The notes beneath the pieces were generated by a model. It worked only from the letters and a program-made list of their open reading frames with translations. It did no database searches and was not told where the DNA came from. This document shows, piece after piece, positions 1 to 40,348 of a DNA stretch of 40,348 nucleotides. The stretch is from contig JAAWQM010000029.1 of NCBI GenBank assembly GCA_022800525.1, positions 1 through 40,348 of the forward strand, read 5' to 3'. Position 1 is the stretch's first letter. The number at the start of each line of letters is the position of its first letter. This stretch comes from Oscillospiraceae bacterium (GTDB lineage Bacteria; Bacillota; Clostridia; Oscillospirales; Oscillospiraceae). The position numbers and the translations under genes are program-made.

Positions 1-1
1 C

Positions 2-2605
2 CTGACCGTGGACGGCGTGGACGTCACCGGCCAGATCGTGGACGGCGTTTACACCTGCACGCTCACCATCACGGGCAACAACGAGATCACCATCGTTGGC
101 TCCAGTGGCAAGATCGAAGGCATCCCCGTTGATTACCAGGGCGTTCCCGTGGACGGCGGCGTGGCCGTTGTTCCCGAGAGCAACACCCTGACTGTCGGTA
201 CCGACATTCCCGATCCCAATGACGCAAGCCTGGCCGAGATGGTTGAGGGCAAGCTGGGCGTGTGGGTCTACGTGAACGAGATGGCTGAGGAGAACGAGAT
301 CAAGGCTGTTGACGGCGTCTATACGATCCCCGAGACCGCCACCAAGGTTATCGTTTTCTACGGCAACGACACCACCGAGGCTCCCGATGAGCCCACCAAC
401 CCCGACAACCCCGACAACCCCGATACCCCTGATAACCCCGACGATTGGACTCCTGTCGAGCCTCTCTCCGCCGCCGCGACCATTGCCGGGCGTGCGGCGG
501 GCATCCAGACCCTGGATCTGCCTACCGCTACTTTCACCTTCTGGTACTTTGTTCCCAGCACCCAGGACATCACCACTGCCACGGTCTTCAACAACGGCGT
601 AACGACTAGTGCTGGTGAGCCCAAGGTTGCTACCGAGGCTGAGATCGCGGCTGTCTGTGAGAGGAACGCTTCCATCAAGAGTAACCTTGATGAAAAGTGG
701 GCCGCTGATCCCAATGGTAAGGTCGGTTATGTGACCTTCACCTATGTGACCGGTGACCACACCGTTACCCCCGATGTCCGCACCAAGGCTGTCGCTCCTG
801 TAGAGACTGACGACACCATCCAGGCGATTATCGATAATGGTACCTACAAGTTCTACCGCTATGCTTCTGAGGCTGCGCTGACTGACGATCAGGTGAAGGC
901 CGCTCTGACCAATGCCCTGAACGAGCTGTGGAGCACCAAGAGCGTTTCCTCCATCGCACTCGATCATTCCAAGGGCAAAGCCACTGTGACCTGGAGCGAT
1001 GGGACCGAAAGCAAGATTGACTACAACAAGGAAGGTAACGCCAAGATCGGCTCTTATCTGCACCCCGAGCTCCTGTACAAAGTTACCTACGAAGGCACTG
1101 TTCTGGGCTACAAAAAGGCTGATAGCAGCAATGCTGTGACCTTTGATGTTGCTGGTGTCAAGAAGGGCGACTATGCCATCCGTGAGGGTGAGATGATTGC
1201 CAACTCTACAACTGGTACTGCGGACGCAGGTAAGAAGTTCGTCACCGCCAAGGATGGTCAGCTTGACATTAAGGTTGAGCGTCCTGCTGAGGGTTACGAT
1301 GTCAACTATGCAAAGGCTGTCGCGTTCACAGTGGATATTGGCAACACTGCGACTACTTTGGCTGGTAGCAGCACCGTTGCCAGCACTGACGCTAAGTTCC
1401 CCACAGATGGCACCTCTGGTGCTCTGACTATTGCGGCAAATAACGTTGTAGTCTGCGAGAAAAACGTTTACCTGCGCTTTACCGAAGGTGCTGCCGGAAG
1501 CACCGGCAAAAAGTACACTCTGACCGTCAATGGTACGGCTGTTGACTCTACCGCCAAGATTGGCGACGGCACGAATACCCTCACCTTTGACGTTCTCGCT
1601 TCCACTCTGACCCCTGACAAGGCTGGCGAAATCAAGATCGGCCTGAAGGAGAGCAACGTGGTCGATGGTGTCAAGGTCCGTATCGGCCAGTTGGATGGCA
1701 CCGTGGCAGAGGCAGTCGACGCCGTTGTTGGCAGCGATGACAAGCTGTACGCTGTCATGAGTGAGGAGTTGGCTGGCGCTGATGTTAAGTGGGGCATTGT
1801 GAGCTGGACAGGTGTTACGCCCACTTTTGTACTCACCACTGCTCCGACCGATACTCCTGCGTACGAAAGCGCTGTCGATGGCATTGCTCTTGATATTACC
1901 AGTGCAGACAAAGACCCCGATGGCTGTGTTTGGATTCTGCCCTTCGTGCAAGTAAAGATGGCTGCTAACGTTGCCGAAGGTAGCATTAGCAACAGCAACC
2001 GTACTGTATCCTTTGAGGGCTATACGGGCGAAGGGGCGGCTACAAATTTTGTCACGGGTGTGTATGTCCCCGTGGGTGCTACCATGGAACTGATGTCCGA
2101 TACCACAAACACCAGGCTGAGCGCAACCATTGGAGGTAAGACTGAGGGGATCGGCACTGTTGGTACTGATGGCTCCGCTGCAAAAGCCACTCTGAAGGTT
2201 ACCAAGGCCGTGACTGTCACTGAGGATGAGGTTCTACGTAAGCTCACTATTGCTCTGAATAATGATACAACTAATGTTGGGGCTGGCGACGAGATTGGGG
2301 ATATTGAACAGGTGTGGAAGCTGGCGGGTACTAATGAGCTCCTCACGCATGTTGATATCACGTTTGTTGATGAGAATGGTTATGAGCTCAACGATACAAC
2401 TGTGACAGTTGGTGAGAGTGAGTTCGGCATCCAGATCAACTTTGCGAAAGCTGTGTTTGCTGGTTACGTTGTTGATGGTTCTGTGAGTGTAGATATCAAG
2501 GGCTATAAAGGCGGACTTGTTACTTTCGGCACTGGCACCCTGGAAGAGAACCCTGACGGGAGCTGGACCATCAATGCTTGGCTTGACGGCTCCAAGCTTG
2601 CCTGA
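2..2605 (+). CDS. Giant secreted/surface protein, C-terminal part (5' end outside window)
   Basis: The reading frame is already open at the left edge, so the N-terminus (presumably signal peptide and SLH domains) lies outside. About 868 residues are visible. They are rich in Thr, Val, Asp and Gly, nearly free of Cys, and look like stacked beta-sandwich modules. A hydrophilic linker of repeated Asn-Pro-Asp units sits near visible residues 130-147. A module beginning NGTYKFYRYA near residue 276 recurs in the next giant gene (GGTYKFYGYG). There is no LPXTG motif or C-terminal SLH domain, so anchoring would have to be N-terminal. Codons turn from strongly C-ending to more mixed (GTT, GAT, TCT) from roughly nt 600 onward. 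A 16-bp hairpin follows the stop. The function is unknown; a surface layer or adhesin role is inferred from the paralogue at 3743-9964, which keeps SLH-like segments. Confidence 0.8.
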   Translation: MTVDGVDVTGQIVDGVYTCTLTITGNNEITIVGSSGKIEGIPVDYQGVPVDGGVAVVPESNTLTVGTDIPDPNDASLAEMVEGKLGVWVYVNEMAEENEIKAVDGVYTIPETATKVIVFYGNDTTEAPDEPTNPDNPDNPDTPDNPDDWTPVEPLSAAATIAGRAAGIQTLDLPTATFTFWYFVPSTQDITTATVFNNGVTTSAGEPKVATEAEIAAVCERNASIKSNLDEKWAADPNGKVGYVTFTYVTGDHTVTPDVRTKAVAPVETDDTIQAIIDNGTYKFYRYASEAALTDDQVKAALTNALNELWSTKSVSSIALDHSKGKATVTWSDGTESKIDYNKEGNAKIGSYLHPELLYKVTYEGTVLGYKKADSSNAVTFDVAGVKKGDYAIREGEMIANSTTGTADAGKKFVTAKDGQLDIKVERPAEGYDVNYAKAVAFTVDIGNTATTLAGSSTVASTDAKFPTDGTSGALTIAANNVVVCEKNVYLRFTEGAAGSTGKKYTLTVNGTAVDSTAKIGDGTNTLTFDVLASTLTPDKAGEIKIGLKESNVVDGVKVRIGQLDGTVAEAVDAVVGSDDKLYAVMSEELAGADVKWGIVSWTGVTPTFVLTTAPTDTPAYESAVDGIALDITSADKDPDGCVWILPFVQVKMAANVAEGSISNSNRTVSFEGYTGEGAATNFVTGVYVPVGATMELMSDTTNTRLSATIGGKTEGIGTVGTDGSAAKATLKVTKAVTVTEDEVLRKLTIALNNDTTNVGAGDEIGDIEQVWKLAGTNELLTHVDITFVDENGYELNDTTVTVGESEFGIQINFAKAVFAGYVVDGSVSVDIKGYKGGLVTFGTGTLEENPDGSWTINAWLDGSKLA

Positions 2606-2634
2606 TTTGACCATTCCTGACTCTGCGCATTAGG

Positions 2635-2668
2635 GAATCCCCCAAGGGCCTCGGCCCTTGGGGGATTC
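2635..2668. terminator. Hairpin between convergent genes
   Basis: A perfect 16-bp stem (GAATCCCCCAAGGGCC and its complement) with a 2-nt loop lies 30 nt after the giant gene's stop and 8 nt after the stop of the convergent small gene. It has only a weak T-tract on either side. The core CCCCCAAGGGC is reused in the hairpin after the second giant gene (9976-10005), so it probably ends transcription from both sides. Confidence 0.65.
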
Positions 2669-2675
2669 TCCTGTC

Positions 2676-3137
2676 TCAGATGAAAGCGATATACTCGTAT
2701 TTCTTCTGCGCCATGTTGAGGTTGGGGTACTCGGGATGCGCACTGTCAGGGCCATAGACCCAGAATCCCCGCTCCACGATCTTACACCGGCTGTTCCGGT
2801 TGCCCATGCCCACCATGACAAAGTCGTTGTCGCCGTTGGCCTCCACTCTGGTAATGATGAGAAAATCGGGTTCAAAGGTCAGCTCGATAAAATGCTCTTT
2901 ACCGTCACCGATGTAGGTGCCGACCATGTATCTGTGGGATGTTCCTCCAGAGCTGGAGGATAGCGCCCTGTCTGCAGTGGCCTGCGCAGCATTTGCGGCG
3001 GACTGGGCGGCGTCCGCCTTGGCGGCGTTGGCGTTCAGCCCAGCCTCAATGTTCTGATTCATCTGATTGAAGTCGTCCATGCGGATGGGGTCGGACTTGA
3101 CCCACTGGGGCAGGTGATGATTTTGCGTGTAATTCAT
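2676..3137 (-). CDS. Phage tail-fibre-like small protein (MNYT-LPQW family), copy 1
   Basis: This is a 153-residue protein. The start at 3137 is chosen because AAGGAG stands 9 nt upstream and because the paralogue at 10016-10429 begins at the same motif. An upstream extension would read through the inverted repeats. Three parts can be seen: a conserved head (MNYTQNHHLPQWVKSD, then RMDDFN), an Ala-rich probable coiled coil at about residues 35-60, and a tail module that opens GTYIGDG and ends EYIAFI. The tail resembles C-terminal modules of phage tail fibres (a Gly-Tyr beta pattern ending in YxYIAF); this is from memory, not a search. There is no signal peptide. It converges on the giant surface gene. 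Head and tail motifs are shared with the second copy while the middle differs, suggesting a binding module. Role unknown. Confidence 0.7.
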   Translation of the reverse strand: MNYTQNHHLPQWVKSDPIRMDDFNQMNQNIEAGLNANAAKADAAQSAANAAQATADRALSSSSGGTSHRYMVGTYIGDGKEHFIELTFEPDFLIITRVEANGDNDFVMVGMGNRNSRCKIVERGFWVYGPDSAHPEYPNLNMAQKKYEYIAFI

Positions 3138-3174
3138 GGTAGTTCTCCTTTTAAAAATGATTCGCAACGTTACC

Positions 3175-3223
3175 GTTACACCTAGGTGTGTAACAAAGGA
3201 AAAGTTGCACGGAGGCGTGCAAC
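3175..3223. promoter_or_regulatory. Paired inverted repeats upstream of tail-like gene, copy 1
   Basis: Two dyads of identical geometry lie 29 bp apart: GTTACAC-N6-GTGTAAC at 3175-3194 and GTTGCAC-N6-GTGCAAC at 3204-3223. The first contains the 12-bp palindrome ACACCTAGGTGT. The pair sits 38 bp before the start of the tail-like gene on the minus strand. The same pair, spacing and position recur at 10468-10516. Tandem operators for a dimeric repressor are the simplest reading; two 5'-UTR hairpins are the alternative. Confidence 0.6.
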
Positions 3224-3301
3224 GGCAAAATGCACAAAATCCCGGAACAAATCTGTTGGAATTTGCGTTATGTAACCTCATCGAAAAGCAGGAAATATTT
3301 T

Positions 3302-3335
3302 GAGAGGGATTGAGGATAAATCCTCAATCCCTCTC
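3302..3335 (+). terminator. Conserved hairpin with T-tract before leader, copy 1
   Basis: A perfect 16-bp stem (GAGAGGGATTGAGGAT, loop AA, complement) is followed by CTGTTTTT. A counterpart with compensatory base changes lies at 40097-40129, also directly before the repeat leader. It probably insulates the downstream surface-gene promoter from read-through. Confidence 0.65.
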
Positions 3336-3364
3336 CTGTTTTTCTGCATTTAGCTATGTATTTT

Positions 3365-3555
3365 TTCCCCCTTACTACCACCTGCTACCAGACTTTCCCA
3401 ACGTGCTACCAGAGCTTCCCCAGTTGACAGCGGGGATGTGCAGTTTACATAAATCTTTCAATTGCTACCAAGCCCCGCATTTTTGCTACCAGCCTTCCTT
3501 TTCAAATCCTCAAACCTCTTGCGCCCCAACGGCCTCCCCCTTCCTCCGCCATCCG
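3365..3555 (+). repeat. Surface-gene leader with phased TGCTACCA repeats, copy 1
   Basis: A non-coding block of about 190 bp is repeated with roughly 90% identity at 40158-40348. It holds direct repeats of TGCTACCA at 3373 (TACTACCA variant), 3383, 3404, 3463 and 3484, with start-to-start spacings of 10, 21, 59 and 21 bp, close to whole DNA turns. A sixth lies at 3656 just before the signal-peptide start. Between the two repeat pairs is TTGACA (3424-3429), followed after 16-17 bp by an A/T-rich TACATAAAT, a possible weak promoter (TTGGCA in the other copy). Most likely an activator-bound promoter and long 5' leader. From here to 3655 I see no other gene. Confidence 0.65.
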
Positions 3556-3689
3556 GTAAGGGGATGACAGATTGGCTGTAAGTCTCCAAAATACGACATT
3601 TCCCGCAATTTTTCCGTATTTTGCAGAAAAAAGTTCAGCCGCCTGAAAATCCCCTTGCTACCAAAACAAAAAGGAGGAAACAATCCACC

Positions 3690-3746
3690 ATGAGAAATCT
3701 CAAAAAGATTCTCGCACTGGTGCTGGCCCTGGTCATGAGCTTGTGA
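3690..3746 (+). other. Signal-peptide start out of frame with giant surface gene
   Basis: AAAGGAGG at 3669-3676 and the ATG at 3690 form a good translation start. The peptide MRNLKKILALVLALVMSL is a typical signal-peptide beginning (basic head, Leu/Ala/Val core). It then hits TGA at 3744-3746. The giant frame starts at a GTG at 3743, overlapping this stop in a different frame, and its first residues look like the tail of an SLH repeat (TAALVYRIATADVKD). A deletion that removed the signal cleavage site and most of the first SLH repeat, and shifted the frame, best explains this. No slippery sequence is visible. Confidence 0.7.
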
Positions 3747-6700
3747 CCGCCGCTCTGGTCTACCGCATCGCTACCGCGGATGTGAAGGACACCCAGAGGG
3801 ACCTTTACACCAACAACCCCTTCACCGACCTCGGCTCCGCCGCCTGGGCCAACGGCTACATCTCCTACGGCTACAACGCGGAGATCCTGAAGGGCAATGG
3901 CGACAACACCTTCACTCCCAACGCCCCCGTCACCGGCTATGCCACCCTGGCCATGATCCTGCGGACCATGGGCTACGGCAAGAACCATGAGTTCGAGGGC
4001 GAAAGCTGGGAAATTCAGACCGCCGCCACCGCGCGGCAGGTGGGTCTGCTCAACGGCGTCACCGCCGCTGATGAGGCCACTCTGGGTCAGGCCGCCCCCC
4101 GCGGCCTGGTTGCTCAGATCCTGTTCAACGCCCTGCTCCAGCCCACTGTGAAGTTCAACATCAACACCCCCTACAACTACGCGCCGGATGCTGAAACCCT
4201 GGGCAAGCAGAAGTTCGGTCTGGAGGAAATCGAGGGCGTGGTCACCGCCAACGAGTACGCCGATCTGTACGCCAACACCACTCTGGCCGCCAACAAGACC
4301 AGACTGAACGTGAACGGCGTGGACTACCTGCTTAACGAGACCAAGACCACTCTTGACGACATTGGCGAGAGCAAGCTGGCTTATGTCCGCACCGTCGGCA
4401 ACCAGCCCGCCAAGACCGTTCTCGTCATCGCGGACAGCGGCAGGAACACCGTGAGCGAGACGCCCGACGAGAAGCGGGTGGACGCTCTTCTGTCCGACGC
4501 CAGCCTGTCCCGCAACGCTGAGACGGAGAGCTACATCAACTTCAGCAAGGACTTCCGCTGGCAGTCCGACTGGCGGATTCGCTACGAGATCAACTTCCTG
4601 AGCACAAGCGCTGACAGAGACGCCGCTGAGCGCGAGTATGAGAACGAGCGCCTGAGCACCGGCTGGACGGTCAGCCTGAAGGATTTCCAGTCCTACATCA
4701 ACAATAACCCCACCACTGTGAACGTCAGCGTCAACGGCAGCGATACAGTGGTGATGTACCGCTGGACCTATCAGGCCGCTTTCCAGCCCGACGCCGTAAT
4801 CAGCGCCGGTCACCAGACCAACATCAAGACCATCTTCGACACGGCTGACCGCTTCACCGAAGTCAACGTCAGCCGCGACGCCTACACCTACGGCGAAGTC
4901 TACGTCGGCACCTCCAGCCTGAAGGACGTTTCCGACACCATGTCCTACAAGCAGTTTGTTGAGACCTACATCAACCAGGACACCGAGGCCGGCGTCTCCG
5001 GCAACGAGAAGGGCAACTGGCTGAAAGTCATCGACAACGACGCCGACGGCATTGCCGACTACATCCTCAAGGTGGTCTACACCACCGCCCAGGTTGAGGC
5101 CGTCAAGGACGGCTCCGCCACCCTGGACGTCGCCGTGCGCAGCACCCGCATCAACGACGGCGATGAAATCAACCAGCTCACCTCCCAGCCGGTCGTCAGC
5201 GACGACGAGCTGACCGCCGGCGACGTGGTCTACTACGCCGTCATCGACGGCAAGGCGCAGACCTACAAGGCCACTCCCGTCACCGCCAAGATCAACAGCG
5301 TCAACCGCAACGACCGGGTTGCCACTGCTGATGACGACACCAAGTACGCGGAAGCCGGCGTCCATGAGCACATCTACAACCCCGACTATGCCAAGGACGT
5401 CCGTGAGATGGCCGGAGGCGTCAGCTACGACATGTACCTGGGCCGCGGCGATTATCTGCTGGCCTTCGTCAAGACTGCCGCCACCAGCTTCACCCTCATC
5501 ACCGACGGCTACTACAACAGCTCCCGCAACGGCGATGAGTACGCTGTCAAGGCTTACATTGACGGCAAGCAGGTCAACACCGACGTCAGCCGCAACGGCG
5601 TCATGTTCATTGACCGCAACGCCGCCGGCGTTCAGAACAACGGCTGGAACGCCATCCGCGAGCTGGGCCAGCCCACCAACTCCCTCAACGCCAAGGGCGC
5701 CGTGCTCAAGACCACCGTGGCCGGTCTGGATGCCGACGGCAACCTGATCCCCGTGGACTACAGCTCCGTGTATGAGCGCGGCAGCCATGCCATGATCGCC
5801 TTCCGGAAGCAGGCGACCAGCGCCGTCCAGGAGGAGCGCTACAATTCCATCGTGGGCAACTCCTACGCCACCGGCACCGCTTACACCACCAACGGCGTGG
5901 GCAATGCCGTCGCCTACAACAGCAATGATGGCGAGGTTGAGATCCGCGCCCTGAGCAGCACCATCTACTACTTCGTCTACCGCGACAACCGCGGCGAGAT
6001 TCAGGTCGCCCAGTACAACGGCTACGCCAGCGTGCCCAGCCTCAGCGCCGCTGAGATGGCGAAGATCGAGGACATCTACGCCGTCGGCACCCTGACCGAG
6101 CGCGTGAGTACCGGAACCGACCGCGAGCGCGCCTACTACACCGCCAACGTGGTCGTCGTCGAGTTCAGCCAGCCCTACAAGCAGTATGGTGAGCAGATTC
6201 TGGTTGTGGACGATCCCGTGGTCGCCTCCAGCATCCAGATTGACAACGTCAAGGTCATCCGCTCCAGCGGCGCTGCCGAGGAAATCGACATCGACATGAC
6301 CAGCTCCTGGATTCGGACCTACGACAAGGCTGGCCGCAAGTGCGTGCAGCCCGGCCTGTACAACCTGTATCCCACCAGCACCGACGGTCTTTACACCATT
6401 TCCTCCCTGGATCACGATGAGATTGCCGGCTACAACTTCGACGCCGGCCAGATCAGCACCGCCCTGGGCACCGTTAACTATGACTATGCCGAGGTCAACT
6501 CCATGGTCTGGAACAACGCCGCTGACACCTATGGTCCCGGCAGCCACAACGAGTACAAGCTCACCGCTGATACCAGGTACTACACCCTGAGCTACAGCGG
6601 AACCGGTATTGACGCGAAGGCTTCCCTGACCGAGAGCGCCCTGGCCTCCGTCCTTGACCCCCGCGTTGACGAGAGCGAGCTCAAGGCCAAGGTCGAGTTC

Positions 6701-9700
6701 GTCTATGACCTGGAGCGCGATCCCAACAGCCTGCCCGACAACCGGTACTACCGTTACGGCAACCGCAATGACGTCCTGGTCGCCTACGACGGAGCTGGCA
6801 ACGCCATCTATGTCGTCTCCTTCGCCAACATCGGCGACAGCGCAGCCAACGGCGCGGGCGGACACGTCAGCTACTCCAACTACGCCCAGAACGTCTGGGA
6901 GTACGTCATGCCCAGCGCGGTGGCCCACAGCACCAACGCCCCCGCTGTGGAGCTGCGTTCCCAGAACGCAGCGAACCTGCATGAAGTGGTTGCCGATCTC
7001 AACGGCGTCTACACCACCCGCACCGGCAACACCTTCAACACCGTCATTCCCTATTCCGTATGGTCCAAGTACGCTGGCGATGAGGCGATTCTGTACTTCA
7101 CCCCCGCCGCCAACAACCAGATTTCCGTCAGCGGGACCACCACCTTCCGTTATGAGTCCTTCCCTGTGAACGCCGAGGCCATTCCTGTCTTCAACATTGC
7201 CAATGATGTGACCGTCGGTCCCATCACTGTGATGAGTCAGGCGGACGGCGGCACCACCGAAGCGTACTTCTACAACTACACCTTCACCGCGCCCAATCAC
7301 AATTCCGCTTTCACGAACGTTCCCGCCGGAACCGCCGTCACCAAGGACAGCGTTCTCAATAACGGCAGCCGCTACGTGAATCTGGAGGCTTTTGTCCTGG
7401 CGTTCGGCACTCCCAAGGGCGCAACCGCCGTCTGGAGCTTCACCACCGAGGGCGGCGAGAACTTCACCATCACCGTGAAGAACCCTGTTGACGGTTCCGC
7501 GGCTGTGACCGAGAACAACGCTCCCCGGGATGTCGATATCCTGGACGAGGTTGCCGACAGCTTCACCGTCACCGTCACCGCCGAGTGCGGCGAGACGGAG
7601 CACACCACCACCTACACCTCCACCGCAACGCCTCCAGACCCCAGCGGCAATGTGACCGTGACGGTCAACTTCGTGGTTGGCGGCGAGACTGTCTATTCCA
7701 TTCCTCTGACCAAGGCCATCGTGAACGGGGCCATCACGCTGGACTGGACCAATGATGTTGTCCTGAACGGCTGGGCCAATATCAACGAGATTCAGTCCGT
7801 GACCGCCAGCAATGGACAGACCTGCACACAGTCCGGCTTCGACTGGGTAATCCCCGCCGGCGCTGATGAGACTGCCCTGACCGTGACTGTCAGCTACGAC
7901 ACCGAGAACGAGACCCCTGGTCCTGGTCCCGGCCTGCTGCCCCCTCTGTCCAAGGGCGGACGCACCCTGTCGATGACCTCCATGCTGTACGGCGTGTGGG
8001 CCCCCGAGGGCAAGCGTCCTGAGTCCGTAACGGTAAATCGTCCCACCGACGGTACGTTTGTGGTTGGCGATCTGAGCAAGAGCATCATCTATCCCGGTGC
8101 GACTCCTCCTGCCGGGTGCGAGCTGGTGGCCTTCCCTGTCACCGTCGAGGAAACTCTGACCAACGCTGATATCTTCGTGATTGTCAACTCCTGGGTTGAC
8201 CTTGAGGAGGAAAAACCCGACGTTCCTGTCCCCGGTGAAGACGAGCTGCTGCCGTATAGGGCTGAGCTGGATGGCGGCACCTACAAGTTCTATGGCTATG
8301 GCGATGAGTACGCGGAGTTGAGCGAAGATGAAATGAAGACCGCTATGGCCAAAGTTCTTTCCGCTCGCGACAAGGTTACTCTGACCAAGGAAGACATCAA
8401 GATTTCCCCCGATGGCAAAACCGTTTATTACACCCGGAACAACAAGGACTTCCCTGCGGCAATTACCTCTGGCGAGCTGACCTCTGGTTCCTGGAAGAAC
8501 ACCATTGAGCAGTGGGCTGTCTCTTACAAGGGCGAAGTGGTTACTTACGCTGCCCACAATGAGTCCGTGGATGTCGAGAATCTGGATGGCAATTACATTG
8601 TTGTTGATTCCGGCGAAAACGGTGCGTATGATGATCCAACTTCTGTAGTCGATGGGAAAGCGTCATTCACTATGAGCGCAGATAAGGATGTTTCCTTAGT
8701 TGATGTCATCAAAGTGTCTGTTGATGCGACCAGCATTCTTGCTTGGAACTACAAAAAAGTGGATGGCACTTGGACAAACGGAGCGTCCGGCAAGAGCGGC
8801 TGGGTGAAGACAGGCACTGAAGTGCAGGCCGTCACTCCTAATAGTAGTACAACATATACATCTGGTGCGCTGTATCAAGTGCGCAATGGGATGCTGTCTC
8901 TGAAGGACTTGACCGCGAAAGATCTTGAAGGTGCCAACTACATGAGGATTGACCTTGGTGCCTTGACCGCTGACAAAGCGGTTGATGATGTGGTTGCACT
9001 CTCCCTGGATCAGGTCTACAATGTTACTCTGAGTGGCGCGGATATCGGCAAGTATGCTAAGGATGACGATATTCCTGTTGCTGCTTATGGGCTCGCAGAG
9101 GACGATGTTGTTATTGCTCTGAACAATCGAACCCCAGATGCGACTGCCATTAATTGCAGTGGCGTGGCGCGTGTGGGACAGACCTCCAACCAGTATATGG
9201 CCTGGAAAGCGGTTGGGGCAGATGATGAGACAGACGAAGCTGTTTTGTCATTGGATGAGAACCTGGTCGGCAGAGCTGTAGAGAACAAGATTAATCTGAG
9301 TTCCACATCTATGGTGACCGTTCCGGCAGGAGTGACGGTGGTTGTGACATATGCAGGAGAGAGTTCCGCCGAGCTTACTCTGGATACGACTTATTATGTT
9401 GCCCAAAATGCTTCTCTCAAGCTGACTTCCAGCAAAAATGAAACCATCTTCAGCGTGACCGTTGGCGAGAACGACCCCGTGCTGGTAGGCACGCCCGACA
9501 GCTCAGCAGCTACCACGGAGACAATCACGATTGGTTCCGAGGAAGTTGAAATTACTGAGGTTCTTGCTCCCACCGCTGCGATGATTCATATCTCTTCTGA
9601 TAATAAGAAAATTGACGGAAACAGCACTATTGCGGGAACATCTGTAGGGCTTGCTAAGGACGATAAGGGCGGAGATACAACTCAAGGTGGTGTTCTGTAC

Positions 9701-9964
9701 GCTGCAGGTAAGACCGGAGAAATCAGTGTTGTGAAAACGACCAGCCGCCCGAGTGCAAATTGGGAAGTTGATACTACTTACATCATTACTGTCACAAACC
9801 TGGAAGCCGAGGATGGTATTACACTTGAAAAACTTGATGTGAGCAAGTTTGTGTTGATGCCAGTCAATTGCCCGGGTTGGACAATCGATGATGCCAGCAT
9901 TCGTTTTGAAACTGACGGAACCGCAACCCTGACCTTGAGAGTTACAACCCCAGAGAGCTTTTAA
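3743..9964 (+). CDS. Giant SLH-containing surface protein (5' frame break)
   Basis: The open frame of about 2,073 codons has no native start. The only plausible one is the out-of-frame ATG at 3690. Two SLH-like segments follow, roughly residues 28-75 (TDLGSAAWANGYISYG...) and 80-140. SLH domains bind pyruvylated secondary wall polymers. The long middle is rich in Asn, Tyr, Thr and Val with almost no Cys, and looks like repeated beta domains. A Pro/Gly linker (ETPGPGPGLLPP) lies near residue 1390. A module at about 1510 (GGTYKFYGYG) is shared with the upstream giant gene. Codons are almost exclusively C/G-ending up to about nt 8000 and clearly relaxed after about 8600, suggesting a different origin for the C-terminal modules. 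It is preceded by the iteron leader and followed by a terminator. As read it may be untranslated, a silent cassette, or a sequencing or assembly error. Confidence 0.8.
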   Translation: MTAALVYRIATADVKDTQRDLYTNNPFTDLGSAAWANGYISYGYNAEILKGNGDNTFTPNAPVTGYATLAMILRTMGYGKNHEFEGESWEIQTAATARQVGLLNGVTAADEATLGQAAPRGLVAQILFNALLQPTVKFNINTPYNYAPDAETLGKQKFGLEEIEGVVTANEYADLYANTTLAANKTRLNVNGVDYLLNETKTTLDDIGESKLAYVRTVGNQPAKTVLVIADSGRNTVSETPDEKRVDALLSDASLSRNAETESYINFSKDFRWQSDWRIRYEINFLSTSADRDAAEREYENERLSTGWTVSLKDFQSYINNNPTTVNVSVNGSDTVVMYRWTYQAAFQPDAVISAGHQTNIKTIFDTADRFTEVNVSRDAYTYGEVYVGTSSLKDVSDTMSYKQFVETYINQDTEAGVSGNEKGNWLKVIDNDADGIADYILKVVYTTAQVEAVKDGSATLDVAVRSTRINDGDEINQLTSQPVVSDDELTAGDVVYYAVIDGKAQTYKATPVTAKINSVNRNDRVATADDDTKYAEAGVHEHIYNPDYAKDVREMAGGVSYDMYLGRGDYLLAFVKTAATSFTLITDGYYNSSRNGDEYAVKAYIDGKQVNTDVSRNGVMFIDRNAAGVQNNGWNAIRELGQPTNSLNAKGAVLKTTVAGLDADGNLIPVDYSSVYERGSHAMIAFRKQATSAVQEERYNSIVGNSYATGTAYTTNGVGNAVAYNSNDGEVEIRALSSTIYYFVYRDNRGEIQVAQYNGYASVPSLSAAEMAKIEDIYAVGTLTERVSTGTDRERAYYTANVVVVEFSQPYKQYGEQILVVDDPVVASSIQIDNVKVIRSSGAAEEIDIDMTSSWIRTYDKAGRKCVQPGLYNLYPTSTDGLYTISSLDHDEIAGYNFDAGQISTALGTVNYDYAEVNSMVWNNAADTYGPGSHNEYKLTADTRYYTLSYSGTGIDAKASLTESALASVLDPRVDESELKAKVEFVYDLERDPNSLPDNRYYRYGNRNDVLVAYDGAGNAIYVVSFANIGDSAANGAGGHVSYSNYAQNVWEYVMPSAVAHSTNAPAVELRSQNAANLHEVVADLNGVYTTRTGNTFNTVIPYSVWSKYAGDEAILYFTPAANNQISVSGTTTFRYESFPVNAEAIPVFNIANDVTVGPITVMSQADGGTTEAYFYNYTFTAPNHNSAFTNVPAGTAVTKDSVLNNGSRYVNLEAFVLAFGTPKGATAVWSFTTEGGENFTITVKNPVDGSAAVTENNAPRDVDILDEVADSFTVTVTAECGETEHTTTYTSTATPPDPSGNVTVTVNFVVGGETVYSIPLTKAIVNGAITLDWTNDVVLNGWANINEIQSVTASNGQTCTQSGFDWVIPAGADETALTVTVSYDTENETPGPGPGLLPPLSKGGRTLSMTSMLYGVWAPEGKRPESVTVNRPTDGTFVVGDLSKSIIYPGATPPAGCELVAFPVTVEETLTNADIFVIVNSWVDLEEEKPDVPVPGEDELLPYRAELDGGTYKFYGYGDEYAELSEDEMKTAMAKVLSARDKVTLTKEDIKISPDGKTVYYTRNNKDFPAAITSGELTSGSWKNTIEQWAVSYKGEVVTYAAHNESVDVENLDGNYIVVDSGENGAYDDPTSVVDGKASFTMSADKDVSLVDVIKVSVDATSILAWNYKKVDGTWTNGASGKSGWVKTGTEVQAVTPNSSTTYTSGALYQVRNGMLSLKDLTAKDLEGANYMRIDLGALTADKAVDDVVALSLDQVYNVTLSGADIGKYAKDDDIPVAAYGLAEDDVVIALNNRTPDATAINCSGVARVGQTSNQYMAWKAVGADDETDEAVLSLDENLVGRAVENKINLSSTSMVTVPAGVTVVVTYAGESSAELTLDTTYYVAQNASLKLTSSKNETIFSVTVGENDPVLVGTPDSSAATTETITIGSEEVEITEVLAPTAAMIHISSDNKKIDGNSTIAGTSVGLAKDDKGGDTTQGGVLYAAGKTGEISVVKTTSRPSANWEVDTTYIITVTNLEAEDGITLEKLDVSKFVLMPVNCPGWTIDDASIRFETDGTATLTLRVTTPESF

Positions 9965-9975
9965 TAATTGAGTTT

Positions 9976-10017
9976 ACCCCCCAAGGGCGAATGCCCTTGG
10001 GGGGTTCCCCTGTTTTT
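9976..10017 (+). terminator. Terminator after second giant gene
   Basis: A 13-bp stem (ACCCCCCAAGGGC, loop GAAT, complement) at 9976-10005 is followed by CCCCTGTTTTT. It lies 12 nt after the giant gene's stop and abuts the stop of the convergent tail-like gene. Its core resembles the hairpin after the first giant gene. Confidence 0.75.
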
Positions 10018-10429
10018 ACCTGAAAGCAAGGTAGTCGTAGACAACGCCTTTGCGGTTAAGCGCAGGTCCGTAGGCCCCCTCATACGGTTCGGGATAAACG
10101 ATGAACCCGTCACACATGAGCATCAGCCGGGAGCCCAAGGCGTTCTTTCCCGCAGTCGCGGCGGAGAAACCGCTGAAAGAAGCTGCGCCGCCCTGCGTGG
10201 TGGACTGCTGCATCCCGTTGATGATGACGAAGGAGGGCCGGAAGCCCACGTCGACAATCTGCGCCCCGCCGTTTCCGGTATAGGACCCGGCGGCATAGGG
10301 CTTTTCCGACTGCTGCGCAGCCTGATCCAGCCCTGACTCGATGTTCGCCATGGCGTCGTTGAAGTCCTCCATCCGGATGCGGTCGGACTTGACCCACTGG
10401 GGCAGGTGGTGGTTGGGTGTGTAGTTCAT
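10016..10429 (-). CDS. Phage tail-fibre-like small protein (MNYT-LPQW family), copy 2
   Basis: This 137-residue paralogue of the protein at 2676-3137 has the head MNYTPNHHLPQWVKSD, then RMEDFN and a conserved NIESGL. It has a shorter linker and a tail module from YAAGSYTGNG to the end YDYLAFR. The start has AAGGAG 9 nt upstream. The two copies agree best in the first 35 residues and at the ends (Y.xG.Y.G.G, F.P.F.I, Y.YIAF or YLAF) and differ in the middle, as expected of a mounting domain with a variable display domain. There is no signal peptide, so if it works with the neighbouring surface protein it must leave the cell by another route. It could also be a domesticated prophage remnant, though no other phage gene is nearby. 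Confidence 0.7.
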   Translation of the reverse strand: MNYTPNHHLPQWVKSDRIRMEDFNDAMANIESGLDQAAQQSEKPYAAGSYTGNGGAQIVDVGFRPSFVIINGMQQSTTQGGAASFSGFSAATAGKNALGSRLMLMCDGFIVYPEPYEGAYGPALNRKGVVYDYLAFR

Positions 10430-10467
10430 GGTTGTTCTCCTTCAAAAATATGATTTGCAACGTTACC

Positions 10468-10516
10468 GTTACACCTAGGTGTGTAACAAAGGGAAAGTTG
10501 CATACCCCCGTGCAAC
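10468..10516. promoter_or_regulatory. Paired inverted repeats upstream of tail-like gene, copy 2
   Basis: Dyads GTTACAC-N6-GTGTAAC (10468-10487) and GTTGCAT-N6-GTGCAAC (10497-10516) lie 29 bp apart, exactly as at 3175-3223, again 38 bp upstream of the tail-like gene's start. The first dyad is identical in both copies. They also lie about 90 bp upstream of the divergent spoIIID gene, so a bound regulator could affect both directions. Confidence 0.6.
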
Positions 10517-10604
10517 GTCAGACTGCAAAAATTCCCTGCTCTCCGCATGTTCCCGCCCCTGGCAGCATATACATGGAGCATATCGGGATAGGGAGTGTTG
10601 GGTC

Positions 10605-10850
10605 TTGAAGGGAAATATTGAGGAGCGAGCCTGCGAGCTGGCCGCATATATCATCGAGAACCGCGCCACCGTGCGCGAAGCCGCCCGCCGGTTCGGTATC
10701 AGCAAAAGCACCGTACATAAAGATATTCAGGAGCGATTGCCTCTTTACAATAGAAGCCTCTATCTACAGGTAAAGGAAGTACTGGACGAAAACAAGGCGG
10801 AGCGGCACATCCGGGGCGGCATCGCCACCCGCCGCAAGTACCGCGGCTGA
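10605..10850 (+). CDS. spoIIID: Sporulation transcriptional regulator SpoIIID
   Basis: This 81-residue DNA-binding regulator acts in the mother cell during spore formation, switching genes on and off between the sigma-E and sigma-K stages. The helix-turn-helix TVREAARRFGISKSTVHKD (about residues 22-40) and the C-terminal basic tail (RHIRGG.AT..KY) match the family, and length is near the ~93 residues of Bacillus subtilis SpoIIID. The start is taken as TTG at 10605, giving MKGNIEERACEL, which lines up with the known N-terminus (M-K-x-x-I-x-E-R) and has GGGAG about 8 nt upstream. An upstream ATG would add an unrelated, repeat-derived extension. I could not identify a convincing sigma-E promoter. 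It is divergent from the tail-like gene. Confidence 0.9.
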   Translation: MKGNIEERACELAAYIIENRATVREAARRFGISKSTVHKDIQERLPLYNRSLYLQVKEVLDENKAERHIRGGIATRRKYRG

Positions 10851-10931
10851 CCGGCGGCGCACAGCCGCGGGCCGCGGGCCCCGGCCCGCAGTGAACGAAA
10901 AAGCGCGCATATAAAAGAGGAGGAACCCGTC

Positions 10932-11159
10932 ATGAAGCCCTGCCGCAAGCAGAACCAGTCCCCCGCCGTCCAGCGTCCCGCCGCCATACCGGAAACCAAC
11001 GTGCGCCGGTACGCCCACCCCATCCGCACCGCCAAGCCGGCCTCTCGCACTCCGGCGGAGGAGATGCTCTCCTATGTGCTGGAGGCGCTCTCCCGCCAGT
11101 CGGAGCAGTTGGACGAGATCCTGCGGCGGCTGGATAGTGACAAATCGGAAACAATGTAA
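10932..11159 (+). CDS. Small basic hypothetical protein
   Basis: A 75-residue protein with a good ribosome binding site (GAGGAGGA 7 nt before the ATG). It is rich in Arg, Lys and Pro at the N-terminus, while residues 43-70 (PAEEMLSYVLEALSRQSEQLDEILRRL) should form an amphipathic helix or coiled coil. There is no membrane segment or signal peptide. It lies 81 bp after spoIIID on the same strand and could be co-transcribed with it. Not recognised; a small sporulation-associated or oligomerising protein is possible but unproven. Confidence 0.6.
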   Translation: MKPCRKQNQSPAVQRPAAIPETNVRRYAHPIRTAKPASRTPAEEMLSYVLEALSRQSEQLDEILRRLDSDKSETM

Positions 11160-11187
11160 ACAAATGGTGACAATTTTTCTCCGCGCC

Positions 11188-11216
11188 TTGTGTAATTCCC
11201 CGGATGCGAGTATAAT
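11188..11216 (+). promoter_or_regulatory. Sigma-A-type promoter for the LCP/SLH pair
   Basis: TTGTGT (11188-11193), a 17-bp spacer and a perfect TATAAT (11211-11216) stand 54 bp before the LCP start codon. Confidence 0.7.
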
Positions 11217-11269
11217 AATCGCTGGTGTGTGCAAACCCGCCGATTTACACAAGCGAAGGAGCGATGCCC

Positions 11270-12280
11270 ATGAGACGCGTTAAAAGGCGTACCTCCGCCC
11301 TCCAGGGATTGGCTGTCGCGGCGATCTGCATTTTATTTGTCGCCACCGCGCTGGTCGGGCTGTATAAATGCTTTTCGAAGGAACCGGAGCCCAGGCGGGA
11401 GCTGTCCCAGTCCAGTCCGGACGGCGGCTCCGCCCAGGAGCCGGAGGACGGCGGCGCTGTCCAGCCAGTCTCCGCCCGCGCGCGAAAGGAGCGGTTCCAT
11501 ACGATTCTGATCGGCGGCCTGGACGATGAAAACGGAGGCAGCGACACCAATCTTCTGGTGGCCGTGGACGCGAAAAACGGGAAGATCAACGTGGCCAGCC
11601 TCCCCCGCGATACGCTGCTGAACGTATCCTGGTCGGTGAAGAAGCTGAACAACGCCTATCACCACGGCGGCTTCAGCCAGACCATGGCGGAGGTTTCCCG
11701 GCTGCTGGGCATCCCGGTGGACCACTATGTCACCGTAAACCTCCAGGCCTTCGTGGAGCTGGTGGACGCCATCGAGGGGGTGGACTTTGAGATTCCGGTG
11801 GACATGGACTATGACGATCCCTCTCAGGACCTGCATATCCACTTCTCCAAGGGCCTCCAGCACCTGGACGGCCAGCAGTCCCTGGAGGTGGTCCGCTGGC
11901 GGCAGAACAATGACGGCGCCGGCTATCCCACCGCCGACATTGGCAGGATTGGCACCCAGCAGGCTTTTTTGCGGGCCGTAGCCGAGCAGACCCTCCAGCT
12001 TTCCAACTGGGACAAGGTGGGCGCGATGGCGGATATTTTCAAGAAGTGGGTGGACACGGATCTGGAGCTTGCCAACCTGATCTGGCTGGGGGAGCAGGCC
12101 CTGACGGTGGGCAGCGGCGGCATCGCCTTCCACACCCTCCCCGGCGACGGTGCGGGGTACTACAAGGGCGGGTCCTACTATGTTCTGGATCCTGAAGCCG
12201 TGCTGGAGATGGTCAACAGCTATTTCAACCCCTACCAGGAGGATCTGACCCTGGATGATATGGTCATCCTGGTCCCATGA
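11270..12280 (+). CDS. LytR-CpsA-Psr (LCP) family wall-polymer ligase
   Basis: LCP enzymes work outside the membrane and transfer polyprenyl-phosphate-linked wall polymers (teichoic acids or secondary wall polysaccharides) to peptidoglycan. The start at 11270 (MRRVKRRTS) is preferred because GAAGGAG lies 8 nt upstream; the ATG at 11264 would be only 2 nt away. The protein has 336 residues: a basic head, one membrane helix at about 12-32, a Pro/Ser-rich spacer, then the LCP domain from about residue 75. Family motifs are visible: SDTNLL, SLPRDT, KLNNAYHHGG, a VVRWR segment and DIGRIGTQQ, with the Asp and Arg residues that hold the pyrophosphate. The SLH/transglutaminase gene follows 12 bp later, suggesting one operon. 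SLH domains bind the kind of polymer LCP proteins attach, so a shared envelope role is plausible. Confidence 0.88.
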   Translation: MRRVKRRTSALQGLAVAAICILFVATALVGLYKCFSKEPEPRRELSQSSPDGGSAQEPEDGGAVQPVSARARKERFHTILIGGLDDENGGSDTNLLVAVDAKNGKINVASLPRDTLLNVSWSVKKLNNAYHHGGFSQTMAEVSRLLGIPVDHYVTVNLQAFVELVDAIEGVDFEIPVDMDYDDPSQDLHIHFSKGLQHLDGQQSLEVVRWRQNNDGAGYPTADIGRIGTQQAFLRAVAEQTLQLSNWDKVGAMADIFKKWVDTDLELANLIWLGEQALTVGSGGIAFHTLPGDGAGYYKGGSYYVLDPEAVLEMVNSYFNPYQEDLTLDDMVILVP

Positions 12281-12292
12281 CAGGAGGAGTAC

Positions 12293-13771
12293 ATGAAAAT
12301 AAATCGGCGGATTATTATGCTGGCCCTGGCGGCTGTTCTGGTATGCGGCGTTCTGCCTTCCCGCGCCCTGGCGTCGGAGGCGGGCTTCGCGCCTGTCCGG
12401 ACATACGAGGGACAATTTTCTGATGTATCCCCTGATTCCTGGTTCTATGATACGGTCAAGGCCCTCTACGAGCTGGGCCTGACCAACGGCAGCGGCTCTC
12501 CGGACCGCTTTGACCCCGGCGGCGACCTGACGGTGGCCGAGGTTGTGACCATGGCCTCCCGGCTGCGCAGCCTCTACGAGACCGGGGACAGCGAGTCGGG
12601 ACGGGACGCCTGCGGCGGGGACGGTGGGGAATGGTATCAGCCCTATGCGGCCCACCTCCAGTCGCTGGGGGTCATTGACCAGGAGTTTGAGGGGAGCTAT
12701 GACCGTCCGGCTTCCCGCGCGGAGATGGCCCACGTGCTGGCGGGGGCGCTGCCCCGGGAGCTGCTGGAGCCAATCAACGGAGAGGCGGTGGCCTCCGGCT
12801 ACGGGCGGGGCCTCTACATCCGGGACGTGACAGAGGACACCCTTTACCGGGACGATATCCTTCTGCTGTATAGCTGGGGCGTGGCCGGAGGCTCAGACGG
12901 CAGCGGCTCCTTCCAGCCCGGCAGCCGGATCTCCCGCAGCGAGGCGGCCGCCATGGTGGCGCGGCTGGCCTGCAGCGAGCTGCGCCTGCTCCTGGACTGG
13001 GAGGTTCTTCCCCTCTACAGCAGGAAGGATTATACGCTGGAGGACCTTGTGGAGAGCGACGGGACCTTCTACAGCTCCCCGGACCTCAGCGATATGGAAA
13101 TGATTGACGCCGACGTCCGCTATATGCTGGCCAGAGGAGAGCGGACGCTGACGCTGGCGTACCCGGACAAGGCGGTAAACAAGCAGTTCGTGGACCAGTT
13201 GATGCAGGTCTTTTTGTACGCGGCGCGGGATTATGTGGAGCAGACCTATAACAGCATCTCCGCGCTCTATTATCCCTACCCCAATGGCCGGGAGGTGACT
13301 CTCACCTTCTCCAGCAGCCTCTATGACGAGTCCCAGGTGGACCGGTACCGGGAGGAGACCATGGCTTATGCCATCGCGGTCCACGACCGGATGTGGGCGG
13401 AGGGCGCGGTCACGGAGGATATGTCGGAGTATGAGAGGGCCCGGGTTTACTACACCTGGATCTGTGAGAACTGCCGGTATGATTTTTCGGCTGTGGGCGG
13501 CGTCAGCTCCATGAGTCACAGCGGCTGGCGGCTGTTTGCGGAGGGGCTGGCGGTCTGCGACGGCTACACGGCGGCATACAACCTGCTGCTGAAGCTGGAG
13601 GGCATCTCCTGCGGTACCTACACCCTGGACAGCGAGAACCACATCTGGACCGTAGCGGAGCTGGACGGGACCGACTATCATATCGACACGACCTGGGGAG
13701 ACCAGACGGGACAGATCGCCTACCGCTTCTTCGGCATGACGGAAGCGGAAGCCCTGGCAAGGTTTTCCTGA
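12293..13771 (+). CDS. SLH-domain protein with C-terminal transglutaminase-like domain
   Basis: This 492-residue exported protein opens with a signal peptide (MKINRRIIMLALAAVLVCGV..ALAS, cleavage near residue 28). Three SLH repeats follow at about 38-95, 108-160 and 165-225, for docking to a wall polymer. A linker rich in charged residues leads to a transglutaminase-like cysteine-protease fold. The catalytic triad can be read as Cys in AVCDGYTAAYN (near 421), His in ENHIWTVAELDG (near 448) and Asp in YHIDTTWGD (near 463). Such domains cleave or cross-link peptides; the substrate is unknown. The ribosome binding site is AGGAGGAG. It lies 12 bp after the LCP gene and ends soon after the Asp, typical for this family. 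A role in trimming or linking surface-layer proteins is inference. Confidence 0.85.
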   Translation: MKINRRIIMLALAAVLVCGVLPSRALASEAGFAPVRTYEGQFSDVSPDSWFYDTVKALYELGLTNGSGSPDRFDPGGDLTVAEVVTMASRLRSLYETGDSESGRDACGGDGGEWYQPYAAHLQSLGVIDQEFEGSYDRPASRAEMAHVLAGALPRELLEPINGEAVASGYGRGLYIRDVTEDTLYRDDILLLYSWGVAGGSDGSGSFQPGSRISRSEAAAMVARLACSELRLLLDWEVLPLYSRKDYTLEDLVESDGTFYSSPDLSDMEMIDADVRYMLARGERTLTLAYPDKAVNKQFVDQLMQVFLYAARDYVEQTYNSISALYYPYPNGREVTLTFSSSLYDESQVDRYREETMAYAIAVHDRMWAEGAVTEDMSEYERARVYYTWICENCRYDFSAVGGVSSMSHSGWRLFAEGLAVCDGYTAAYNLLLKLEGISCGTYTLDSENHIWTVAELDGTDYHIDTTWGDQTGQIAYRFFGMTEAEALARFS

Positions 13772-13883
13772 TACTTTTTGTTGAAAGAAAAAGTTCTGAA
13801 AAGAGCTTTTACCTCCCTCTTCGAACGCCTTCTGGTACTGGTTTTCCGCACGGCGACGAAGAGATGGGGGGATTGAAAACAGG

Positions 13884-14963
13884 ATGAGAGACGAAAAAGG
13901 AGCGTCATCGGATTTGGATATTATTGTATTGGCCGGGGGGCTGTCCCCCGAGCGTCAGGTCTCCCTGGTCTCCGGCCAGGGCATATGCCGGGCTCTGCGG
14001 GGCCTGGGCCACCGGGCTGTGCTGGTGGACATGTTCCTGGGACTGGAGTCCTGGGAAGGGGAGCCGGGGGACATCTTCGCCGCCTCCGACGGGCTCTGCA
14101 CCCAGGAGGAAATCAGGGCGGAGGCCCCCGACCTTGCGGCGGTCCGCGCCTCCCGGCGGGACCAGTCCCCCAGTCTCTTCGGCCCCGGCGTGCTGGAGGT
14201 CTGCAAGCTGGCGGACGCGGTATTCCTGGGCCTCCATGGGGAGTGCGGCGAGGACGGGCGCGTCCAGGCGGCGTTCGACCTGCTGGGCATCCCCTACACC
14301 GGCTCCGGCCACCTGCCCTCCGGCATGGCGATGAACAAGGCCGTCACCAAGCAGGTGATGGAGCACGCCGGCATCCCCACCCTTCCCTGGCGGGAGCTGG
14401 TCTATCGGGCGGAGGACATCCCCCGCCTGACCGGGGAGCTGCCCCTGCCCGCAGCGGTGAAGGCCATCAACGGCGGGTCCTCCCTGGGTCTCGCCCTGCC
14501 GGACACCCGCGAGGAGCTGGAGGCGGCGCTGGCGGAGATGCTGGACTATGGCGGCCATGTGATTGTGGAGCGGAAGATCAAGGGCCGGGACCTGACCGTG
14601 GGCGTCCTGGGAGACGAGTACCTCCCGGCGGTGGAGATGATCTCCCAGAACGGCAGCTATTTTGACTATGCCGCCAAATATCAGGCGGGCCAGTGCCTGG
14701 AAATCTGTCCCGCCGGCATCACGCCTGAGCAGCAGAAAACCATGGGCGAGCTGGCCCTGAAGCTCCACCGGGCCCTGGGCCTGCGGGCCTACTCCCGGAC
14801 GGACTTCATGCTGGATGAGGAGGGCCGGGTCTGGTGCCTGGAAATCAACACGCTCCCCGGCATGACCCCCGGCAGCCTGCTGCCCAAGGAGGCCGCGGCC
14901 ATTGGCCTGAGCTATCCGGAGCTGTGCCAGAGGATTCTGGACCTGTCCCTTTCCCATATATAA
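13884..14963 (+). CDS. ddl: D-alanine--D-alanine ligase
   Basis: This ATP-grasp enzyme joins two D-alanines to make the D-Ala-D-Ala end of peptidoglycan precursors, the target of vancomycin. It has 359 residues, the usual length. Visible motifs are an N-terminal GG.SPER (variant of GGxSxEh), LHGECGEDG (canonical HG..GEDG), GSGHLPSGMAMNK, KAINGGSSLGLA, and the C-terminal metal/ATP motif EINTLPGMTPGSLLPK. The active-site loop SYFDYAAKY has the Tyr typical of D-Ala-D-Ala rather than D-Ala-D-Lac ligases, so no intrinsic vancomycin resistance is indicated. It stands alone, 112 bp after the SLH gene, and ends in a strong terminator. I see no clear promoter in the gap. Confidence 0.93.
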   Translation: MRDEKGASSDLDIIVLAGGLSPERQVSLVSGQGICRALRGLGHRAVLVDMFLGLESWEGEPGDIFAASDGLCTQEEIRAEAPDLAAVRASRRDQSPSLFGPGVLEVCKLADAVFLGLHGECGEDGRVQAAFDLLGIPYTGSGHLPSGMAMNKAVTKQVMEHAGIPTLPWRELVYRAEDIPRLTGELPLPAAVKAINGGSSLGLALPDTREELEAALAEMLDYGGHVIVERKIKGRDLTVGVLGDEYLPAVEMISQNGSYFDYAAKYQAGQCLEICPAGITPEQQKTMGELALKLHRALGLRAYSRTDFMLDEEGRVWCLEINTLPGMTPGSLLPKEAAAIGLSYPELCQRILDLSLSHI

Positions 14964-14969
14964 GAAAAC

Positions 14970-15004
14970 AGGCCGGAGAAACGCTGTCAGACGTTTCCCC
15001 GGCC
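14970..15004. terminator. Bidirectional terminator between ddl and AraC-type gene
   Basis: A long stem (AGGCCGG-A-GAAACG, loop CTGTCAGA, complement with one mismatch) lies between the stops of two convergent genes 47 bp apart. TTCTTATTT follows on the + side, and TTTTCTT on the - side. Confidence 0.8.
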
Positions 15005-15010
15005 TGCTTC

Positions 15011-15904
15011 TTATTTCCGCTTTACCGGAATCCAGATTTCGCTCTCATAATCCGGAGCGGAGGTTTCCTTCTCCGTAGAATACCACTCAATATTCGTACC
15101 CTGCGCAATCTCAAACTCCGGATTGCCCGGAAGCCACTCCTGGAAGATTCTCGTATTCACGCTTTGCAGCGCCTCCGGCATCGGTCCGCTGCACCGGAAT
15201 CTGGCCCACTCCAGGGCGGGCAGGGTGAACACCGTCAGCCCCTCGGGGACCTCCCGCCCGTCGTACCGTCCGGCAATCATATACCGGAACCGTCCGGCGG
15301 GGCATCCCTCGTCGATACACACGCCGAACTCCCCGATGTTACACTCGCGGACAGCCTTTTCCCGCGCCGTCTCCGCTTCCTTCCCCGCCCACAGGGGCAT
15401 GCATTCCGCCTTGATGAACTCATCCCAGAACTTGGGCAGCTCCTGATAGGGATTCTCCAGGGAGAACTCCTTTTCAGTTCCGATCAGTTGAAATTCAACC
15501 ATTTTTTCCATTGTGCAGTCCATGCCATATCCTCCTTTGATAGTCAATGTGATTTTCAACGGCAGAAAGGGCGAAAGGCGTTCCGGGCACTGCCGCAGCT
15601 GGGCGGGTGACACGCCGTGGAACCGGCTGAACGCCTTGCTGAAGCTCTCCGGCGTATCGTAACCGTACCAGTAAGCCAGGTCAATGACCTTTTCCCGTCC
15701 GGCAATGGCCTCCAGTCCCGCCAGATACAGCCGCCGGTTCCGGACGTACTCACCCATGGAGTACCCCGTCACCAGCTTGAAGCCCCTTTGCAGGTAGAGC
15801 GGAGAGAGGTAGACCGACTGAGCCGCCCCCTCCACCACGCCTTCCTCCAGCAGGTGCTCCTCCAGATAGTCCACCGTCCGCCGCAGTGCCGCCATCCATT
15901 CCAT
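15011..15904 (-). CDS. AraC-family regulator with GyrI-like effector-binding domain, copy 1
   Basis: This 297-residue regulator has two AraC helix-turn-helix units at about residues 8-110 (VIDLAYWYGYDTPESFSKAFSRFHGVSP is a textbook second unit) followed by a GyrI-like small-molecule-binding domain at about 130-295. This order occurs in Rob/BmrR-like regulators that sense drugs or other hydrophobic ligands. The start at 15904 has GGAGGAC upstream and a good promoter at 15935-15963. It is a paralogue of the regulator at 37278-38129, with the same MEW start, domain order and WIPVK/WIPVVK end. No transporter adjoins it; the divergent neighbour is a truncated gene start, so its original target may have been lost. 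Confidence 0.88.
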   Translation of the reverse strand: MEWMAALRRTVDYLEEHLLEEGVVEGAAQSVYLSPLYLQRGFKLVTGYSMGEYVRNRRLYLAGLEAIAGREKVIDLAYWYGYDTPESFSKAFSRFHGVSPAQLRQCPERLSPFLPLKITLTIKGGYGMDCTMEKMVEFQLIGTEKEFSLENPYQELPKFWDEFIKAECMPLWAGKEAETAREKAVRECNIGEFGVCIDEGCPAGRFRYMIAGRYDGREVPEGLTVFTLPALEWARFRCSGPMPEALQSVNTRIFQEWLPGNPEFEIAQGTNIEWYSTEKETSAPDYESEIWIPVKRK

Positions 15905-15934
15905 CCCGACGTCCTCCTTCCGCTTGATGGGTTT

Positions 15935-15963
15935 ATTGTACTGGATAATATTGCGGTTGTCAT
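15935..15963 (-). promoter_or_regulatory. Promoter for AraC-type gene
   Basis: On the minus strand, ATGACA, a 17-bp spacer and TACAAT lie 30 bp upstream of the start codon; each box is five of six to consensus. Confidence 0.65.
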
Positions 15964-15998
15964 GTCTTTTTTTGTTCAGGTTTGTCCGGGCGAACGGG

Positions 15999-16027
15999 TT
16001 GACTGGATGCTGTGCCTGAAGTATAAT
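15999..16027 (+). promoter_or_regulatory. Strong promoter for a truncated gene
   Basis: TTGACT (15999-16004), a 17-bp spacer and TATAAT (16022-16027) stand 30 bp before the ATG at 16058, with GGAGGG between. It drives a gene cut off by an AT-rich insert. Confidence 0.7.
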
Positions 16028-16057
16028 CAGCTCAAATATTCACGGAGGGACAGCCCT

Positions 16058-16198
16058 ATGTTTTCGCGGGAAATCATCGACAATCAGTACAAAAACGCCG
16101 CCCAAAAGCAGGGCGTGAAGATTGAGATTGCATATGCTCCCGGACTAATACACTTAAAATTTCCTAAGTCATTAATATATGTTTTTGTTTTTTGTTAA
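16058..16198 (+). pseudogene. 5' remnant of a gene interrupted by AT-rich DNA
   Basis: It has a proper promoter, a ribosome binding site (CGGAGGGA) and an ATG, then about 29 GC-rich codons (MFSREIIDNQYKNAAQKQG, then VKIEIAYAPG). Around nt 16141 the DNA turns abruptly AT-rich and the frame runs through about 17 unrelated hydrophobic codons to TAA at 16196. The original product is not recognised. The remnant could still give a 46-residue chimeric peptide. Confidence 0.55.
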
Positions 16199-16922
16199 AG
16201 ATGATAAACGATGAAATGATTATGCAAATCAATAAAATTACATTATATTTTATAGGTGCTATAAAACAAGTGTTAAAAATCATATGTGATAATGAAACTA
16301 TTAATATACTTTTATATCTGAAAAAAAGTATTCCTAAAATCAGCGAGATTAAAATTGTCCATATAGCATACATCAGTATTTCCCTGAATTCCAACGAATT
16401 TCTAACTGCCCACATGGGAATGTGCCATATTACCCAAGTAATTCCAACATATGCTAAAGCACTCTTTTTCCCTTTTGCAGCAGCTAATTTATTCAATAAA
16501 AAACCTCTCCACGCCATTTCTTCAAGCAAGGCTGTCACAAATAAATAAGAACAATTGAAGACAACTGCTAAAACGCTTGGATAACTGCTTATGAACAAAT
16601 CTTTTTCGCCCACAGACAAACAGTATATTATTGAAAAACACAGTCCAATACTGCCCAATATTATGCAACTAAATATTGCTTGAAGTTTTATCTTTTCCAC
16701 AAATAAAGCCTTAAACCACTTTTTTAAGTATCCATGTTTTAGCATAATAAATATTGATACCAGAAATGGCACAATAACAAACAAGTATTTTGAACTAAGT
16801 AACACTTGGGAAATGTGAATACTCTTTTTTTCTAAAAACATGGGAAGATAGCATAAGTAAGAAAGTATGAGAACTAAAGCTGTCCACAATACTACTTCTG
16901 TATTCAATTTTCTTGTATTCAT
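16164..16922 (-). CDS. CPBP-family intramembrane metalloprotease
   Basis: This 252-residue polytopic membrane protein has about eight hydrophobic segments. It has the CPBP/Abi (CAAX protease-like) motifs: EEMAWRGF (the EExxxR motif, about residue 138), a WHIP.W segment with the second His, and SLSHMIFN near the end. Members are intramembrane proteases linked to bacteriocin immunity or protein processing. The gene is strikingly AT-rich (Lys AAA, Ile ATA/ATT, Leu TTA) beside GC-rich neighbours, and the insert spans about 16141-17055, breaking an older gene. Recent transfer from a low-GC Firmicute is likely. The start has GAGGAAA 5 nt upstream. Its small insert without other genes suggests a self-contained cargo; bacteriocin immunity is a guess. 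Confidence 0.85.
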   Translation of the reverse strand: MNTRKLNTEVVLWTALVLILSYLCYLPMFLEKKSIHISQVLLSSKYLFVIVPFLVSIFIMLKHGYLKKWFKALFVEKIKLQAIFSCIILGSIGLCFSIIYCLSVGEKDLFISSYPSVLAVVFNCSYLFVTALLEEMAWRGFLLNKLAAAKGKKSALAYVGITWVIWHIPMWAVRNSLEFREILMYAIWTILISLILGILFFRYKSILIVSLSHMIFNTCFIAPIKYNVILLICIIISSFIIFNKKQKHILMT

Positions 16923-16975
16923 TTCATTTTCCTCGTTTCAATCTGCTTTGCTGAATTGTCTGGCAACATCATTTT

Positions 16976-17005
16976 ATCATAGGCACACACTTAATTCTAT
17001 GTAAA
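16976..17005 (-). promoter_or_regulatory. Promoter for CPBP gene
   Basis: On the minus strand, TTTACA, an 18-bp spacer and TATGAT lie about 54 bp upstream of the start. The promoter is within the AT-rich insert and so travelled with the gene. Confidence 0.5.
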
Positions 17006-17104
17006 TATCCCTTAAACTTCTTTTACTTTATCAGATACTATTATGTTGAAAAAAATACGCCGCCGCCAGCGGACGGAGGCTGAATGCTTCCTCAAGACGA
17101 AAAA

Positions 17105-17130
17105 AGGGCCAGCCGGTTTTGGCTGGCCCT
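17105..17130 (-). terminator. Terminator of hsp20
   Basis: A perfect 10-bp stem (AGGGCCAGCC and complement, 6-nt loop) is followed on the minus strand by TTTTTTCG. It lies 9 nt after the hsp20 stop. Confidence 0.85.
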
Positions 17131-17138
17131 CCCTGTAT

Positions 17139-17573
17139 TTACTGGATCTCCAGTCTCCGGCTGGCGGGTACGGTCTTGGTCTGCTTGGGCAGCGTCAGCT
17201 TCAGGACGCCGTCCTCATAGGCGGCGGAAATCTCCTCGCCGCGGATGCCGGAGATGTCGAAGCTGCGGGAGAAGGACCCGTAGGACCGCTCACAGCGGAT
17301 ATAGCCGCCGTTCTCGTCCTTCTCCTCCTTGACGGCGTTGCGTTCGGCGCTGATGGACAGGCGGTCACCGTCAATGTCGATGTGGATGTCCTCCCTCTTC
17401 ATGCCGGGCAGGTCGGCTTCCAGAACATAGGCATCGCCGGTATCCCGGATGTCAGTCCGGAAAGCGGTCACGCCGCTGTTGGAGAAGAAGCTGCGCTCCA
17501 GTTCCTCCAGATCCCGGAAGGGATGGTACAGGTCCACGCCGTGGTTACGGGTAAAAGGCATCATTTCAAACAT
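17139..17573 (-). CDS. Small heat-shock protein Hsp20 (alpha-crystallin family)
   Basis: This 144-residue cytosolic holdase chaperone binds unfolding proteins and keeps them refoldable. The alpha-crystallin domain runs about residues 38-130, with LEADLPGMKREDIHIDI, a RSYGSFSRSF strand pair and the family signature AAYEDGVLKLTLPK; the N-terminal arm is rich in Phe. The start has GGAGG upstream. It is a single-gene unit with its own terminator. A perfect CIRCE operator stands 96 bp upstream, so HrcA should repress it and heat should release it, which is direct sequence evidence of regulation. Confidence 0.93.
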   Translation of the reverse strand: MFEMMPFTRNHGVDLYHPFRDLEELERSFFSNSGVTAFRTDIRDTGDAYVLEADLPGMKREDIHIDIDGDRLSISAERNAVKEEKDENGGYIRCERSYGSFSRSFDISGIRGEEISAAYEDGVLKLTLPKQTKTVPASRRLEIQ

Positions 17574-17635
17574 AATTCAAAACCTCCAAATTGTTTTTTT
17601 GTTTATGCTCATAGTATGCTCTTTGATTATGAACA

Positions 17636-17666
17636 ATTATAGCAAACAATATGTCCGGATTGTGAA
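17636..17666 (-). promoter_or_regulatory. Probable hsp20 promoter
   Basis: A perfect TATAAT on the minus strand (complement of 17636-17641) with TTCACA (complement of 17661-17666) 19 bp upstream; the spacing is long. It lies immediately next to the CIRCE element. Confidence 0.5.
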
Positions 17667-17668
17667 TT

Positions 17669-17695
17669 TTAGCACTCTGTTTGCAAGAGTGCTAA
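17669..17695. promoter_or_regulatory. CIRCE operator (HrcA binding site)
   Basis: TTAGCACTC-N9-GAGTGCTAA is a perfect match to the CIRCE consensus. It lies between hsp20 (-) and the divergent ParB-N-like gene (+), whose promoter begins 16 bp away, so HrcA might affect both. Confidence 0.95.
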
Positions 17696-17710
17696 AATCG
17701 CTTCTCCAGG

Positions 17711-17739
17711 TTGTATTTCCCAGGCTCTTATGCTATACT
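17711..17739 (+). promoter_or_regulatory. Promoter for the ParB-N-like/murF genes
   Basis: TTGTAT (17711-17716), a 17-bp spacer and TATACT (17734-17739) lie 44 bp before the start codon at 17784. Confidence 0.65.
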
Positions 17740-17783
17740 ATTTTCTGTATGAATGTGGGAATTGCTTGCTGAGGAGGGGAAAT

Positions 17784-18422
17784 ATGGACATTCAGCGCAT
17801 CGACAGTTACAACGACTTCCGCTTTTCTCTGGAGGTCCTGTACCAGCACGGCGCGTTTCTGGCAGACGGCGCGCCCTGGGCGTTCCGCATCATTTCGGAT
17901 CATGAGGCTGTGGTCAGTGCGGAGAGCCTGATCGTGGACGCGCTGGCGGAGGTGGCGGAGGATTTCCGCTTCTATGCCAGGCATATCACCACATTTTATG
18001 ACGAGGCGGGGACCTGTCTTTTGAAGCTGCCGCCTGTGGAGCGGCGGGAGGTGGAGATTGACAGCCTCCAGCCCTCCCAGTTCTCCGTGGACCGCGAGAA
18101 GTGCGCGGCGGTGCGGAATTTCATCCATACCCCCGCTGACCTGGTGATCCCGGTGACAGCCCTGGCGGACGGGGCAATGTGCGTGCTGGACGGCCATACC
18201 CGGCTGTATGAAGCGTGGCGGCAGGGTCTCCGTACGGCGATGGTCGTTGATGTTCCGGGGTGGGACGGCATCGCCGGCTTCGTCCTGGAGGCCAGGAAGC
18301 GGGGCATTTACCATATCCGCGATATGGCGCTCTACAGCCCCCAGGAACAGAATGAAAAGTGGCACGACTGGTGCGATGCCTATTTTGCGGCTCAAAGCCG
18401 AACTGAGGAGGAACCATCATGA
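17784..18422 (+). CDS. Hypothetical protein with ParB-N-like DGHTR motif
   Basis: This 212-residue soluble protein starts at the ATG at 17784 (GAGGAGGGG 6 nt upstream). Residues about 100-165 hold a segment ending VLDGHTRLYEAWRQGLRT that resembles the DGHxRxxAxxxxG motif of ParB/sulfiredoxin-fold domains, which act as CTP-binding switches or nucleases. The rest is not recognised. Its stop overlaps the murF start (ATGA), so the two are translationally coupled. This suggests a link with wall synthesis or the same regulation, but no function can be assigned. It begins next to the CIRCE site. Confidence 0.75.
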   Translation: MDIQRIDSYNDFRFSLEVLYQHGAFLADGAPWAFRIISDHEAVVSAESLIVDALAEVAEDFRFYARHITTFYDEAGTCLLKLPPVERREVEIDSLQPSQFSVDREKCAAVRNFIHTPADLVIPVTALADGAMCVLDGHTRLYEAWRQGLRTAMVVDVPGWDGIAGFVLEARKRGIYHIRDMALYSPQEQNEKWHDWCDAYFAAQSRTEEEPS

Positions 18423-19798
18423 CCTCTGTTACCACCGCTCAAATCTGCGCCGCTGTGCAGGGCGTCCTGTACGGCGATGAACATATGACCGTCACCGCCG
18501 TCTCCACCGACAGCCGGACCATTCCACAGGGGGCGTGGTTCGTTCCATTGACGGGGGAGCGGTTCGACGGACACGACTATATTGACATGGCCCTGGACAA
18601 GGGCGCTGCAGGATGCTTCTGCTCCAGACTGCCTGATAAGCTGCGGGAGGGCAAGGCGTACATCCTGGTAGAGGACACCAAGCGCGCCCTGCGGGACCTC
18701 TCCGCGTGGTACCGGGACCAGTTTGACATCCCTATTGTCCAGATCACCGGCAGCATGGGGAAAACCACCCTCAAGGAGCTGCTGGCCGGCATCCTCTCCC
18801 AGCGGTACCGCACTCTCAGGACCCCCGGCAACCTCAACGGCGACATCGGCGCGCCGCTGACGCTGCTGTCCCTGATGCCGGAGCATCAGGCGGCGGTCAT
18901 CGAGACGGGCATGGATGAGTTCGGACAGATCCGCTGGCTGGGTCAGGCCATCCGGCCCGACGCGGCGGTCATCACGATTGTTGACGACGTCCACCTCTCC
19001 CATTTTGGCAGCCGCGAGGACATCCTCCACGCTAAGGCTGAAATTTTCGATAACCTCCGTCCCGGCGGTCTGGCGGTCCTCAACGGGGACGATGAACTCC
19101 TGAACACACTCCATCCGGACTGCGAGACCGTCCGCTGCGGTCAGTCGGACGGCTGTGGCGTCAGGATCACCCACCTGGAGGACCTGGGTCTGGAGGGCAT
19201 TCGCTGCACGATCACCACGCAGATGGACAGCTATCCCCTGTCCATCCCCGCCCCCGGCGTTCATATGGCGGCCCTGGCCGCAATGGCGGTCGCCGCGGCG
19301 GAGCGGCTGGGACTGACGAAGGATGAGATCGTCAGCGGCGCAGCCGCCTACGCCCCGGCGGACAACCGCCTGCGCGTCGAACGTCTGTCCGGCGGCAGGA
19401 TCATGATTAACGACAGCTACAACGCAAACCCCCGCTCCGTCCGGGCGGATATAAAAATACTCTCTCAGCATAAGGGCGGCAAAAAAATCGCCATGCTGGG
19501 AGACATGACGGAGCTGGGGACCGCCGAGGCTCCCGGCCACCGGTCCGTCGGCGAGCTGACGGGACAGTTGGGCATTGACGTCCTGCTGGCCGTCGGCCCC
19601 CGCAGTAAAGAGTGGATGGTTCCCGCCGCCCGGGAGGCGGGCTGTCCCGATGTCCGCTGGTATCCCGGCAGGGAGGCGGCCAGGGAGGACCTGCTGGCCC
19701 TCTTCGCCCCCGGAGACGCGGTCTTATTGAAGGCATCCCACTTTTTCGGCCGGTTCGATCTGATGGCGGACTTCCTGCGGGAATATCCATTCCAGTAG
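18419..19798 (+). CDS. murF: UDP-N-acetylmuramoyl-tripeptide--D-alanyl-D-alanine ligase (MurF)
   Basis: This enzyme adds D-Ala-D-Ala to the UDP-MurNAc-tripeptide, the last cytoplasmic step of peptide-stem assembly. It has 459 residues, normal for MurF. N-terminal substrate domain: TDSRTIPQGAWFVPLTGERFDGHDY. Central ATPase: ITGSMGKTTLKE (P-loop, near residue 110), the GNLNGDIGAPLTLL segment and IETGMDEFGQI. C-terminal domain: NRLRVERL and NDSYNANPRS. The usual C-terminal KGSR or KASR motif reads KASH (near residue 440), a departure worth noting. It is coupled to the ParB-N-like gene by an ATGA overlap. Together with the Ddl encoded at 13884 it completes the D-Ala-D-Ala branch. Confidence 0.92.
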   Translation: MTSVTTAQICAAVQGVLYGDEHMTVTAVSTDSRTIPQGAWFVPLTGERFDGHDYIDMALDKGAAGCFCSRLPDKLREGKAYILVEDTKRALRDLSAWYRDQFDIPIVQITGSMGKTTLKELLAGILSQRYRTLRTPGNLNGDIGAPLTLLSLMPEHQAAVIETGMDEFGQIRWLGQAIRPDAAVITIVDDVHLSHFGSREDILHAKAEIFDNLRPGGLAVLNGDDELLNTLHPDCETVRCGQSDGCGVRITHLEDLGLEGIRCTITTQMDSYPLSIPAPGVHMAALAAMAVAAAERLGLTKDEIVSGAAAYAPADNRLRVERLSGGRIMINDSYNANPRSVRADIKILSQHKGGKKIAMLGDMTELGTAEAPGHRSVGELTGQLGIDVLLAVGPRSKEWMVPAAREAGCPDVRWYPGREAAREDLLALFAPGDAVLLKASHFFGRFDLMADFLREYPFQ

Positions 19799-19855
19799 GG
19801 GGCGGGCGGAGCCCGTCCGGCGCCGCAAACCGGCAGCAAGAAAATAGGTACGGTT

Positions 19856-21757
19856 ATGATAGAAATTAGTATAAATGGATTAGTAAAATCATTCGAAATT
19901 GGAAAAAACGTCCTGGACGGCATCACCTTCCAGGTGGAGAGCGGCGAGCGTGTCGGCCTGCTGGGCCGCAACGGCGCGGGAAAATCCACGCTCTTCAAAA
20001 TCCTCACCGGCGAGCTGGAGGCTGACGAGGGCGAGGTATCGGTGGCGAAGAACCGCCGCCTCGGCCTCATCTCCCAGATCCCGGTGTACCCGGAGGGCTA
20101 TACGGTTGACGACGTCCTCCACACCGCCTTCGCGCGGCACCGGAAGTTGGCGGAGGAGATGGAAAAGCTGACCGCCGCCATGGCGGCGGGAGACAGCAGC
20201 GAGCAGACCCTGCGCCGCTACGGCGAGCTTTCCGCCAAATTTGAGGGCATCGGCGGCTATGACACCGATACCGCCGTCAACAAGGTGGCGGCGGGCCTGT
20301 CCATCCCGCCGGAAATGCGAATCCAGCTCTTTGACAGCCTCTCCGGCGGCGAGAAAACACGGGTGAACCTGGGCCGTCTCATTCTGGAGGACACGGACAT
20401 TCTCCTGCTGGATGAACCCACCAACCACCTGGACCTCCACGCCGTGGAGTGGCTGGAGGAGTATGTGCGCCGCTTCCGGGGCACGGTGGTGGCCATCAGC
20501 CACGACCGCTACTTCCTGGACCGCACCATCAGCCGGGTGATTGAGATTTCTGACGGCAAAGCGGAGTTTTATCCCGGCAACTACACCTTCTACGCCATCG
20601 AAAAGGAGCGGCGGTATCAGGAAAAAATGAAGCAGTACGAGAAGGAGCAGGCCAAGATCAAGCAGCTCCAGGAGGCGGCGGACAAGCTGCACCTGTGGGC
20701 CTTCATGGGCGCTGACAAGCTCCATAAGCGGGCCTTCTCCATGGAACGCCGGATTGAGCGTATCCGCCAGACGGAGAAGCCCGTCAAGGCCCGGGCCCTG
20801 ACCAACCGCTTTGGAGAAAAGGAGTTCCTGGGTGACGAGGTCATGCACATCAAGGGCATCGAAAAATCATTCGGGGGCCGGAAGCTGTTCCATGGCCTGG
20901 ACCTCCGGGTGGAGGGCGGCGAGCGCATCGCCCTGATCGGAGACAACGGCACGGGGAAATCCACCCTTTTGAAGATCCTCATGGGCGAGGAGCAGCCGGA
21001 CGATGGCCGGGTCAAATTCGGCCCCACGGTCCGCCCCGCCTACCTCCCCCAGATTATCCGCTTCGACAGCCCCCACCGCAGTTTGGTGGATACGATGCTC
21101 TACTCCAAGCGGGGCATCACCACCCAGACCGCCCGCGACCGGCTGGGCGCGTTCAACTTCCGGGGCGAAGACGTGTTCAAGCCTGTTTCCGTCCTCTCCG
21201 GCGGAGAGCAGAGCCGCCTGCGGCTGTGTATCCTGATGGACGAGGAGATCAATCTGCTGGTGCTGGACGAGCCCACCAACCATCTGGACATCGCCAGCCG
21301 GGAGTGGATTGAGGAGGCGGTGGAGGCTTACGAGGGGGCGCTGCTGTTCGTCAGCCACGACCGATATTTCATCAACCGCTTCGCCACCCGGATCTGGGAG
21401 CTGGAAAACGGCGTCATTACCGATTATCCCGTGCCCTTCGCCCGCTATAAGGAGATCAAGGAGCGGGACAAGGCTCTGGCGCAGTCTCAGGCCAGAAACG
21501 AGAAAAGAGAGGAGAAGCCCAAGCCCGTCCCCAAGGGCAGCCGCGCCCAGCAGAACGCCCGCAGGCAGCTGACCATCTGTGAGCGCGACATGGAGAAGCT
21601 GGAGGCCGAAATCAAGGCGGCGGAGGCTGAAATGGAGGCCAACGCCTGCGATTATGAGAAATACAGCGCGTCCTACGCCAAAAAGGAGGCGCTGGACGCA
21701 CAGCTTCTGGAGCTGATGGACCGCTGGGAGAAGCTGGCCGAGGAGGCGGAGGTGTGA
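19856..21757 (+). CDS. ABC-F family ATPase (Uup/YdiF type)
   Basis: This 633-residue soluble protein has two ABC cassettes and no membrane helices, as in ABC-F factors that act on the ribosome. First Walker A GRNGAGKST (about 36-44), signature LSGGEKTR (about 162), Walker B LLLDEPTNHLD. Second Walker A GDNGTGKST (about 362), signature LSGGEQSR (about 448), Walker B LVLDEPTNHLD. The linker between cassettes is helical and charged. A C-terminal coiled coil (from about residue 550) resembles Uup/YdiF. It is more likely a housekeeping translation factor than an antibiotic-resistance protein, but sequence reading alone cannot separate them. The ribosome binding site is weak (AGGTACGG). Its stop overlaps the next start (GTGA). 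Confidence 0.9.
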   Translation: MIEISINGLVKSFEIGKNVLDGITFQVESGERVGLLGRNGAGKSTLFKILTGELEADEGEVSVAKNRRLGLISQIPVYPEGYTVDDVLHTAFARHRKLAEEMEKLTAAMAAGDSSEQTLRRYGELSAKFEGIGGYDTDTAVNKVAAGLSIPPEMRIQLFDSLSGGEKTRVNLGRLILEDTDILLLDEPTNHLDLHAVEWLEEYVRRFRGTVVAISHDRYFLDRTISRVIEISDGKAEFYPGNYTFYAIEKERRYQEKMKQYEKEQAKIKQLQEAADKLHLWAFMGADKLHKRAFSMERRIERIRQTEKPVKARALTNRFGEKEFLGDEVMHIKGIEKSFGGRKLFHGLDLRVEGGERIALIGDNGTGKSTLLKILMGEEQPDDGRVKFGPTVRPAYLPQIIRFDSPHRSLVDTMLYSKRGITTQTARDRLGAFNFRGEDVFKPVSVLSGGEQSRLRLCILMDEEINLLVLDEPTNHLDIASREWIEEAVEAYEGALLFVSHDRYFINRFATRIWELENGVITDYPVPFARYKEIKERDKALAQSQARNEKREEKPKPVPKGSRAQQNARRQLTICERDMEKLEAEIKAAEAEMEANACDYEKYSASYAKKEALDAQLLELMDRWEKLAEEAEV

Positions 21758-22503
21758 AGAGGACGGAAACGGCCTGCTATATCCTGGCGGGGGGCTGTCT
21801 CCTGCTTGGTTCGCTGCTGCGGTTTGTGTTTACGGCGATGCGGTTTACCGGGTTCCTGCTCTGGTGCGCCGCCGCGGCGCTGGTGGTCTTCGCGCTGCTG
21901 ACCCGGTGGAAGGAAAGGCATGGCTGGGCGATATGGCTGCGGCGCGTGTTTCTGGCGCTGCTGGCGGCGGGATTCCTTTTTTTCGCCGTGCTGGAGGTCC
22001 GGGTGATCTCCTGGGCCAGAACGGACAGCGATACGCCCGTCACAGCAATGATCGTTTTAGGCGCGGGCGTCAATGGAACCGAGCCGTCCCTGAGCCTGCA
22101 AACGCGCCTGGAGGCCGCGCTGGCTTACGTGCAGGACAGGCCGGATATCCCCATCGTCGTCTCCGGCTCCCAGGGGCGGGGGGAGGAGATTTCCGAGGCC
22201 CGGTGCATGGCTGATTGGCTGGCCGGCAGGGGCGTGGAACCGGACAGGATTCTGCTGGAGGAGCAGGCGGACAACACGCGGGAGAATATCCAATATTCCC
22301 TGGCGATGCTGTCTGAGCGGGGGCTCGATCCGGCGGCCAACATCGCGGTCGTATCAAGCGATTACCACCTGTGCCGGGCGTCCATGTATATGCCGGACAA
22401 TATGGTGCCGGTGGCGGCGCATATGCCGGCGCGGTATCTCCCGCTGACTCTCAACTACTATATCCGCGAAGCGTTTGGCGTAGCGGCGGAGCTTGTTTTT
22501 TAA
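21754..22503 (+). CDS. YdcF/DUF218-family membrane protein
   Basis: A 249-residue protein starting at a GTG that overlaps the ABC-F stop. Two or three membrane helices (about 8-28, 30-50, 64-84) precede a DUF218 domain from about residue 97: MIVLGAGVNG, SLSLQTRLEAAL, IVVSGSQGRGEEISEA, LLEEQADNTRENI and VVSSDYHLCRA. This family includes ElyC and SanA, linked to envelope integrity and lipid-carrier handling; the active site lies outside or near the membrane. The GTGA coupling to the ABC-F gene gives shared expression but no functional proof. Confidence 0.88.
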   Translation: MKRTETACYILAGGCLLLGSLLRFVFTAMRFTGFLLWCAAAALVVFALLTRWKERHGWAIWLRRVFLALLAAGFLFFAVLEVRVISWARTDSDTPVTAMIVLGAGVNGTEPSLSLQTRLEAALAYVQDRPDIPIVVSGSQGRGEEISEARCMADWLAGRGVEPDRILLEEQADNTRENIQYSLAMLSERGLDPAANIAVVSSDYHLCRASMYMPDNMVPVAAHMPARYLPLTLNYYIREAFGVAAELVF

Positions 22504-22514
22504 GGAGGCATGAT

Positions 22515-23018
22515 ATGCCCTATATTCTATGTGTCTATTACAGCCGCACCGGCCGCACGGAGAAGCTGATGCGGGAGATTGCCCAGGAGCTGAACTGCGA
22601 GGCGGTGAAGCTGGACGACGGCGTGGACCGCTCCGGCGTGAAGGGGTGGCTCAAGAGCGGGATGCAGGCCATGGCCCGCCGCCTCCCGAAGGTGAAGCCC
22701 TTCAAGACCGCCCTGCCCCTGGGCGTCTATGACCTGGTCATCATCGGCTCGCCGGTGTGGGCGGGCCGGTGCAGCTCACCGGTGCGCAGCTTCCTGAGCC
22801 AGTACGGCGAGGAGCTGCGCCGGGTGGCCTACGTCATCACCCGCAGCAGCGAGGTCCGCTACGAGGACGTGTTTGACCAGATGGACCTCTACGTCCACGC
22901 CCCCAGAATCAGCGGCGTAAGCATCCGGCCCGACTCGGTGGGGGCCGATTTCTGGCGGAATGAATTTCTCACCAGCGTCCGGAGCGGCGGAAAGGAGCGC
23001 ACCGATGATGATGGATAA
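22515..23018 (+). CDS. Flavodoxin family protein
   Basis: A 167-residue protein starting at the ATG at 22515, with AAGGAGG 6 nt upstream (an out-of-frame ATG at 22510 is too close). The N-terminal FMN-phosphate loop YYSRTGRTEKL, the central IIGSPVWAGRCSSPVRSFL and the ITRSSE segment are typical of flavodoxin/NAD(P)H-quinone-reductase folds. The basic stretch LKSGMQAMARRLPKVKP is common in the Firmicute branch. It likely carries electrons in the cytoplasm; the partner is unknown. Its end overlaps the prfA start by 14 nt. Confidence 0.87.
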   Translation: MPYILCVYYSRTGRTEKLMREIAQELNCEAVKLDDGVDRSGVKGWLKSGMQAMARRLPKVKPFKTALPLGVYDLVIIGSPVWAGRCSSPVRSFLSQYGEELRRVAYVITRSSEVRYEDVFDQMDLYVHAPRISGVSIRPDSVGADFWRNEFLTSVRSGGKERTDDDG

Positions 23019-24087
23019 GCTGAAAGCCATATCGGACCGCCTGGAGGCCATCGTCACCCAGATGGAGGACCCCGCCACCTACGGCGATCCGGACCTTCTG
23101 CGCCGCCTGACCCGGGAGCAGAAGGAGCTGGAGCCGGTGGCGGAGGCTTACCGGGCCTACCGGAAGGCGGAAGCGGAGCTGGCCTCCGCCCAGGAGCTGC
23201 TGTCCGACCCAGAGATGAAGGAGATGGCCCAGGAGGAGATCCAGGCGGCCAGGGCGGACATGGAGCGGCTGCGGGAGGAGCTGAAAATCCTGCTGCTGCC
23301 CCGGGACCCCAACGACGGAAAGAATGTGGTCATGGAAATCCGCGGCGGCGTGGGCGGCGAGGAGGCCATGCTGTTCGCCGCAGACCTCTTCCGGATGTAC
23401 GTCATGTACGCGGAGAGCCGGGGCTGGAAGCTGGAGGTCACCAGCCGCAGCGAGACCGAGCTGGGCGGCATCAAGACCATTGAGTTCATCGTGGAGGGCG
23501 AGGGCGCGTGGTCCCGGCTCAAGTACGAGAGCGGGGCCCACCGGGTCCAGCGGGTGCCGGTGACGGAGTCCTCGGGCCGCATCCAGACCAGCGCCGCCAC
23601 CGTGGCGGTGCTGCCGGAGGCGGAGGAGGTGGATTTCCACATCGACCCCGGCGATTTGAAAATTGACACCTTCCGCTCCTCCGGCGCGGGCGGACAGCAC
23701 ATCAACAAGACGGAATCCGCCATCCGCATCACCCACCTGCCCACCGGCGTGGTGGTGGAGTGCCAGGACGAGCGGAGCCAGTACAAGAACAAGGACCGCG
23801 CCATGCAGATTCTGCGGACCCGGCTGTACGAGGCGGAGCTGGAGAAGCAGAACGCCGCCATCGCCGCCCAGCGGCGCAGCCAGGTGGGTTCCGGCGACCG
23901 CAGCGAGCGTATCCGGACCTACAACTTTCCCCAAGGGCGGGTGACGGACCACCGGCTCACCGGGGATGTGAAGAACTTCGCGATTGATTCTGTCATCAAC
24001 GGCGTGCTGGACCCTGTGATTGACGCGCTGACGACTGCCGACCAGGCGGCGCGTCTGGCGGAGGCGGGGGACAGAACGGAGGAATAA
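23005..24087 (+). CDS. prfA: Peptide chain release factor 1
   Basis: RF1 recognises UAA and UAG in the ribosomal A site and triggers release of the finished peptide. It has 360 residues, normal length. The start is one of three successive ATGs (23005-23013); AAGGAG lies 7 nt before the first. The codon-recognition tripeptide PVT (in QRVPVTESSGR, near residue 184) marks it as RF1 rather than RF2 (SPF). The catalytic GGQ is in SSGAGGQHINKTESAIR (near residue 230). The EIRGGVGGEEAMLFA and NFPQGRVTDHR segments are also conserved. The flavodoxin gene overlaps upstream. The usual partner prmC is not adjacent. Confidence 0.95.
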   Translation: MMMDKLKAISDRLEAIVTQMEDPATYGDPDLLRRLTREQKELEPVAEAYRAYRKAEAELASAQELLSDPEMKEMAQEEIQAARADMERLREELKILLLPRDPNDGKNVVMEIRGGVGGEEAMLFAADLFRMYVMYAESRGWKLEVTSRSETELGGIKTIEFIVEGEGAWSRLKYESGAHRVQRVPVTESSGRIQTSAATVAVLPEAEEVDFHIDPGDLKIDTFRSSGAGGQHINKTESAIRITHLPTGVVVECQDERSQYKNKDRAMQILRTRLYEAELEKQNAAIAAQRRSQVGSGDRSERIRTYNFPQGRVTDHRLTGDVKNFAIDSVINGVLDPVIDALTTADQAARLAEAGDRTEE

Positions 24088-24091
24088 GCGC

Positions 24092-24739
24092 ATGAACAAG
24101 GATGTCAGGAATGCCCTTGGACTGATCGCGGGATATATCGTGCTGTGGTATGCGGGTGCCATGCTCAATTTCTTCCCGTTCGGCGCGGTTGGCTTCACCG
24201 GGCTTTTACTGTGTATTGTTTTTGTGATTTGCACCGGACGGATTATGGACGAAATCCGCAAATCAGGCGCACACAGTTCCATCGGAACCGGAGAAATAAA
24301 GATCAGGAAGATGAGGCAGTCCGAAGCGCTGGAAATTGCGGACCGCTGGAAGTATGACGGAGAATACGCCTTCTACGACATGACGGCGGACCCGGAGGAC
24401 TATGCGGAGATCACATCCCCGGAGCTGCGCGGCGACCGGTATTTCTCCGTATTTGACAACGGTGTGCTGATTGGCTTTTTCTGTGTGGACCAGGGGGAGC
24501 TTGGCCTCGGCCTGCGGCCCGACCTGACCGGGCAGGGGCGGGGCAGCGCCTTTCTGGCGGAGATTCTGGACTTCGTGCGGGAAAACTACAAGCTTGAGAA
24601 GCTCCGCCTGAGCGTCGCGTCCTTTAACCAGCGGGCTGTAAAAACGTACAAACGGGCAGGAGCTGTGGAGACCGGGTTCGCCGAGGTTCCCACCAACGGC
24701 GGCATATACGAATTTACTTTGATGGAGTTGAAGCTGTGA
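24092..24739 (+). CDS. GNAT acetyltransferase with N-terminal membrane hairpin
   Basis: A 215-residue protein. Residues 1-55 form two hydrophobic helices (LGLIAGYIVLWYAG and GFTGLLLCIVFVICTG). From about residue 68 there is a GNAT domain: IRKMRQSEALEIADRW at the start, the acetyl-CoA loop DLTGQGRGSAFLAEIL (Q/RxxGxG/A near 150), and the closing SFNQRAVKTYKRAGAVE. The acetyl acceptor is unknown; it may sit at the membrane. The membrane hairpin may be a genuine fusion or a short gene merged in frame; no internal ribosome binding site argues for two genes. The next gene starts 1 nt after its stop. Confidence 0.85.
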   Translation: MNKDVRNALGLIAGYIVLWYAGAMLNFFPFGAVGFTGLLLCIVFVICTGRIMDEIRKSGAHSSIGTGEIKIRKMRQSEALEIADRWKYDGEYAFYDMTADPEDYAEITSPELRGDRYFSVFDNGVLIGFFCVDQGELGLGLRPDLTGQGRGSAFLAEILDFVRENYKLEKLRLSVASFNQRAVKTYKRAGAVETGFAEVPTNGGIYEFTLMELKL

Positions 24740-24740
24740 A

Positions 24741-25769
24741 ATGAAAACCAGGCTGCTGACAGGACAAGATATCGAAGCCGCCGCCGCCATCCTTGGGGAC
24801 GGCGGCCTGCTGGGTATCCCCACAGAGACCGTCTACGGCCTGGGGGCCAACGGCCTGGACCCAGAAGCGGTCCGCCGTATTTTTGAGGCCAAGGGCCGGC
24901 CCTCGGACAATCCCCTTATCCTCCATATCCCGGACGCATCCTGGCTGGAGCGGTACTGCCATGACGTGCCGGACACGGCGTACACGCTGGCGGAGAAGTT
25001 CTGGCCTGGCCCGCTGACCATGATCCTCCCCCGGCGGGAGACCGTGCCGGACGTCGTGACCTGCGGGCTGGACACCGTGGGAATACGCTGCCCGGACCAT
25101 CCGGTGACGCTGGCGGTCATCCGTGCGGCGGGCGTACCCACGGCGGCTCCCAGCGGCAACCGGTCTGGACGGCCCAGCCCCACCTGCGCGGCGCACATGC
25201 TGGAGGACATGGACGGGCGGATTGACGCCATTGTGGACGGCGGGCCCTGCGGCGTGGGCGTGGAATCCACCATCATCGACCTTACCGTAACGCCGCCCCG
25301 CCTGCTGCGCCCCGGCGGCCTGCCGCTGGAGGCATTGGAGGCGGTTCTGGGCGAGGTCGCCGTGGACCGGGCTGTTCTGTCCCCCCTCTCCGCCGGCGAG
25401 AAGCCCAGGGCGCCCGGCATGAAATACCGGCATTACGCCCCGAAAGCTCCCGTCACTGTAGTCACCGGCGAGGGCGGCCGCACCGCACGGTATATCAGGG
25501 AGCGGTTGGGGAAGCATACTGGCGTAATCTGTTTTGACGAATACGCCGGGCAGTTTCCCGGCTGCGCGCTGCAAACCATCGGCTCCGCCAGGGACCCGGC
25601 GGAACAGGCCCGGCGGGTGTTTGACGCCCTGCGCTCCTTTGACGGGACCAGCGTGGAAGCCATCTACGCCCAGTGCCCGGATGATGCGGGACTGGGGCTG
25701 GCGGTAGCCAACCGGCTGAAAAAGGCGGCTGGCTTCCAGATTACCGCCCTGGAGGAGGTTGAACCATGA
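24741..25769 (+). CDS. L-threonylcarbamoyladenylate synthase (Sua5/TsaC)
   Basis: It makes threonylcarbamoyl-AMP from threonine, bicarbonate and ATP for the t6A modification of ANN-decoding tRNAs. It has 342 residues in the long Sua5 form. The YrdC domain (about 1-190) shows GIPTETVYGLGANG, the K-R-S signature KGRPSDNPLI, FWPGPLTMIL and PSGNRSGRPSPT. The linker APGMKYRHYAPK, typical of Sua5, leads to the C-terminal Sua5 domain (about 230-342). It is packed between the GNAT gene (1-nt gap) and coaE (4-nt ATGA overlap). Confidence 0.93.
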   Translation: MKTRLLTGQDIEAAAAILGDGGLLGIPTETVYGLGANGLDPEAVRRIFEAKGRPSDNPLILHIPDASWLERYCHDVPDTAYTLAEKFWPGPLTMILPRRETVPDVVTCGLDTVGIRCPDHPVTLAVIRAAGVPTAAPSGNRSGRPSPTCAAHMLEDMDGRIDAIVDGGPCGVGVESTIIDLTVTPPRLLRPGGLPLEALEAVLGEVAVDRAVLSPLSAGEKPRAPGMKYRHYAPKAPVTVVTGEGGRTARYIRERLGKHTGVICFDEYAGQFPGCALQTIGSARDPAEQARRVFDALRSFDGTSVEAIYAQCPDDAGLGLAVANRLKKAAGFQITALEEVEP

Positions 25770-26428
25770 CCGTCATCGGTATCACCGGTCCCACCGGCGC
25801 GGGCAAAACCACCGCGCTGGAGATTCTGGAGTCCCTTGGATTTGAGATTGTGGACTGCGACGCGCTGTACTACCAGCTTCTGCAAACGGACGGGGCGCTG
25901 CGGCGTTCCCTGACGGATGCCTTCGGACAGGTGTTTCTCCCGGACGGACGACTGGACCGGAAGGCTGTGGCAAAGAGGGTATTCAGCGACCCGGCGGAGC
26001 TGGCGAAGCTCAACGCCATTGTCTTCCCCGCCGTGTCTGCGGCAGTGAAACAAAAAATTAAAAAATGTTCACAAAAAGGGGTTGCCATTGATGCTATAAA
26101 TCTGGTAGAATCAGGGATGGGCCGGATGTGTGACGCAACGGTTGCTGTGACCGCCCCTCCGGCGATCCGCCTGCGGCGGATCATGGCGCGGGATGGCCTC
26201 ACCCAGGAGCAGGCCCAGGCGAGGATCGCCGCGCAGAAGCCCGACGGCTATTATAAAGGCCTCTGCACCTATCTCCTGGAGAACCAGGAGGAGGACAAGG
26301 AGGTCTTCCAAGGACTGATGCGCGATTTCTTTGCCAATTTATTGGAATTTTTGAATGGAGGAAATGCAAATCATGGATGCGAAGGAATGGAAAGAGAAAC
26401 TGCTGACGCAAAAGAAAAACGGTTATGA
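25766..26428 (+). CDS. coaE: Dephospho-CoA kinase
   Basis: It phosphorylates dephospho-CoA, the last step of coenzyme A synthesis. It has 220 residues. The P-loop is GPTGAGKTT, a variant of the usual GGIxSGKS; DCDALY supplies the expected acidic residues. The lid region RIMARDGLTQEQAQARIAAQ is a good family match. The middle, DAINLVESGMGRMCDATVAV, diverges from the standard D-PLLFE. Near nt 26040-26110 the codons are more A/T-rich. It overlaps the upstream synthase by ATGA, and its last ~20 codons overlap the aminopeptidase gene, an unusually long overlap. Confidence 0.85.
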   Translation: MTVIGITGPTGAGKTTALEILESLGFEIVDCDALYYQLLQTDGALRRSLTDAFGQVFLPDGRLDRKAVAKRVFSDPAELAKLNAIVFPAVSAAVKQKIKKCSQKGVAIDAINLVESGMGRMCDATVAVTAPPAIRLRRIMARDGLTQEQAQARIAAQKPDGYYKGLCTYLLENQEEDKEVFQGLMRDFFANLLEFLNGGNANHGCEGMERETADAKEKRL

Positions 26429-27758
26429 CCGGATGCCCGCCGGGGAGCGCGAGGCCATGGACGCCTACTGCGCGTCCTACAAGACGTATCTGGACGCCGG
26501 AAAAACGGAGCGCGAGTGCGTCCGCGAGGGCATCCGTCTTGCCGAGGAGAAGGGCTTCAAGGCTTATACCCGCGGCATGGAGCTGAAGGCCGGGGACAAG
26601 GTGTATCTGGACAACCGGGGCAAGATGCTGCTCCTGGCAGTCATCGGCCAGAAGAGTCTGGCGGAGGGCGTTCAGATTGCCGCCGCTCATATCGACAGTC
26701 CCCGGCTGGACCTGAAACCCGCCCCGCTCTATGAGGAAAGCGAGCTGGCATACCTGAAGACCCACTACTACGGTGGAATCCGCAAGTACCAGTGGGTGAC
26801 CATCCCCCTGGAGCTCCACGGCGTGATCGCCCTGAAGGACGGCAGCGCCGTCTCCGTCACCATCGGCGAGGGCAGCGAACCCAAGCTGGTCATCAGCGAC
26901 CTGCTGCCCCATCTGGGCGCGGAGCAGAGCAAGAAGACGCTGGCCGAGGGCATCGAGGGCGAGCAGCTGAATATCCTGGTGGGCAGCGAGCCCATCGAGG
27001 GCGAGGAGAAGGAGCGCGTCAAGCTGGCGGTCATGAAGCGGCTGTATGAGAAGTACGGCATCACCGAGGAGGATTTCATCTCCGCTGAGCTGGAGGCGGT
27101 GCCCGCCGCCAACGCCACCGACATCGGCCTGGACGCCAGTCTGATCGGCGCTTACGGCCATGATGACCGGGTATGCGGCTACGCCGCGCTGAAGGCCCTG
27201 CTGGATCTTGATGAGGTTCCCGGCAAAACGTCTGTGTGCATCCTGGCGGACAAGGAGGAGATCGGCTCTGTCGGCGTCTCCGGTATGCAGACGGCGGCTT
27301 TCGACACCTTCATGGAGGATCTGTGCGACAGCCAGAATGTGCCTGTCCGCGCCTGCCTGGAGAAGAGCTTCTGCCTGTCCGCCGACGTAACGGCGGCCTT
27401 TGATCCCAACTTTGCGTCGGTGTTCGAGAAGCGGAATTCTTCTTTCCTGAACTATGGTATCGGCCTGTGCAAGTATACGGGCAGCCGCGGCAAGAGCGGC
27501 GCGTCCGACGCGTCCGCCGAGCTGGTGGCCTACGCCCGCCGGATCTTTGATGAGAACGGCGTCATCTGGCAGATGGCCGAGCTGGGCAAGGTGGACGCCG
27601 GTGGCGGCGGTACCGTGGCGTGCTACATGGCGAACCGGAATATCAACACCCTGGATGCCGGCGTGCCTGTGCTGGCGATGCATGCTCCTTTTGAAATCGT
27701 TGCCAAGCTGGATTGCTATATGACCTATAAGGGAATGATGGCGGTCTATAAGAACTGA
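26373..27758 (+). CDS. M18-family aminopeptidase
   Basis: This cytosolic metallo-aminopeptidase removes N-terminal (often acidic or neutral) residues and has two metals per active site. The start is taken as the ATG at 26373 (MDAKEWKEK), with GGAGG 11 nt upstream; ATGs at 26355 and 26364 are possible. That gives 461 residues, usual for M18. Metal and catalytic motifs: AAHIDSPRLDLKP (His/Asp), YGHDDRVC (bridging Asp), ILADKEEIGSVG (Glu pair), and HAPFEI near the C-terminus (last His). The DVTAAFDPNF segment is also typical. It overlaps coaE by 56 nt and ends the long + strand run at a strong terminator. Confidence 0.92.
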   Translation: MDAKEWKEKLLTQKKNGYDRMPAGEREAMDAYCASYKTYLDAGKTERECVREGIRLAEEKGFKAYTRGMELKAGDKVYLDNRGKMLLLAVIGQKSLAEGVQIAAAHIDSPRLDLKPAPLYEESELAYLKTHYYGGIRKYQWVTIPLELHGVIALKDGSAVSVTIGEGSEPKLVISDLLPHLGAEQSKKTLAEGIEGEQLNILVGSEPIEGEEKERVKLAVMKRLYEKYGITEEDFISAELEAVPAANATDIGLDASLIGAYGHDDRVCGYAALKALLDLDEVPGKTSVCILADKEEIGSVGVSGMQTAAFDTFMEDLCDSQNVPVRACLEKSFCLSADVTAAFDPNFASVFEKRNSSFLNYGIGLCKYTGSRGKSGASDASAELVAYARRIFDENGVIWQMAELGKVDAGGGGTVACYMANRNINTLDAGVPVLAMHAPFEIVAKLDCYMTYKGMMAVYKN

Positions 27759-27770
27759 TTTTCTTTATGA

Positions 27771-27804
27771 AAAATTCTCCCTGGGAGTCCAGGGAGAATT
27801 TTTT
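27771..27804 (+). terminator. Terminator after M18 aminopeptidase
   Basis: A perfect 14-bp stem (AAAATTCTCCCTGG, loop GAGT, complement) ends in a T-run, 12 nt after the stop. It closes the 17.8-27.8 kb gene run. Confidence 0.92.
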
Positions 27805-27840
27805 ATGCGATTGCCCGCCCGCGGGGCGGGGACGGGGGAT

Positions 27841-28063
27841 GTTCTTTTCCCTTGCAGGAAAAGAACCAAAAGTACCCTCAAGGGGGCGGTCCCCCTTGAG
27901 AATCCCCTGAATGCGTTGTTTTGTTTGCCCTCCGACGAGACTGCGTTTGATTCTACCTCAATGCCTTCGTTGGTGCGCCGGTCTTCTGCGGCTACCCACG
28001 GGGTCTATCGGGGGATTTCGCTGCGGCGCCGCTTCTGGGCAGTGGTGCGCCAGCACCACTGCC
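27841..28063. repeat. Hairpin-rich intergenic repeat, copy A
   Basis: The 388-bp gap between the aminopeptidase and cinA holds no gene. It contains a hairpin GTTCTTTTCC/GGAAAAGAAC (27841-27866), a second CTCAAGGGGG/CCCCCTTGAG (27877-27900), then GAGAATCCCCTGAATG. Farther on is CTTCGTTGGTGCGCC with TTCTGCGGCTACCCACGGG, and an 11-bp hairpin at 28038-28063. Most of this recurs at 33989-34185 (copy B); the hairpin core has a third relative at 34443-34501. Confidence 0.7.
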
Positions 28064-28146
28064 GGGCCGGTCGTTGTCCGTAGGACAATGACGGCCCCCG
28101 CCTGCCCGCTTCCACTCCATGTACGCAGGATCGAAAGGATCGAAAA

Positions 28147-29397
28147 TCACATTTGCAGACCCAGCATCCACCGTCTCAGCAAATCGAAAGCCTGCTGCGC
28201 CGCCGCGCTCCGTACCCGGTCCCGTCCCCTGCCCTTCCCGCAGGAAAGCCTCTTGCATATCGTCCCTTTCCCGCTGGCTAAGGCAATAAATACCGTCCCG
28301 ATCTCATTGCCCCGATCATCCGTATCCGGCCCGGCAACACCCGTCACAGACACTGCCAGATCGCTCCCGCAAACCTTACGGCAGCCCTCCGCCATCGCCC
28401 GCGCAACAGGCTCGCTCACCGCGCCATACTCCTCCAGCAGGGCCTCCGGTACGCCCAGCGCCCCCGCCTTGACCCCGTTGGTATAGCTGACCACCCCGCC
28501 CCGGAACACGCCGGACGCCCCAGGCAGGTCCGTCATCCGCTTGGCAATCAGCCCGCCTGTGCAGCTCTCGGCAGCGGCAAGCGTCAGCCCGCGCTCCCTC
28601 ATAAGCTGAGAGACTACCGCCTCCAGACTGTCCACGTCCACACCGTATACCACATCTCCCAGCGTCTCACAGACCTGGGCCACCACCGGCTTCAGCATGG
28701 CTTCCGCCGCCTCGCGGGTCTCCGCCTTGGCAGTGGCCCTGACCATGCACTCGTTGAGCTTGGCGTAAGGAGCCAGGGTCGGATTGGTCATCTGCGTCAT
28801 GGGCTCCCGCAGAGCCTCCTCCACAGAGCTTTCGCCCATGCCGAAAATTTTGATCTCATGGCTGACAATCACGCCGTCCGTCAGCTTCTCCAGATATTGC
28901 GCCGCCCGGTGCTCAAACATATACCGGCACTCGAAGGGCGGTCCCGGCAGCATCAGTACATGGACGCCGCCCTCCTCAAAAGCGCACCCGGGAGCTGTCC
29001 CCACCGGATTATCAAATACAACGCAGTTCACCGGCAGCATGGCCTGCTGGACATTGTTCTCCGGCATTGCCTTCCCCATTTGGGCGGCAAACCAGCCTCT
29101 GATTTCCTCCAGGATATCCTCATGCAGCTCCAGCTCCCGCCCGAACGTCCTGCAAATTGTCTGCTTGGTCAGATCATCGTAGGTAGGTCCCAGACCTCCG
29201 GTAGTGATAATAATGTCCGCCCGGCGCCTTGCAGTCTCCAAAGCGTCCGCAAGCCGCTCCGGGTTGTCTCCCACTACAGTGTGGCGGTGGACCGTAATCC
29301 CCAGCGCGCTGAGCTTTTCCGAAATCATCTGGGCATCGGTGTTGGCAATATTGCCCAGCAGCAGCTCCGTACCGACAGCGATCAATTCCGCGATCAT
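28147..29397 (-). CDS. cinA: CinA-like protein (nucleotide pyrophosphatase/NMN amidohydrolase)
   Basis: A 416-residue two-domain protein. The N-terminal molybdopterin-binding-like (COG1058) domain spans about 1-170: ELIAVGTELLLGNIANTDA, ITTGGLGPTYDDLTK and LPGPPFECRYMF. The C-terminal CinA/PncC domain spans about 255-416: AAAESCTGGLIAKRMTDLPGAS, GGVVSYTN and VTGVAGPD. Families with this layout clear damaged NAD intermediates (ADP-ribose pyrophosphatase plus NMN deamidase). The start at 29397 has AGGGAAG upstream. It lies 44 bp after thiI on the same strand and is probably co-transcribed. No recA adjoins, as it often does in other Firmicutes. Confidence 0.92.
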   Translation of the reverse strand: MIAELIAVGTELLLGNIANTDAQMISEKLSALGITVHRHTVVGDNPERLADALETARRRADIIITTGGLGPTYDDLTKQTICRTFGRELELHEDILEEIRGWFAAQMGKAMPENNVQQAMLPVNCVVFDNPVGTAPGCAFEEGGVHVLMLPGPPFECRYMFEHRAAQYLEKLTDGVIVSHEIKIFGMGESSVEEALREPMTQMTNPTLAPYAKLNECMVRATAKAETREAAEAMLKPVVAQVCETLGDVVYGVDVDSLEAVVSQLMRERGLTLAAAESCTGGLIAKRMTDLPGASGVFRGGVVSYTNGVKAGALGVPEALLEEYGAVSEPVARAMAEGCRKVCGSDLAVSVTGVAGPDTDDRGNEIGTVFIALASGKGTICKRLSCGKGRGRDRVRSAAAQQAFDLLRRWMLGLQM

Positions 29398-29441
29398 TGA
29401 AAAATCTTCCCTTTCTGTATCCCGCTCCACGCGGGGCGTTT

Positions 29442-30614
29442 TTATTGTGAAACCGTGACCCGCTCCACGCCGGACAGCGCCTTCTCCACCAGTCCTTCGA
29501 TATCCAGCGCTTTTTCAAACTCATGAACCTCGTCCAGGTGCGGGTGTGTCTTCGGATGCCGGGGCGTGAACACGGTACAGCAGTCCTCATAGGGCAGGAT
29601 CGATGTATCAAATGTCCCTATTTTCCTGGAAATCAGGATGATTTCCTGCTTATCCATCCCGATAACAGGCCGTAGCACCGGCAGCGTACACACCTCGTCA
29701 GAAACCGTCAGCGCATCCATTGTCTGACTGGCAACCTGCCCCAGGCTTTCCCCGGTAACAAGCGCCTTCGCGCCAGTCCGCTTCGCCACCCCCTGCGCAA
29801 GGCGCATCATGAAGCGGCGCATGATGAGAGTAAAATGGTCCTCCGGACACGCCCTGCGAATCTCCTCCTGAATCTCGGTAAACGGTACAATGTGCAGCGT
29901 CATCCGCCCGCACCAGGGCGCCAGCTCCTTCGCCAGCTGCTTCACCTTGTCCAGAGCCATCTGCGAGGTGTAGGGCGGAGAGAAGAAATGGACCAGCTCC
30001 AGCTGAACGCCCCGCTTGGCAATCATGTAAGACGACACCGGACTGTCAATCCCGCCGGACAGCAGGCTCACCGCCGTGCCCCCCATACCAATGGGCAGGC
30101 CGCCCGCGCCGGGCTGGGACGGGGCGTGGACATAGGCCGCCTTTTCCCGCACCTCCACATGGACGCACAGCTCAGGCGTATGCACATCCACCTTCAGATG
30201 GGGATACGCATCGTGGAGCAGGCCGCCCACATACTGGGAAATTTCCATGCTGTTCATAGGGAAATGCTTGTCCGCCCGTTTGGTCTCTACCTTGAAGGTC
30301 CTGGCGGCGCGCAGTTCGGCGTCCAGGTAATTCTGCGCACAGTGGAAAATAGCGTCCTTGTCCTTGGGACAGGGCAGGGCGCGGGTAACGGCAATCGCGC
30401 CGAACACCTGCCTGCAGGCCCCATAAGCCCCATCCAGGTCACAGCCGTCGCCCTGCGGCTCCACATAAACGGTGCTCTGCTTGGAGTACACCCGGAAGCT
30501 GCCATAGTGGGCCAGACGGCGGCGGATATTGCTGTTCAGCTTGTCCTCAAAGGAGCGGCGGTTCAGGCCCTTGAGCACCACCTCGCCCAGCTTCATAAGA
30601 ATGATCTCGTTCAT
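29442..30614 (-). CDS. thiI: tRNA 4-thiouridine synthetase ThiI
   Basis: It makes 4-thiouridine at position 8 of tRNA using ATP and sulfur from a cysteine desulfurase, and may supply sulfur for thiamine. It has 390 residues, the short form without a rhodanese domain. An N-terminal ferredoxin-like part and THUMP domain lie at about 60-165; the PP-loop ATPase motif LLSGGIDSPVSSYMI is near residue 185; GESLGQVASQT and YEDCCTVFTPRHP follow. The start at 30614 is the conserved MNEIILMKLGE. A promoter lies at 30647-30675. No nifS/iscS gene adjoins, so sulfur must come from elsewhere. Confidence 0.94.
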   Translation of the reverse strand: MNEIILMKLGEVVLKGLNRRSFEDKLNSNIRRRLAHYGSFRVYSKQSTVYVEPQGDGCDLDGAYGACRQVFGAIAVTRALPCPKDKDAIFHCAQNYLDAELRAARTFKVETKRADKHFPMNSMEISQYVGGLLHDAYPHLKVDVHTPELCVHVEVREKAAYVHAPSQPGAGGLPIGMGGTAVSLLSGGIDSPVSSYMIAKRGVQLELVHFFSPPYTSQMALDKVKQLAKELAPWCGRMTLHIVPFTEIQEEIRRACPEDHFTLIMRRFMMRLAQGVAKRTGAKALVTGESLGQVASQTMDALTVSDEVCTLPVLRPVIGMDKQEIILISRKIGTFDTSILPYEDCCTVFTPRHPKTHPHLDEVHEFEKALDIEGLVEKALSGVERVTVSQ

Positions 30615-30646
30615 GATATTGTTTCCTTTCCGGTTCTTGGTATGTC

Positions 30647-30675
30647 ATTATAGCGCAAACCCAGGAAAAAGTCCA
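30647..30675 (-). promoter_or_regulatory. Promoter for thiI-cinA
   Basis: On the minus strand, TGGACT, a 17-bp spacer and a perfect TATAAT lie about 33 bp upstream of thiI. Confidence 0.6.
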
Positions 30676-30710
30676 CGCAGAAACTGTAAAAATTGATTTC
30701 CGTAAGGCCC

Positions 30711-30738
30711 TTGCATTCTTTTACAAAAGAGGTATAAT
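30711..30738 (+). promoter_or_regulatory. Promoter for SMI1-like gene remnant
   Basis: TTGCAT, a 16-bp spacer and TATAAT (30733-30738), followed by AAGGAGG at 30751-30757 and ATG at 30765. The expression signals are intact though the gene is broken. Confidence 0.6.
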
Positions 30739-30764
30739 ATGTCAAGTAAAAAGGAGGTGCTTTT

Positions 30765-31215
30765 ATGGCCGTTCAATACACTCCGACGCCCCTTGATCTT
30801 CTCAGGCTCTTAGGCTGCACCGAGCGCAAAGGCGAGCCGTATCTGAAGGAACTTGAGTCCACTCACAACATCAAACTACCGCCGCTGCTGTTTGATTTCT
30901 TCAGCGCCGCCTGGAACCACCCGCTGTTCAGGGCATCCGATGTCTGGCCGACATGCTGACCTGCGCTATGTACAACACCGCAAGGAGCGTTTTGGAACAA
31001 GCTGGCTGGCAGTATCCCGAAACCAAGAGCATGACGGAAGCACATCAGCGGACCGCTGCGCTGGGTATTGATTTATCAAAAGCGGCGCTTTTTACGCCGC
31101 CATCACCGCCGGTGTCTGCCATTATTGCTATGTTGAGGAAAAGAACGCGTTTTTTGTCCTGAAAGATGACGAAAGCAGCGGGGAGACGACATGCGCCGTC
31201 CTGACAAAGCGCTGA
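30765..31215 (+). pseudogene. Decayed SMI1/KNR4-like gene
   Basis: Residues 1-60 from the ATG at 30765 (LKELESTHNIKLPPLLFDFF, then SAAWNHPLF) resemble the start of SMI1/KNR4-fold proteins, often immunity proteins of toxin systems. The frame stops at 30957-30959. A second piece in another frame (from 30953: MLTCAMYNTARSVLEQAGW...) runs to about nt 31080, and a third, shifted again (KSGAFYAAITAGVCHYCYVEE...VLTKR), stops at 31213. Two frame changes plus a probable internal deletion indicate a pseudogene. The promoter, ribosome binding site and terminator remain. The family call for the first piece is tentative; the later pieces are not recognised. Confidence 0.55.
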
Positions 31216-31236
31216 GGTGCTTTCAATCATGTGCAA

Positions 31237-31272
31237 AGAGCTTATCCGCGGTCAAATCTGCGGATAAGCTCT
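31237..31272 (+). terminator. Terminator after SMI1-like remnant
   Basis: A perfect 13-bp stem (AGAGCTTATCCGC and complement, 10-nt loop) is followed by AATTTTTTCG. Its right arm overlaps the stop codon of the convergent XRE gene. Confidence 0.85.
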
Positions 31273-31579
31273 AATTTTTTCGTTTCCGCATGACGTCCAC
31301 CAGCCGTTCCACAGCCTCGCACTCCTCCGGCGTGAGACCGGTGGTGTGGATGCTCCCGCCGGTTTCACGGTCCGGAAATACCAGAGCGTCCACGGAGAAC
31401 TCCAGCAGTTCCATCATCTCGAACAGCAGGGGCACCGACGGCTTCCTGCGGGAACTCTCCATATTTTTCAAGTGGATGGGGGTAATGTCCAGCAGCTCCG
31501 CCAGCGCTTCCTGGGTCAGTCCCTTGCGCATGCGGGCGGAGCGGATTGCCTCCCCCAGCTGCCATTTCTCCGCAGTCAT
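31271..31579 (-). CDS. XRE-family transcriptional regulator
   Basis: A 102-residue cytosolic DNA-binding protein. The helix-turn-helix occupies about residues 8-62 (LGEAIRSARMRKGLTQEALAELLDITPIHLKNMESSRRKPS); a short acidic C-terminal part (LTPEECEAVERLVDVMRKRKN) may dimerise. It is divergent from a membrane-anchored unknown gene. The shared promoter region carries a perfect GTTATCT-TAC-AGATAAC dyad over its own -10 box, so autorepression is likely. It lacks a sensor domain. Confidence 0.85.
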   Translation of the reverse strand: MTAEKWQLGEAIRSARMRKGLTQEALAELLDITPIHLKNMESSRRKPSVPLLFEMMELLEFSVDALVFPDRETGGSIHTTGLTPEECEAVERLVDVMRKRKN

Positions 31580-31599
31580 TTCTTTCAGCTCCCTTTACA

Positions 31600-31670
31600 G
31601 TTATCTTACAGATAACTTTCTCTCTTGCAAATTGTCTAAAAGAATACTATAATATATTCTTAAAGATAAC
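31600..31670. promoter_or_regulatory. Divergent promoters with shared -35 and XRE operator
   Basis: The palindrome TTGCAA (31625-31630) serves as -35 on both strands: rightward with 17 bp to TATAAT (31648-31653), leftward with 16 bp to TAAGAT (complement of 31603-31608). The dyad GTTATCT-TAC-AGATAAC (31600-31616) covers the leftward -10, and an extra half-site AGATAAC lies at 31664-31670 downstream of the rightward -10. Confidence 0.6.
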
Positions 31671-31687
31671 CAAAGGAGAGAACAGTC

Positions 31688-32302
31688 ATGCATATTTATT
31701 TCCTGGCTGCCGCCGCGATTCTGCTGGCAGCCATTCTGTGGTATCGCCAGGCGTTCGGAACATCGGAGAAAACCCCGCCGCCACCGCCGGAAGAACATGC
31801 CGAACAGCGTCTGCGCCGGATACTTGCCGGGGACTCAGGCGTGGTAAGCGGGATGGCGGATGCCATCCGTACGCTGGAGAGCGTCATGGCGCATCCGGAG
31901 CTGGGAGGACCTGGATTCCTGATGATACAGTTCCCGCCGTCCGACAGCGGACATGCTGTGATAACGGCGCAATACCCCAATATCCGGGAGGATCTGTACC
32001 GCCGGATTGTCCGCCAGGAACTGGACGGCGGCGATTTGATTGCGGCAGGCGTGCCGGCGGCCCTTTTATCCCTTAATCCATCCTTTGAGACAGAGAGCGG
32101 AGGCATAGTGCTGCTTTCCGTGCAAGTCGGGGGCATTCCCGCAGCGTTTGCCGAAAGCCTGCGTAGCCGCAGGGAGCGCAGCATTGCGCTGGGCGTCCTC
32201 ACGGAGGCGTTGGCGGCAAAATTGCCCCAGCTTTCTATCCGGATTTTCGGCGCAGACATATTGCTGTCGCCGGACCGCGCGGCTACTTCCATAGATGGAT
32301 GA
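31688..32302 (+). CDS. Membrane-anchored hypothetical protein
   Basis: A 204-residue protein with one N-terminal membrane helix (residues 3-20, IYFLAAAAILLAAILWY), a Pro-rich stalk (TPPPPPEE) and a mixed alpha/beta domain from about residue 35. No known motif is seen. The start has AAAGGAGAG upstream and a strong promoter shared with the divergent XRE gene. Its 3' end overlaps the convergent permease gene by 20 bp. The XRE regulator probably controls it; function unknown. Confidence 0.7.
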   Translation: MHIYFLAAAAILLAAILWYRQAFGTSEKTPPPPPEEHAEQRLRRILAGDSGVVSGMADAIRTLESVMAHPELGGPGFLMIQFPPSDSGHAVITAQYPNIREDLYRRIVRQELDGGDLIAAGVPAALLSLNPSFETESGGIVLLSVQVGGIPAAFAESLRSRRERSIALGVLTEALAAKLPQLSIRIFGADILLSPDRAATSIDG

Positions 32303-33347
32303 CCCCTGCGTCCTGGAACTGCTTCAGCAGCAGCAACAGGACCGGCAGCAGAATCATCCCGCCCACCCCCAGAAAATGGAAACCCAGGTACATTGCCAGA
32401 AGCGCGGTAATCGGCGGCAGGTCCGCCTGCTTTGCCAGCAGGCGGGGCTCCAGAAGGCTGTGAACGATCATTCCGACCGCATAAATGCTGAGCAGGGCCA
32501 ATCCCCGTCCCATATCGCCCAGCAGAAAACAGCCTATGGCCCAGGGAAACAGCACAGTTCCCGTCCCCAGTACCGGGAGGGCGTCTACAATTGCTGTGAA
32601 CACGGCGGCCAGCAGCGCATACTCCAGCCCCATCCACCAGAAGCCTGCCAACAGGATAATAAAGGTCGTCAGAATCAGCAGCAGTTCTGCCCGCAGCCAT
32701 TGAAGGATAGTCGAGCGAAAGCAGTAAACGGCGTCCCGGCACCGGACCTGCCAGGAGGGTGGAAGCTGCCGCTTGAGGAAGGCCAGAATTGCCGGATAAC
32801 TGAGGCTGGTAAAATAGACCGCCAGCACAGTCGTGATCAGAAACAATCCAAAATCCGGCAGCGCGGCCAGCAGAGAGGATACCGCGCCCATCAGCCATGT
32901 TCCGGCCTCTCCGGCCAGTCCGGGCCCCTGTTCCATCAGTTGTCCGGCCAGCATGTCCAGAGCGGATCTGATAAAAGCAGGGCTGGCCGCATACCAGATT
33001 TCGATTCTGTCCAGCATCCCGTTCCATAGGGCGGGGAACCCGGCGATGGTCTCTGGAAGACGCCCTGACCATTGCTGCAGCTCCAATACCAGCCGCGCCA
33101 GCAGCAGCGCGAGCAAGCCGCCGAAGGTCAGCAGAAGCAGGGTTGTCACCAGCATGGCGGCAAAGGGGCGCTGTACCTTCATTCCCCGGCTAAGCTTTTG
33201 CACCATGGGCTCCACCATAGCGCTCAGGGCCAGCGCCAGAAGAAAGGGCAGCAGGGGGCCCAACAGGAATTTGAAGAAAATCACCGCGCCTCCTATCCAC
33301 AGGAGGGTGGTGATTGTCTTTTGTAAGAAGACACTTAGTTGCGACAT
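32283..33347 (-). CDS. AI-2E/YtvI-family membrane permease
   Basis: A 354-residue integral membrane protein with about eight helices, including FLLGPLLPFLLALALSAMVEP, LLTFGGLLALLLARLVLEL, a FGLFLITTVLAVYFTSLSYPA pair, and a C-terminal block with DALPVLGTGTVLFPWAIGCF and HSLLEPRLLAKQADLPPI. These are the hallmarks of the AI-2E transporter superfamily; the sporulation protein YtvI belongs here and the layout fits. The substrate is unknown (members move ions or small signals). The start at 33347 (MSQLSVFLQK) is natural for the family but its ribosome binding site is weak and distant (AGAGG, 14 nt); a longer frame upstream crosses the neighbouring promoter and is rejected. Confidence 0.88.
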   Translation of the reverse strand: MSQLSVFLQKTITTLLWIGGAVIFFKFLLGPLLPFLLALALSAMVEPMVQKLSRGMKVQRPFAAMLVTTLLLLTFGGLLALLLARLVLELQQWSGRLPETIAGFPALWNGMLDRIEIWYAASPAFIRSALDMLAGQLMEQGPGLAGEAGTWLMGAVSSLLAALPDFGLFLITTVLAVYFTSLSYPAILAFLKRQLPPSWQVRCRDAVYCFRSTILQWLRAELLLILTTFIILLAGFWWMGLEYALLAAVFTAIVDALPVLGTGTVLFPWAIGCFLLGDMGRGLALLSIYAVGMIVHSLLEPRLLAKQADLPPITALLAMYLGFHFLGVGGMILLPVLLLLLKQFQDAGVIHLWK

Positions 33348-33417
33348 ATAGAGAATCTGTACCTCTTTTCTGTTTTGGGGGCGGGAAAAATTGTTCAATT
33401 TCCCGGCATGATTATGG

Positions 33418-33446
33418 TTGTAAAAGGCGTAGGTGTATGATACAAT
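33418..33446 (+). promoter_or_regulatory. Promoter for UPF0735 ACT gene
   Basis: TTGTAA, a 17-bp spacer and TACAAT lie 39 bp before the start codon at 33486. Confidence 0.6.
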
Positions 33447-33485
33447 ATCCCGTACAAGGACATGTGACCGCAAAGGGGATACATT

Positions 33486-33926
33486 ATGGGAGTGAAGACC
33501 AAATTTTACATTGTCGCGGCAGAAGCTCTGCCGGATATTTTTATCAAGGTGGCGGAGGCCAAGGGGATGATGCAGTCCGGTGAAGCGGGGACGGTAGGCG
33601 AGGCGACCCGCCGGGTCGGGATCAGCCGCAGCGCGTTCTATAAGTATAAGGATGCGGTGCAGCCGTTCAACAACATGAAAGCGGGACATATTATCACGTT
33701 TTATACGATGCTGAAGGATAACCCTGGTGTGTTGAGCAATGTCTTAGCTATTTTTGCCGGGAGCGGCGCGAATATACTGACAATCAACCAGTCGATTCCG
33801 ACCAACGGCTGCGCGGCGGTGACCATATCGGCGGAGACCTCCGACATGGAGATTTCCCTGGAGGAATTGATTGGCCGGGCCTCCAGTCTGGACGGGGTGG
33901 TCAGGTTTGAGATTCTGGCTGGGTAG
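33486..33926 (+). CDS. UPF0735 ACT-domain protein (PheB-like)
   Basis: A 146-residue cytosolic protein. Residues 1-60 hold a helix-turn-helix-like stretch with the family signature VGISRSAFYKYKDAVQPF; an ACT domain at about 68-146 (ITFYTMLKDNPGVLSNVLAIFAGSGANILTINQ) would bind an amino acid. Bacillus PheB has the same layout. It lies upstream of hom and lysC on the same strand, as often seen, but with a 649-bp repeat-filled gap. A role in sensing aspartate-family amino acids is inferred from context. Confidence 0.88.
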   Translation: MGVKTKFYIVAAEALPDIFIKVAEAKGMMQSGEAGTVGEATRRVGISRSAFYKYKDAVQPFNNMKAGHIITFYTMLKDNPGVLSNVLAIFAGSGANILTINQSIPTNGCAAVTISAETSDMEISLEELIGRASSLDGVVRFEILAG

Positions 33927-33988
33927 TGCGGCCCCGCGGGCCGCCTGAATTCCACTTGTCAGATTTGCCGCCTCGCCGGCGGCGGGGC

Positions 33989-34185
33989 GTTCTTTTCCCT
34001 CGTGGGAAAAGAACCAAAAGCACGCCCAAGGGGGGCGGCCCCCCTTGAGAAGCCCCTGAATGTCAGGGGAGTTGATTGGCTCTCCGGCGATGCCCTGTTT
34101 GCTTCTGACCCAATACCTTCGTTGGTGCGCCAGACTTCTGCGGCTACCCACGGGTTCTGTCGGAGGCTGGTCGCTGCGGCGCCGC
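33989..34185. repeat. Hairpin-rich intergenic repeat, copy B
   Basis: The 649-bp gap 33927-34575 has no gene I can support. Copy B has GTTCTTTTCCC/GGGAAAAGAAC (33989-34014), CAAGGGGGG/CCCCCCTTG (34027-34047), GAGAAGCCCCTGAATG, then CTTCGTTGGTGCGCC and TTCTGCGGCTACCCACGGG in the same order as copy A. A GC-rich 7-bp hairpin sits at 33928-33944 before it. The stretch 34186-34385 shows nothing clear. Confidence 0.7.
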
Positions 34186-34385
34186 TTCTGGAATTGGTCC
34201 GCATCCACCGCCAGAACTGCGGAGCATGGATGAGCGCCAACTGGTAGGCGTATGCACTTCCGGCGCAGCAGCGAACTCTTCCAATAGAGCGTGTCCGCAG
34301 GAGCAGGGACTTCTGGCGGCCCAGAGCGCCAGCGCAGAACAACCAGTCCCCCAGGTCGTAGCGTAAAATAAACAAAACATAAAGT

Positions 34386-34501
34386 ATCGCCCTCCGGGCG
34401 ATGCTCAAGGGAATCTCAAACCGTAGGTTTGAGCGCGTTTTTGGGTACTTTTGCCGCGGGGCAAAAGTACCCGGGGGGCGTCCGGGGGGCGAGAAGCCCC
34501 C
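34386..34501. repeat. Three-hairpin block before hom, with repeat relative C
   Basis: Hairpins ATCGCCC/GGGCGAT (34386-34402), CTCAAACC/GGTTTGAG (34415-34433) and GGGTACTTTTGCC/GGCAAAAGTACCC (34443-34472) follow one another, then G-runs and GAGAAGCCCC. The last hairpin and its G-rich tail match the hairpin1-G-run-GAGAA.CCCC plan of copies A and B. It lies 75-190 bp before hom and could be a leader structure or just a repeat. Confidence 0.6.
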
Positions 34502-34575
34502 AGGCTGCCGAACAGAAATAACTTCCCTTGCCGCCGCAGGCGGCAAAGATTCAGGAGAAGGAGAAATAAACAACA

Positions 34576-35742
34576 ATGGCTAATTTTGCAATTATGGGCT
34601 TTGGTACAGTGGGCAGCGGCGTGGCGGAGGTTCTCCGCATGAACGCCGGTCCTATCGCTGAAAAACTGGGCGAACCCCTCAATCTGAAATATATTCTCGA
34701 TGTGCGGGATTTATCCGCCACTCCTTACGCGGATATGGCGGTAAAAGATTTCTCCATCCTGGAGAATGACCAGGATCTGGATGTGGTCGTGGAGTCCATT
34801 GGCGGCGCAAAGGTCGCCCTTGACTTTACCCGCCGCGCTCTGCTGGCAGGCAAGCACGTCGTGACCTCCAACAAGGAGCTGGTGGCATCCCACGGCAAGG
34901 AGCTTCTGGCAATCGCCAAAGAAAAAAACGTCAATTACCTCTTCGAGGCCAGCGTGGGCGGCGGTATCCCCATCCTGCGCCCTCTGTTCCAGTGTCTGGC
35001 GGGCAACCAGATTGAGGAAATCGCCGGTATCCTCAACGGAACCACCAACTATATCCTCACCCGCATGGTCAAGGGGGGCATTCCCTTCGATGAGGCGCTG
35101 AAGGAAGCCCAGGCAAAGGGCTACGCTGAGCAGAATCCCGCCGCCGACGTTGAGGGCCTGGACGCAGGCCGGAAAATCTGTATCCTCTCCAATCTCGCCT
35201 GGGGCAGGGAAGTCCTGCCCGGCCAGATCAGCGTTCAGGGGATCAGCGGACTGGAGCTGAAGGATGTAGCCATCGCCAGCGGGGCTGGCTACCGTGTGAA
35301 GCTGCTGGGCCGCGCCATGCGGCTGGCCGATGGCCGGCAGGCCGCTTATGTGGCCCCCCATCTGGTTCCGGCGGACTGCCCCATCGCCGCCGTGGACGAC
35401 GTATTCAACGCTATTATGATCCGCGGCAACGCCGTGGGCGACGTGATGTTCTACGGACGCGGGGCCGGAGACCTGCCCACCGCCTCCGCCGTCATGGGCG
35501 ACGTGATCGACGCCCTCCAGCACCGCGAAAAGCGCAGGAATCTGGGGTGGAACGAGAGCGCGCCGCTGGCCAGCTTCAGCGAACTGTCCATGCGGTGGTA
35601 CTTGCGGGGCGGTTTCCAGGTTCCTGAGAACTGTCAGGTTCTCTCCGGCGGCGCGATGCTCACCGGCGTCCTGTCCGCCAGGGACGCCAAGGCTCTGGCG
35701 GAAAAGCTGGACGCCGCCGCGCTGCTGCCCGTTCTGCAATAA
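34576..35742 (+). CDS. hom: Homoserine dehydrogenase (short form)
   Basis: It reduces aspartate-semialdehyde to homoserine, the branch to threonine and methionine. It has 388 residues. The NAD(P) fold begins IMGFGTVGSGVAEVL; the catalytic signature region is NGTTNYILTRM..G, then LKEAQAKGYAEQNPAADVEGLDAGRKICIL. The usual form is about 430 residues with a C-terminal ACT domain for threonine feedback; here only a short stretch remains after residue 330 (LRGGFQVPENCQVLSGG...), so that control is probably lost. AGGAGAAGGAG lies 9-19 nt before the ATG. lysC follows 67 bp later. Confidence 0.92.
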   Translation: MANFAIMGFGTVGSGVAEVLRMNAGPIAEKLGEPLNLKYILDVRDLSATPYADMAVKDFSILENDQDLDVVVESIGGAKVALDFTRRALLAGKHVVTSNKELVASHGKELLAIAKEKNVNYLFEASVGGGIPILRPLFQCLAGNQIEEIAGILNGTTNYILTRMVKGGIPFDEALKEAQAKGYAEQNPAADVEGLDAGRKICILSNLAWGREVLPGQISVQGISGLELKDVAIASGAGYRVKLLGRAMRLADGRQAAYVAPHLVPADCPIAAVDDVFNAIMIRGNAVGDVMFYGRGAGDLPTASAVMGDVIDALQHREKRRNLGWNESAPLASFSELSMRWYLRGGFQVPENCQVLSGGAMLTGVLSARDAKALAEKLDAAALLPVLQ

Positions 35743-35809
35743 CCATTTTGTCCCTCAGATACTATAATATAGTGTCCCCCTAATTTGCCATAGAGAGGAA
35801 GTTATCCTT

Positions 35810-37024
35810 ATGAGTTTGATCGTACAGAAATTCGGCGGCAGCTCCGTCCGGGATGCCCAGCGCATCAGGAACGTGGCGGGCATCATCGCCGATACTTATA
35901 GAGCCGGAAACCAGGTCATGGTAGTCCTGTCCGCCCAGGGCGACACCACCGACGACCTGATTGAAAAAGCAAGGGAGATCAACCCCCGGGCCTCCAAGCG
36001 GGAGATGGACATGCTCCTGAGCACCGGCGAGCAGATTTCCATTGCCCTGTGCGCCATGGCCCTGGAGGGCATGGGCCTTCCGGTGGTGAGCCTTGCCGCA
36101 TGGCAGGCGGGCATTCACACCACCGGCACATACTCCGACGCCCGGATCAAGAGAATCGACTCCGAGCGCATCCAGCGGGAGCTGGATAAAAACAAGATCG
36201 TTCTGGTGGCAGGCTTCCAGGGGATCAATCACTTCGACGACGTGACCACCCTGGGACGGGGCGGCTCCGATACCAGCGCCGTGGCCCTGGCCGCCGCTTT
36301 CGGGGCGGACCTGTGCCAGATCTACACCGACGTGGACGGCGTATACACCACCGATCCCCGCGTGGCCCCCGGCGCGGTGAAGCTGGAGGAAATCACCTAC
36401 GACGAGATGCTTGAGCTGGCCAGCCAGGGAGCCCAGGTGCTCCACAACCGCAGCGTGGAGCTGGCGAAAAAATATCATGTGAATATGGAAGTCGTGTCCA
36501 GTCTGGAGAAAAAACCCGGCACGAAAGTCAAGGAGGTCGTCAAAATGGAAAAGACAAATATCGCCGGCGTGGCGAAGGATACCAGCATTGCCCGTATCGC
36601 GGTGGTGGGATTGGAGCACAATCCAGGGGTGGCTTTCCGTGTGTTCTCCGTACTGGGAAGGGCCAATATCAATGTGGATGCCATCATCCAATCCATTGGA
36701 CGTGGGGAGAGCAAGGACATCAGCTTCACCCTTCCCCGCGCCGACGTGGAGGAGGCCGTGCGGGTGCTGGAGGAGCAGAAGGACTCCCTGCGCTTCGACC
36801 ACCTAACTGTCGAGGACAAAATTGCCAAGGTGTCCATCGTGGGCGCGGGCATGATGACCACGCCCGGCGTAGCCGCCAAGATGTTCGAGGCGCTGTATGA
36901 CGCCAACATCAACATCCAGATGATTAACACCAGCGAAATCAGAGTCTCCGTTCTCATTGACGAGGGGGACGCCGCTGCCGCTGTGCGGGCGGTGCATGAC
37001 AAATTCTTCGGGAACGACAAATGA
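35810..37024 (+). CDS. lysC: Aspartate kinase
   Basis: It phosphorylates aspartate, the first step to lysine, threonine, methionine and diaminopimelate. It has 404 residues. The kinase domain (1-245) has VQKFGGSSVRDAQRIRNVA, LLSTGEQISIALCAMAL, FQGINHFDDVTTLGRGGSDTSAVALAAA and DVDGVYTTDPR. Two ACT domains follow (about 265-330 and 345-404), with EHNPGVAFRVFSVLGRANINVD and AGMMTTPGVAAKMFEALYDANINI for feedback control by lysine and/or threonine. The start has AGAGGAAG 9 nt upstream. A TATAAT lies at 35763-35768 without a convincing -35 box, so it may be read from its own weak promoter or with hom. It ends at a strong terminator. Confidence 0.95.
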   Translation: MSLIVQKFGGSSVRDAQRIRNVAGIIADTYRAGNQVMVVLSAQGDTTDDLIEKAREINPRASKREMDMLLSTGEQISIALCAMALEGMGLPVVSLAAWQAGIHTTGTYSDARIKRIDSERIQRELDKNKIVLVAGFQGINHFDDVTTLGRGGSDTSAVALAAAFGADLCQIYTDVDGVYTTDPRVAPGAVKLEEITYDEMLELASQGAQVLHNRSVELAKKYHVNMEVVSSLEKKPGTKVKEVVKMEKTNIAGVAKDTSIARIAVVGLEHNPGVAFRVFSVLGRANINVDAIIQSIGRGESKDISFTLPRADVEEAVRVLEEQKDSLRFDHLTVEDKIAKVSIVGAGMMTTPGVAAKMFEALYDANINIQMINTSEIRVSVLIDEGDAAAAVRAVHDKFFGNDK

Positions 37025-37047
37025 TCCCCCGGTAAATTGTCTCCATA

Positions 37048-37090
37048 CGCGCCCCGCTCCCACGCAGGAGCAGGGCGCGTGCTGTTTTTT
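37048..37090 (+). terminator. Terminator after lysC
   Basis: The stem CGCGCCC-C-GCTCC/GGAGC-A-GGGCGCG (37048-37079) is followed by TGCTGTTTTTT. Strong and well placed, 24 nt after the stop. Confidence 0.88.
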
Positions 37091-37222
37091 GCTGACTCCA
37101 GCAAATTCTGATGATTCTGTGAGGCGCCGTCATGTCCGAAAGTCCTCTGCCCGCCTTACGGTTTTAGCGGCCCTGTGGACGGCGCTTGGCCTGTAAGCTC
37201 TCCTCTTTGTGCAGGAAAAAAG

Positions 37223-37251
37223 AGGACATCCCCTATCCTTAATGGTATCAT
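37223..37251 (+). promoter_or_regulatory. Promoter for second AraC-type gene
   Basis: AGGACA, a 17-bp spacer and TATCAT lie 26 bp before the start codon. Confidence 0.5.
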
Positions 37252-37277
37252 AAAAGAAAGCGCAGGAGGAACAACAT

Positions 37278-38129
37278 ATGGAGTGGGTCAAAAGCCTGAA
37301 TGAATCTATCGCATATATCGAGGAACATCTGACGGAGGAAATCGAATACAGTAAGCTGGCAAAGATCGCCTGCTGCTCCACCTACCACTACCAGAGGATG
37401 TTCGCCTACATGGCGGGCGTGTCCCTGTCGGAGTACATCCGCCGCAGGCGCATGTCCCGCGCGGCGGTGGACCTCCAGGCTGGGGAGAAGGTCATTGATG
37501 TGGGGCTCAGGTACGGCTATCAGTCCCCCACCGCCTTCAACCGTGCGTTCCGGGCGGTCCATGGCATCGCGCCGTCGGCGGTCCGCGATGAGGGAACGCC
37601 GTTGAAATCCTATCCGCCTCTGCGCTTTACAATCATGATAAAAGGAGCAGAGGAAATGGAGTATCGCATAGAAAGGCGGGAGGCGTTCCGTATTGTTGGA
37701 ATCTCCCGGCCGCTGGACAAGGACATTGAGAAGAATTTTGCCGTAGTACCGCAGATGTGGGGACAGGCGGCGTCGGATGGCACGATCCCGCGCCTCGCGG
37801 CCATGATGGACACCCAGCCCATGGGACTGCTGGGCGTCAGCGTCTGCGGCGATGCGGATGAGTGGCGGTATTTCATCGCCGCCGCCAGCGCCCAGCCTGC
37901 CGGCGGCCTTGAGGAATATACCGTCCCCGCCGCCACGTGGGCTGTTTTTCCAGGACAGGGGACAACTCTTTCCTTGCAGGACCTGGAGCAGCGGATCATC
38001 ACCGAGTGGCTGCCTGCCTCCGGGTATGAGTACGGCAGCGCGCCGGACATTGAGGTCTATCTCACCCCTGACCCGGCTGACGCACGGTATGAGGTATGGA
38101 TTCCAGTCGTAAAAAGAGATCACATTTGA
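37278..38129 (+). CDS. AraC-family regulator with GyrI-like effector-binding domain, copy 2
   Basis: A 283-residue paralogue of the regulator at 15011-15904: AraC helix-turn-helix pair at about 8-110 (AKIACCSTYHYQRMFAYMAGVSLSEYI, then VIDVGLRYGYQSPTAFNRAFRAVHGIAP), then a GyrI-like domain at about 130-280 that ends YEVWIPVVKR. Ligand-responsive control of stress or efflux genes is typical. AGGAGGA stands 8 nt before the ATG. It is a single-gene unit with its own promoter and terminator. No transporter lies within reach, so the target is not evident. Confidence 0.88.
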   Translation: MEWVKSLNESIAYIEEHLTEEIEYSKLAKIACCSTYHYQRMFAYMAGVSLSEYIRRRRMSRAAVDLQAGEKVIDVGLRYGYQSPTAFNRAFRAVHGIAPSAVRDEGTPLKSYPPLRFTIMIKGAEEMEYRIERREAFRIVGISRPLDKDIEKNFAVVPQMWGQAASDGTIPRLAAMMDTQPMGLLGVSVCGDADEWRYFIAAASAQPAGGLEEYTVPAATWAVFPGQGTTLSLQDLEQRIITEWLPASGYEYGSAPDIEVYLTPDPADARYEVWIPVVKRDHI

Positions 38130-38185
38130 GCCTTTTTTCTATCGCCCAATGTTATGCCGCCTGTTTGTCATGCAGAATACATGTC

Positions 38186-38219
38186 GCGGGAAACCGATAT
38201 GTCCTTATCGGTTTCCCGC
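38186..38219 (+). terminator. Terminator after second AraC-type gene
   Basis: A perfect 14-bp stem (GCGGGAAACCGATA and complement, 6-nt loop) is followed by TTTTA. Confidence 0.88.
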
Positions 38220-38263
38220 TTTTACGCAATGAAAAAGTGTGCGGAATGAATGGCATATATTAC

Positions 38264-38292
38264 TTGATAATTTCCTATGCAGATGGTACAAT
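38264..38292 (+). promoter_or_regulatory. Promoter for FapA/DUF342 gene
   Basis: TTGATA, a 17-bp spacer and TACAAT give an untranslated leader of about 75 nt before the start at 38375. Confidence 0.7.
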
Positions 38293-38374
38293 GCAAATAC
38301 TCAAATACGGAGCGGCCGTAGTGGCTTGCGGGAAACGGATATCAACACAAATACAGGAATCAAAAAGGAAGGGG

Positions 38375-39967
38375 ATGGACGTGGCAATCCTTGATCGTTT
38401 TGTCCCAAAGAAGGCGGTCGAACAGGAAAGAAAAGCATTTCAGCCTACCCCTTACAGAAAGATGTTTTCGGAGCTGGATGCGGCGGGCCGGGAAGCGAAA
38501 GCGCAATATCCGGACGACAGCAAAGCCGTGGAGGATTTTGTCTGGGCGTTGAAAGCGGCGTGCAGAGACCGGCACAAAATGGCGTTGGACGGCGATTTGC
38601 CGTGTATAAAAGCGGAGGCGCATTTCTTCCTGTCGAAAGACCGGATGAGCGCCTATGCCTGCCTGCTTCAGCCGGAAAACGATGGAGCCGGGATTACTCT
38701 GGAAGAATTCCTGGCGGATATGCATTATGAGGGCATCAACTACGGTATTTTGCAGGACGATATCCCCCGGGAGTTTGCGTTCGGGTACCTTCACATATTT
38801 CCAGTAGCGCGCGGGACGCCGCCCCAGCCCGGGGAAGACGGCGAGGTAACGGAGCTCTTTGAACGGTGCAGAAATATGTGCCTGGAGGTGCAGAACGGAA
38901 GCCAGGTGGATTTCAGCGGAGACGTTCAGTTTCAGCCCATACGGAAAGGGACGGACATCTGTCTGATCCGGCTCCCAACAGCGGGGACGGACGGTGTGGA
39001 TGTCACGGGAGAAATTCTTCCTGGTACGCAGGCCGCCAGTATCTGCGTACCGCAAGGGAGGAACACCGTCATCCGAAGGGCTGGTCAGGCCCTTGTTGCG
39101 GACGTAGATGGGATTCTGTACATCGAAAATGACCAATTCTGTATTCTGGAGCAGAAAATCATTGACGGCGGCCTGAACCAATCCCATGGAGCGCTGCATG
39201 TTTCAGGCAATCTCTATATCGGGGGAGATGGGGACGGCGGGGTGGATGTGGAGGCTTCCGGTGATATCGTGATTAATGGGACATTGAGGCAGGCTCGCGT
39301 GACGTCCAAGGGTGGAACCATCCGAGTCCAGCAGGGTATTTATGGGGCTAAGGACAGGACTTTTCTGTACGCAGCCTGTCAAGTGCAGTCCCCAGTGGTG
39401 GAATGGGCGGAAATTGACGCGGGAACCAGCGTAATCGCGGAGGCGATTTTAAACAGTACAATCCGCTGCGGCGGCACAGTCTACGCCATGACCGGACGCG
39501 GGATCATCGTAAGCAGCCTGATTCGGGCGGGCGACAGCATCCTGTGCCAGCGGATCGGCAATCTGGCCGGAGGCCGCAGCCGGTTTTCAATCGGCTATCC
39601 TCCGCATATTCCCGAATCATGGGACCGGATCAAAGCAGAGCTGGCGGAGGCGCAGTCAACTATTGACATGTTATGGAATCCCATCATCAACCTGCGGAAG
39701 AAAGGCGCCCGGATTTCAGATGGAGAGAAGTCTCTTCTGGAGCAGCTCGTGGTACAGCGGGATCTCTATACGGAAAAGCGGGAAACGCTGATGACCGAAC
39801 TGAGAGCAGTGAATAAGCAGCTGGATAAAAAGAGCAAAGGGCGTATCCGCTGTGAGAAAGTTTATCCGTCTCTGGACATCCAAATCGGCAGATTGGCGGT
39901 GGAGATCACTACAATAGAGGAAAACTGCAATATCCGAGTTGAGGAGAACAGAATTCTCTTAAAATAG
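38375..39967 (+). CDS. FapA/DUF342-family protein
   Basis: A protein of about 530 residues. The start is the ATG at 38375 (AAGGAAGGGG just upstream) or the GTG at 38381 (MAILDRFVPKK), which has the better spacing. The open frame extends upstream, but across the promoter and terminator, so it is rejected. Residues about 1-210 are unrecognised and charged. From about 210, VDFSGDVQF, GTDGVDVTGEILPG and GRNTVIRRAGQALVADVDGILY lead into the beta-helix region (LHVSGNLYIGGDGDGGVDVEASGDIVINGTL, GGTIRVQQGI) typical of FapA. The C-terminus is a long coiled coil. Family members bind or polymerise at the cell surface-facing membrane or flagellar system; no flagellar gene adjoins. Role unknown. The surface-gene leader begins 190 bp downstream. 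Confidence 0.82.
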   Translation: MDVAILDRFVPKKAVEQERKAFQPTPYRKMFSELDAAGREAKAQYPDDSKAVEDFVWALKAACRDRHKMALDGDLPCIKAEAHFFLSKDRMSAYACLLQPENDGAGITLEEFLADMHYEGINYGILQDDIPREFAFGYLHIFPVARGTPPQPGEDGEVTELFERCRNMCLEVQNGSQVDFSGDVQFQPIRKGTDICLIRLPTAGTDGVDVTGEILPGTQAASICVPQGRNTVIRRAGQALVADVDGILYIENDQFCILEQKIIDGGLNQSHGALHVSGNLYIGGDGDGGVDVEASGDIVINGTLRQARVTSKGGTIRVQQGIYGAKDRTFLYAACQVQSPVVEWAEIDAGTSVIAEAILNSTIRCGGTVYAMTGRGIIVSSLIRAGDSILCQRIGNLAGGRSRFSIGYPPHIPESWDRIKAELAEAQSTIDMLWNPIINLRKKGARISDGEKSLLEQLVVQRDLYTEKRETLMTELRAVNKQLDKKSKGRIRCEKVYPSLDIQIGRLAVEITTIEENCNIRVEENRILLK

Positions 39968-40096
39968 AAGCTCCCCAAAATGTAACGGCGTTTTTGAATG
40001 GTATTTGAGCGTAGTGCTGGAATGAGGATTGCTTTTCAGTCACAAATGCGCCAAAATCCGTATTATGTAACCCAAATATTTCTGAAGCCGCGTTTG

Positions 40097-40129
40097 AAGA
40101 GGAATCAAGGATAAATCCTTGGTTCCTTT
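40097..40129 (+). terminator. Conserved hairpin with T-tract before leader, copy 2
   Basis: AAGAGGAATCAAGGAT, loop AA, then ATCCTTGGTTCCTTT pairs over about 15 bp with two G-U pairs, and is followed by CACTTTTTG. Three base pairs are changed on both sides relative to copy 1 (3302-3335). It would end the FapA-like transcript and insulate the next surface gene. The interval 39968-40096 holds nothing else I can identify. Confidence 0.65.
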
Positions 40130-40157
40130 CACTTTTTGAAATAAAACGAATACAATT

Positions 40158-40348
40158 TTTCTCCCTGCTACCACCTGCTACCAGACTTTCCCAACGTGCT
40201 ACCAGAACTCCCCCAGTTGGCAGCGGGGATGTGAGGTTTACATAAATCCATCAATTGCTACCAAACCCCGCATTTTTGCTACCAGACTTCCTTTTCAAAA
40301 TCTCGAACCCCTTGCGCCCCAACGACCTCCCCCTCCCTCCGCCATCCG
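40158..40348 (+). repeat. Surface-gene leader with phased TGCTACCA repeats, copy 2
   Basis: About 90% identical to 3365-3555 and cut by the window edge. Perfect TGCTACCA repeats start at 40166, 40176, 40197, 40256 and 40277: spacings 10, 21, 59 and 21, exactly as in copy 1. In copy 1 the block leads to a signal peptide and giant surface gene, so another such gene is expected within a few hundred bases to the right. Confidence 0.7.

What the first reader, a model, noticed from the sequence alone, without database searches (positions are those of the whole stretch)
3365..3555. Duplicated leader with helically phased TGCTACCA repeats (also 40158-40348)
Five TGCTACCA units recur with identical start spacings of 10, 21, 59 and 21 bp in two leaders 37 kb apart. 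The spacings are near multiples of the DNA helical turn, so one protein could bind all units on the same face. The leaders are about 90% identical though non-coding. This looks like a shared, dedicated control element for a family of giant surface genes, perhaps with an unknown regulator. A seed for recombination between family members is a second possibility.
Basis: partly seen in the sequence, partly recalled or inferred. Interest (0 to 1): 0.8.

Follow-up and report, generated by a model that had tools for sequence, protein, structure and literature searches.

The report
Phased control element for S-layer genes
The window carries two of seven copies of a DNA element, built from evenly phased TGCTACCA sites, that sits in front of a family of giant surface-layer genes in one bacterial genus, and it appears to be half of a two-leader system in which one gene has an ordinary promoter and the others carry this element.

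Summary
The repeats are real: two leaders 91% identical, units spaced 10/21/59/21 (the first unit of leader 1 is TACTACCA). The genome holds seven such leaders and no other exact 21-bp pair. In the genus the last pair stays 20-22 bp apart in 23 of 23 leaders read, while the DNA between units diverges; the full pattern is kept in 12 of 23. So it is a protein-binding DNA array dedicated to SLH surface genes. The binder is unidentified: Rep_3 is absent from the genome, LytTR from one 92%-complete genome that has the array.

New: (1) the same genes have a second leader, "class B", with a fixed sigma-A-type promoter and a structured RNA without an Rfam match, once in each of 14 of 25 genomes; array leaders share no promoter across species. 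(2) Both leaders share a downstream block homogenised within genomes, so the genes recombine. (3) 15 of 23 array leaders have inverted TTATGTAAAC-like boxes, 173-176 or 183-185 bp apart; the same box in tandem precedes spoIIM-xerD in 20 of 25 genomes and equals a published XerD arm of dif.

Best reading: a phased control or silencing platform on reserve S-layer genes; XerD-linked switching is the bold version, unproven.

The parts
3268..3277 (+). X box of leader 1 (TTATGTAACC), XerD-arm-like
   Evidence: 175 bp from X'
3302..3335 (+). terminator-like hairpin upstream of the array (15 pairs, T-rich tail)
3373..3380 (+). unit 1 of leader 1 (TACTACCA)
3383..3390 (+). unit 2 of leader 1
3404..3411 (+). 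unit 3 of leader 1
3443..3452 (-). X' box of leader 1 (GTTTACATAA on +, TTATGTAAAC on -), 20 bp before unit 4
3463..3470 (+). unit 4 of leader 1
3484..3491 (+). unit 5 of leader 1
3555..3689 (+). shared tail (GGTAAGGGG to the start codon), alike in the class B leader of the same genome; contains the extra unit 3656-3663 and RBS AGGAGG 3672-3677
3690..3746 (+). start codon and truncated signal-peptide frame (18 codons, then TGA): broken start of the SLH gene
3743..9964 (+). giant surface gene with SLH domain (2073-aa ORF from GTG)
10016..10429 (-). small convergent gene, N-terminus MNYTPNHHLPQWVKSDRIRMEDFN, weakly tail-fibre-like
2676..3137 (-). second small convergent gene of the same type, behind the ORF ending at 2605
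40063..40072 (+). X box of leader 2
40166..40284 (+). five units of leader 2 (40166, 40176, 40197, 40256, 40277)
40236..40245 (-). X' box of leader 2

Best explanation
The leader is a cis-acting DNA element ('class A') in front of reserve members of an SLH surface-layer gene family. SHOWN: an array of TGCTACCA-type sites that, in this genome, stands only before these genes; sites kept over species of the genus while the DNA between them diverges; a separate single-copy leader ('class B') with a fixed sigma-A-type promoter and a conserved, foldable RNA on one gene of the same family; within-genome likeness of the block that both leader classes share, which means recombination. INFERRED: one DNA-binding protein occupies the units on one face of the helix and forms a complex that sets, most likely silences or makes conditional, transcription of class A genes, while class B drives the S-layer gene in use; recombination in the shared block changes which gene stands behind class B. 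In part of the genus the complex also includes two inverted boxes that look like XerD half sites.
For: Seven leaders, 14 of 14 exact pairs. Last pair 20-22 bp apart in 23 of 23 leaders from 12 genomes. Over nine leaders of six species anchored at X', pairwise identity is 1.00 at unit 4 and 0.90 at the unit 5 core, against 0.31, 0.59, 0.59 and 0.47 in the stretches around them. Class B once in each of 14 of 25 genomes; promoter TTGACA (TTGACT in one)-17/18-TAAACT at a fixed place in 14 of 14; class A promoter-like matches in 9 of 21 against 7.9 expected by shuffling. Shared-block identity 0.94 within genomes (13 A-B pairs, five of them own) against 0.77 between (196 pairs).
Against: No binder identified; no expression data. 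Lack of a sigma-70 match does not prove silence: another sigma factor could use X' and unit 4, whose spacing is rigid. Five own-genome tails share one weak promoter-like match (9 of 12 letters) inside the shared block. One class A gene is an intact 1712-aa ORF (G273). 17 of 21 class A leaders show no terminator after unit 1 by my scan. 11 of 25 genomes gave no class B match. Genomes are fragmented assemblies; many leaders end contigs.
Confidence: 0.45

Rival explanations
1. Ordinary regulated promoter: the units are operator sites of an activator or the target of an alternative sigma factor that turns class A genes on under some condition; recombination of the tails is an unrelated by-product of homology.
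For: X' to unit 4 is 20 bp in 15 of 15 leaders with X', which puts TTKACA 16 bp from TACCAA, promoter-like in layout; intact class A gene in G273.
Against: No -10 consensus; sigma-70 matches at chance level; 8 of 23 leaders lack X'; strong terminators between array and gene in some relatives.
Confidence: 0.33
2. Site-specific recombination element: XerD, with a partner that binds TGCTACCA, synapses class A leaders and moves S-layer cassettes, like the Xer1/Vpma or RecV/cwpV switches.
For: The X box equals the right arm of a predicted dif of Myxococcus; tandem X boxes before spoIIM in 20 of 25 genomes, xerD seen next in 19 of 20; of 11 exact TTATGTAAAC in the genome eight are in class A leaders and two at spoIIM-xerD; X and X' inverted, distances in two groups one helical turn apart; homology between own-genome copies starts at unit 1 although upstream sequences are unrelated.
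Against: 8 of 23 class A leaders have no X/X' by pattern, and tails are alike in such genomes too (G234 1.00, G307 0.95); units 1-3 are forward in 14 of 14 X-X' segments; no XerC-like arm beside X; class B has no array; the variant TTATGTCAAC occurs at seven other places, none in these leaders.
Confidence: 0.17
3. Passive repeat: the array is only the edge of a block kept alike by gene conversion and binds nothing.
For: Own-genome copies are homogenised.
Against: Across species the units are kept while the DNA between them diverges.
Confidence: 0.05

Closest known systems
Campylobacter fetus sap S-layer switching (recalled; only named in the passages of PMC5634654 seen)
   Same: several S-layer genes with a shared 5' block, one expression leader, recombination in the shared block
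   Different: here the reserve genes carry their own conserved array and the expression leader a structured RNA; switching not demonstrated
Vpma / Xer1 of Mycoplasma agalactiae (PMC5634654, passages seen)
   Same: surface-gene family, Xer-family recombinase suspected
   Different: 8 of 23 array leaders lack the XerD-like boxes; no rearrangement seen
cwpV switch of Clostridioides difficile (PMC2784873, passages seen)
   Same: inverted boxes before a giant cell-wall gene (195 bp apart there, 173-185 here), terminator-like hairpins, Xer-family recombinase there
   Different: boxes of 10 bp here, imperfect 21-bp repeats there; segment not found inverted here (0 of 14)
LytTR-type regulator sites (direct repeats about two helical turns apart; recalled)
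   Same: pairs of short direct repeats 21 bp apart
   Different: motif differs; G234 (92% complete) has the array but no LytTR match
Rep_3 plasmid iterons
   Same: TGCTACCA arrays lie beside Rep_3 genes in 4 of 4 Hymenobacter loci tested
   Different: no Rep_3 match in this genome and in only 2 of 25 of the genus

Membership tests
LytTR-regulated promoter | a LytTR protein in every genome with the element | tested here: not met
   23 of 25 genomes match; G234 (92% complete) and G305 (71%) have the array but no match at E<=0.001
Rep_3 iteron origin | Rep_3 initiator in the genome | tested here: not met
   0 in own genome, 2 of 25 in genus
Xer recombination site (dif-like) | XerD arm | tested here: inconclusive
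   X/X' boxes in 15 of 23 leaders and equal to a published predicted dif arm; 8 of 23 have none; binding not tested
Xer recombination site (dif-like) | XerC arm across a 6-8 bp centre | tested here: not met
   a Firmicutes-type dif pattern (recalled) with up to 3 mismatches hit in own genome only the spoIIM-xerD tandem
Invertible switch (cwpV type) | segment seen in both orientations | tested here: not met
   units 1-3 forward in 14 of 14 segments, one assembly per species
One-expression-site surface variation (sap/Vpma type) | single expression leader, several alternative genes with a shared 5' block | tested here: met
   class B once in 14 of 25 genomes; seven array leaders in own genome; shared block
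One-expression-site surface variation (sap/Vpma type) | demonstrated switching of expression | not testable with these tools
   needs RNA and long reads

The most novel reading that the evidence does not exclude
A new kind of S-layer switch in which housekeeping XerD, controlled through tandem copies of its own half site, assembles with an unknown TGCTACCA-binding protein on reserve S-layer genes and governs their exchange into the single class B expression leader; S-layer genes travel with small phage-tail-fibre-like genes, beside a phage-particle gene cluster, so that surface and particle specificity change together.
Probability: 0.12. Interest if true: 0.88.

Novelty: new variant of a known kind. 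Interest (0 to 1): 0.62.

Why it matters
The data give a concrete, testable architecture for a large S-layer gene family: one expression leader with a structured RNA that Rfam does not list, several reserve leaders with a phased array, and a possible tie to XerD. If right, it adds a genus-wide surface-variation system and an unexpected regulatory role for a chromosome-dimer recombinase.

Tried and rejected
LytTR regulator: rejected as the general binder. Rep_3/iteron: rejected for this genome, although it explains the four Hymenobacter arrays tested. IS21-type ends: no IstB-like motif in the 58 remote loci by a crude motif scan; not pursued. Canonical dif in the leader: not found. Inversion of the X-X' segment: not seen. 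Rfam: over eight loci (four with class B) only two matches far below cut-off; over six class B loci six matches at E up to 10, of which only skipping-rope RNA in L164 reaches its cut-off and does not cover the leader. tblastn of one small convergent protein in phages: no match. Control patterns in viral contigs: TGCTACCA arrays 12 stretches, two scrambled octamers 1 each. Remote TGCTACCA arrays (46 stretches) were chosen by the pattern itself, many are plain tandem repeats, some inside ORFs; I draw nothing from them for this genus.

Limits and dropped rows: the tails of own C75b, own C21, class B of G302 and of G301 were missing or irregular, class B of G311 too short, and G312 and the second G305 leader were not yet known. 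Those two leaders were first read on the wrong strand and added, so lack them. G304a, G234 and G300a were also misread; one search replaces them. L071 and L074 have no leader left on the contig. X' was chosen by pattern, so its 0.94 identity is partly by construction; the X' of G312 has one mismatch. Shuffles are mononucleotide within 50-base blocks. The Rayleigh values (n 14, p about 3e-5) ignore relatedness. mostly repeats.

Full report
WHAT WAS CHECKED. The repeats are in the window as described, except that the first unit of leader 1 is TACTACCA. Exact TGCTACCA occurs 12 times in the window against 0.81 expected; 0 of 100 shuffles reach that. The two leaders are 91% identical over 194 positions.

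GENOME-WIDE. The window is contig C75 of a 2.87 Mb, 112-contig genome. TGCTACCA-N13-TGCTACCA without mismatch occurs 14 times, as two pairs in each of seven leaders on contigs C14 (two), C21, C42, C75 (two) and C87. With up to 3 mismatches the pattern gave 32 hits and the reverse-read control 65, so only exact hits are used. All seven leaders keep 21/59/21, with unit 1 ten bases before unit 2, as TACTACCA in three. Upstream sequences fall into four groups without visible likeness to each other; homology starts at about unit 1. Five of the seven leaders end their contigs shortly downstream. No exact pair was found in 299 other genomes of the family, five of them of the same genus. Two leaders of genome G304 of this genus are found whole in contigs named Oscillospiraceae bacterium S10_Bin2 (53 of 53 thirty-base words each), so the family is probably Oscillospiraceae.

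THE GENES. Leader 1 precedes a 2073-aa ORF with an SLH domain. Its ATG frame (3690) stops after 18 codons, and the gene behind C14b lacks the start region; an intact start exists on C54. The right ends of contigs C75 and C21 both overlap the start of C54 by 83 identical bases, so one or both lead into that gene.

RELATIVES. Searches of 25 genomes of the genus with one leader (15 of 25 matched, mostly by the tail) and with an RBS-start pattern (11 of 25) gave further leaders. I read 23 array ('class A') leaders from 12 genomes: seven own, 16 others. Units 4-5 are 21 bp apart in 16, 22 in six and 20 in one. Unit 5 is degenerate (GTCTACCA or TACTACCA) in some. Units 2-3 at 21, 3-4 at 58-59 and 4-5 at 21 are all kept in 12 of 23, seven own; in the others unit 3 is lost or the first cluster is irregular. 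Over nine leaders of six species anchored at X', pairwise identity is 1.00 at unit 4 and 0.90 at the unit 5 core, against 0.31 (X' to unit 4), 0.59 (units 4 to 5), 0.59 (after unit 5) and 0.47 (before X'). This is the footprint expected of bound sites in DNA.

A SECOND LEADER. The same gene starts are also found behind a quite different leader, 'class B'. A DNA search found it exactly once in each of 14 of 25 genomes, own genome included (C58), and not in 11. It has TTGACA-17/18-TAAACT (TTGACT in one genome) 76-80 bases before its core in 14 of 14. Four of the seven class B leaders printed have TGTTACGCTTCTGTTAC further upstream, which resembles a WalR box (recalled). Its core is nearly invariant; the consensus fold has 26 pairs, six with changes on both sides in at least one sequence, and a small covariation term (-1.14 of -24 kcal/mol). 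No Rfam family reached its cut-off there. Class A leaders have promoter-like matches in 9 of 21, against 7.9 expected from shuffles; five of these nine leaders, all own, share one weak match inside the shared tail.

SHARED BLOCK. From GGTAAGGGG to the ribosome-binding site the two classes share sequence. A and B are 0.94 identical on average within a genome (13 pairs), 0.77 between genomes (196 pairs, highest 0.92); the nearest B is the own-genome B for 10 of 13 A tails. The three exceptions are G303a and both G310 leaders. In G273 the likeness starts at GTAAGGGG and runs about 930 bases, some 826 of them inside the gene, at 87%, after which the genes differ. So class A and B genes recombine.

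X BOXES. Fifteen of 23 class A leaders have TTATGTMAAC-like X, 103-116 bp before unit 1, and its inverse X' 20 bp before unit 4. X-X' is 173-176 bp in six and 183-185 in nine, none between; shared descent limits what this proves. Eight leaders (G305 two, G307, G310 two, G234, G300 two) have none by pattern. Of the 11 exact TTATGTAAAC in the genome, eight are in class A leaders, two stand in tandem 189 bp before spoIIM-xerD, one is elsewhere; seven TTATGTCAAC lie elsewhere, and reversed controls gave nine hits. The XerD protein scores 342.8 bits for TIGR02225 (cut-off 329.6); the SpoIIM-like protein is below its cut-off (48.8 of 100.2). The tandem (up to 3 mismatches) occurs in 20 of 25 genomes, each time next to spoIIM, with xerD seen beyond it in 19 of 20; three further hits lie elsewhere, one of them the X of a class A leader; reversed controls gave five hits. 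A table of predicted dif sites has the same arm in Myxococcus (PMC2731167, passage seen). That XerD binds X is plausible but untested.

MECHANISM. Shown: a DNA element with spaced sites tied to one gene family; a single-copy promoter leader for the same family; recombination between them. Inferred: protein occupancy, silencing or conditional control of class A genes, choice of the expressed gene by recombination. XerD at X cannot be essential to that recombination, since tails are alike in genomes without X boxes (G234, G307).

LITERATURE. Searches of the open library did not show this system in their listings: LytTR with S-layer, XerD with SMC and terminus, S-layer with site-specific recombination and XerC, XerD with dif, SLH domain with phase variation and Oscillospiraceae, C. 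fetus sapA, S-layer with tailocins, XerD with spoIIM or autoregulation (453 papers, eight listed), S-layer with XerD and antigenic variation. Papers seen in passages only: PMC2731167, PMC3025954, PMC5634654, PMC2784873; the rest as listings.

Noticed in passing
own C58:133-231 (L166); L155, L158, L163 and others: Class B leader RNA: near-invariant core GATACGGGACCGGCTAGCCACGGTATGTG, six of 26 predicted pairs with two-sided changes, no Rfam match at cut-off; candidate new structured RNA before S-layer genes.
   Followed up: partly
window 2676-3137 and 10016-10429; L029:541-1071, L029:17309-17824, L030:6044-6448, L192, L194, L186, L191: Small genes convergent with giant surface ORFs, conserved N-terminus and variable C-terminus; seen behind five own-genome ORFs and in G302, G303, G318, G234, not behind the C87 ORF nor, by the motif used, in G273 or G184. 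PHROG tail matches are weak, best 1.8e-5.
   Followed up: partly
L189, L190, L201, L193, L197: In five genomes the class B leader is divergent from a phage terminase gene (portal confirmed in two); in G029:C83 and G303:C36 the other end of the phage-like cluster runs into a class A leader facing outwards.
   Followed up: partly
G000:C24:22149-22172 (L217): Tandem TTATGTAAAC boxes before spoIIM-xerD, conserved in 20 of 25 genomes: possible autoregulation of xerD.
   Followed up: partly
L081, L093, L117, L119: Hymenobacter TGCTACCA arrays lie beside Rep_3 initiator genes, so they look like plasmid iterons.
   Followed up: partly
L102, L111, L115, L080: Saccharofermentans genome RUI411 with TGCTACCA/TGGTAGCA dyads at about 22-bp spacing in at least four contigs.
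   Followed up: no
L164:1910-2001: skipping-rope RNA (56 bits, cut-off 36.7) near the class B leader of G318.
   Followed up: no
L188/L187: 127 bases 100% identical some 370-430 bases after the two SLH genes of G273.
   Followed up: no
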